Part shown: positions 1-45,915 of the stretch, in pieces
How positions within the stretch are numbered: the first letter of the stretch is position 1
Layout of the letters: each line of letters opens with the position of its first letter
Assembly: GCA_001512435.1 (NCBI GenBank)
Contig: LFRS01000183.1
Span: 1-45,915, forward strand
Length of the DNA: 45,915 bases
Source: Halothermothrix sp. DTU029
GTDB taxonomy: Bacteria; Bacillota; Halanaerobiia; Halanaerobiales; DTU029
Direction of reading: 5' to 3'
Program-made: the position numbers and the translations under genes
Notes under the pieces: model-generated
Told to the model about the DNA's origin: nothing
Seen by the model: only the letters and a program-made list of their open reading frames with translations
Database searches by the model: none

Positions 1-326
1 TTTCCCAAAATAATTGGGTATTGGTGGCCGGTTATATCCAGAAAGGAGAAACGGCAGAAGAAACTGTATTTCGGGAAGTGGAGGAAGAGACAGGTCTGAA
101 GGCCAGAGAGTGTAAATATATCGAAAGTTATTTTCACGTAAAGAATGAGATGTTGATGTTGGGATTCCTGGTATCTGTAGATGATGATAGGTGTGTTCCA
201 GGTAAAGAGGTGGATGAGATTAACTGGTTTAATATCAATGAGGCAGTAGATTTAATCAGGGAAGGGAGTACTGCTCAGAAACATATTATGAATGTGAGAA
301 AGTATTTGGGTCTTGATAAAAGTTAA
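1..326 (+). CDS. NUDIX hydrolase (NudC/NADH-pyrophosphatase-like), 5' end truncated by window edge
   Basis: Complete Nudix box GYIQKGETAEETVFREVEEETGL (Gx5Ex7REUxEExGU). The reading frame stays open to the left edge (..SQNNWVLVAGYIQKGE), so the TTG at 21 is probably not the real start. Confidence 0.85.
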   Translation, partial: SQNNWVLVAGYIQKGETAEETVFREVEEETGLKARECKYIESYFHVKNEMLMLGFLVSVDDDRCVPGKEVDEINWFNINEAVDLIREGSTAQKHIMNVRKYLGLDKS

Positions 327-362
327 TACTGGTTTTGCTAAAATGAATTAAGGAGAAAAATT

Positions 363-1397
363 ATGGCTTCCTGTATAAGCATTACAGGGAAAAATATCGA
401 TGATTATATCAAAGACCATCTGGTCCTGCTTTTTTCCCTGCGAAAATCCAGAATAAAAGCCAAAAAGCTGGCAATTATGGAGGCATATTTTGCTTTATAT
501 CCAGTTGGCGGAATATTCATAAAAAATGGACCTCTGGGTAATTTAAAAGGTGTTTTTTCTTTTTTAATTCCCGAAGAGAATATGGCTCAGGCCTTAAGTA
601 TTTTACCTACTATAGGCTATTGTAATAAGTTTTACTTGCTGGATTTTCAGACAAATACTCCAGAAAATAATTCAGATCTTAAAAATGTAAGTGAAAGGGA
701 TTTAGTATGGAAGGGTAAGGCCTTCAGAATAAGTAATTTTTATTTCCAGGATAAAGGAATCTATGAGAAACAATCTGTAGATAATCGAAAATTTATTATC
801 CTGCAGAACAATAAAGAAAAAGTTGTTTATGGTTATCGTGGGGATGGAAGTGAAATGGGACGGAGGGCTTTACCAGTGGAAGATGCCAGATGTATGGTTA
901 ATTTATCAATGCCTGGCAGAGCAGAGAGATTATTAGATCCCTTTGCCGGAGGGGGAGGAATAGTTTATTCAGCAAAATATATTAATAAAAAGATAAAGGT
1001 CTTCAGTGTAGATATTGACCCAGTGGTGGCTCCTGGCCTGGAGTTTTATGGTTCTAATCATTTTACAGGTGATTCTTCCAGGGTAAGATTCCCAGCAGCT
1101 TTTTTTGATTCTCTTGTTACAGAAGTTCCTTTTTCCAGTAATGCTACTGTTAATATTATAAAGGCAATTAATAATCTAAAAGGTTCATTGAAAAAAGATG
1201 GCCGGATAGTATTAATGTCCAGCATGAATCAGGCGACAGTTCTGAAGAAAGCTATAGGGGATATCGGTTTTTATCCATATATTAGCCAGAAAGTTAATCG
1301 AAAGGGTACAGATGTTGCCATAATGGGTTGGATAAAGTCTTATGATAAATACAAGAAGTTACAGGCAATTAGTAGTACTGTAAAATCTATATCATAG
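363..1397 (+). CDS. TRM11-like SAM-dependent methyltransferase
   Basis: VEDARCMVNLSMPGRAERLLDPFAGGGGIVYSAKY (SAM-binding DPFAGGGG motif) with VDIDPVV; SD aaggag upstream of ATG. Confidence 0.65.
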   Translation: MASCISITGKNIDDYIKDHLVLLFSLRKSRIKAKKLAIMEAYFALYPVGGIFIKNGPLGNLKGVFSFLIPEENMAQALSILPTIGYCNKFYLLDFQTNTPENNSDLKNVSERDLVWKGKAFRISNFYFQDKGIYEKQSVDNRKFIILQNNKEKVVYGYRGDGSEMGRRALPVEDARCMVNLSMPGRAERLLDPFAGGGGIVYSAKYINKKIKVFSVDIDPVVAPGLEFYGSNHFTGDSSRVRFPAAFFDSLVTEVPFSSNATVNIIKAINNLKGSLKKDGRIVLMSSMNQATVLKKAIGDIGFYPYISQKVNRKGTDVAIMGWIKSYDKYKKLQAISSTVKSIS

Positions 1398-1489
1398 AAA
1401 AATGAAGGGGTTTATAGAATAGTTTTTTCTTTTATTAGAAACATATGAAAATAAAATTATTTATATTTAATTAATTGGGGGAAAGAAGT

Positions 1490-2113
1490 ATGGCTCAATA
1501 TACAGTGATAACAGGTGATTTTATAGGTTCCAGAAAATATGAGAATTTTAATAAAATACTCAAAGATAAGCTTAGAAAAATTGAATATCCGGAGAATATG
1601 CTAACCCCTTTCAGTCTTTCCCGGGGTGATGAGATCCAGGCTATCTTTCAAGGGAAATTGAACTTTCCAGCTTTTATTAGACAGGTCAGGTATATATTTA
1701 GACCAATGGAAATACGCTTTGGTATTGGTTTTGGAAAGATTAATGATATAAATGATATAAAAAACATTAGTGATTCCTGGACTTTAAATGGCCCGGCCTT
1801 TCATTATGCCAGAGAATCACTGGAACTATTGGAAAATAGTAAAAAATTTAAAACCAGTTTCATGAGTAATAATCAAATAGATGAAGCCATAAATACAATT
1901 TTATTTTTAATTGATACAATACAGGCAAATTGGACAGAAGCCCAATGGGAGGCTATCTATTATTATGAAAAATTGGGTACATACAAAAAGGCTGCTGAAG
2001 TATTAAATATTGCTTCCCAGAATGTAGGTAAAAGGTGTAATGCTGCCAGGTGGAGGGAAATAGACTATGCAGAGAAGAGTATAATTAACCTGGTGGAGAA
2101 TTTTATTCTTTAA
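1490..2113 (+). CDS. SatD family protein
   Basis: N-terminus MAQYTVITGDFIGSRKY and LSRGDEIQAIF typical of SatD; C-terminal HTH-like segment (TYKKAAEVLNIASQNVGKRCNAARW). Start set at ATG 1490 after SD gggggaaag. Confidence 0.65.
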   Translation: MAQYTVITGDFIGSRKYENFNKILKDKLRKIEYPENMLTPFSLSRGDEIQAIFQGKLNFPAFIRQVRYIFRPMEIRFGIGFGKINDINDIKNISDSWTLNGPAFHYARESLELLENSKKFKTSFMSNNQIDEAINTILFLIDTIQANWTEAQWEAIYYYEKLGTYKKAAEVLNIASQNVGKRCNAARWREIDYAEKSIINLVENFIL

Positions 2114-2128
2114 AAGGAGTTGAAGTAA

Positions 2129-2947
2129 ATGACCATGGGTGGCAGTTTTGATCTGGCCAACTGGTTGTGGCTTACTATTATTGCTCATTTACTAAGTGAT
2201 TTTGTCTTCCAGACTGGTAAGATGGTGGAATGGAAAAAAGAGAAGAAAATGAGAGGCTATATACTTCACTTTTTAATTGTCTTCTTTGTCACTTTCTTAT
2301 TAACAGGATTTTTTTTGAAAGAATTTGGGTTTAGCTTAAGGAAGTTTCATTATTCAAGAACAATTAATAACCTTTTATATAATTTAGCCTATACCTCTAC
2401 CATAGCCTTTCTACATATTATAATAGACCTGATCAAAGAAATTTTCGCCAATAAATCTCCTAAAAGTGACCTTATTATGTTTTTTATTGATCAGCTTATC
2501 CACCTTGGAATCATATATATAGCATGGAAAATTGTTGTCAGCAGATATCTTGAAACAATTAATATTAATACCTGGTCATATCATGAAGGTTTAAAGAATG
2601 AGAAATCCCTATTATTTATTATAGTATATTTAGTTGTCTTATTTGTTGCTGCAGTTTTGCTGGAAAAGGTATTAAAAATGCTGAATATTGAAAGGACAGA
2701 TGAAAAAGAAACCAATATTAGCCGCTATATCGGAATTATTGAAAGGGCCTTAATAGTTACTTTGGTGAGTTTTGGCCATGTTTCTTCTATAGGTATTATC
2801 TTTACGGCAAAATCCCTGGCCAGGTATAGGGAATTAAGGGATGATAAGTTTGTGGAATACTATCTTCTGGGTACCCTGGCCAGTCTCTTAATTGCTTTAG
2901 TGGGAGGTTTGTTTATTAGCCATTATGTATTTTCACAAAGCCTATAA
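2129..2947 (+). CDS. DUF3307 domain-containing membrane protein
   Basis: LLSDFVFQTGKMVEWKKEKKMRGYILHF motif plus multiple hydrophobic segments; immediately downstream of SatD, SD aaaggag. Confidence 0.65.
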   Translation: MTMGGSFDLANWLWLTIIAHLLSDFVFQTGKMVEWKKEKKMRGYILHFLIVFFVTFLLTGFFLKEFGFSLRKFHYSRTINNLLYNLAYTSTIAFLHIIIDLIKEIFANKSPKSDLIMFFIDQLIHLGIIYIAWKIVVSRYLETININTWSYHEGLKNEKSLLFIIVYLVVLFVAAVLLEKVLKMLNIERTDEKETNISRYIGIIERALIVTLVSFGHVSSIGIIFTAKSLARYRELRDDKFVEYYLLGTLASLLIALVGGLFISHYVFSQSL

Positions 2948-3021
2948 GAGGGTGAAATTTAAAAATAACCCAACAAAGGGTGAAATATATGAAAACACCA
3001 TCTGATGGGTTGTTAAAAAGT

Positions 3022-3047
3022 GGCAGCATCTGGCTGCTTTTTTTTTT
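3022..3047 (+). terminator. rho-independent terminator after satD-DUF3307
   Basis: GCAGC-atctg-GCTGC followed by an uninterrupted T run. Confidence 0.75.
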
Positions 3048-3093
3048 AAGAATGCTTTTTAGTAAAAAAGTTTAAAAATAATAAAAATATTAC

Positions 3094-3122
3094 TTGCATA
3101 ATTACAAATAAAAATGTATAAT
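3094..3122 (+). promoter_or_regulatory. Vegetative promoter of argG
   Basis: TTGCAT (3094-3099) - 17 bp - TATAAT (3117-3122). Confidence 0.65.
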
Positions 3123-3186
3123 TATAAATAATTAATAATATTTATTCAGTAGGAATATAAAATATCAAACCCAGGAGGTATTTAAT

Positions 3187-4425
3187 ATGGAGAAAATTAA
3201 TAAGATTGTTCTGGCATATTCAGGAGGACTGGATACATCTGTTGCTATCAAATGGCTCAAAGAAAAATACGGTGCTGAAATAATTGCTTATTGTGCCAAT
3301 GTGGGTCAGGATGATGTAGAGAGTTGGGACCTTATTGAAAGGAAAGGATATCAGACAGGTGCCAGTAAAGTTTACATTGATGATTTAAAAGAAGAGTTTG
3401 TCAATGAATATATATTCAAGGCAGTAAAAGCTGGTGTTAAGTATGAGGGCAAATATCCTTTAGCAACAGCCCTGTCCCGGCCATTAATCAGCAAAAAAAT
3501 GGTTGACATAGCCCGGAAACATGGGGCAGATGCTGTAGCCCATGGTTGTACAGGAAAGGGTAATGATCAGGTTAGATTTGAAGTTTCCTTCAGGGCCCTT
3601 GATCCAGATCTAAAAATTATTGCTCCGGTAAGATTTTGGGAATTCAAGACCAGGAATGAAGAGATAGAATATGCAAAAGCAAATAATATACCGGTAACAG
3701 CCAGCAAAGAAAGCCCCTATAGCCTTGATAGTAATCTTTGGGGTATAGCAGTTGAATGTGGAGTATTGGAGGATCCCTGGTGTGAACCTCCGGCAGATGC
3801 TTATTTCTGGACTACTGCACCAGAAGAGGCCCCTGCTGAGCCGGAATATGTAACTATAACTTTTGAAAAGGGTATTCCGGTTATGATAGACGGTGTAGCC
3901 TATAAACCAGTTGAAATAATTGAAAAACTTAATAAAATAGGTGCAAAACATGGTGTAGGAAGAATAGACATGGTTGAAAACAGGCTGGTAGGTATAAAAT
4001 CAAGAGAGATTTATGAGGCACCGGCAGCAGTAATAATCCAGGAAGCCCATCAACACCTGGAAGACTTAACTCTGGATCGAGAAACTCTCCATTTTAAATA
4101 TGGAATTAGCCAAAAATACTCAGAACTTGTTTATTATGGGCTCTGGTATTCACCATTACGGGAGGCGCTGGATGCCTTTGTTGATGAAACACAGCAGGTT
4201 GTTTCAGGAGAAGTAAGGGTAAAATTATATAGAGGTACAGCAACTGTTGTGGGTAGGAGGTCACCCTATTCCCAGTATCAGTATAAGCTGGCTACTTATG
4301 ATGAGGATGATTCCTTTGATCATAAGTCTGCAGAAGGTTTTATCAAGCTCTGGGGCTTACCTGTTCAGGTAAGTAATATAATCAAAAGAAATAATGGAAT
4401 CTCGACAAAGAAGCAGGAAAACTAA
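3187..4425 (+). CDS. argG: Argininosuccinate synthase
   Basis: KIVLAYSGGLDTSVAIKWL, HGCTGKGNDQVRFE; SD caggaggt. Confidence 0.97.
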   Translation: MEKINKIVLAYSGGLDTSVAIKWLKEKYGAEIIAYCANVGQDDVESWDLIERKGYQTGASKVYIDDLKEEFVNEYIFKAVKAGVKYEGKYPLATALSRPLISKKMVDIARKHGADAVAHGCTGKGNDQVRFEVSFRALDPDLKIIAPVRFWEFKTRNEEIEYAKANNIPVTASKESPYSLDSNLWGIAVECGVLEDPWCEPPADAYFWTTAPEEAPAEPEYVTITFEKGIPVMIDGVAYKPVEIIEKLNKIGAKHGVGRIDMVENRLVGIKSREIYEAPAAVIIQEAHQHLEDLTLDRETLHFKYGISQKYSELVYYGLWYSPLREALDAFVDETQQVVSGEVRVKLYRGTATVVGRRSPYSQYQYKLATYDEDDSFDHKSAEGFIKLWGLPVQVSNIIKRNNGISTKKQEN

Positions 4426-4427
4426 TT

Positions 4428-4937
4428 ATGTTAGCTGCTATCTGCTGTAATGATTATATAATAAGAAAGGCTCATAAAGATGATGCCAACAGGATATATT
4501 ATCTTGTTCAAAGGGCTTTCTCCTCTTATGGTAATAAGGGCTGTAGTCCAGTAGCAAGAGAAACTATTGATGATATTATTTTAGACCTGGAGGAGAATAT
4601 TGTCCTGGTATTGGAATATAAGGAGATGATAGTTGGTTCCCTCCGTTTGATAGCTGATACAGATAGGGAATTTTATTTAAAACGCTTTTCCATTCATCCT
4701 GATTTTCAAAACCTGGGCTTTGGTACTTTCCTTTATTACAAGGCGGAAAGAATAGTGCAGGAGCAGGGTGGAAGGAAGATTTCTCTCCATTCATCCATTG
4801 AAGAGGAAAGACTGGTTAAATTTTATCAAAAACTAGGTTTTGAATGTCTGGATATAGATAATGAAAATGGCTATAAACGAGGTTACTGGCAGAAAAAGAT
4901 TGCTGGAGTTGATGATTATGAAATTATGGGGTGGTAG
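4428..4937 (+). CDS. GNAT family N-acetyltransferase (candidate N-acetylglutamate synthase by context)
   Basis: GNAT core KRFSIHPDFQNLGFGTFLYYKAE and LVKFYQKLGFE; located between argG and argH, overlapping the argH start. Confidence 0.75.
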   Translation: MLAAICCNDYIIRKAHKDDANRIYYLVQRAFSSYGNKGCSPVARETIDDIILDLEENIVLVLEYKEMIVGSLRLIADTDREFYLKRFSIHPDFQNLGFGTFLYYKAERIVQEQGGRKISLHSSIEEERLVKFYQKLGFECLDIDNENGYKRGYWQKKIAGVDDYEIMGW

Positions 4938-6312
4938 ATTCACAAAAGAGACAGATGACCTGGTCCATGCTTTTAATGCTTCCCTTGCCTTTGATCAACG
5001 CCTGTATCATTATGATATTATGGGCAGTATTGTCCATGTAGAAATGTTGGTTAAACAGGGTATCCTGGAAGCAGAGGAAGGGGATATAATAAAAAAGGGT
5101 TTGGAGACAATAGAAAAAGAGATTGAGCAGGGGATTCTAAGCTTTGATTCCACCTATGAGGATATCCATTCCTTTGTAGAAGGAAATTTAATTGCCAAAA
5201 TTGGTCCGGTTGGAGGCAAATTGCACACAGGTAGGAGCAGAAATGATCAGGTAGCCCTTGATATAAGATTATATTTGCGGGATGAAATCAGGAATATTCA
5301 GGAATTATTGTTATATTTCATGCAGGATTTATTGGGTCTGGCAGAGAAATATAAAGATGTCTATTTGCCTGGTTATACCCATCTACAAAGGGCTCAGGTA
5401 ATAACCCTGGCCCACCATCTTCTGGCTTATTATTTTAAATTAAAAAGGGATTATGAACGCTTGACAGATAATTTGAAAAGGGTCAATGTATTACCACTTG
5501 GTGCAGGGGCCCTTGCTGGTACCAGCTATCCTCTGGACCGGGAGTATGTAGCAGAAAGACTGGCTTTTGATGCGGTTAGTGAAAATTCCCTGGATGCAGT
5601 CAGTGATCGGGACTTTATCCTGGAGTTTCATTCAATAGCTGCTACAATCATTATGCATTTGAGCTCTTTCAGTGAAGAGTTAATTCTCTGGTCAAGTAAT
5701 GAGTTTGATTTTATTGAACTGGATGATGCCTATTCTACAGGAAGCAGTATTATGCCACAGAAAAAGAATCCTGATATAGCAGAACTGGTAAGAGGAAAAA
5801 CCGGCCGGATATATGGTAATATGCTGCAGTTGTTTACAACACTGAAGGGTTTACCCCTTGCCTATAATAAAGACATGCAGGAAGATAAAGAGGGTCTTTT
5901 TGATACAATTGATACCCTGAAGGCTATACTCCAGATTTATCCAGAAATGCTGAAAACAATGAAGGTGAAAAAAGAGAAGATGTACCAGGCCTGTCAGAAA
6001 GGCTTTTTAAATGCCACTGACCTGGCAGATTATCTTAGCAAAAAGGGCTTACCCTTTAGAAAGGCTCATGAGATTGTTGGCCAGGCAGTTCTTTATTGTC
6101 TGGAAAACCAGCTGGAATTGGAAGAACTGGATTATAAACAATATCAGGAGTTGTTTCCTGGCCAGAAGGAATTATTTACTGCTGATCTTAATAAATATCT
6201 GGCAATCAAATATACTGTGGAAAACAGAAAACTTACGGGGGGTACAGCTCCAGAAGAAACAGAAAGGATTATTGGCAAAGAAAATAAGTGGCTGGAGGAT
6301 ACTTTAGCTTAA
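4918..6312 (+). CDS. argH: Argininosuccinate lyase
   Basis: MKLWGGRFTKETD start; HTGRSRNDQVA; signature GSSIMPQKKNPD. Start moved to ATG 4918 from ORF-track 4861. Confidence 0.97.
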   Translation: MKLWGGRFTKETDDLVHAFNASLAFDQRLYHYDIMGSIVHVEMLVKQGILEAEEGDIIKKGLETIEKEIEQGILSFDSTYEDIHSFVEGNLIAKIGPVGGKLHTGRSRNDQVALDIRLYLRDEIRNIQELLLYFMQDLLGLAEKYKDVYLPGYTHLQRAQVITLAHHLLAYYFKLKRDYERLTDNLKRVNVLPLGAGALAGTSYPLDREYVAERLAFDAVSENSLDAVSDRDFILEFHSIAATIIMHLSSFSEELILWSSNEFDFIELDDAYSTGSSIMPQKKNPDIAELVRGKTGRIYGNMLQLFTTLKGLPLAYNKDMQEDKEGLFDTIDTLKAILQIYPEMLKTMKVKKEKMYQACQKGFLNATDLADYLSKKGLPFRKAHEIVGQAVLYCLENQLELEELDYKQYQELFPGQKELFTADLNKYLAIKYTVENRKLTGGTAPEETERIIGKENKWLEDTLA

Positions 6313-6383
6313 GCTACTTGTGTTTTTTGCAGAATAATGATAGAATTACTAAAAATATTAGTTCTTGTGTGAGGTTGAGCCTA

Positions 6384-7286
6384 ATGATAAAAATACGTGT
6401 TCCGGCTACTTCTGCAAACCTGGGGCCTGGATTTGACTGTCTGGGGATTGCCCTTAACTTATATAATTATTTTATTGTTGAGGAAATTGGAGTAGGGCTA
6501 GAGACTAATATAATAGAAGAATTCAGTGGGAGGATCCTGGACCTGGCTCTAGAAGATAATCTTTTTGTCCAGGCTATGAAAAAGGTCTTTGACTTAACAG
6601 GACAAAGGATTAAGGGAATCAGGATTACTGAAAAAATCAATATTCCCTTTGCCCGGGGCCTGGGTAGCAGTGCTTCTGCTGTAGTAGCTGGTCTTCATGC
6701 TGCCAATTATCTGACAGGAAACACAATAAAGGAAGAAGACTTGCTGGAATTGGCAGTAGCCATGGAAGGACATCCAGATAATGTAGTTCCTGCCTACAAG
6801 GGTGGTTTTGTAATAAATGTCCTTTCCAGTAATGGTTTATCCTACAAAAAATTAGAGCTTGATCAAGAGCTGAAGTTTATAGTCTTAATCCCGGATTTTG
6901 AATTAAAGACAAATGCAGGGAGAAAGGCTCTTCCTGAAATCCTTACTTATTCTGATGCTGTTTTTAATATCAGCCGGGCAGCCCTTTTGACTGCCTCTTT
7001 CTATGATAAAAATTATTCTAACCTTAGAACTGCTATGGAAGATAAGTTACATCAGGACTATCGCTCCAGGCTTATTCCAGGCTTTTATACAGTCCTGGAT
7101 GCTGCCTATAATGCAGGGGCCCTTGGAGTAGCCCTCAGTGGGTCTGGACCAACTCTGATAGCTATTGCAGAGGAAAATCTGGATGAAATCGGGAGTTCCA
7201 TGGTTAATGCCTTTAAAGAAAATGATATAAATAGCAGGTATCTGGTAACAAGAGTAGACAATGATGGATGTACTATTATTGATTAA
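6384..7286 (+). CDS. thrB: Homoserine kinase
   Basis: MIKIRVPATSANLGPGFDCLGIALNLYN; PFARGLGSSASAVVAGL GHMP motif. Start set at ATG 6384. Confidence 0.95.
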   Translation: MIKIRVPATSANLGPGFDCLGIALNLYNYFIVEEIGVGLETNIIEEFSGRILDLALEDNLFVQAMKKVFDLTGQRIKGIRITEKINIPFARGLGSSASAVVAGLHAANYLTGNTIKEEDLLELAVAMEGHPDNVVPAYKGGFVINVLSSNGLSYKKLELDQELKFIVLIPDFELKTNAGRKALPEILTYSDAVFNISRAALLTASFYDKNYSNLRTAMEDKLHQDYRSRLIPGFYTVLDAAYNAGALGVALSGSGPTLIAIAEENLDEIGSSMVNAFKENDINSRYLVTRVDNDGCTIID

Positions 7287-7396
7287 AAATATATATCATT
7301 ATTGATTATATATTATGTAAGATTTTGATTAATTTTTTTACATGCTAAATTTATAAAGGTATTGAGAAGTAAAAAAGCAGGGAAGGAAGATAGGAA

Positions 7397-8677
7397 ATGA
7401 TCAAAATCGGTCTCTTAGGTTTAGGTACTGTTGGTAGTGGGGTATATTCTATATTAGAAAAACATAAGGAGAATTTAAAGAGCAAGGTTGGTACAGAGTT
7501 ACGGATAGAGAAAATACTGGTTAAAGATATTGATAAAAAAAGGGATATAGACTTTGATAAAGCTCTGTTAACAAATAATGTAGAGGATATTCTGGAAAAT
7601 CCGGAAATTGATCTTATTGTAGAACTAATTGGTGGAGAAGAACCAGCCTATCAGTATATAGTCCAGGCTTTAAAAAATGGTAAGGCTGTAGTTACAGCCA
7701 ATAAGTTGCTGATTGCCAGGTATGGACAGGAGATTATGGGCCTGGCAGCTGAAAAAGGAGTCAGTGTTAGTTTTGAAGCCAGTGTAGCAGGGGGAATCCC
7801 CATCATCAGACCCTTGCGGGAATCCTTTGCTGCTAATAAGATTGAGCGGATTTACGGGATTTTAAATGGTACTACCAATTATATCCTGACTAAGATGACA
7901 GAAGAAGGACAGGATTTTCAACTGGCTTTAAAGGAAGCCCAGAAACTGGGCTATGCAGAAAGTGACCCCAGCTCTGATATTAGCGGTACAGATGCAGCCT
8001 ATAAAATCGCAATCCTATCTTCACTGGCATATGAGACTGCTATTGATATAAAAGATGTTCATATAGAGGGTATAGAGAATATTGAAATAGAAGATATTGA
8101 GCTGGCTAAAGAGCTAGGATATCTTATAAAACTTCTGGCTATTAGTAAATTTACTCCTGATGGTATAGATATTCGTGTTCACCCGGCCTTTATTCCTGAA
8201 TACCATCCCCTTGCTTCGGTAAATGATGTTTATAATGCCATTTACCTTTATGGGGATTCAGTTGGGGATGTAATGTTATATGGTCAGGGAGCAGGCCAGA
8301 TGCCCACTGCCAGTGCTGTAGTGGCAGATATTATCCAGGCCAGTAAGGAAATCTATTATGGTTCCCCGGATATTAATGGTCATATTTATAAGAATGACCA
8401 TAAGGTTAAGGATATAAGCCAGGTCCATAATTCCTTTTATCTACGCCTGCAGGTAAAGGATAAGCCAGGGGTACTGGCCAGGATTGCCGAGGTTCTGGGT
8501 AGGAACCAGGTCAGTCTGGCCTCAGTTATCCAGAAACATCGTTATGCTCCTGTTGTACCAATTGTATTAGTAACTCATCAAGTAAAAGAGGAGAATTTGC
8601 AGAAGTCTATTGCTGAGTTTAAAAATTTAGATGAAGTTATAGCTATCAATAATATAATCAGGGTTGAAGAATTATAA
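7397..8677 (+). CDS. hom: Homoserine dehydrogenase with C-terminal ACT domain
   Basis: IGLLGLGTVGSGVY; GILNGTTNYILTKM; C-terminal LRLQVKDKPGVLARIAEVLG ACT domain. Confidence 0.96.
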   Translation: MIKIGLLGLGTVGSGVYSILEKHKENLKSKVGTELRIEKILVKDIDKKRDIDFDKALLTNNVEDILENPEIDLIVELIGGEEPAYQYIVQALKNGKAVVTANKLLIARYGQEIMGLAAEKGVSVSFEASVAGGIPIIRPLRESFAANKIERIYGILNGTTNYILTKMTEEGQDFQLALKEAQKLGYAESDPSSDISGTDAAYKIAILSSLAYETAIDIKDVHIEGIENIEIEDIELAKELGYLIKLLAISKFTPDGIDIRVHPAFIPEYHPLASVNDVYNAIYLYGDSVGDVMLYGQGAGQMPTASAVVADIIQASKEIYYGSPDINGHIYKNDHKVKDISQVHNSFYLRLQVKDKPGVLARIAEVLGRNQVSLASVIQKHRYAPVVPIVLVTHQVKEENLQKSIAEFKNLDEVIAINNIIRVEEL

Positions 8678-8725
8678 GACTAAGATTATAATAAATGAAG
8701 AAAACTTGATCTAGTTAAAGGTGGG

Positions 8726-9958
8726 ATGATTAGATTGGCCTTAATTGTACAAAAATATGGTGGTACTTCTGTCAGTAATGTGGAAAGAATCAATAATGTA
8801 GCTGATAGGATTATAAGTGAATATAAAAAAGGAAACCAGATGGTTATCGTAGTATCTGCAATGGGTGATTCAACAGATAAATTGATAGATTTGATGAACC
8901 AGATTACCAGTAATCCCGATCCACGGGAAGCTGATATGTTGTTAACTACTGGGGAACAGGTTTCTATAGCTCTTTTAAGTATGGCTATACAGGAGAAAGG
9001 CTATAAGGCAATTTCTTTAACTGGTAGCCAGGTGAGGATAGAGACAAATGATCATCATAACCATGCGGAGATAATGAAGATAGACAATAGCAGGATTAAT
9101 AAGGAATTGGCTGAAGGGAAAATCGTTGTCATTGCCGGTTTTCAGGGTATTAATTCTCATAATGATTTTACAACTCTGGGCAGAGGAGGTTCTGATACAA
9201 CTGCTGTAGCCCTTGCTGCTTCATTAAAGGCTGATCGTTGTGAGATTTACTCTGATGTTGATGGTATATATACCACTGATCCCCGTATGGTAACAGAAGC
9301 CAGCAAGCTGGATTTTATATCCTATGAGGAGATGTTGGAACTGGCCAGCCTTGGTGCCAAGGTACTTCATCCCCGCTCAGTGGAACTGGCCAAATTTTAT
9401 AATATAAAACTATATATTGCATCCAGTTTTAATAATCAGCCTGGAACAATGGTAGGAGGAATGGATAATATGGAGAAAAAAAGAAGTGTTACCGGGGTTA
9501 CTGTTGATAAAGAACAGGTCAAAGTAACTGTGGCCAAGGTGCCTGATCAGCCCGGTGTAGCTGGTAAACTCTTTACTAAACTGGCAGATAACAATATTAA
9601 TGTTGATATGATTATACAGAACTTACAGCACAATAGTAAAAACGATATAACCTTTACCCTGCATACTAATGATTTAAATAAGGGAATAAAATACATTGAA
9701 GAGATTGCAGAAGAATTAGGGGCAGAAAATGTTTATATTGATGAAGATGTGGCAAAGGTATCCATTGTAGGTGCAGGAATGATCACAACACCAGGTACAG
9801 CAGCCAAAATGTTTAATATTCTGGGTGAAAATAATATTAATATACAGATGATTTCTACTGCAGATATAAAGGTATCCTGCCTTATTGAGAAAAAACATGC
9901 TGACCTGGCTGTCAAAATATTACATGAAGGTTTTGAATTGGATAAGATAAAATTATAA
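8726..9958 (+). CDS. Aspartate kinase (LysC-type, tandem ACT)
   Basis: IVQKYGGTSV; FTTLGRGGSDTTAVALAA; VTVAKVPDQPGVAGKLF. TTG 8735 is an alternative start. Confidence 0.94.
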   Translation: MIRLALIVQKYGGTSVSNVERINNVADRIISEYKKGNQMVIVVSAMGDSTDKLIDLMNQITSNPDPREADMLLTTGEQVSIALLSMAIQEKGYKAISLTGSQVRIETNDHHNHAEIMKIDNSRINKELAEGKIVVIAGFQGINSHNDFTTLGRGGSDTTAVALAASLKADRCEIYSDVDGIYTTDPRMVTEASKLDFISYEEMLELASLGAKVLHPRSVELAKFYNIKLYIASSFNNQPGTMVGGMDNMEKKRSVTGVTVDKEQVKVTVAKVPDQPGVAGKLFTKLADNNINVDMIIQNLQHNSKNDITFTLHTNDLNKGIKYIEEIAEELGAENVYIDEDVAKVSIVGAGMITTPGTAAKMFNILGENNINIQMISTADIKVSCLIEKKHADLAVKILHEGFELDKIKL

Positions 9959-9986
9959 ATATTTTATGCTAAATAATAATAAGGGG

Positions 9987-10018
9987 AATAGTGGCTACGG
10001 CCACTATTTTCTCTTTTT
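9987..10018 (+). terminator. rho-independent terminator after aspartate kinase
   Basis: AATAGTGGC-tacg-GCCACTATT followed by T-rich tract. Confidence 0.75.
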
Positions 10019-10026
10019 ACCTTCTA

Positions 10027-10055
10027 TTGCTTATTCTTTTGTATAATGATAAAAT
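10027..10055 (+). promoter_or_regulatory. Promoter of the exonuclease/ATPase pair
   Basis: TTGCTT (10027-10032) - 17 bp - TAAAAT (10050-10055). Confidence 0.45.
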
Positions 10056-10111
10056 ATTAATAATAATATGCCTGATAAATCAGATATTAGATAGGGAGAG
10101 GAAGAATTTAA

Positions 10112-11431
10112 ATGAGAAGAATTCGTTTCCTCCACACTGCAGATTTACATCTAGGTAGTAGCTTGAGTATAGGTGGGGAATATTCCGCAGCTTTATCACC
10201 TTTACTTGACAATGCTATCTATGATGCCTTTAGTCGTCTCTGTGCAGAGGCTATTGACAAGCAGGTGGATTTTGTTCTGATTTCCGGAGATTTATATGAT
10301 GGGGGTAGTCGTTCTGTAAAGGCCAATATTTTTTTCAACCAGGAATGTGAAAAATTGGCCAGCCATAATATACCTGTCTATATAATTGCTGGCAATCATG
10401 ACCCTCTTTCATTTCACAGGGAACTAATAGCTCCTCCGGAAAATGTACATCTTTTTGGGGGAGAAGGACCGGCAAGTATGGAGGTATATGACCAGAATGG
10501 CGAGATTATTGCTAATATAATTGGCTGTTCCTATAATAACCGGGCAGAATCCCGTAAAGTACACCTGGATTATAGGGGAAAAGCAGGTATCTGGAATATT
10601 GGCCTTTTACATACTCAACTGGAAGCAGAAAACAACTACTATCTGCCTGCTTCTATAAAGGAATTACAGGAAAATGAAGAAATACACTATTGGGCCCTGG
10701 GTCATCTTCATCAACATAATGTGTTGTGGCAGGAGAAAAACAGGGCAATTGTTTATCCTGGAATTCCCCAGGGCAGGGATATGGGGGAAGAAGGCCCTGG
10801 TGGGGCTGTACTGGTAGACCTGGTCCCTGATAGTGAACCAGAAATTAAGTATATTAACCTTTCTTCACTTATCTACCAGAGGATAGAAATACCGGTGGAT
10901 AGTATTCAAAAAGGAAACCTTATTGATTTGCAAAGGTTAATCATGGAGATCGGAGAGGAATTATTAAAAAACCATTTTTATCTTCCCTTAAATAATGAAC
11001 AAATAGTTGAGGCTTATATAGTGGACTGGGTTTTAACAGGCAGAAGTGAAGTAAGTAGTATATTAAAAAGGGAGAAAGAAGAAGCCTTTGAATACTTATT
11101 GAATTCTCTTCAGGAGACTTTTATCAGTAGGAAGCCTATGCTCTGGAGCAGGAAAATAATAGATCGTACCGGTATGCCTATTGATGAAAGCTTGATTCAG
11201 AACAATTCTATATACCAGGATATAGAGAAAATCATCTTTTTCCTGAAGGAAAACCCTGATTTTCAGGAAGAATTACTTGAAGAATTGGGTCTTATCTGGT
11301 CTGGTGATGCCGACCATGAAGAGTTAGACCCTACATTATTTCATCTCAATAATACTACTTTAGAAGCAGTATTGAGACAGGCCCGGCAGCTTATACTGGA
11401 AGAACTTTTAACCAGGAGGGAGTTAGCGTGA
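10112..11431 (+). CDS. DNA repair exonuclease, metallophosphoesterase family (SbcD/YhaO-like)
   Basis: FLHTADLHLGSS, LISGDLYDGGSR, IIAGNHDPLSFH, ALGHLHQH phosphoesterase motifs. Confidence 0.88.
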   Translation: MRRIRFLHTADLHLGSSLSIGGEYSAALSPLLDNAIYDAFSRLCAEAIDKQVDFVLISGDLYDGGSRSVKANIFFNQECEKLASHNIPVYIIAGNHDPLSFHRELIAPPENVHLFGGEGPASMEVYDQNGEIIANIIGCSYNNRAESRKVHLDYRGKAGIWNIGLLHTQLEAENNYYLPASIKELQENEEIHYWALGHLHQHNVLWQEKNRAIVYPGIPQGRDMGEEGPGGAVLVDLVPDSEPEIKYINLSSLIYQRIEIPVDSIQKGNLIDLQRLIMEIGEELLKNHFYLPLNNEQIVEAYIVDWVLTGRSEVSSILKREKEEAFEYLLNSLQETFISRKPMLWSRKIIDRTGMPIDESLIQNNSIYQDIEKIIFFLKENPDFQEELLEELGLIWSGDADHEELDPTLFHLNNTTLEAVLRQARQLILEELLTRRELA

Positions 11432-14310
11432 GGATAAAGAGATTATTTATCAAAGATTTTGGTATTTTTCATAATGAGTTAATTGAAGATATTGCTCCTG
11501 GTCTTGTAGTTATAGGTGGCCATAATCGGGCTGGCAAAACTACTTTTATGGAATTGTTGAGATATCTTCCCTTTGGTTTCCCCAGAAAGAAAAAATTTAT
11601 TTTAGCCCGGAACAGGCATGAAGTTGAAGCCACTATTAGCCTCAGTGATAATGAGGAGGCAAATTTATATTTACAGGGCTATAGTGCCCCGCTAATAAAG
11701 GGCAGCAAAGAGATTGCCTCTACCAGTGAACTTTTTTATCAAATGGATCCCTTTACATATCAACAGTTATTTACCATCAGTCTTGATGAATTGCAATATT
11801 ACCGCTTTAATAATAATGAAAAAGACAAGCTACATTCTATTCTTCTGGGAGCAGGATTAAAGGAATTCATTTTGGCACCTCAACTGGAGGAATTTTTTTA
11901 TAAGGAAGCGGAAAAAATCGGTGGAAAACAGGGTGACCCAAAGGTCAAGGAGTTTAAGCCCTATTATCTAATGATCAGAGATGGAATGAAATTACAGGCA
12001 GAGGCTTCCCGGCAGGTAGAGAGATTTCATGAAAAACAGCTTGAGTTAAAAAGTACAGAAGATAATATCAGAGAAAATGAAGAAGAGAAAGAAATACTGG
12101 AAGATGAGTTATATAGGCTGGATATATTAAAAAACAATTATCATCTCTATGCTGAAATAGTGGAAATCAAGAATAGGTTAACAAAAGATGAAGTCAGCAG
12201 ATATTTGCAGGAAAATATTAATTTCTATCCAGAAAGGGCTAAAGACCTCCTGGATAGGTTTAATAAAAAGAAAGAGGAAATCAAGGAATTAAGCCAGAGA
12301 ATAAGAGAAAAATATGGGGCAGAGATCAGCAAGGACCTGGTAGAGAGGATCTCCAGGCATAAGATGGATATTGAGCAATTAAAAGAAAAGGTTGCCGGCT
12401 TAAAGGAAAAGGTAAACTTTTATTTTGAAAAAGAAGCAAGACTGGAGAGAGAAGAAAAGGATTTAAAAAACTCTCTCTTAACTATTAACCAGGACTGGCA
12501 GGGTGGACTGGAAGAGATAGCTGCCATTCAGGTTGATCAGATTGAACTGGAAGTCCTCCAACAAAAAATAGAAAAGTATAATAAGGTAAGTAGTAATCTG
12601 GACAGGGAAAAGAGTAATCTGCAGGAATATCAGGAAAGAAAAGATTATCTGGAAAAGGCAATTGAGGGGATACAGGTTAACAAACCCTTTAAGATGTTGA
12701 ATATATATTTCCTGGGTTCTTTTATCTTTATTCTGGCAGGTTTTCTGCTGGCAAGACTTAACATATATTTTACTCTTTTTTCTCTGGTGGGAGTTTTAGG
12801 ACTGGGTATCTATTCCCTATATAAATATACAACAGAAAAAAACTACCTATTATATGAAGAAAAGAGCAAAATAGAAATCCATAATTTAGATTTAAGAATC
12901 AGTTCCAGGGAAGAAAAGATCAAGGATTATATGGAGTCTTTAGAACCTCTGGAAGAAGAATTTAATGAGTACAGGAAAATGTTGGGCTTAAATAGGAATG
13001 CTTCTCCTGAGTTTATCCGGGAATACTATAAAGAACTACAGGGGCTTAAGGCTAAAGCCAATCAATTAAAAACAGAAAAAAATGAATTAGCACAGGACTT
13101 CATAACTCTGGAAGAAGAACTGAAAAAGATTGTTGACCTGATAAATATTTTCCCTGAGTTGTTATCTGCCCAGATAATAGATCAGGACCTGGATCTTCAC
13201 CTCCAGGACCAGCAAATTTTTGTAGCAGTGAAAGATTTATATGAATTTAAGGATAATATAATGGCCTTGCTGGTTCTTGATAGGGAAAACAGAGAAATAG
13301 ATTTTGAGGTAAAAGAGCTTTTAACCAGTGCTGGCATGGAATATAGGGAGGAAAGCGGAGATCCAGGTATGGTACTGGAGGAATACTTGCAGGATTGTGA
13401 AAAATATCTGCAGTATAGCCGTTTACAGGAACGGATGGAACTCTTAAGAGGACAGATTCAGGTAGTTTTAAATACAGAAGCAGCCAGGAAGGCCATGGAT
13501 AGCCTGAAGATAGAAGTAGGTCAAGGAATAAAAGAGCCAGGGGAAAGTGCAGAATTATATCATAAATTTATATATCTCTATAATCAATTCTCCTCCCTGG
13601 ACATAGTTGAGGAAACCTATAATTTAAGGAAACGGAAACTGGCTCAGCTGGAAGAAATCCTGGATAAGGAGAAAAAGGACTTAATTAGCATCCAGCGGGA
13701 GCTGGCTGAACTGGCTACAGATGAGGCTTTAAAGAAAGCTTCCCAGCTTATTGATGAAGGCAGAAAAGATTTGAGTATCCTGGCAGAAGAATATGCTGTC
13801 AGGAAAACAGCAGCCTTTATTTTGAGAAAGGTAAGAGAGATCTTTATACAAGAGACCAGAGATAAATTATTGGCAGGAGCCAGTAAATATTTTCGTGAAA
13901 TCACCAGGGGAGAATATAAGGCTATCCTGCCAAAAGATAACATCATGGAGAGCGATTTTCAGGCCATCCTGAAAGATGGTACTATCCAGGAAAGCATAGA
14001 TTTGTTAAGCCGGGGAACCCTGGAGCAATTATTCCTTGCTATCAGAATCAGTAGAATCAAAGAAATAGAGCCAGCTCTTCCGGTAATTATTGATGATAGT
14101 TTTGTTAATTTCGATAATTTTCATTTAACAGAATCCCTTGCCTTGATAAAAGAACTGGCCAGTACCCATCAGGTTTTTCTCTTAACCTGTCACTCCCATC
14201 TGGTGGATTCCTGCCTGGAAGATATTCCTATTCAATTCTGGAAACTGGAGCGGGGCCGTTTTTCAAGAAGCAATAGGGAAGACCTGGTAGAATATTTAAG
14301 CCTGGAATAG
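11428..14310 (+). CDS. SbcC/YhaN-like AAA/SMC-type ATPase
   Basis: GGHNRAGKTTFMELLRYLPFGFPR Walker A; long coiled coil; LSRGTLEQLFLAIRIS signature and PVIIDDSFVNFD Walker B; GTG start overlaps the upstream stop. Confidence 0.88.
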   Translation: MRIKRLFIKDFGIFHNELIEDIAPGLVVIGGHNRAGKTTFMELLRYLPFGFPRKKKFILARNRHEVEATISLSDNEEANLYLQGYSAPLIKGSKEIASTSELFYQMDPFTYQQLFTISLDELQYYRFNNNEKDKLHSILLGAGLKEFILAPQLEEFFYKEAEKIGGKQGDPKVKEFKPYYLMIRDGMKLQAEASRQVERFHEKQLELKSTEDNIRENEEEKEILEDELYRLDILKNNYHLYAEIVEIKNRLTKDEVSRYLQENINFYPERAKDLLDRFNKKKEEIKELSQRIREKYGAEISKDLVERISRHKMDIEQLKEKVAGLKEKVNFYFEKEARLEREEKDLKNSLLTINQDWQGGLEEIAAIQVDQIELEVLQQKIEKYNKVSSNLDREKSNLQEYQERKDYLEKAIEGIQVNKPFKMLNIYFLGSFIFILAGFLLARLNIYFTLFSLVGVLGLGIYSLYKYTTEKNYLLYEEKSKIEIHNLDLRISSREEKIKDYMESLEPLEEEFNEYRKMLGLNRNASPEFIREYYKELQGLKAKANQLKTEKNELAQDFITLEEELKKIVDLINIFPELLSAQIIDQDLDLHLQDQQIFVAVKDLYEFKDNIMALLVLDRENREIDFEVKELLTSAGMEYREESGDPGMVLEEYLQDCEKYLQYSRLQERMELLRGQIQVVLNTEAARKAMDSLKIEVGQGIKEPGESAELYHKFIYLYNQFSSLDIVEETYNLRKRKLAQLEEILDKEKKDLISIQRELAELATDEALKKASQLIDEGRKDLSILAEEYAVRKTAAFILRKVREIFIQETRDKLLAGASKYFREITRGEYKAILPKDNIMESDFQAILKDGTIQESIDLLSRGTLEQLFLAIRISRIKEIEPALPVIIDDSFVNFDNFHLTESLALIKELASTHQVFLLTCHSHLVDSCLEDIPIQFWKLERGRFSRSNREDLVEYLSLE

Positions 14311-14343
14311 ATGGGGTACATATAAGGGGTGTTTTTTGAACCT

Positions 14344-14832
14344 TTACAGGGGGTATTTTCTGATTACCCCACAGGCCAGTCTTTTTCCAGCATTCCCTGC
14401 CGGCTGGCTCCGATAGTCATCAGGGTTTTCATGGATAATTACGGAACGGCCAAGTACATCAATAGGTTTAAATCTATTGGTGAAAAAACACATTCTGGCT
14501 ACCCCATTATTGGAAAATAGAACCGGGAAATCACCGGCATGGTTGCCATGGGGTTGGTTGTCTGGGTTCCAGTGGCCACCGGCTGCTAAAAAAGGATTAT
14601 CTGGATCACCAATCTCACAGGTGCCATTTTCATGGAGATGGAATCCATGGGGGCCGACTGGATTGGCATTTGTAGCTGCCTGGTAGGGAGGCAAACCCCT
14701 TATATCTGCACATACCAGGGTCCCGCCAGGGGCATTATAAAAATTAACGACACCTCTGATAGAGGGAGCCAGAGGACCTCCCCTTAGATTGGCCCTGATC
14801 GGGGCCGGTTTTCTTCTGAAGAGATAAAACAT
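14344..14832 (-). CDS. Superoxide dismutase family protein (Cu/Zn type)
   Basis: GPHGFHLHENGTC, AAGGHWNPDNQPHGNHAGD, SVIIHENPDDYRSQPAGNAGKRLACGVI: the expected metal-ligand positions and both disulfide-type cysteines are present. SD gggggaaa. Confidence 0.88.
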   Translation of the reverse strand: MFYLFRRKPAPIRANLRGGPLAPSIRGVVNFYNAPGGTLVCADIRGLPPYQAATNANPVGPHGFHLHENGTCEIGDPDNPFLAAGGHWNPDNQPHGNHAGDFPVLFSNNGVARMCFFTNRFKPIDVLGRSVIIHENPDDYRSQPAGNAGKRLACGVIRKYPL

Positions 14833-14893
14833 AAGTGTTTCCCCCTAATTAGAATTACTTTAAATAATTAAGCTCATTCTATAGAAGAATATA

Positions 14894-14925
14894 GATATAA
14901 TATGCAGGAAAAAGGGAGGCTGTTA
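14894..14925 (-). promoter_or_regulatory. Putative SigK-like promoter of the SOD-like gene
   Basis: Minus strand AACA...AC-N17-GCATATTATA, matching the published B. subtilis SigK pattern AC-N16/17-gCATAnnnTa. Confidence 0.4.
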
Positions 14926-15037
14926 AGTTTTCTTAGCAGGTATTTTATTTTAGAGCAAGAATTATTACTAATGGCTAAGGTATTTAAAACTTAATAAGAT
15001 AAAGATTAAAACATTAATGAGGAGGAAAAAAATAGGC

Positions 15038-16435
15038 ATGGATTATTTTAGCAGAACAAAAGTAAAAGATATTATCTACAATAATGTCAGAGAAGAGGAT
15101 TATAATGATATTACTGTACTGGGCTGGGTCCGGACCAAAAGGGTTTCCAGTAATATTGCCTTTATTGAGCTAAATGATGGTAGCTCCTTGAAAAATTTAC
15201 AGATTGTTATTCTGGAACCAGATAAATTCCCCCTGGATAAAATCAGTACAGGCTGTAGTATCAGGGTGAAGGGTTATCTGGAAGCCTCTCCAGGAGCAGA
15301 ACAGAATATAGAGATGAAGGCAGAAGAGATCAGTCTTATAGGGGAGGTACCTGCTGATTATCCCTTACAGAAAAAAAGACATAGTTTTGAGTTTTTAAGG
15401 GAAATTGCTCATTTACGGCCCAGGACAAATACCTTTGGTGTTATTAACCGTTTTCGGAGTAAGATGGCCTATGGGATACATAAATATTTCCAGGAGAAGG
15501 GCTTTTATTATATCCATTCACCTATTATTACCACATCAGATGCTGAAGGTGCTGGAGAAATGTTTCGTCTAACTACCCTGGATTTAAATAATTTACCACG
15601 CCTGGAAGATGGCAGAATAGATTTTAGGGAAGATTTCTTTGGCCAGGAGGCTGGCCTTACTGTCAGTGGTCAACTGGAAGCAGAGGTCCTGGCAACTGCC
15701 ATTGGTGATGTATATACCTTTGGGCCTACTTTCCGGGCAGAGAATTCCAATACTTCCCGACATGCTTCTGAGTTCTGGATGATTGAACCAGAGATGGCCT
15801 TCTGTGAACTGGATGAGATGATGGATGTTATAGAGGATTTCATCAAGTTTCTTTTCCGGTATGCTCTGGAAGAAGCTGAAGAGGAGATGAAGTTCTTTAA
15901 TCAGTGGATAGATAAAGGCCGTATTAAGATACTGGAAGACATCATCAAGGCTGATTTTGGCCGTATAAGCTATACTGAAGCTATTGATATCCTGGAAAAG
16001 GCAGATGTGAAATTTGAATATCCGGTACAATGGGGTATTGATCTCCAGTCTGAACATGAAAGGTATCTGACAGAGAAATATTTTAAGAAACCAATTATGG
16101 TTACTGATTATCCAAAAGATATTAAGGCCTTTTATATGCGGCTGAATGATGATAATAAGACTGTCCGGGCTGTGGATTGTTTGGTACCACAGGTTGGTGA
16201 AATAGTTGGTGGTAGTCAAAGGGAAGAGAGATATGATGTTCTCCTGGCAAGAATGAAAGAAATGGGGATGGATATAGATAAATATCAATGGTTCCTGGAT
16301 TTGAGAAAATACGGAACTGTTCCTCATTCAGGCTTTGGCCTTGGCTTTGAAAGAATTCTTATGTATATCTCCGGGATGAGTAATATCCGGGATGTGATTC
16401 CTTTCCCGAGAACTCCTGGAAATGCCAGATTCTAA
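15038..16435 (+). CDS. asnS: Asparagine--tRNA ligase
   Basis: VLGWVRTKRVSSNIAFIELNDGS; FRAENSNTSRHASEFWMIEPEMAF; GFGLGFERILMYISGMSNIRDVIPFPRTPGNARF. Start at ATG 15038 after SD gaggagg. Confidence 0.95.
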   Translation: MDYFSRTKVKDIIYNNVREEDYNDITVLGWVRTKRVSSNIAFIELNDGSSLKNLQIVILEPDKFPLDKISTGCSIRVKGYLEASPGAEQNIEMKAEEISLIGEVPADYPLQKKRHSFEFLREIAHLRPRTNTFGVINRFRSKMAYGIHKYFQEKGFYYIHSPIITTSDAEGAGEMFRLTTLDLNNLPRLEDGRIDFREDFFGQEAGLTVSGQLEAEVLATAIGDVYTFGPTFRAENSNTSRHASEFWMIEPEMAFCELDEMMDVIEDFIKFLFRYALEEAEEEMKFFNQWIDKGRIKILEDIIKADFGRISYTEAIDILEKADVKFEYPVQWGIDLQSEHERYLTEKYFKKPIMVTDYPKDIKAFYMRLNDDNKTVRAVDCLVPQVGEIVGGSQREERYDVLLARMKEMGMDIDKYQWFLDLRKYGTVPHSGFGLGFERILMYISGMSNIRDVIPFPRTPGNARF

Positions 16436-16443
16436 GGAGGTCA

Positions 16444-18357
16444 ATGATGCACAGGAGAGAAGCAAAGATATTTAAAACTCTTATCTTTACTATCCTAATA
16501 AGCCTTTCTTTCTTCTTAAGTGGAATGCTAAATATAGTATCCGCTACAGAATTTTATCCTCTGGTGGTTTATGGGGGGGAGCCGGAAGGGGTTGCAGCAG
16601 CTGTTGCTGCTGCCCGGGAAGGAATCGATACCCTCCTCCTTTTAAAAAGGGAGGCACCTGGTGGTCTGATGACCTATGGGGGTTTAAACTTTCTGGATAT
16701 AAACCAGGCCCCTGATGGGAGGAGTTTAAATAAGGGCTTTTTTGCTGAATGGCATAAGGCAGTAGGTGGAAATATTACTTTTTCTATCAAGAAAGCCACA
16801 GAGGTTTTTGAGGAAATCCTCCAGAGAGAGAGTAATATTACTATTTTAAGAGAAACAAGCCTCTTATCTGTAGAAAAAGAAGATCAGAGCCTCAAAAAGA
16901 TAAAAATAAAACACCAGGGTATTGAAAGGGAAATTCAGGCTGCCTATTTCATAGATGCCAGTCAGGATGCCGATCTGGCTGTTATGGCAGGTGCCCCATA
17001 TTTCAAGGGCGGTGCTGATATAGGATTGCCAGAAAGACACATGGCAGCAACCCTGGTACTGCATATTGATGATGTGAACTGGCAGGAACTGGCTAAGGAT
17101 GCCAGAAGCAATAAATTTGGCCCTTCCTATATTAATAAAGATAATGCCTGGGGTTTTGTTAGAATCGGGCAGTTATATGAACCAGCAGATAAAAACACCC
17201 GCTTAAGGGGCCTGAATATAGTATTGGAAGAAGCAGGGGATGTTTATATAAATGCCTTATTGATTTTTGATTTTGATCCTACAGACCAGGAATCTTTGCA
17301 AAAAGCCCATGAGCGGGGGAGGAAAGAGGCAGAACATGTCCTGACTTACCTGCAGGAGAATCTGGCAGGTTTTAAAAAGGCCCGCTTGCTTGACTTTCCT
17401 CCAGAATTATATGTACGGGAGAGTAGACATATAGTAGCAGAATACCAGCTACAGGTAGGAGACCTTTTAAATAGCCGGATTCCTGGTGATACTATTGCCC
17501 TGGCCGCTTATCCCCTGGATTATCAGGCCTCTACCCCGGAATATGAAGGTTTTGTATTATTTAACCCTGCTATATATGGAGTACCCCTGCGTTCTTTATT
17601 GCCTAAGGGTATTGATAATATTTTTGTTGTGGGCAGAAGTGCCGGTTATAGTTCACTGGCAGCAGCCAGTTCCCGGGTATTGCCTACAGGTATGGCTGCC
17701 GGAGAGGCTGCTGGCCTGGTGACTTCTTATTTAATTACAGAAGAAATAGGTGTTGGGGATTTGCTTGCCAATGAAGGCCTCTTAAAAAAGATACAGGATC
17801 GATTAAAAATAACTTCTGATTTAGGGCGTTATAAAAACTATATAGGCCAGAATATTATTTTACAGGGTCAAGCCCCTGATAAAATCTTTCCACCGGTTTT
17901 TAATACTGACAGCAAAAGGGAAGAACTACTGGGACATCTGGAATACCTTCTTTCCTGGGGTCTGCTGATGGGTGGATATAGTAATGATTTCAGGTTGAAA
18001 GAAGAAATTAGTGAAAGGGATTTTGCTTATATTATTATTAAAGCATTAAGGCAACAGAAGGCCCCAATTCTTTATGAATGGGTTCCAGGAGGATTGGAGA
18101 GTGTAAGCAGCAAAGAAGCTTTGACCAGAAATCAGGCAGCAATGTTATTACTGGTGGCAACAAGTAGGCCAATCGCCAACCTGACCAGTGAGGATTATTA
18201 TAGAAAAGCCCTGGAATATGATTTAATACCAGAGATAATTTCTGCCAATATAAAGGAAGACAGGATTCTGAACCGGGCTGAAGCCTATGTCCTGATTTCT
18301 TCATTTATGCAAAAATACCCACTTTCAGCTGAATTAAAACTATATAGAGGAGAGTAA
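16444..18357 (+). CDS. Exported FAD-dependent oxidoreductase with C-terminal SLH-like region
   Basis: N-terminal signal-peptide-like hydrophobic segment; VVYGGEPEGVAAAVAAAREGIDTLLL dinucleotide-binding fold; VVGRSAGYSSLAAASSRVLPTGMAAGEAAG; C-terminal SLH-like repeats. Confidence 0.75.
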   Translation: MMHRREAKIFKTLIFTILISLSFFLSGMLNIVSATEFYPLVVYGGEPEGVAAAVAAAREGIDTLLLLKREAPGGLMTYGGLNFLDINQAPDGRSLNKGFFAEWHKAVGGNITFSIKKATEVFEEILQRESNITILRETSLLSVEKEDQSLKKIKIKHQGIEREIQAAYFIDASQDADLAVMAGAPYFKGGADIGLPERHMAATLVLHIDDVNWQELAKDARSNKFGPSYINKDNAWGFVRIGQLYEPADKNTRLRGLNIVLEEAGDVYINALLIFDFDPTDQESLQKAHERGRKEAEHVLTYLQENLAGFKKARLLDFPPELYVRESRHIVAEYQLQVGDLLNSRIPGDTIALAAYPLDYQASTPEYEGFVLFNPAIYGVPLRSLLPKGIDNIFVVGRSAGYSSLAAASSRVLPTGMAAGEAAGLVTSYLITEEIGVGDLLANEGLLKKIQDRLKITSDLGRYKNYIGQNIILQGQAPDKIFPPVFNTDSKREELLGHLEYLLSWGLLMGGYSNDFRLKEEISERDFAYIIIKALRQQKAPILYEWVPGGLESVSSKEALTRNQAAMLLLVATSRPIANLTSEDYYRKALEYDLIPEIISANIKEDRILNRAEAYVLISSFMQKYPLSAELKLYRGE

Positions 18358-18359
18358 AG

Positions 18360-18851
18360 ATGGACTATTCTTATTTTAATTATCCTTCTCCAATCGGAAT
18401 CCTGAAGGTTAGATTTACTGCAGTAGGTATTTTGGGGATATCTTTTTCCACAGCTGAACAAAATAAGAATTGTAAGGATGAATATCTTAGAGAAGAAGAC
18501 TTATCCCTTTATAAGTATATCTTTGATGAATTGAATGCCTATTTTATGGGCAAATTAAGAGTTTTTCAGGTACCATTAATTTTAGAGGGTACAGACTTTC
18601 AGAAAAGGGTATGGAAAGAAATTATGAAAATACCCTATGGTGAAGTAGCTAGCTATGGGGAAATTGCAAGAGCTATTGGGGTGCCAAAAGGTGCCCGGGC
18701 TGTCGGTAATGCCAATAATAAAAATAAAGTACCAATTATTATCCCCTGTCATAGAGTGGTTGGCTCCAATGGAAGCCTGACTGGCTATGCCGGAGGACTG
18801 GAGAGAAAAAAGTGGTTAATTGCTCACGAAAACAAATATAGAAAGGATTGA
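18360..18851 (+). CDS. ogt: Methylated-DNA--[protein]-cysteine S-methyltransferase
   Basis: IIPCHRVVGSNGSLTGYAGGLERKKWLIAHE active-site PCHRV. Confidence 0.93.
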   Translation: MDYSYFNYPSPIGILKVRFTAVGILGISFSTAEQNKNCKDEYLREEDLSLYKYIFDELNAYFMGKLRVFQVPLILEGTDFQKRVWKEIMKIPYGEVASYGEIARAIGVPKGARAVGNANNKNKVPIIIPCHRVVGSNGSLTGYAGGLERKKWLIAHENKYRKD

Positions 18852-18855
18852 TAAT

Positions 18856-20652
18856 ATGGCAAAAGAGCTGCCCTTGAGAAGTGAAGTTGATAATGAATAT
18901 AAATGGGTTTTAGAAGATATTTACCCTACAGATAATGACTGGGAAAAGGATTTTGAAAAAGTCAGGGAAATGATCGGTAAACTGGATGTTTATAGGGGAA
19001 ACCTGGTAAGCTCCAGCAATAATCTATATGAGGGTATAGAGCTGATCATGGAAATCAGAGAAATTCTTGAAAGATTATATGCTTATTCTCATATGAGATT
19101 TGATGAAGATACCTCCAATCAAAAATACCAGGCTCTCAATCTGCGGGCTCAGACTCTGGCAACTGAGATAGCCAGTGCTACCTCTTTCATGGTACCGGAG
19201 ATAATAACCCTTTCCAAAGAGAAAGTGGAAGAATACCTGGCAGAAAATGATAAGCTTAAATTATATGCCCATCTACTGGATGACATATTGAGGGAAAAGG
19301 ACCATTATTTAAGTGAACGGGAAGAAAAACTCCTGGCCATGGCCGGTGAGCTTGCAGAAGGACCTGAAAATATCTATTCAGTATTCAGTGACGCTGAACT
19401 GGTTTTCCCAACCATTATAGATGAAGAGGGAAATGAGGTCAGAGTAACCCATGGACGATATATTGATTTCCTGACGAGTAAAGACCGGAGGGTCAGAAAA
19501 GATGCCTTTACAGCCATGTATGGAAAACACGGTGAATTTATAAATACTTTCGCTACAACCCTAAATACACAAGTAAAGGCACATATTTTCTATGCCAGGG
19601 CCCGCAACTATAATTCTGCCCTGGAAGCAGCCCTCAGCAGTGATAATATACCTGTTTCTGTCTATACAAACCTGATTGACACAGTTAAAGAGAATCTTGA
19701 TGCCATGCATAAATATGTTTCACTGCGCAAAGAAGTACTGGAGCTGGACGAACTCCATATGTATGATCTTTATGTGCCCTTGGTGAAAGAACTGGACCTT
19801 AAAATACCTTATTCTCAGGCCAAGGAAAAAGTATTAAGGGGACTGAAACCACTGGGCGAGGAATATCTCAAGATTCTGGAAGGAGGTTTTAATGGCGGCT
19901 GGATCGATGTTTATGAAAATAAAGGCAAACGCTCAGGAGCCTATTCTTCCAGTTGTTATGGTACTCATCCCTATGTATTATTAAACTATACAGATAATCT
20001 TGACAATATGTTCACTCTGGCTCACGAAATGGGTCATGCCTTGCATACATATTATTCTGATAATAACCAGCCTTATGTTTATTCAAATTATAAGATATTT
20101 CTAGCGGAGGTTGCTTCTACCTTAAACGAAATCCTCTTATTACATCATTTACTGGAAAATACAGATGATATCCTGGAAAAGAAATATCTGATTAATCATT
20201 ATCTTGAACAATTCCGGGGAACTGTCTTCCGCCAGACCATGTTTGCTGAATTCGAAAAGATAATCCATGAAACTGCAGAGGCAGGACAGCCCTTAACTGC
20301 TGATTTATTAAATGAGATCTATCACCGCTTAAATGTAGAGTATTATGGACCAGATATTGTCGTTGATGAGGAGATAGATCTGGAATGGGCCAGGATACCA
20401 CATTTTTACTATAATTTCTATGTTTATAAATATGCTACAGGTTTTTCAGCAGCAACAACCCTGGCCAATAAGATTCTGGAGGAGGGAGAACCGGCAGTCA
20501 GAAGATACCTGGAATTCCTGAAAAGCGGAAATGCAGATTATCCATTGAATATTTTAGAGAAAGCCGGTGTAGATATGAGCTCACCAGACCCCATCAAAAC
20601 AGCTATTGATTCTTTCAGGGATTTCTTAAATCGCTTTGAGGAACTTCTTTAG
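18856..20652 (+). CDS. pepF: Oligoendopeptidase F (M3)
   Basis: MAKELPLRSEVDNEYKWVLEDIYP; zinc motif AHEMGHALHTYYS. Start set at ATG 18856. Confidence 0.94.
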   Translation: MAKELPLRSEVDNEYKWVLEDIYPTDNDWEKDFEKVREMIGKLDVYRGNLVSSSNNLYEGIELIMEIREILERLYAYSHMRFDEDTSNQKYQALNLRAQTLATEIASATSFMVPEIITLSKEKVEEYLAENDKLKLYAHLLDDILREKDHYLSEREEKLLAMAGELAEGPENIYSVFSDAELVFPTIIDEEGNEVRVTHGRYIDFLTSKDRRVRKDAFTAMYGKHGEFINTFATTLNTQVKAHIFYARARNYNSALEAALSSDNIPVSVYTNLIDTVKENLDAMHKYVSLRKEVLELDELHMYDLYVPLVKELDLKIPYSQAKEKVLRGLKPLGEEYLKILEGGFNGGWIDVYENKGKRSGAYSSSCYGTHPYVLLNYTDNLDNMFTLAHEMGHALHTYYSDNNQPYVYSNYKIFLAEVASTLNEILLLHHLLENTDDILEKKYLINHYLEQFRGTVFRQTMFAEFEKIIHETAEAGQPLTADLLNEIYHRLNVEYYGPDIVVDEEIDLEWARIPHFYYNFYVYKYATGFSAATTLANKILEEGEPAVRRYLEFLKSGNADYPLNILEKAGVDMSSPDPIKTAIDSFRDFLNRFEELL

Positions 20653-20688
20653 GAAAAACATAATCCAGGCGGAACCAGTGGGAAGGGG

Positions 20689-22101
20689 TTGATAGAAATT
20701 AAGGATTTTATTGATAGTAAGATAGATGAAATGAAAGATGAAATAGTAGAATCTGTACAGGAGATTGTAAGGATCAAGAGTGTTGAAGGTGAGCCGGGCG
20801 AAAACAAACCCTTTGGTGAAGGGGTTAACCAGTGTTTAGAGGCTACTCTGGCTATTGCTGAGAGGCTGGGCCTGAAAAATAAAAATATAGATGGCTATGC
20901 CGGCCATGTGGAGATTGGAGAAGGTGAAGAGATATTGGGTATTCTCTGCCACCTGGATGTTGTTCCGGAAGGTAGTAACTGGACCTATCCTCCCTATGGT
21001 GCAGAGATCCATGATGGCAAGATCTACGGCAGGGGAACTATTGACAACAAGGGACCAGCTATTGCTGCCTTATATGCCCTGAAGGCTGTTCAGGATAGTG
21101 GAATAAAGTTAAACAAAAGGGTGAGATTAATCCTGGGTACAAATGAGGAGAGTGGCTGGGGCTGTATTAATTATTACCTGAAAAAAGAAGAGACCCCGGC
21201 CCTGGCCTTCAGTCCTGATGCGGAATTTCCTGTAATACATGGGGAAAAGGGTATTTTAACCTTTATCTTGAAAAAAAGTCTTTCCAGGGTAGAAGGAGAA
21301 AAAATTACTTCTATTGAAATCCAGGGCGGTAATGCTGCCAATATGGTCCCTGATTACTGTCAGGCTATAATAGAGACTGCTTATCCAGACCTGTTCCTGG
21401 AAGCCCTGGCAGGATACCGGGAAAAAAACCCAGATGTAAAGCTTGAAATGGAGAAAAATAATAAAAGGTTGCTCATAAAATCCTACGGAGTATCCGCCCA
21501 TGGCAGTTTACCGGAGGATGGCTATAATGCTATTTCCCAGTTGATGGTTTTCCTGGCTGAACTGGATGTTTTTTCACCTGAATTACAGGAAATCTTAAGC
21601 TTTTATAAAAATAAAATCGGCCTGGAGTATAATGGTGAATCCCTGGGTTGTAGGTTGGAAGATGAAGTGTCCGGCCCCCTGACTTTCAATGTGGGGACTA
21701 TTTCTCTTAAAGATAAAGAACTCAGTATTACAATCAATATTAGATATCCGGTGACTTCTGCCTATGATGAGGTTAAGGCATTACTCTTAAAAGGGATTAA
21801 AGAGATGGATTTTCTTTATGAAGAAATAAGTCACCAGCTGCCATTATATGTGGAAAAGGATCATCCTTTGGTAGAGAAGTTAATGCAGGTTTATCAAAAG
21901 TATACGGGAGATATGAGGGAACCCATAACTATAGGTGGGGGAACCTATGCCAGGGCACTGGATAATGCCGTAGCCTTTGGGCCCCTTTTTCCAGGCCAGG
22001 AAGAATTAGCCCATCAGAAGGATGAGTATATTGGTATTGATGATTTAATTCTAAATACAAAGATTTATGCTGCAGCCATAATTGAGCTGGCTAAGGGATA
22101 A
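20689..22101 (+). CDS. pepV: Dipeptidase PepV (M20 family)
   Basis: LCHLDVVPEGSNWTYPPYGAEIHDGKIYGRGTIDNKGP; TNEESGWGC; TTG start. Confidence 0.9.
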   Translation: MIEIKDFIDSKIDEMKDEIVESVQEIVRIKSVEGEPGENKPFGEGVNQCLEATLAIAERLGLKNKNIDGYAGHVEIGEGEEILGILCHLDVVPEGSNWTYPPYGAEIHDGKIYGRGTIDNKGPAIAALYALKAVQDSGIKLNKRVRLILGTNEESGWGCINYYLKKEETPALAFSPDAEFPVIHGEKGILTFILKKSLSRVEGEKITSIEIQGGNAANMVPDYCQAIIETAYPDLFLEALAGYREKNPDVKLEMEKNNKRLLIKSYGVSAHGSLPEDGYNAISQLMVFLAELDVFSPELQEILSFYKNKIGLEYNGESLGCRLEDEVSGPLTFNVGTISLKDKELSITINIRYPVTSAYDEVKALLLKGIKEMDFLYEEISHQLPLYVEKDHPLVEKLMQVYQKYTGDMREPITIGGGTYARALDNAVAFGPLFPGQEELAHQKDEYIGIDDLILNTKIYAAAIIELAKG

Positions 22102-22104
22102 TAA

Positions 22105-22134
22105 AAAAAGGGTTGTCTTCTGACAACCCTTTTG
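22105..22134. terminator. Bidirectional terminator between convergent pepV and argS
   Basis: AAGGGTTGTC-ttct-GACAACCCTT with A-rich and T-rich flanks. Confidence 0.8.
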
Positions 22135-22176
22135 CTTATATTTTAGCCCCGGTATTTTTAGCTTTTTTAAGATAAA

Positions 22177-23934
22177 TTACATTTTTTCTGGTGCTTCTAT
22201 GCCCAGCAAATTAAGGCCTATTTTGATAACAGTCCTGGTTGAGAGGACCAATAAAAGCCGGGCTTTCCTAAGTTCCGGGTCATCGACCAGGATTGGATAT
22301 TCATGATAAAATTTATTAAAAGCCTGAGCCAGTTCTATAATATTCCTGGTAACCAGGAAGGGTTCATTTCTTTCCATGGCCTTAAGGATTGTTTCCGGGA
22401 AACTATAGATTTGCTTGATAACCTGATAGGCCTCATCTTCCAGTAAGAGGCTGAAATCAATGCCTTTCTCTAAGGCCTGGTTTAGATCTACAGGATCTTC
22501 TTCATTATTTATGGCCAATATATCAGCAAAACTTCTCACATTGGCCCTATCCAGAACAGAGTTGGCCCTGGCATGGGTATATTGGACATAGGGTCCGGTT
22601 TCTCCTTCAAAGGAAAGGGCAGTATCCCAGGAAAAGAGATAATCTTTAATCCTGCTATGGGATAATTCCTGGAAAAGAATAGCTCCAATACCAACTTCCC
22701 GGGCTACTTTTTCTTTATCGGGTAGAGAGGGGTTCTTTTCAGCGATAATTTCCTGGGTTTTTTCTATGGCCTTATTTAAGACATCTTCCAGAAAAACCAC
22801 CCTACCTCTTCGGGTAGACATGGTGCCATCTTCCAGGCTGACCATACCAAAGGGTATATGGATACAATCTTTAGCCCAGTCAAAACCCATCAACTCCAGC
22901 ACTTGAAACATCTGCTGGAAATGTAGGTTCTGTTGAGAGCCTACTACATAGATATTTTTATAAAAATTATAGGTTTCTTTTCTATAGATGGCTGCTGCCA
23001 GATCACGGGTTATATATAAGGTTGATCCATCACTTTTTTTGATCAGGGCAGGAGGCATCTTGTATTCTTCCAGATCAACGATCTTTGCCCCCTCTGAATC
23101 CTGGAGCAGGCCCTTTTCCTCCAGCCGGTCTATAACAGCATCCATTTTATCAGAATAAAAGCTTTCTCCGGCATAGGAATCGAAGTCAATGCCCATCATT
23201 TCATAGATCCTATTGAATTCCTGCAGGCTTACATCCCGGAACCACTGCCAGAGCTCAACAGCTTCCTGGTGGCCCTCTTCTAGTTTTTTAAACCACTCTC
23301 TGGCTTCATCTTCCAGCTCTGGATTTTCTTCAGCAAGATCATGGAACTTAACATAAAGCTTTAGTAATTCCGGTATAGGATCTTTTTCCACAGTTTCTTT
23401 GTCACCCCAGCTTTTAAAGGCAACAATTAATTTGCCAAACTGGGTACCATAATCACCCAGGTGGTTTATAGCTATAGTGTTAAAGCCCAGGAATTTATAT
23501 ATATTCCTTAAGGCATGTCCAATAACAGTAGTTCTAATATGGGCAATACTGAAGGGTTTGGCAATATTGGGAGAGGAGAACTCCACAATAACGTTTTTGT
23601 CCTTGCCCAGTGTTGAAGAACCATATCTTTCTCCTTGCTTAAGGAGATTTGTAAAAACAGTTCTGGCTATTAATTCTTTATTAATAAAGAAATTAACATA
23701 GGGCCCCATATTCTTGATTTCCTGAAAATAATCATTGGCAGCCAGATTGTTGCTAATTTCTTCAGCAATTAAATTGGGTGCTTTGCGGAAGGTCCGGGCA
23801 AATTTAAAACAGGGCAGGGCCAGGTCGCCCATGTCTTCCTGTGGAGGTATTTCAATGATTTCCAGTATTTCTTCCCTTTGGAACTGATCATATTTTTCAA
23901 TAATTAGATCAGCCAGTTTTTCCCTAAAATCCAT
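22177..23934 (-). CDS. argS: Arginine--tRNA ligase
   Basis: VEFSSPNIAKPFSIAHIRTTVIGHALRNI; YVQYTHARANSVL. Start set at MDFREKLADLI (23934) rather than 24024. Confidence 0.95.
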   Translation of the reverse strand: MDFREKLADLIIEKYDQFQREEILEIIEIPPQEDMGDLALPCFKFARTFRKAPNLIAEEISNNLAANDYFQEIKNMGPYVNFFINKELIARTVFTNLLKQGERYGSSTLGKDKNVIVEFSSPNIAKPFSIAHIRTTVIGHALRNIYKFLGFNTIAINHLGDYGTQFGKLIVAFKSWGDKETVEKDPIPELLKLYVKFHDLAEENPELEDEAREWFKKLEEGHQEAVELWQWFRDVSLQEFNRIYEMMGIDFDSYAGESFYSDKMDAVIDRLEEKGLLQDSEGAKIVDLEEYKMPPALIKKSDGSTLYITRDLAAAIYRKETYNFYKNIYVVGSQQNLHFQQMFQVLELMGFDWAKDCIHIPFGMVSLEDGTMSTRRGRVVFLEDVLNKAIEKTQEIIAEKNPSLPDKEKVAREVGIGAILFQELSHSRIKDYLFSWDTALSFEGETGPYVQYTHARANSVLDRANVRSFADILAINNEEDPVDLNQALEKGIDFSLLLEDEAYQVIKQIYSFPETILKAMERNEPFLVTRNIIELAQAFNKFYHEYPILVDDPELRKARLLLVLSTRTVIKIGLNLLGIEAPEKM

Positions 23935-24291
23935 TTTCCAACTCACTCCTTGATATGTAAAAATAAAGAGGCCTTGTTTCTGGCCATTCGAATAAATCTC
24001 CTGGTTTTTAATTAATATTAACATAAGCCTTAAGATTATTCAAGAATAAGCCTTTGATTATTTATGAAAATCCAAATAGATAAGGAAAGTCTGGAAAGGA
24101 TTTTGTCTTAAATTGTTGAATATAATCTACTAAATGTAGTTTCTCCTACTTTTTTTATCAACATTATCTGGTATTATGGTATATTAGTAGAGAGGGCTGG
24201 TATTAATTAATAATATTTCTATACTTATATACCGGCCAGTTACCAGTATTATAAAGGAATTTACAATAAAAAATCATAGATTTTAAACGGG

Positions 24292-25596
24292 GTGATTAAA
24301 ATTAATCGAGAAATAGTTAATGATTTACTGGATTTTATTTATAAAAGTCCTACTGCTTTTCAGGTGGCTGATAACCTGAATAATATTCTCCGGGATAATG
24401 GTTTTATTGAACTGGAGGAGACAGAGGAATGGTCTCTGGAAAAAAATAAGAAGTATTTTGTCAGGAAAAATGATTCTGCCTTGATTGCCTTCAGAACAGG
24501 CAAGGAGGACCCGGCCAGGGCCGGTTTCCGGATTATTGCCGCACATTCTGATTCCCCAGGCTTAAAAATTAAACCGGCACCGGAGCTTATTGAAGCAGGG
24601 CAGTATTTAAAATTAAATACAGAGGTATATGGTGGGCCAATATTGAATACCTGGCTGGACCGCCCTCTGGCTATAGCAGGGAGGATTAGCTATCAGGGAG
24701 ATAATCCCCTCTTTCCGGAGAGTAAACTGATTAATATTAATAAAGCCCTTGCCCTGATACCTAATCTGGCCATTCATTTAAATCCAGAGGTCAATAAAGG
24801 GGTAGAACTGAACAGGCAGAAAGAGCTTTTACCCTTAATAAAGATGATGGAGGAAGAGTTGGAAAAGGATAATTACCTCCTATCTTTAATCAGTGCTGAA
24901 AGCGGTATCCCTACTGGTAGAATCCTTGATTTTGAATTATATCTCTATGAATATGAAAAAGGCACAGTCTGTGGTGTAAATGAAGAGTTTATTTCTTCTG
25001 CCCGTTTAGATAATCTGGCCATGGTCCATGCTGGCTTAAATTCACTCTTGAGGGCAGAAGAGCATGATTCTACCCAGGTCCTGGTGGTTTTTGATAATGA
25101 GGAAGTAGGCAGTATGACTAAACAGGGTGCAGATTCTCCTTTTCTGGCCAATAGCCTGGAAAGGATTGCCCTTGCTTACAGCTATTCCAGAGAAAATTAT
25201 TTCCGGTCTCTGGCCAATTCCTTTATGATTTCTGCTGATATGGCCCATGCTGTCCACCCTAATTATCCAGAAAAACATGACCCCAGTAATAAAAATTATT
25301 TAAATCAGGGTCCTGTTATTAAATTAAGTGCCAATCAGAGCTATACTTCAGATAGTAATAGTGTAGCTGTTTGCAAGGAATTGTGTCACAGGGCAGGCAT
25401 ACCCTACCAGATCTTTGTCAACCGTTCCGATCAGCGGGGAGGCTCCACTATCGGGCCAGTTTCGGCCAGCCAACTGAATATCAGGTCTGTGGATATTGGC
25501 AACCCATTACTGGCCATGCATTCCATCAGGGAAATGGCTGGTGTAAAGGATCATTATTATATGATCAGTTTATTCACAGAATTCTACAATGTATAA
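24292..25596 (+). CDS. M18 family aminopeptidase
   Basis: IIAAHSDSPGLKIKP; LVVFDNEEVGSMTKQGADS; MISADMAHAVHPNYPEKHDP; GTG start. Confidence 0.92.
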   Translation: MIKINREIVNDLLDFIYKSPTAFQVADNLNNILRDNGFIELEETEEWSLEKNKKYFVRKNDSALIAFRTGKEDPARAGFRIIAAHSDSPGLKIKPAPELIEAGQYLKLNTEVYGGPILNTWLDRPLAIAGRISYQGDNPLFPESKLININKALALIPNLAIHLNPEVNKGVELNRQKELLPLIKMMEEELEKDNYLLSLISAESGIPTGRILDFELYLYEYEKGTVCGVNEEFISSARLDNLAMVHAGLNSLLRAEEHDSTQVLVVFDNEEVGSMTKQGADSPFLANSLERIALAYSYSRENYFRSLANSFMISADMAHAVHPNYPEKHDPSNKNYLNQGPVIKLSANQSYTSDSNSVAVCKELCHRAGIPYQIFVNRSDQRGGSTIGPVSASQLNIRSVDIGNPLLAMHSIREMAGVKDHYYMISLFTEFYNV

Positions 25597-25622
25597 AAAT
25601 GAAAGGTATAAAGATATTTAAG

Positions 25623-25761
25623 GATGGGATTTTAATTTAGAATGGGATTAGAATGGAATATCAAACTAGAATGAAGTATTAAACTAAAATGAAGTATTAT
25701 ATTAAAATGAAATATAAATGAAATATAAATGAGATATTAAATTAAACTGGGATATTTAAAG
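25623..25761 (+). repeat. AT-rich imperfect minisatellite of 18-bp and 11-bp units
   Basis: Nine contiguous units: gatgggattttaatttag / aatgggattag / aatggaatatcaaactag / aatgaagtattaaactaa / aatgaagtattatattaa / aatgaaatata / aatgaaatata / aatgagatattaaattaa / actgggatatttaaag. Confidence 0.75.
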
Positions 25762-25873
25762 AATAAAATATAAAAAGAGAAGGAGATAAAATTAAAGGGA
25801 TAGGCAAGAATACTATATATAAAAGCTTTTTATAGAAAAAAACACCTTCTGACAGATGGAGGCTTATGGTACT

Positions 25874-27046
25874 ATGATTAAAATCATTAAAAACGGCAGT
25901 GTTTATGCACCAGAATTTAGAGGAAAACAGGATATCCTTATTGTAAAAGATACTATTATAAAGATGGCCGGAGAGATAGCAATTCCTGACCCTTTATTCT
26001 ATAAGGTTGAGGTAATAGATGCCACAGGCAAGATAGTAGTACCAGGTTTTATAGATTCTCATGTCCATATAATTGGAGGGGGCGGGGAGGGAGGCTTCAG
26101 GACCAGAACTCCAGAAATTGGATTGAGTGAATTAATAAAAGCAGGAATAACAACAGTAGTTGGTTGCCTGGGTACAGATGCTACTACCAGACACATGACT
26201 TCTTTACTTGCTAAAGCAAGGGCACTGGAAGAAGAAGGGCTTTCTGCTTTTATATATACAGGTTCCTATCAGTTTCCCATCCAGACCATAACTGGCAATT
26301 GCCGTGATGACTTGATTTTAATTGATAAGGTTATTGGTGTAGGCGAAGTGGCAGTAGCAGATCATCGATCTTCTCAACCAACTGCTGAAGAATTTGCTAA
26401 AATGGCTGCCTATGCCAGAGTTGGTGGTCTCTTATCAGGTAAGGCTGGAATCATCAATGTCCATCTGGGGGAAGGCAGGAGTGGTTTGAAGTTTTTACTG
26501 GAACTGGTGGCTAACACGGAAATACCTATTAGACAATTTTTACCTACTCATATTAATAGGAATAAAGAGTTACTGGCAGAAGGGGTGAACTTTGTCAAGG
26601 CAGGTGGTGTTATTGATTTAACTACCAGTGGAAATTATGAAAATGAAGAAGAAAGATTAATGTCACCGGCCAATGTAATTACTTATTTATTGGAAGAGGG
26701 TGTTCCTCTTGATACCATTACCTTTAGCTCTGATGGTAATGGCAGTTTGCCTATCTTTGATAAAGGTGGTAATTTCCAGGGCCTGGGTATTGGTTCAGTA
26801 AGGTCTCTCTTTGGAGAGGTGAAGAAGGCTATCCTGGAACATGGTTTAAAACTAAGTGATGGCCTGCAATTCATCACAGAAAATGTTGCCCAACGTCTTC
26901 AACTGGAGGACTGGGGTAAATTGGCAGCAGGAAAAAGGGCAGACCTAAATATCCTGAACAGTGAACTGGAGCTTGAGACAGTAATCTGTGGTGGGAAGCT
27001 AATGATGCAGGATGGAGAGGTTCTGAGTAAAGGGATCTATGAATAG
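25874..27046 (+). CDS. iadA: Beta-aspartyl (isoaspartyl) dipeptidase
   Basis: VPGFIDSHVHIIGGGGEGGFRTRTPEI; TTVVGCLGTDATTRHM; FSSDGNGSLPIFD. Start set at ATG 25874 after SD ggagg. Confidence 0.9.
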   Translation: MIKIIKNGSVYAPEFRGKQDILIVKDTIIKMAGEIAIPDPLFYKVEVIDATGKIVVPGFIDSHVHIIGGGGEGGFRTRTPEIGLSELIKAGITTVVGCLGTDATTRHMTSLLAKARALEEEGLSAFIYTGSYQFPIQTITGNCRDDLILIDKVIGVGEVAVADHRSSQPTAEEFAKMAAYARVGGLLSGKAGIINVHLGEGRSGLKFLLELVANTEIPIRQFLPTHINRNKELLAEGVNFVKAGGVIDLTTSGNYENEEERLMSPANVITYLLEEGVPLDTITFSSDGNGSLPIFDKGGNFQGLGIGSVRSLFGEVKKAILEHGLKLSDGLQFITENVAQRLQLEDWGKLAAGKRADLNILNSELELETVICGGKLMMQDGEVLSKGIYE

Positions 27047-27136
27047 ATTTTGCAGGAAGATGATCTTTTGTTTATAATTTTAATTAGATAGTTTTAATTA
27101 TATAGACAAATATAATAAGCAGGAAAGGATTTAAAG

Positions 27137-28456
27137 ATGAATTATACATATGAAAAGAAAGTAGAGACATTGGTAAGCTATTTTAAGAAGTGTGAAAAAG
27201 ATCCTCTTGATTTTAAGCTTGGCCTTGAACTGGAACATTTTCTGCTGGAGGAGGATAGCTATAGGGCTGTACCCTATTCAGGTGATAAAGGTGTAGAGGG
27301 CTTTCTCCAGGCACTGCTGGCAGAAGGCTGGGAAGGGATTTATGAGGGAGAATCTCTTCTTGCTTTGAAAGGAAAAAATATGCATATTACGCTGGAACCA
27401 GGAGGACAACTGGAATTGAGCCTGGTTCCTGCCAGGGATATCAAGGAAATAGAAGAGATTTATCAGGTTTTTTTAAATACTATTAGTCCTATTTTAAAGG
27501 ATAGGGGACAGGTATTAGTAAACCTGGGCTATCAGCCAGTCAGTAAAATTGCAGAAATTCCCTTATTACCTAAAGAGAGATATAAGTATATGTATAATTA
27601 TTTTAAAAGCAAAGGCAAATATGCCCATAATATGATGAAAGGAACCTCCTCAATACAGCTTAGCCTGGATTATTCCAGTGAGGAGGATTTAAGGAAAAAA
27701 ATCAGGGTTGTCTATTTTCTTGCCCCCCTGGTCTATTATTTTTTTGATAATAGTCCTTTTTTTGAAGGCAAATTAAATGAGATAAATAGCCTGCGTTCCC
27801 TGATCTGGGATAATTGTGATGATGACCGGAGCGGCTATGTTTTGAATGTCTTTAATGATGATTTTACCTATTATGATTATGCCCACTACATCTTAAATAT
27901 GCCCCCTATAATTATCATGAAAAATGGGAATTTACTATATACCGCTGAAAAACAGAATAAAGATATTGGAGAGATTGATTTCAGGCAAAGGGATGAAGTG
28001 GATCATCTTTTGACTATGGCTTTTCCCGATGCCAGGGTCAAAAAATATCTGGAGATCCGGATGGGAGACTCTATACCCTACCCCTATAATCTGGCCTATG
28101 TGCTTTTCTGGCAGGGTTTACTTTACAATAATAAAAACTTAGATTCTCTCTATGAAAAGGCTCTAAATTATAGTCAGGCAGACCTTGATAGGGTAAAAGA
28201 GGATATTTATCTCAAGGGTAGCAGGTCCAGGGGCTATGGGCCAGGCCTGGAGGAATTTTATTTGTCTTTATTAGAACTGGCCCAGGATGGTCTGGAAAAT
28301 AGATATGAAAAAGAATATCTGGAAGTCCTGCGGGAACTGGTACTGGATGCCGGTACCCCAAGAGAGAAAACCATCAGGAAACTTAAAAGAGGTAATGAAC
28401 TGAAAAAGGCTCTGGAATGGTGTAAGGCAGGAGGAGGGGTTTCTATTGTTGGCTAA
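27137..28456 (+). CDS. Glutamate--cysteine ligase-like protein (GCS2/plant-type carboxylate-amine ligase family)
   Basis: GLELEHFLLEED; KNMHITLEPGGQLELSL; MMKGTSSIQLSLDYSSEEDLRKKIRV; LIWDNCDDDRSG; FPDARVKKYLEIRMGDSIP. Confidence 0.8.
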   Translation: MNYTYEKKVETLVSYFKKCEKDPLDFKLGLELEHFLLEEDSYRAVPYSGDKGVEGFLQALLAEGWEGIYEGESLLALKGKNMHITLEPGGQLELSLVPARDIKEIEEIYQVFLNTISPILKDRGQVLVNLGYQPVSKIAEIPLLPKERYKYMYNYFKSKGKYAHNMMKGTSSIQLSLDYSSEEDLRKKIRVVYFLAPLVYYFFDNSPFFEGKLNEINSLRSLIWDNCDDDRSGYVLNVFNDDFTYYDYAHYILNMPPIIIMKNGNLLYTAEKQNKDIGEIDFRQRDEVDHLLTMAFPDARVKKYLEIRMGDSIPYPYNLAYVLFWQGLLYNNKNLDSLYEKALNYSQADLDRVKEDIYLKGSRSRGYGPGLEEFYLSLLELAQDGLENRYEKEYLEVLRELVLDAGTPREKTIRKLKRGNELKKALEWCKAGGGVSIVG

Positions 28457-29771
28457 GGTACAGAATCAATTTAGAAACATAATAGAGAGGGAACCGGAAA
28501 AGTATTATGCTGATTTTTTGCAGTGTAAAGAAAAGGTTAATAATTCAACAGCCATTTATAAAGATAAAGTGGTAAATTTTCTCTACCAGGGACTTTTTTT
28601 CAGTGAAGGAGATTTCAAAGAATTAGAACTTTTGCTAGAGGGGATTACTGATATTTTAAATAAGGTAATCAGGGCATATAAAGAAAATCCCGGTTTCCGG
28701 AAACTTTTCCCTTTTTCCCCTTTGATGGAAGAACTGATCCTTATAGAAACTGGTTATCAGGTGAATTTTCCTATGGGGAGGTTTGATATTTTCTATAAGG
28801 ACAATGGTGAGCATATCTTCTGTGAACTGAATACAGATGGTTCATCAGCCATGAACGAGATCAGGGTTTTGCAGGAGGTTATGGGGGAAAGCCAGGTCTT
28901 TGTTGAACTGAAAAAAACTTATGAATTAAAGGGTTTTGAGTTATTTGAAAGCTGGCTGGAGGAATTGATCAAAAATTATAAGGAATTTAACAATGGAATA
29001 GATGACAAACCCAATATAGGTATTCTTGACTTCACAGAAGATGGGACCATCTATGAATTCAGGGAATTTCAAAAAGTATTTCAGGAAAAGGGCTATAATA
29101 CCTTTATCTGTGACCCCCGGGAACTGAGTTATAAAGGGGGAAAACTTTATTATAAGGATAACTGGATTAGATTGATTTACCGGCGGGCTACTACCATGAG
29201 GTTAGTGGAGGAAGCAGGCCAGATAGGGGATTTCCTGACTGCCTACAGGGAGGGGGCTGTCTGTGTTGTTGGAGGACTGGTTTCCCAGCTGGTCCACAAT
29301 AAAGTCCTTTTTGCTATCCTTCATGATCAGAATAAAGTGGATTTTTTAACAGAGGGAGAAAAGGAATATATTAAAAGACATATACCTTATACTGCCCTGC
29401 TGGATGTAAATGAAGAAGATACTATAAAAAGGCTAATTGAGGAAAAAGACCACTGGATTTTGAAACCCCTTGACCTATATGCAGGAAAGGGAGTTTATGC
29501 TGGCAGGGATTTTACTCCTCCTGAGTGGGAAAGAATAATAAGAGGCCTGGGGGATAAAGAATATATTTACCAGGAGTTTATAGAAATACCTGTTTTACCA
29601 ATGCTTAATTTTGCTGAAAACAAGGGTTTTGAGAATTTTGGCTTTTTACTGGGTTTATATACCTATAATCACAGGTTGGCTGGCCTCTATACCAGGGCAG
29701 GCAGGAAGAATATCATTGGTGATATAGCGGAGAGCTTTACAGTACCTAATTTTATCTGTAAGGAAGTCTAA
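28446..29771 (+). CDS. ATP-grasp enzyme, glutathionylspermidine-synthase-like / circularly permuted type
   Basis: NFPMGRFDIFYKDNGEHIFCELNTDGSSAMNEIRVLQEV; HWILKPLDLYAGKGVYAGRDFTPPEWERII; overlaps the upstream gene by 11 bp; SD ggaggaggg before TTG 28446/28449. Confidence 0.7.
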   Translation: MLAKVQNQFRNIIEREPEKYYADFLQCKEKVNNSTAIYKDKVVNFLYQGLFFSEGDFKELELLLEGITDILNKVIRAYKENPGFRKLFPFSPLMEELILIETGYQVNFPMGRFDIFYKDNGEHIFCELNTDGSSAMNEIRVLQEVMGESQVFVELKKTYELKGFELFESWLEELIKNYKEFNNGIDDKPNIGILDFTEDGTIYEFREFQKVFQEKGYNTFICDPRELSYKGGKLYYKDNWIRLIYRRATTMRLVEEAGQIGDFLTAYREGAVCVVGGLVSQLVHNKVLFAILHDQNKVDFLTEGEKEYIKRHIPYTALLDVNEEDTIKRLIEEKDHWILKPLDLYAGKGVYAGRDFTPPEWERIIRGLGDKEYIYQEFIEIPVLPMLNFAENKGFENFGFLLGLYTYNHRLAGLYTRAGRKNIIGDIAESFTVPNFICKEV

Positions 29772-29791
29772 AGTTTATATTAGAAAAGGGG

Positions 29792-29821
29792 AAAAGGAAT
29801 AGAAAATATTCTATTCCTTTT
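29792..29821. terminator. Bidirectional terminator between convergent genes
   Basis: AAAAGGAATAGAA-aata-TTCTATTCCTTTT perfect 13-bp stem. Confidence 0.8.
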
Positions 29822-29857
29822 AAATTACCTACCTGTATTTATATAAGACATTATTCT

Positions 29858-30751
29858 TTATTCTATTTTTTGCATTTCCTTCAGGATACTGCTTTTATCA
29901 AAAGTGCTTTTTATTTCCTTGTATAATTTGATTATTACCAGTACAGAAATCAAGAATATAAAGAGGATAATATAAGGGTATTTTGTTACAATAGTAAGTG
30001 GATCAACTATGGTGAAGATATTAAAAAAGCCCAGAGTAATAATAGCAATGGATAAAATGATTTTTAAAATATTTTCTTTGATTATGGCGATAAGATTAAC
30101 AGATACTGGTATGGATAATAAAGCTCCGGTGAGGAGGGCAAAGGCTAAAGGATAATTAAAATTAAAGCCATTTAAGAAGAGATAGGATATGACCCCCACC
30201 AGGCAGGTAAAACCTTCAGAAAGAGAGGTTATGCCTACAGCGCTTTTGCCATTGATACCAGATAGTAATTGGCCTCCAACAACCAGGGGACCATAACCGC
30301 CACCACTGATACCCTTATTAAAGGAGGCCAGGAGGCCCAGGCCCAGTACCTTGGTCCAGGTGAAAGTATATTTCTTTCTGAAAGTCATAAAAGAAGTAAA
30401 ACCGATGAAGATTAAAAGGATGGCTATGTAGAGTTTTATTATTTCTTTTTTTAGGGAGATAACCAGAAAGGAAGCAGCCACTGTTCCCACTATGCTACAG
30501 GCAGTAAGTATTGCCGCAGTTTTGAATTCTGTACTGCCTATTTGAAAATTTACATTGCCTTTTTTATGATGCATACGGGCTGCCAGCAGACCGGTAATAA
30601 ATTCGGAGAAGAGTATTAAGGGTACTATTTCCACAGGTTCATAGCCCATCAGAATGAGTATTGGGGTCAGTAGTGTTCCATAGCCCATTCCCAGAGTAGA
30701 ATCAATTGATTCAGATAAAAAAGCAATTACTGTGATTAATAGGTATTTCAT
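29858..30751 (-). CDS. Sulfite exporter TauE/SafE family membrane protein
   Basis: DSTLGMGYGTLLTPILILMGYEPVEIVPLILFSEFITGL; FNKGISGGGYGPLVVGGQLLSG. Confidence 0.88.
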   Translation of the reverse strand: MKYLLITVIAFLSESIDSTLGMGYGTLLTPILILMGYEPVEIVPLILFSEFITGLLAARMHHKKGNVNFQIGSTEFKTAAILTACSIVGTVAASFLVISLKKEIIKLYIAILLIFIGFTSFMTFRKKYTFTWTKVLGLGLLASFNKGISGGGYGPLVVGGQLLSGINGKSAVGITSLSEGFTCLVGVISYLFLNGFNFNYPLAFALLTGALLSIPVSVNLIAIIKENILKIILSIAIITLGFFNIFTIVDPLTIVTKYPYIILFIFLISVLVIIKLYKEIKSTFDKSSILKEMQKIE

Positions 30752-30852
30752 AGTACTACCTCCATCAAGAGTGTATTGTTATTCACTATTTACTATATGT
30801 CTAAAGTAGAATTTTGGTTAATTATTATCCTTAGTGAGAAAGGGGTATTATT

Positions 30853-31998
30853 TTGCAGTCCTTAGAACTTATAGCGACAAGTACTTTTGGAGTAGAAGCT
30901 CTAGTTAAAGAAGAATTAAAAAAACTTGGCTTAGAAATTAAGGGTGTGGAAAATGGCCAGATTAGCTTCAGGGCTGATTTTTCCGGGCTGGCTAAAGCAA
31001 ATCTCTGGTTAAGATGTGCGGAGCGGGTCTTTGTAAAAATAGGAGAGTTTCAGGCCAGGGATTTTGATGAACTATATGATAATACCAGGAATTTGCCCTG
31101 GGAAGAATGGTTACCGGAAAATGCCAGGTTCCCCGTTAGTGGAAAATCTGTTCAATCGGGCTTACATAGTGTACCCGCCTGTCAATCCATAATCAAAAAG
31201 GCTATTGTTGATAGATTAAAGGGTAAATACAGGAAGGATTGGTTTGCAGAGGATGGTCCTCTATATCCTATCCATTTTTCCCTCCATAAAGATAAGGCTG
31301 TTTTATCAATAAATACCAGTGGAGAAGGTCTCCACAAGCGGGGCTATAGAGAGCTGGCTACTGAAGCCCCAATACAGGAAACCCTGGCTGCTGCCATGCT
31401 ATATTTAAGTCGTTGGCAGCCGGACCGGATACTTATTGATCCCTTTTGTGGTTCAGGCACAATCTTAATAGAGGCAGCTCTCCTGGGTAAGAATATTGCT
31501 CCGGGAATTCAGAGAAACTTTATTGCCGAGGAATGGCCGCAGATAGGAAAGAAGGTCTGGCAGGAAGCCCGGGCAGAGGCCAGAGACCTGGAAAGGAAAG
31601 AGACTTCATTTCGTATGTTGATGGGTAGTGATAAAGATAATAATGCTGTCAAGATAGCAAGACATCATGCTATAAAGGCAGGGGTAGAGGATTTGATCCA
31701 TTTCCAGACTGCTTCTTTTGAGGAATTTCAATCTAGCCGTAAATATGCTTACATCATAACTAATCCCCCCTATGGGGAAAGGCTTTCTGATAAAAAGGAG
31801 GTTGAAAAACTGTATCGCTTAATGGGTAAAAAGCTTCTGGCCCTGGATACCTGGTCATTTTATATCTTGACCTCTCATCCAGATTTTGAAAAACTCTTTG
31901 GAAAGAAGGCCAGCAAAAGGAGAAAGCTTTATAATGGAGGACTTGAGTGTCAGTTTTATCAATATTATGGGCCCTGGCCCCCTGCCAGTAAAAATTAA
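30853..31998 (+). CDS. THUMP domain class I SAM-dependent RNA methyltransferase (RlmL/YpsC-like)
   Basis: LIATSTFGVEALVKEELKKLG; LIDPFCGSGTILIEAALLGKNIAPGIQRNF; IITNPPYGERL. Confidence 0.92.
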   Translation: MQSLELIATSTFGVEALVKEELKKLGLEIKGVENGQISFRADFSGLAKANLWLRCAERVFVKIGEFQARDFDELYDNTRNLPWEEWLPENARFPVSGKSVQSGLHSVPACQSIIKKAIVDRLKGKYRKDWFAEDGPLYPIHFSLHKDKAVLSINTSGEGLHKRGYRELATEAPIQETLAAAMLYLSRWQPDRILIDPFCGSGTILIEAALLGKNIAPGIQRNFIAEEWPQIGKKVWQEARAEARDLERKETSFRMLMGSDKDNNAVKIARHHAIKAGVEDLIHFQTASFEEFQSSRKYAYIITNPPYGERLSDKKEVEKLYRLMGKKLLALDTWSFYILTSHPDFEKLFGKKASKRRKLYNGGLECQFYQYYGPWPPASKN

Positions 31999-32048
31999 TA
32001 TTGTTATTAGTAGATTAGTACAAATAGAAGGATTATAGAGCAAATAGA

Positions 32049-32078
32049 GAAAAGGGACAGCAGGCTTGTCCCTTTTTC
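32049..32078. terminator. Terminator between convergent methyltransferase and glgP genes
   Basis: AAAGGGACA-gcaggct-TGTCCCTTTTT. Confidence 0.75.
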
Positions 32079-32101
32079 TGTACAGACCATTATAAACTTT
32101 T

Positions 32102-33805
32102 TTACCTTATCAGTACTGTAACCTTATCTTCCTTGCGGTCTACAATGATTTTTTTCCTTTCGGCTTCTATCACTTCTGACAGCTTATTATACATTTTTTC
32201 ATAATAATCTCTAAGCATCCTCCCGGCAGAAAATTGTTCCTGGGCCATTTTTATGCTGGCTTTCATCATTCTGATCCATCTATCCCGATCATCATAGTAA
32301 ATAGGGATTACCTCTTCCCGCAGTATTTTATATAAGGCCTGTAAATCTTTTTCGTCTTCATTGAGTTTTTCTTCCAGACTGGCGAAAACCATATCCAGAA
32401 TCCAGCCACTGACATTATGGGTAGGGCCTTCAGCTACCCAACCATCCAGTACACTTAAATTTAAAACCCCATTCATAGCAGCTTTCATACCCGATGTACC
32501 ACTGGCCTCCATGGGCCTTCTGGGATTATTTAACCAGACATCAACACCTGGAATCAGATAAGAGGCTATTTCTATATCATAATTTTCCAGGAAAACAACA
32601 TTATTCCTGTATTTCCGGTCCATTTTAACAAGGGTAGCTACTATATCTTTACCATAATGATCATTGGGATGGGCTTTTCCTGAAAAGACTAGCTGAACTT
32701 TGCCTGTTCTTAGTAAATCATCGATTGCTTCTGCATCCCTGAAGATTAATTCACTCCGTTTATAGGGGGCAGCCCGTCTGGCAAAACCGATAATAAGGTT
32801 TTCCGGGTTCAGGCGGGCATCAGTTCTACTGGCAACAAAATCTGCCAGTCTTTTTTTGGCCTCTAGATGGGCAGACCAGAGTTCCTTATCATTATTATTT
32901 GCATAGGCTTCAGCAATTTCCTTCCTCTGCCAGCTCTTTCTATGTACACCATTTGTGATGGAGATAATTTTTGCTGCATTATCCAGGTGCCCCCACATTT
33001 TCTTTGCTGTTTCACCATGTAAGCGGGAAACACCATTGGCCAGATATGACATCCTTAGACAGGCAGCAGTCATGTTAAAAGGGTCTCCACCGATTCTCTT
33101 TAGTTGTTCATAAGTAAGACTATTATTTGCATCCATTTCTATTAATAGCTGGAGGTCATGGGCTTCATTTCCTGCTGGTACTGGGGTATGGGTTGTAAAG
33201 ATTACCTCTTCCCTGGTTTCTTCCAGGGCCTGTTCAAAAATTTTGTTTTCCAGCTCCATTTTTTCTCTGATTAGTTCCAGACCAGCAAAGGCAGCATGGC
33301 CTTCATTAAAATGATAGAGATCCACCTCTATACCAAGTTCTCTTAAGGCCCTAATTCCCCCGATGCCTAACACTATCTCCTGGGCGATCCGGTCATAATT
33401 ACTACCAGAATATAATTTATCTGTTATCCAGCCATGTTTAGTTCCAGGTTTACCTGTATCCAGCAGATATAGTTCTTTATTATTAAATTGGTCTGCCTTA
33501 AAAATCCTGCAGAGGACATCCTCGCCACTGATTTGCACTGTAACCCTTTTTCCTGTATCTTCGAGAAAACTGTAATCATGTACTGGATAGGTATCATAAG
33601 GATAACCATCTGGTCCTATGAGCTGTTTTGTATAATCTTGCCACCAGAGGATGCCAATACCCACAATTGGTAAATCCAGATCATAGGCTGCTTTTAGGTA
33701 ATCTCCAGCCAGAATACCTAAACCTCCGGCATAAAGGGGTAATCTTTGATCAATTCCATATTCCATGCAAAAATAGGCAACTCTCTTTTTATAATTATTT
33801 TTCAT
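32102..33805 (-). CDS. glgP: Alpha-glucan family phosphorylase (short form)
   Basis: AYFCMEYGIDQRLPLYAGGLGILAGDYLKAA; RRPMEASGTSGMKAAMNGVLNLSVLDGW (PLP-lysine region). Confidence 0.9.
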   Translation of the reverse strand: MKNNYKKRVAYFCMEYGIDQRLPLYAGGLGILAGDYLKAAYDLDLPIVGIGILWWQDYTKQLIGPDGYPYDTYPVHDYSFLEDTGKRVTVQISGEDVLCRIFKADQFNNKELYLLDTGKPGTKHGWITDKLYSGSNYDRIAQEIVLGIGGIRALRELGIEVDLYHFNEGHAAFAGLELIREKMELENKIFEQALEETREEVIFTTHTPVPAGNEAHDLQLLIEMDANNSLTYEQLKRIGGDPFNMTAACLRMSYLANGVSRLHGETAKKMWGHLDNAAKIISITNGVHRKSWQRKEIAEAYANNNDKELWSAHLEAKKRLADFVASRTDARLNPENLIIGFARRAAPYKRSELIFRDAEAIDDLLRTGKVQLVFSGKAHPNDHYGKDIVATLVKMDRKYRNNVVFLENYDIEIASYLIPGVDVWLNNPRRPMEASGTSGMKAAMNGVLNLSVLDGWVAEGPTHNVSGWILDMVFASLEEKLNEDEKDLQALYKILREEVIPIYYDDRDRWIRMMKASIKMAQEQFSAGRMLRDYYEKMYNKLSEVIEAERKKIIVDRKEDKVTVLIR

Positions 33806-33880
33806 TTGCTCCTCCTTTTTATTTTTCTATAAAGTATTCTGCATAAGTTAACTTTATTTTATTCTGTTTACTGCCATTTC

Positions 33881-33908
33881 TGGACACCTGGAAAAATAAT
33901 GTTATAAT
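33881..33908 (+). promoter_or_regulatory. Vegetative promoter of dapB
   Basis: TGGACA (33881-33886) - 16 bp - TATAAT (33903-33908). Confidence 0.55.
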
Positions 33909-33974
33909 TATTAATATAGATTTATTTTTATCAATGCTATTTAGATTGATTTTAAAAAGGAAGGAGTATAAAAA

Positions 33975-34772
33975 ATGAAAAAAAGAGTTCTGGTTAATGG
34001 GGCCTGTGGCAGAATGGGCCAGGAAGTAGTAAAAACCATAGTTCTGGAAAGAGATGATTTGCTGGTAGGGGTCTGTGACCAGGTTAATATTGGCAGGAAT
34101 TTAATGGACCTGTTGGGACTTGAGGCTGAAGAGCTTATCATTAAAGGGGATTTAAGACAATTAATTGAGGAAACAAGGCCAGATGTAATTATAGATTTTA
34201 CAACACCTACTGTAGTTATGGATAATATTAGAATTGGCCTGGCCAGTGGAGTTGATATGATAGTTGGGACAACCGGTATAACCGAGGTAGATCTGGAAAG
34301 TATAGATAAACTGGCCAGGGAAAATAAGGCCAATATCTTAATTGCCCCTAATTTTGCTCTAGGTGCAGTCTTGATGATGCGTTTTGCTGCAGAAGCTGCT
34401 AAATATATATATGATGTGGAAATAATTGAATTACATCATGATCAAAAATTAGATTCTCCTTCCGGTACTGCTATCAAAACAGCTGAACTGATTAAGCAAA
34501 ATAGAAAAGAAATGAGGGTTATAGAGCAAGAAGAGATTGAAAAAATCACTGGTGCCAGAGGGGCTGATGCAGAGGGGATTAAAATACATAGTGTACGTCT
34601 GCCAGGCCTGGTGGCCCACCAGGAAGTTATCTTTGGGGCTGAGGGACAAAGCCTATCTATTAGACATGATTCCTATAATAGGAAATCTTTCATGCCAGGT
34701 GTAAAACTGGCCCTGGATAAAATTGACCAGATTTCTGGGCTGGTTTATGGCCTGGAACATTTACTTGCCTGA
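33975..34772 (+). CDS. dapB: 4-hydroxy-tetrahydrodipicolinate reductase
   Basis: VLVNGACGRMGQEVV; IELHHDQKLDSPSGTAIKTAELI. Confidence 0.95.
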   Translation: MKKRVLVNGACGRMGQEVVKTIVLERDDLLVGVCDQVNIGRNLMDLLGLEAEELIIKGDLRQLIEETRPDVIIDFTTPTVVMDNIRIGLASGVDMIVGTTGITEVDLESIDKLARENKANILIAPNFALGAVLMMRFAAEAAKYIYDVEIIELHHDQKLDSPSGTAIKTAELIKQNRKEMRVIEQEEIEKITGARGADAEGIKIHSVRLPGLVAHQEVIFGAEGQSLSIRHDSYNRKSFMPGVKLALDKIDQISGLVYGLEHLLA

Positions 34773-34867
34773 TTAAATTTAACACAGGGACAATTTAATA
34801 TAAAATACACCTCCCCAAAAGGAGAAAAGACAGGTTTCTTTAAGCCCTAGCTGCTTAAATAATTTGC

Positions 34868-34894
34868 ACTTCCCATCAGGAAAATACATATACT
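34868..34894 (+). promoter_or_regulatory. Putative SigK-like promoter of dpaAB
   Basis: AC (34868-34869) - 17 bp - CATATACT (34887-34894), matching AC-N17-CATAnnnT. Confidence 0.45.
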
Positions 34895-34936
34895 GTACTG
34901 TATATTCTAATGGTCTGGTTGGGAGGAGGAAAGAAA

Positions 34937-35797
34937 ATAAAAATCGCAATTATCGGTGGAGATCGTAGGGAAGAGATCCTGGTAGAAATTCTTGCAGAAC
35001 GGGGTTATCAGGTAGCAGTTTTTTCAGATCGGCCATTAAAGGGGGCTAATCTTTTTATCTCCAGTGATATAGAAAAAGTAGTTAAGGATGCCCAAGTAAT
35101 TATTGCACCGATGTCCAGTACAGATGAAAACTTGTATTTAAAAAACACTTTTGTTGAGAAGAAAATTCAATTAAATGAGGGTTTTTTTAATCTATTAAAA
35201 AAAGATACCTTATTTATGATTGGTTTTGCAAATCCCAAGCTGAAAAGATTAATGGAAGAAAAAGGTATGAATTATCTTGAATTAGCCCGTCTGGATGAAC
35301 TGGCCATACTGAATGCGATACCAACTGCCGAAGGTGCAATTAAAATAGCCATTGAGGAAACAGATATAACACTTTATGCCAGTAAGATACTGGTCTATGG
35401 TCTAGGTAAAGTTGGCCTTACTCTGGCCTGGCGATTAAAGGCCCTGGGAGCAGATACTTATGGGGTAACAAGAAACAGAGCAGCTATAGCCAGAGGGAAG
35501 GATCTTGGCATAAAGATGCTTAATTATGCTTCCTTAAATAAATATCTGCCAGATATGGATATTTTATTTAATACTGCACCAGCCCTGCTTATTGATAAAG
35601 AAGCTATTGCCCTTTTAAAAGAAGAGGCAGTTATAATTGACCTGGCTTCTGCTCCTGGCGGAACGGATTTTTCAGCAGCCAGGGAAAGGGGGATAAAGGC
35701 AATATTGGCACCCGGCTTACCTGGCAAGATAGCCCCAGTAAGTGCTGGAAGAATACTTGCTAATCTTATTCCGGAATTAATTGCAGAGTATTTCTAA
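34937..35797 (+). CDS. dpaA: Dipicolinate synthase subunit A
   Basis: KIAIIGGDRREEILVEILAERGYQV; ILVYGLGKVGLTLAWRLKALGA; DLASAPGGTDFSAARERGIKAILAPGLPGKIAPVSAGRI. ORF-track start is ATG 34910, but GGAGG (34925-34929) is spaced for codon 34937 (ATA). Confidence 0.92.
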   Translation: MKIAIIGGDRREEILVEILAERGYQVAVFSDRPLKGANLFISSDIEKVVKDAQVIIAPMSSTDENLYLKNTFVEKKIQLNEGFFNLLKKDTLFMIGFANPKLKRLMEEKGMNYLELARLDELAILNAIPTAEGAIKIAIEETDITLYASKILVYGLGKVGLTLAWRLKALGADTYGVTRNRAAIARGKDLGIKMLNYASLNKYLPDMDILFNTAPALLIDKEAIALLKEEAVIIDLASAPGGTDFSAARERGIKAILAPGLPGKIAPVSAGRILANLIPELIAEYF

Positions 35798-35842
35798 ATG
35801 CTTATCCAGGCTGTTCGTTTCCTTTTAAGGAGGTGAATTTAT

Positions 35843-36436
35843 TTGGATTTAAAAGGTAAGAAAATCGGCTTTGCCATTACCGGTTCTTTTTGTACTCTGG
35901 ACAAAACAATCCTGGCCCTGGAGGAATTTGTTAATTCTGGGGCAGACCTGATTCCTATAGTCTCTGATGCCATTAAAAGCTATGATACCAAATATGGTAC
36001 TGCCAGGGAATGGCTGGATAAGATAAAAGAAATTAGTAGAAATAATATAATTGATTCTATAGTAAAAGCAGAACCTATTGGACCAGAAAAGATGTTGGAT
36101 TTGTTGATTATAGCTCCCTGTACTGGAAATACTATGGCCAAGATAGCCAATGGTATTATTGATGAAACCGTAGTAATGGCGGCAAAGGCTCATCTCCGTA
36201 ATGAAAGACCCCTTTTAATAGCTATTGCAACCAATGATGGCTTAGGCTTAAATGCCAAGAATTTAGGTATTTTATTAAATACAAAAAATGTCTTCTTTGT
36301 TCCCTTTGGTCAGGATAATCCCTTTGAAAAAAAGAATTCACTGGTTTCCAGGTTTGACCTGATTAAAAAGGCTGCAGAATATGCCCTGGAATATAAACAG
36401 ATTCAACCGGTTTTAATAGAATATAGAGGGATATGA
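35843..36436 (+). CDS. dpaB: Dipicolinate synthase subunit B
   Basis: KIGFAITGSFCTLDK; LLIIAPCTGNTMAKIANGIIDETVVMAAKAHLRNERPLLIAIATNDGL; SD aaggaggtga, TTG start. Confidence 0.95.
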   Translation: MDLKGKKIGFAITGSFCTLDKTILALEEFVNSGADLIPIVSDAIKSYDTKYGTAREWLDKIKEISRNNIIDSIVKAEPIGPEKMLDLLIIAPCTGNTMAKIANGIIDETVVMAAKAHLRNERPLLIAIATNDGLGLNAKNLGILLNTKNVFFVPFGQDNPFEKKNSLVSRFDLIKKAAEYALEYKQIQPVLIEYRGI

Positions 36437-36465
36437 TTGTATTAGATAATGGATTATGATAAAAT
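36437..36465 (+). promoter_or_regulatory. Vegetative promoter of dapG-dapA
   Basis: TTGTAT (36437-36442) - 17 bp - TAAAAT (36460-36465). Confidence 0.5.
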
Positions 36466-36505
36466 ATATTATAATTTTAATTGGCCTGTTTAGCAGGAGG
36501 TTTTT

Positions 36506-37714
36506 ATGAAAAAAATAGTTCAGAAATTTGGTGGAAGTTCCCTGAATAGCGCAGAAAAAAGGGAAATGGTAGTTAAACATATTGAGAAGGCAATAAAAAT
36601 GGGTTATAAACCAGTAGTAGTAGTTTCAGCCATGGGCAGGCTGGGGGAACCATATGCTACAGATACCTTGATAGAAGTAGCCAGTGAAATAAATAAGGGT
36701 ATTGATAACAGGGAAAAAGATCTATTGATGTCCTGTGGGGAAATAATCTCAACAATTGTACTGGTCCAGACCCTGAAAAAGGCTGGCATAGAAGCAATTG
36801 CCCTGACAGGAGCCCAGGCGGGCATCTATACAGATGATAGTTTTGGCGAAGCAGAGATAATAAGGGTTGTACCAGATAAGGTCAATAAAACATTAAAAGA
36901 AGGGAAAATACCTGTTATAGCAGGTTTTCAGGGTATTACTGAAGATGGTGAGATAACTACCCTTGGCAGAGGGGGCAGTGATACAACAGCCAGTATTATT
37001 GCCGCTGCCATTGGTGCCTTATATATTGAGATCTATACAGATGTAGCCGGTGTAATGACAGCTGATCCGGCTCTGGTAGAATCGGCCCGTATCCTGGATG
37101 TAGTCACTTATAACGAGGTTTGTGAACTGGCTTATCAGGGGGCCAGGGTAATCCACCCCAGGGCAGCAGAGATAGCCATGAAGGAAAGAATACCTATTAA
37201 GATAAAATCAACCTTTAATGATGGTCCGGGAACCTTAATTAACAGTAATGGGATGCGTAAAATCAAAGGTGATCGGCCTGTTACAGGTGTAACCAGCCGC
37301 CGTAATATAGTTTTTATAAAGATAATACCGGAGAATCCAGTAGAATATGCCACTGGTTTATTGGTTTTTAGCCTCCTGGCTGAAAATGATATTAGTGTTG
37401 ATTTTATTAATATTCGTTCTGAAGCCACTTCTTTTATAATTGACAGCAAAAATAGGGAAAAAGTGGATGCTATACTTCAGGAACATAATTTTAATTATAA
37501 AATAAGGGATGATTTTGTAAAAGTTTCTGTAGTAGGTGGGGGAATGACTGGGCGGCCAGGAGTAATGGCAAAAATAGTTGAAGCTTTAAATAAGGAGAAG
37601 ATCAAGATTTACCAGACAACAGATTCACATACTACTATATCCTGTTTGGTTAAAAGAGAAAAAGAGAAAGAAGCCCTTAATGCACTTCATAGTATCTTTG
37701 AGTTAAATCTATAA
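36506..37714 (+). CDS. dapG: Aspartate kinase (DapG-type)
   Basis: KKIVQKFGGSSLNSAEKR; ITTLGRGGSDTTASIIAAAIGA; followed directly by dapA as in B. subtilis. Confidence 0.92.
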   Translation: MKKIVQKFGGSSLNSAEKREMVVKHIEKAIKMGYKPVVVVSAMGRLGEPYATDTLIEVASEINKGIDNREKDLLMSCGEIISTIVLVQTLKKAGIEAIALTGAQAGIYTDDSFGEAEIIRVVPDKVNKTLKEGKIPVIAGFQGITEDGEITTLGRGGSDTTASIIAAAIGALYIEIYTDVAGVMTADPALVESARILDVVTYNEVCELAYQGARVIHPRAAEIAMKERIPIKIKSTFNDGPGTLINSNGMRKIKGDRPVTGVTSRRNIVFIKIIPENPVEYATGLLVFSLLAENDISVDFINIRSEATSFIIDSKNREKVDAILQEHNFNYKIRDDFVKVSVVGGGMTGRPGVMAKIVEALNKEKIKIYQTTDSHTTISCLVKREKEKEALNALHSIFELNL

Positions 37715-37726
37715 AGAGGTGATAAA

Positions 37727-38608
37727 ATGGATAGTTTCGGGGAAGTATTGACAGCTATGGTTACACCTTTTAATGAGAAATTGGAGTTAGACCTGAAAAA
37801 GGCCAGGGAATTGGCTGCTTATCTGGTAGATAATGGTTCAGATGGCCTGGTTGTACTGGGAACAACAGGAGAATCTCCTACCCTTACTTATGAGGAAAAG
37901 GTAAGCTTATTGGAAACAGTAGTTGATGAAGTAGGAGACAGGGCAGTAGTAATTGCTGGAACTGGTTCTTATTCTACTGCCGAGAGTATTAAAATGACAG
38001 AAAAGGCTGAAGCTATAGGAGTAGATGGCATTATGCTGGTTACTCCCTATTACAATAAACCATCACAATCTGGCCTTTATTATCATTTTAAGGCAATTGC
38101 TGAAAAAACAAGACTCCCTATCATGCTCTATAATATCCCTGGCCGTACTGCCAGAAATATCGAAGTAGAGACCATGTTGGAATTATCTAAAATAGATAAT
38201 ATCATAGCAGTAAAAGAAGCCAGTGGAGACTTAAATCAGGTTTCCAAACTGAGCAGACTTTTACCTGATGATTTTCTGATTTATAGTGGTGATGATAGTT
38301 TATTATTACCGATTTTAGCTGTAGGTGGCGAGGGAGTTGTCAGTGTAGCTGCACATCTGGTGGGAAATGAAATCAAGCAAATGATTAGAGATTTTAAAAA
38401 TGGGGGACTGGAAGAGGCCATAGAGATGAACAGGAAACTGGGTCCTTTATTTGAAGCTCTTTTTATCACAACTAATCCAGTTCCTGTCAAAACAGCTTTA
38501 AACCTTATCGGTAGAGAAGTCGGAGGAGTAAGAGGGCCTTTGTATGCTATGAATGAGCAAGAAGAAAAGAGGCTTATAGAGGTATTAAAGGAGTATCAAC
38601 TCCTTTAA
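37727..38608 (+). CDS. dapA: 4-hydroxy-tetrahydrodipicolinate synthase
   Basis: GEVLTAMVTPFNEKLELD; LVVLGTTGESPTLTYEEK; LPIMLYNIPGRTARNIEVETMLELSKIDNIIAVKEASGD. Confidence 0.96.
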   Translation: MDSFGEVLTAMVTPFNEKLELDLKKARELAAYLVDNGSDGLVVLGTTGESPTLTYEEKVSLLETVVDEVGDRAVVIAGTGSYSTAESIKMTEKAEAIGVDGIMLVTPYYNKPSQSGLYYHFKAIAEKTRLPIMLYNIPGRTARNIEVETMLELSKIDNIIAVKEASGDLNQVSKLSRLLPDDFLIYSGDDSLLLPILAVGGEGVVSVAAHLVGNEIKQMIRDFKNGGLEEAIEMNRKLGPLFEALFITTNPVPVKTALNLIGREVGGVRGPLYAMNEQEEKRLIEVLKEYQLL

Positions 38609-38620
38609 TACCTCTTTTTT
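38578..38620 (+). terminator. rho-independent terminator overlapping the dapA 3' end
   Basis: 17-bp perfect stem AGAGGTATTAAAGGAGT (38578-38594) - atca - ACTCCTTTAATACCTCT (38599-38615) then T run; dapA stop TAA (38606-38608) lies in the right arm. Confidence 0.85.
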
Positions 38621-38631
38621 TGAAAGAAGAC

Positions 38632-38660
38632 TTGTCTTTTATCTATTTAAAGGATATAAT
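38632..38660 (+). promoter_or_regulatory. Vegetative promoter of rnj
   Basis: TTGTCT (38632-38637) - 17 bp - TATAAT (38655-38660). Confidence 0.6.
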
Positions 38661-38750
38661 AAAGCTAACGGGTAAAAATGAACGGATTATTGGAATGATC
38701 ATTTGTTAAGATTTATGCACGGATAAAATGGAGGTGTCTTTTTTTATTTA

Positions 38751-40430
38751 ATGACAAAAAAGAATAAAAATAATTATGAAGTATCTGTTATTCCTTTAGG
38801 TGGAATAGGAGAAATTGGTAAAAACATGGTAGTGGTAGAAGTAGGTAAGGAGATCCTTATTGTAGATGCGGGGGTAATGTTTCCAGAAGATGAGTTATTA
38901 GGAATCGATCTGGTTATTCCTGATTTTACTTATATAAGGGAAAATAAAGACCGGGTTAAAGGGATTCTCTTGACCCATGGACATGAGGATCATATTGGTG
39001 CTTTGCCTTATCTACTACGGGAAATCAATGTTCCAGTATATGGTACCAGGCTGACACTGGGCTTACTGGAAGGAAAACTTAAAGAACATCGCCTATTAAG
39101 AGAGACCCGTTTAAAAGTAGTTAATCCTGGTAATTCTGTTCAAATAGGAAAAATAAAGGTAGATTTTATTAGAGTTAATCACAGTATAGCAGATACCTGT
39201 GCTCTGGCAATCCATACACCTTTAGGTCCAATTATTTATGCCAGTGACTTTAAGTTTGATCAAACCCCTATTGATGGAGAGGTAGCTGATTTTCATAAAT
39301 TGGCTGAACTTGGTGATTCTAAACCAGGGGTACTGGCTTTGTTCTCGGACAGTACTAATGTGGAAAGAGAAGGCTATACTTTGTCAGAAAGTGTTGTCGG
39401 CCATACCATTGAAGAGATTTTTAGGGTAGCAAAAAATAGGATTATTGTTGCTACATTTGCATCAAATATTCACAGGATTCAACAGATTATTAATTCAGCC
39501 TTTAAATATAATAGGAAAGTAGCTTTTACTGGCAGAAGTATGATCAATAATATTGAGATTGCCAGAAATTTAGGTTATTTAACCATTCCGGATGATATGA
39601 TAATAAATATAAAAAATTGTTTTAATTACCCTGATAATGAAATCGTATTATTAACTACCGGCAGCCAGGGAGAACCTATGGCTGCATTGACCAGAATGGC
39701 CAGGGGAGATCATTATCATATCAACATCAGGCAGGGAGACACAGTTATTATCTCTGCTTCGGCGATACCAGGAAATGAACGCTTTATTGGTGAGACCATT
39801 AATCAGCTTTATAAAAAGGGTGCTGAGGTTATCTATGAAGATATATCCGGAGTTCATGTATCTGGCCATGCCAGCCAGGAAGAATTAAAATTAATGTTAA
39901 ATCTGGTGAAACCGAAGTATTTTGTGCCTACCCATGGTGAGTACAGGCATTTAATGCGTCATGCTACACTGGCCAGGGAAGTAGGCATACCGGAAAAGAA
40001 TATCTATATAGCCGAGATTGGTGACCGGATAGTATTTACAGAAAAACAGATTAAAAAGCATGGTAGTGTACAGGCTGGTAGTATCTATGTAGATGGCCTG
40101 GGTGTTGGCGATGTTGGCAATATTGTACTACGTGATCGTAAACTTCTATCAGAAGATGGAATTATTATAGTAGTATTAACAATTGACAGTCATGGAAAAA
40201 TTCTATCAGGACCTGATATTGTTACCCGTGGTTTTGTTTATATACGAGAATCTGAAGAATTAATTGCTGAAGCTACTTCCAGACTGGAAGAAAAACTGAA
40301 AGAATGTGAAAATAACAAAGTAACCGAATGGTCAATTCTGAAAAATCAAATCCGTGAAACCTTGAATGAGTTTATCTATAAAAAAACAAAGAGAAATCCA
40401 ATGATCCTTCCAATAATAATGCAGGTTTAG
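38751..40430 (+). CDS. rnj: Ribonuclease J
   Basis: SVIPLGGIGEIGKNMVVVE; LLTHGHEDHIGALPYLL; TGSQGEPMAALTRMA; VSGHASQEELKLMLNLVKPKYFVPTHGEYRHL. Confidence 0.95.
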   Translation: MTKKNKNNYEVSVIPLGGIGEIGKNMVVVEVGKEILIVDAGVMFPEDELLGIDLVIPDFTYIRENKDRVKGILLTHGHEDHIGALPYLLREINVPVYGTRLTLGLLEGKLKEHRLLRETRLKVVNPGNSVQIGKIKVDFIRVNHSIADTCALAIHTPLGPIIYASDFKFDQTPIDGEVADFHKLAELGDSKPGVLALFSDSTNVEREGYTLSESVVGHTIEEIFRVAKNRIIVATFASNIHRIQQIINSAFKYNRKVAFTGRSMINNIEIARNLGYLTIPDDMIINIKNCFNYPDNEIVLLTTGSQGEPMAALTRMARGDHYHINIRQGDTVIISASAIPGNERFIGETINQLYKKGAEVIYEDISGVHVSGHASQEELKLMLNLVKPKYFVPTHGEYRHLMRHATLAREVGIPEKNIYIAEIGDRIVFTEKQIKKHGSVQAGSIYVDGLGVGDVGNIVLRDRKLLSEDGIIIVVLTIDSHGKILSGPDIVTRGFVYIRESEELIAEATSRLEEKLKECENNKVTEWSILKNQIRETLNEFIYKKTKRNPMILPIIMQV

Positions 40431-40435
40431 AAAAT

Positions 40436-40465
40436 AAGCAGCCAGTTTTACTGGCTGCTTTTTAT
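40436..40465 (+). terminator. rho-independent terminator after rnj
   Basis: AGCAGCCAG-tttta-CTGGCTGCT followed by TTTTTA. Confidence 0.8.
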
Positions 40466-40531
40466 ATATACATAATCTGGATAAGAGATGATAATACTAA
40501 TTCTTGATAATATATCAAGGAGTGAGCTGAA

Positions 40532-41299
40532 ATGGATTTATTGTCAGATAAGGGAAATAGATACTCTAAATTAACAGAAGAAAATATTACAGGATTAAAT
40601 AAAGAGGATAATCCAGAAGAAGAAATGGCCAATACAGAAAGTACAATAGAAACAATTAAGGAACTGGGAGGAATTACCCCCCCTGTAGAAGTAAAAAGCG
40701 ATATCCATACTATGACAATTATAGGCCAGATTGAAGGGCACATGGTATTACCACAAAAAAATAAAACAACTAAATATGAACATATTATACCACAATTAGT
40801 TGCCATAGAAGAAAATCCAAATATAAAAGGCCTGCTGATTATCCTGAATACTGTTGGGGGAGATATAGAAGCCGGCCTGGCTATCTCGGAGATGATCAGT
40901 AGTATGAAGACACCAACAGTATCTCTGGTACTGGGCGGCGGTCATAGTATCGGTGTTCCCATTGCTGTGGCTACAGACTATTCTTTTATTGCTTCTACAG
41001 CCAGTATGACAATTCACCCCATCAGATTAAATGGCCTGGTAATAGGTGTACCCCAGACCTATGAATATCTGGATAAAATGCAGGACCGGATAATTAAATT
41101 TGTCAGCACTCATTCCCAAATATCTGAAGAAAAATTCAGAGAGTTAATGTTTCGGACAGGGGAATTGGTCAGGGATGTAGGAACAGTCTTAATAGGCAAG
41201 GAGGCTGTTGAATTTGGCATAGTAAATGAAGTTGGGGGACTTGAGGCTGCCCTGGCTAAAATAAGGTCTTTAGCAAGAAGTAGTTATGGGGTGAAATAA
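40532..41299 (+). CDS. tepA: ClpP-class serine protease, TepA-like
   Basis: [68 protein letters not shown]; synteny after rnj. Confidence 0.88.
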
Positions 41300-41302
41300 T
41301 CA

Positions 41303-41524
41303 ATGCTGAATTATTCCATCTATCCTCTGGAAATGGTATTAGAGGATTATGATAATTTTGAGGTAAAATACGATGAGCTAATTCTTCCTGATGGTTTAAA
41401 AATCCTGGCCGAAAGAATAGATCAAGAAGATGTAAAGGTGGTTAAAATAATATCTACAGATCCACAGGATTATTTAAGACCTGAATTACAGCCCGGTACA
41501 ATAATAAAGGCAAAAATTTATTGA
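41303..41524 (+). CDS. YlzJ-like small protein
   Basis: 73 aa, LNYSIYPLEMVLEDYDNFEVKYDELILPDGL; position between tepA and spoIIIE as for ylzJ. Confidence 0.7.
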   Translation: MLNYSIYPLEMVLEDYDNFEVKYDELILPDGLKILAERIDQEDVKVVKIISTDPQDYLRPELQPGTIIKAKIY

Positions 41525-41591
41525 AACAACTGCTAAATAAGGAAAATAAGGCATAGTTATATTTTAAAGTAGAATAGAAAGGAATATAACT

Positions 41592-42521
41592 ATGCTAACC
41601 TTTTTTTCTGGTTTGTTTCTATTTCTAGGGGGACTGGAAGGCAGTAAGTGGGCAATCAAAAACCTGGTCAATGAAAAGATAATAAGGCTAATCCTTGCTC
41701 TGGATAAGCATTTTTATCTTTCTATTTTTATGGGTATTATAATAACGGCTATAATGCAAAGCAGCAGTGCCGTATCTGTTATATTGATCGGTTTAATTGA
41801 AGCCGGGGTATTATCTTTAAAACCGGCTATAGGAATTATGATAGGTGCCAATATAGGGACTACAGTAACTGGCCAGATCCTCACTTATCCTATAGTCAAT
41901 TATTATCCTTATCTGATTAGCCTGGGGCTCTGTATAGGGGTATTGAGCCTCTTTATCAAAAAGGAAACCTTGTTTTATATAGGGACCTGTTTATTTTTTT
42001 ATGGCCTTATTTTTGTTGGTTTAATTCTTATGACAAGATTTTTTCAGTCTCCAGAAAAAAGAAAACTGATCGAAATAATTTTACAATTCTCTGGGAAAAA
42101 TATTATATTAGGGATCTTACTAGGTGCAGTTATTACAGCTATCATACAGAGTAGTAGTGCCTTGACAGGAATTGTTATAGGCCTGGCTTTTAATAATCTG
42201 ATTAGTTTAAGAACAGCTATCTCTTTGACCCTGGGCAGTAATATGGGCACCTGTTTTACTGCTTTTCTGGCCAGTATTAATTCTGGACACTTCTCACAAA
42301 AGCTGGCCAAAGGGCACTTTGTTTTTAATCTCCTGGGTGTTTTAGCTCTACTTCCTCTTTTTTATCCCTTTGAGGCTATTGTCAGAATATCCAGTCCTGA
42401 ACTGACCAGGCAGATAGCCAATGCCCAGACCTATTTTAATATTTTTAATACAATTATCATCCTACCTTTCATAAATACTTTTATTAGTTGGTTAATGGGA
42501 AAAGAGGATGATTTGCACTGA
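41592..42521 (+). CDS. Na/Pi cotransporter family protein (NptA-like)
   Basis: Duplicated signature MQSSSAVSVILIGLIEAG / IQSSSALTGIVIGLAF; multiple TM segments; IMIGANIGTTVTGQ / LGSNMGTCFTAF. Confidence 0.88.
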   Translation: MLTFFSGLFLFLGGLEGSKWAIKNLVNEKIIRLILALDKHFYLSIFMGIIITAIMQSSSAVSVILIGLIEAGVLSLKPAIGIMIGANIGTTVTGQILTYPIVNYYPYLISLGLCIGVLSLFIKKETLFYIGTCLFFYGLIFVGLILMTRFFQSPEKRKLIEIILQFSGKNIILGILLGAVITAIIQSSSALTGIVIGLAFNNLISLRTAISLTLGSNMGTCFTAFLASINSGHFSQKLAKGHFVFNLLGVLALLPLFYPFEAIVRISSPELTRQIANAQTYFNIFNTIIILPFINTFISWLMGKEDDLH

Positions 42522-42595
42522 TTGAGGCAGGAATATTATAGTTGGTGGAGAAATTATTATTATACTTATTGTGGATATTAGATGAGGTGAAAAAG

Positions 42596-44806
42596 ATGGC
42601 AAAGAAGGTAAAAGAAAAAGCTGTAGAAAAAGAGGAACTTTCAATTGATCAGGAACATATAGAGAAAAGGAAAAATGAAATACTGGGAATTTTAATAATT
42701 GCCTTTGCTTTCCTCAGTGTTATCTCCTTATTTACTGATACAGCAGGTCTGGTTGGTAAGGAATTATCCCGGCTTTATTTTTATATATTCGGCTATGGTT
42801 CTTATATCATACCAATCCTATTATTATTCTGGGGTATTACTTTAATAAGGCTCAAGGGTTTCCAGTTCAATTTTCGCGTACTGGGTTTTTTATTGGCCTT
42901 TATTTCTTGGTTAGCTATTGTACATACTTATCAGTTTCCTGATTTTCCTCTGGAAAAGGCCCTGGATGGGCAAGGTGGAGGCTTAATAGCTGGAAGCATT
43001 TCCTGGCTATTTTTAAAATTATTTGGTTCTATTGGAGCTTATGTGGTATTAATAGCAATCCTTTTAATAGGTGTCCTTTTATGGGCAAATATATACCTGG
43101 TTTCTCTTTTAGAAAAAATAAAAGGCTTTTTTAAGAAACTTGCCCTCTGGTTTAAGGAGAAGAAAAAGAAGACTAAGGAAGTTGAAGAAGATTTAGCCAT
43201 TATAGATATCACAGATTATGAGGAAATTAATCCTTTTGCAGAGGATTTAGAAGGAGACCAGGACTTCATTGAAGCTGATATATTTGTAGAGCCACTTCCT
43301 GTGGAAAAAACAGAAGAAAAAAAAGAAATTAGTTTAGATAAAATAGAAAAGAAGAAGGAGGAAAAAAGTAATAATTTAATCAAATACAGGCTGCCAGGAT
43401 TAAGATTTTTAAAGGATAGCAAAAAAGAGCGGGAAAAACCGGGGAATAAGTCCAGTATTCTGGAAGAAACCCTGCAAAGTTTTGGTGTTAATGCCCGGGT
43501 AGTAAAAGTTAACCATGGGCCAACTATAACCAGATATGAGCTACAGCCAGCAAGTGGTGTAAAGGTTAGTAGAATTGTCAGCCTTGCTGATGATATAGCC
43601 CTGGCTCTGGCTGCCCCAGGTGTCCGGATTGAGGCACCAATTCCAGGAAAAGCTGCTGTGGGAGTAGAAGTCCCCCATCAGAAAAATATTACTGTTGGTT
43701 TAAAAGATATTATTGCATCCAGAGAATTTAGTAAATCCAGGGATAGAATTCCTTTAGCTCTCGGTATGGGTATAGATGGCAAACCTATAGTAGCAGATCT
43801 AACTGAAATGCCCCATTTACTGGTTGCCGGAGCAACGGGTTCAGGGAAAAGTGTCTGTATAAATACCATTATTACCAGTATCCTATATAAAGCTACACCG
43901 GAAGAAGTAAAATTATTATTGATTGATCCTAAAAAGGTAGAATTGAGTGTCTACCAGGGCTTACCCCATTTATTTGCACCTGTTGTAACAGATCCCAAAA
44001 AAGCAGCTGCTGTTTTGAAACTGGTTGTCCAGGAGATGGAGAATCGCTATGAGTTGTTTTCTGAAAGTGGAACCAGGGGTATAGACTCTTATAATAATAA
44101 GGTTTCCCAGGAGGAGAGGCTTCCTTATATAGTAGTAATAGTTGATGAACTCTCTGATCTAATGATGGCTTCTGCCAATGAAGTTGAGGAGAGCATCTGT
44201 AGATTAGCCCAGATGGCCAGAGCAGCAGGTATCCATCTCATTCTGGCTACTCAACGTCCATCTGTAGATGTTATAACAGGCCTAATAAAAGCAAACATTC
44301 CCAGCCGTATCTCCTTTGCGGTTTCTTCCCAGACAGATTCCCGTACCATACTGGATATGGGTGGTGCAGAAAAACTATTAGGGAAGGGAGACATGTTGTT
44401 TTACCCGGCGGGGACCCAGAAACCCCAACGGGTTCAAGGGGCTTTTATAGATAATGATGAGATTTTTGCTATAGTAGATTTTGTAAAAAACCAGGCTAAT
44501 CCTGATTATGTCTTTGATGTTGACAATATTGAAGAAAAGATTAGCCTGGAAAGTGATGATGAACGTGACGAATTGTATTATGAGGCCATTAAATTGGTAG
44601 TTAATTATCGGGCCTCTATATCAATGTTACAGAGAAGACTACGTATTGGCCATAGCCGGGCCGCCAGAATGATTGATATGATGGAAGAGGACGGTATTGT
44701 AGGTCCCTATGTGGGGAGTAAAGCCAGAGAAGTTTTAATCTCCAAAGAAGAACTGGATGATTTCTTAAAAGAAAGGCAGGTAAACCATGATGATACTGAA
44801 ATATAA
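42596..44806 (+). CDS. DNA translocase FtsK/SpoIIIE
   Basis: LLVAGATGSGKSVCINTIITSILYKATPEEVKLLLIDPKKVEL; ATQRPSVDVITGLIKANIPSRISFAVSSQTDSRTILD; C-terminal gamma domain LQRRLRIGHSRAARMIDMMEEDGIV. Start at ATG 42596 after SD gaggtga. Confidence 0.95.
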   Translation: MAKKVKEKAVEKEELSIDQEHIEKRKNEILGILIIAFAFLSVISLFTDTAGLVGKELSRLYFYIFGYGSYIIPILLLFWGITLIRLKGFQFNFRVLGFLLAFISWLAIVHTYQFPDFPLEKALDGQGGGLIAGSISWLFLKLFGSIGAYVVLIAILLIGVLLWANIYLVSLLEKIKGFFKKLALWFKEKKKKTKEVEEDLAIIDITDYEEINPFAEDLEGDQDFIEADIFVEPLPVEKTEEKKEISLDKIEKKKEEKSNNLIKYRLPGLRFLKDSKKEREKPGNKSSILEETLQSFGVNARVVKVNHGPTITRYELQPASGVKVSRIVSLADDIALALAAPGVRIEAPIPGKAAVGVEVPHQKNITVGLKDIIASREFSKSRDRIPLALGMGIDGKPIVADLTEMPHLLVAGATGSGKSVCINTIITSILYKATPEEVKLLLIDPKKVELSVYQGLPHLFAPVVTDPKKAAAVLKLVVQEMENRYELFSESGTRGIDSYNNKVSQEERLPYIVVIVDELSDLMMASANEVEESICRLAQMARAAGIHLILATQRPSVDVITGLIKANIPSRISFAVSSQTDSRTILDMGGAEKLLGKGDMLFYPAGTQKPQRVQGAFIDNDEIFAIVDFVKNQANPDYVFDVDNIEEKISLESDDERDELYYEAIKLVVNYRASISMLQRRLRIGHSRAARMIDMMEEDGIVGPYVGSKAREVLISKEELDDFLKERQVNHDDTEI

Positions 44807-44860
44807 AAACCTTTTCAGACAATTATAAATTAAACTGCCTGATAGGAAAGGAGGAGGAAA

Positions 44861-45700
44861 ATGAGTATAGGTGAAATTTTAAAAAAAGCCAGGGAGGAAA
44901 AAGGTTTAACATATAAGGAGATTCAAAATGCTATAAAGATTAGAGCAAAATACCTTGAAGCACTGGAAAACAATGATTTTGATGTAATTCCCGGAGAGGC
45001 ATATGTAAAGGCTTTCTTAAAAGGCTATGGAAATCATCTTGGACTGGAAGGGGATCAATTAGTTGAGGAATATATCAACTTGAAAGAGGAAGAAAAAAGA
45101 CTGCTGGAAGAAGAAGGGGATAATAATAAAGAGGGCAATGGGTTTTTCCAGAAGAAGGGGTTAATAAGTATCATAATTGCTTTAATTATCTTATTAGTGC
45201 TGGCAATACTTATTTATAACATTGGCCTCTTAAATAATTCAAGGAATGAATTACAGGTCAATCAGGGAATAGATAATAACCAGAATATTAGCATGAATCA
45301 TCAATTGAATTCTCTAGAAGATGAAAGGGTTTTTGATAGACTAAACAATAATGATGATCTGGGTATAGGGATAGAAGGTAAAGAAGATAATGAGTTAGAA
45401 GATACAGGAGGAGAAGGCATAATTAATAAGACTTTCCAGGAAGAAGGAGAAGTTCATACAGAGCTTACTTTGAAAGAGCTGGAAATTATAATTACTGAAA
45501 GAAGCTGGTTACAGGTTTTTGCAGATGGAGAAAAGGTCTATGAAGGTATAATGGAGGAAGGGGAAAATAAAAATATAGCCTACAAAAATAATATATCCAT
45601 GAAAATTGGCAATGCCGCAGGTGTAAAGGTAAAAAAAGGCCAGGAGATACTTGGCCCCTGGGGAAATAGGGGACAAGTTATTGAAAAGATATTAGATTAA
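44861..45700 (+). CDS. Helix-turn-helix / DUF4115 membrane protein (RodZ/YmfM-like)
   Basis: MSIGEILKKAREEKGLTYKEIQNAIKIRAKYLEALENNDFDVIPGEAYVKAFLKGYG; single TM; C-terminal SWLQVFADGEKVYEGIMEEGE. Confidence 0.88.
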   Translation: MSIGEILKKAREEKGLTYKEIQNAIKIRAKYLEALENNDFDVIPGEAYVKAFLKGYGNHLGLEGDQLVEEYINLKEEEKRLLEEEGDNNKEGNGFFQKKGLISIIIALIILLVLAILIYNIGLLNNSRNELQVNQGIDNNQNISMNHQLNSLEDERVFDRLNNNDDLGIGIEGKEDNELEDTGGEGIINKTFQEEGEVHTELTLKELEIIITERSWLQVFADGEKVYEGIMEEGENKNIAYKNNISMKIGNAAGVKVKKGQEILGPWGNRGQVIEKILD

Positions 45701-45733
45701 AAAATCCGGTCACTAAAAATGACCGGATTTTAA
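45701..45733. terminator. Terminator after rodZ-like gene, possibly shared with the opposing tRNAs
   Basis: AAAATCCGGTCA-ctaaaaa-TGACCGGATTTT 12-bp stem. Confidence 0.8.
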
Positions 45734-45745
45734 TAATTATATATT

Positions 45746-45831
45746 TGGTGGAGGGAGAAGGATTCGAACCTTCGTAGGCATCCGCCGGCAGATTTACAGT
45801 CTGCTCCCTTTAGCCACTCGGGCATCCCTCC
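45746..45831 (-). tRNA. tRNA-Tyr (GTA), CCA encoded
   Basis: Minus strand GGAGGGA...GCAGACTGTAAATCTGC...GGTTCGAATCC...TCCCTCCACCA; long variable arm; anticodon GTA. Confidence 0.95.
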
Positions 45832-45839
45832 ATAAAAAA

Positions 45840-45915
45840 TGGCACCCTCAAGGGGATTTGAACCCCTGCCGCCAGGATGAAAACCTGGTGTCCTAGACCA
45901 CTAGACGATGAGGGC
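45840..45915 (-). tRNA. tRNA-Glu (TTC), CCA encoded
   Basis: Minus strand GCCCTCATCGTCTAGTGGTCTAGGAC...CCAGGTTTTCATCCTGG...GGTTCAAATCC...TGAGGGTGCCA; anticodon TTC. Confidence 0.95.

Follow-up and report, generated by a model that had tools for sequence, protein, structure and literature searches.

A conserved pair of a GCS2-type glutamate-cysteine ligase and a circularly permuted ATP-grasp ligase as a probable variant of the glutathione pathway in anaerobic bacteria

Closest described systems

Most Firmicutes are considered not to be glutathione users, GshF being the exception (PMC6272389, PMC4360819), and in haloarchaea gamma-Glu-Cys is itself the end thiol (PMC7278568). The gene pair discussed here, which encodes a GCS2-type glutamate-cysteine ligase (GCL) and an ATP-grasp ligase, is comparable with several described systems and identical to none of them. 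With the pathway of GshA of the plant/proteobacterial GCS2 type and GshB, it shares the Pfam family and fold of the first enzyme as well as the use of two separate, consecutive ligases. However, its second enzyme belongs to a different branch of ATP-grasp proteins and is not a GshB. The GshF (GshAB fusion) of Firmicutes would yield the same product if the terminal residue X of gamma-Glu-Cys-X is glycine, but its GCL and ATP-grasp domains are unrelated to those of the pair, which is encoded by two separate open reading frames.

The ATP-grasp protein has its fold, the Pfam family PF03738 and a set of catalytic residues in common with GspS (E. coli Gss), YgiC and YjfC. Like YgiC and YjfC and unlike the bifunctional GspS, it has no amidase domain, since Pfam scans gave no match to a CHAP/amidase domain in its 441 residues. 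It differs from all three in that its gene forms an operon with that of a glutamate-cysteine ligase. The eukaryotic GSH and homoGSH synthetases (2hgs, 1m0w, 5oes and 3kal) have the same circularly permuted ATP-grasp fold, with equal significance in Foldseek searches, and in them, as in the ATP-grasp protein, the cysteine of gamma-EC is surrounded by an arginine and small residues. Nevertheless, the latter is only 12–16% identical to these enzymes and does not match their Pfam families, PF03917 and PF03199, for which no match was found in the protein itself up to E = 1 or in 15 of its relatives up to E = 0.1. The best sequence match in the PDB to the profile of the ATP-grasp family (E = 9e-07) is Cp1B (9cjn), the fungal E-64 ATP-grasp ligase, which is also close in fold. 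Cp1B, however, is a natural-product enzyme that acts on epoxysuccinate and has no GCL partner (PMC12568646).

The locus and its two enzymes

The pair is located on the forward strand of the window, i.e., the whole stretch of 45,915 nucleotides of Halothermothrix sp. DTU029 (contig LFRS01000183.1) that was analysed (Table 1). Both open reading frames claimed in the earlier note were found exactly as described, including their overlap of 11 bp. The translational coupling suggested there is supported. In nearly all relatives, the genes overlap or are separated by only a few base pairs, whilst the outer neighbors vary by lineage. A promoter-like sequence precedes the first gene, but such sites are no more frequent in the region than in shuffled sequences, and its weight is therefore uncertain. 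The inverted repeat behind the pair is, by its sequence, a possible two-way terminator. The flanking genes encode, according to profile matches, a beta-aspartyl-peptidase, an M18 aminopeptidase and TauE, none of which is kept as a neighbor of the pair in the other loci compared. Judged by the gene pair's own relatives, which come from Halanaerobiaceae and Halanaerobiales MAGs, the window is part of a Halanaerobiales genome.

Table 1. Features of the gene pair and the adjoining DNA, in positions of the window
Feature	Position	Strand	Remarks
GCS2-type glutamate-cysteine ligase gene	27137..28456	+	ATG start, 439 aa
Circularly permuted ATP-grasp ligase gene	28446..29771	+	TTG start, 441 aa
Reading-frame overlap, 11 bp	28446..28456	+	GGAGGAGG precedes TTG start of ATP-grasp gene
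Promoter-like TTTGCA-18 nt-TATAAT	27049..27078	+	58 bp upstream of GCS2 start, 10/12 consensus positions
13-bp inverted repeat AAAAGGAATAGAAAATATTCTATTCCTTTT	29792..29821	.	Between convergent ATP-grasp and TauE genes

Two further features of the window are mentioned here in passing. A gene for a copper/zinc superoxide dismutase (14344-14832, minus strand; PF00080, 112 bits) is unusual for an anaerobic order. On the plus strand, a row of genes for dapB, dipicolinate synthase A (DpaA_N) with a B-like flavoprotein, aspartokinase and dapA (33975-38608) suggests a spore-forming ancestry.

The assignment of the first protein to the GCS2 family in the earlier note is far above chance. The protein matches PF04107 with 133.4 bits (cut-off 21), and plant GCL structures match it at E about 1e-56 in sequence searches. 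Its best model is the plant/proteobacterial TIGR01436 (E = 1.6e-76), with the EgtA and YbdK models well behind. All 57 relatives scanned match TIGR01436 as well, and the score of the protein, 257.5 bits, lies below the equivalog cut-off of 463.15. The AlphaFold2 model (pLDDT 94.9) superimposes on Brassica GCL (2gwc) with a TM of 0.90, an rmsd of 2.4–2.9 and 28–30% identity; the second-ranked fold match is YbdK, with a TM of 0.60. The segment LEPGGQxELS is intact. Judged by these profiles and the model, the protein is closer to genuine glutamate-cysteine ligases than to YbdK, and its homologues appear as a distinct subgroup within that family. The genome contains a single copy of the GCS2 gene.

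The match of the second protein to PF03738 (GSP_synth), its best Pfam family, is marginal (30.6 bits, cut-off 29.3). The GSP_synth-like assignment made in the earlier note is nevertheless backed by PF03738 matches in all 15 relatives scanned and by the fold search. Models of circularly permuted ATP-grasp domains gave weaker matches, and no NCBIfam family reached its cut-off. The scores against GshB models were low as well, i.e., 14.2 bits for PF02955 (cut-off 23) and 14.3 for TIGR01380 (cut-off 299), with PF02951 remaining below level. Foldseek searches with the AlphaFold2 model (pLDDT 94.1) returned 2io7, 3kal, 5oes, 1m0w and 9cjn at E-values of 1e-14 to 1e-15. GspS, soybean homoglutathione synthetase, potato and yeast glutathione synthetase, Cp1B and YjfC were thus matched with TM values of 0.59–0.69 and near-equal significance, and comparison with 2hgs and 1m0w gave E-values of 2e-14 to 4e-14 and a TM of about 0.65. 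The potato and yeast structures carry bound gamma-EC.

The catalytic residues, checked against those of GspS, are intact. In the alignment, R316, D318, E330, N332, S337, K498, K533 and R598 of E. coli GspS, the catalytic and metal-binding roles of which were taken from a review (PMC6272389) and from knowledge of the family, correspond to R112, D114, E127, N129, S134, K286, K340 and R417, respectively. All 59 relatives compared have the same residue at each of these eight positions. Even two much more distant relatives keep nearly all of them, S134 being replaced in one. From sequence and model together, the protein is best called a member of a GspS/eukaryotic-GS-like subfamily of ATP-grasp proteins that lies outside the named GS sequence families.

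Conservation of the pair and its genomic setting

The GCS2 gene and the ATP-grasp gene form a real conserved unit. A scan with one genome per species yielded 261 relatives, and 80 loci were kept. Of the 77 loci with enough sequence upstream, 72 have the GCS2 gene directly before the ATP-grasp gene on the same strand, a count that takes in one locus (L095) recovered once an antisense open reading frame had been removed. The pair is found in Clostridia, Halanaerobiales, Cloacimonadota and Mcinerneyibacteriota. Among 249 genomes of Tissierellales, the ATP-grasp gene is present in 116, GCS2 in 137, and both in 113. The two genes are adjacent in 95 of these 113 genomes and are located 14–20 kb apart on one contig in four more. 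Three carriers of the ATP-grasp gene have no GCS2 match, and in at least two of them (G153 and G217) the gene region ends at a contig edge. The co-occurrence corresponds to a Fisher p of 3e-42, a value which ignores shared ancestry and shows direction only. The two protein trees have correlated distances (r = 0.67) and 37 of 64 splits in common, and the pairs of Cloacimonadota and Mcinerneyibacteriota have similar neighbors in both trees. The earlier note had set a lack of conservation beforehand as a possible refutation, and conservation held. Seemingly unpaired loci were accounted for by contig edges, antisense open reading frames or genuinely unlinked copies. A phage or viral origin was discarded, as no match was found in phages or viral contigs.

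A diverged pair is present on plasmid pSRC2 of Selenomonas ruminantium (L143:2002-6344), where a MATE gene is located between the GCS2 and ATP-grasp genes in one run. The presence of this efflux transporter suggests that the cells may export the product or conjugates of it. The ATP-grasp relative on a Selenomonas plasmid was the only annotated one found, and it is labeled a hypothetical protein. In 21 loci of the Alkaliphilus/Natronincola group (L030, L033, L036, L058, L060 and others), the pair is followed by a gene for an AI-2E-type membrane permease. One contig titled as a Flavobacteriales MAG (L049; JAGXRF010000025.1) has the gene content of Alkaliphilus neighborhoods and, for that reason, is probably a binning error rather than from Bacteroidota.

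The absence of canonical GshB, claimed earlier from the window alone, holds for the whole assembly (95.6% complete), in which PF02955 has no match. The same assembly contains no match to PF04262, i.e., no GshF. In the carrier genomes searched for GshB, PF02955 gave weak matches or none, and those strong matches that were inspected proved RimK/MptN-like and were rejected, so that none of these carriers has GshB. In Tissierellales, GshF-type PF04262 proteins are encoded in 4 of the 249 genomes, none of which has the pair, so the absence of GshF extends to the pair carriers of this order.

An unrelated glutamate-cysteine ligase is found near the ATP-grasp gene in Formimonas warabiya, the genome of which lacks GCS2. 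Here, the ATP-grasp gene is convergent to the genome's only PF04262 glutamate-cysteine ligase gene, at 1.7 kb. The encoded enzyme is an E. coli-type GshA (TIGR01434, 405 bits; cut-off 393). This gshA gene groups with that of an ABC transporter, and as the same unit occurs in another genome (G004) without an ATP-grasp gene beside it, the Formimonas case is one of proximity and not of an operon. Still, the presence of an unrelated, E. coli-type ligase beside the ATP-grasp gene suggests gamma-glutamylcysteine as substrate or shared intermediate. An E. coli-type glutamate-cysteine ligase beside an ABC-2-type transporter pair was noted in two distant genomes (L029:7341-10567, minus strand; L142:5255-8433, plus strand) and possibly represents a separate unit for the export or modification of gamma-Glu-Cys.

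Both genes also occur alone. GCS2 without an ATP-grasp partner is found in Halanaerobium-like genomes (L102:6367-7644 in G010 and L103:6469-7728 in G014) and in about 22 Tissierellales genomes, often directly before radA. In one Tissierellales lineage (L120-L122, L126 and L128), the lone or unlinked GCS2 gene is located immediately upstream of a RadA-like gene, which constitutes another conserved pairing. Conversely, two genomes (G001 and G141) contain an ATP-grasp gene without any glutamate-cysteine ligase. Distant ATP-grasp relatives (about 28–34% identity) are encoded directly behind the ATP synthase operon at L140:6442-7800 and L141:2018-3112, with no adjoining GCL gene; these may have a separate function.

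Proposed pathway and alternative readings

We consider the pair a self-contained route that leads to gamma-Glu-Cys-X in two steps, the second catalyzed by a non-canonical enzyme, with a probability of about 0.62 and with X most simply being glycine. The probability left over by glutathione, another terminal residue and a polyamine conjugate is spread over readings that do not join the two proteins in such a route. The gene anatomy, the folds, the intact catalytic residues, the co-inheritance and the absence of GshB and GshF are observations; the substrates, the sequence of the two reactions and the nature of the terminal amine are inferred from the folds, the conserved residues and knowledge of the families, as follows. 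The GCS2 enzyme would use ATP to form gamma-glutamyl phosphate, which is then attacked by cysteine to yield gamma-Glu-Cys. The ATP-grasp enzyme would subsequently phosphorylate the cysteine carboxylate of gamma-Glu-Cys; GspS phosphorylates the C-terminus of GSH (PMC6272389). Attack of a small amine X, most simply glycine, on the activated intermediate would then produce gamma-Glu-Cys-X, i.e., glutathione or a homologue of it. Thus, the ATP-grasp enzyme would be an analogue of GshB, built on the fold of GspS and eukaryotic glutathione synthetase, and not a homologue at the level of sequence families.

Glycine is the parsimonious choice, as it gives glutathione and as eukaryotic GS has the same fold. 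Plain GSH made via a non-homologous equivalent of GshB is therefore the simplest reading, and the odds that glutathione itself is the product are slightly short of even. The family is divergent enough to make beta-alanine, serine or another small amine possible. The earlier note had raised the possibility of a product other than ordinary glutathione. This is not established, since the fold of the ATP-grasp protein is equally near to the eukaryotic GSH and homoGSH synthetases and to GspS.

The alternative that holds up best, though it is still tentative, is that the product is a new thiol in which X is neither glycine nor a polyamine, comparable with the beta-alanine of homoglutathione. In known GS enzymes, e.g., homoGSH synthetase (PMC5919673), it is the terminal residue that varies, and the ATP-grasp protein belongs to a sequence family apart from every named GS family. 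Furthermore, the carriers are not enriched in GSH-dependent enzymes. Six loci, from Halobacteroidaceae and Desulfotomaculum relatives, have a gene for GloA (lactoylglutathione lyase) next to the pair in divergent orientation, but the genome-wide presence of GloA in Tissierellales is uncorrelated with that of the ATP-grasp gene (Fisher p = 0.68). As a functional marker, glyoxalase I thus gives weak support only. GSH peroxidase was dismissed as a marker too, since few carriers had matches to it at full strength, and neither enzyme was found in the genome of the window. GSH-using enzymes, in short, do not track the pair, which also weighs against the proposed pathway, as do the GCS2 genes without an ATP-grasp partner and the ATP-grasp genes without any glutamate-cysteine ligase. 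Against a new thiol, the conserved surroundings of the pair include no gene that would supply an unusual amine, and the commonest acceptor in known pathways is glycine. It is a speculative further step, and doubtful, that the pair makes an undescribed low-molecular-weight thiol that serves as the principal thiol buffer of many strictly anaerobic Firmicutes, Halanaerobiales and Cloacimonadota.

The transfer of gamma-Glu-Cys or glutathione to a polyamine, as GspS, YgiC and YjfC do with spermidine, appears improbable. It would agree with PF03738 being the best Pfam family and with GspS leading the Foldseek matches by E-value; also, YgiC and YjfC are peptide-spermidine ligases according to Pederick (2023), as cited in PMC12568646. 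In GspS, however, the cationic tail of spermidine is accommodated by the acids Asp387, Asp389, Glu391 and Glu392 (PMC6272389). In a weak alignment of this loop, a single invariant acid (D195) of the ATP-grasp family falls on these positions, and roughly one third of the members have an acid opposite Glu391 and Glu392. In addition, WKT of GspS is replaced throughout the family by YRR. The apparent lack of conservation of the acidic pocket makes a polyamine acceptor, and with it the polyamine conjugate given as an example in the earlier note, less likely, although the argument is only modest because the loop aligns poorly.

About equally improbable is that the two proteins do not serve one pathway at all. 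Gamma-Glu-Cys would then be the end thiol, as it is in haloarchaea, with the ATP-grasp enzyme ligating unrelated peptides. The occurrence of GCS2 alone in Halanaerobium and in the lineage with GCS2 before radA, and of distant ATP-grasp relatives alone behind the ATP synthase operon, would fit such a separation, and in genomes with GCS2 only, gamma-Glu-Cys alone may indeed suffice or be the end product. However, this reading is difficult to reconcile with the co-occurrence and adjacency of the overlapping genes in Tissierellales, with the matching tree distances and with the proximity of the ATP-grasp gene to gshA in Formimonas. Least probable of all is that the GCS2 homologue ligates the gamma-glutamyl group to a substrate other than cysteine, the ATP-grasp enzyme extending a product that is not a thiol: the homologues do form a subgroup of their own with a TIGR01436 score far below the equivalog level (257 vs. 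463), but the similarity to plant GCL in sequence and fold, the intact LEPGGQxELS segment and the genuine GshA beside the same ATP-grasp gene in Formimonas argue against it.

No description of the gene pair was found in the open full-text literature, which was the range of the search. The pair represents a variant of the glutathione-type pathway that is real, widespread and uncharacterised, a conserved two-gene route present in almost one in two of the Tissierellales genomes analysed and in many Halanaerobiales, whilst current annotation hides its second ligase. The low-molecular-weight thiol of strictly anaerobic Firmicutes is a largely unsettled matter, and the pair may reveal which protective thiol they use. 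If the product is glutathione, the pair would represent another independent bacterial solution to the second step of its synthesis; if not, the product would be a new thiol. Either way, two small proteins make the thiol question testable.
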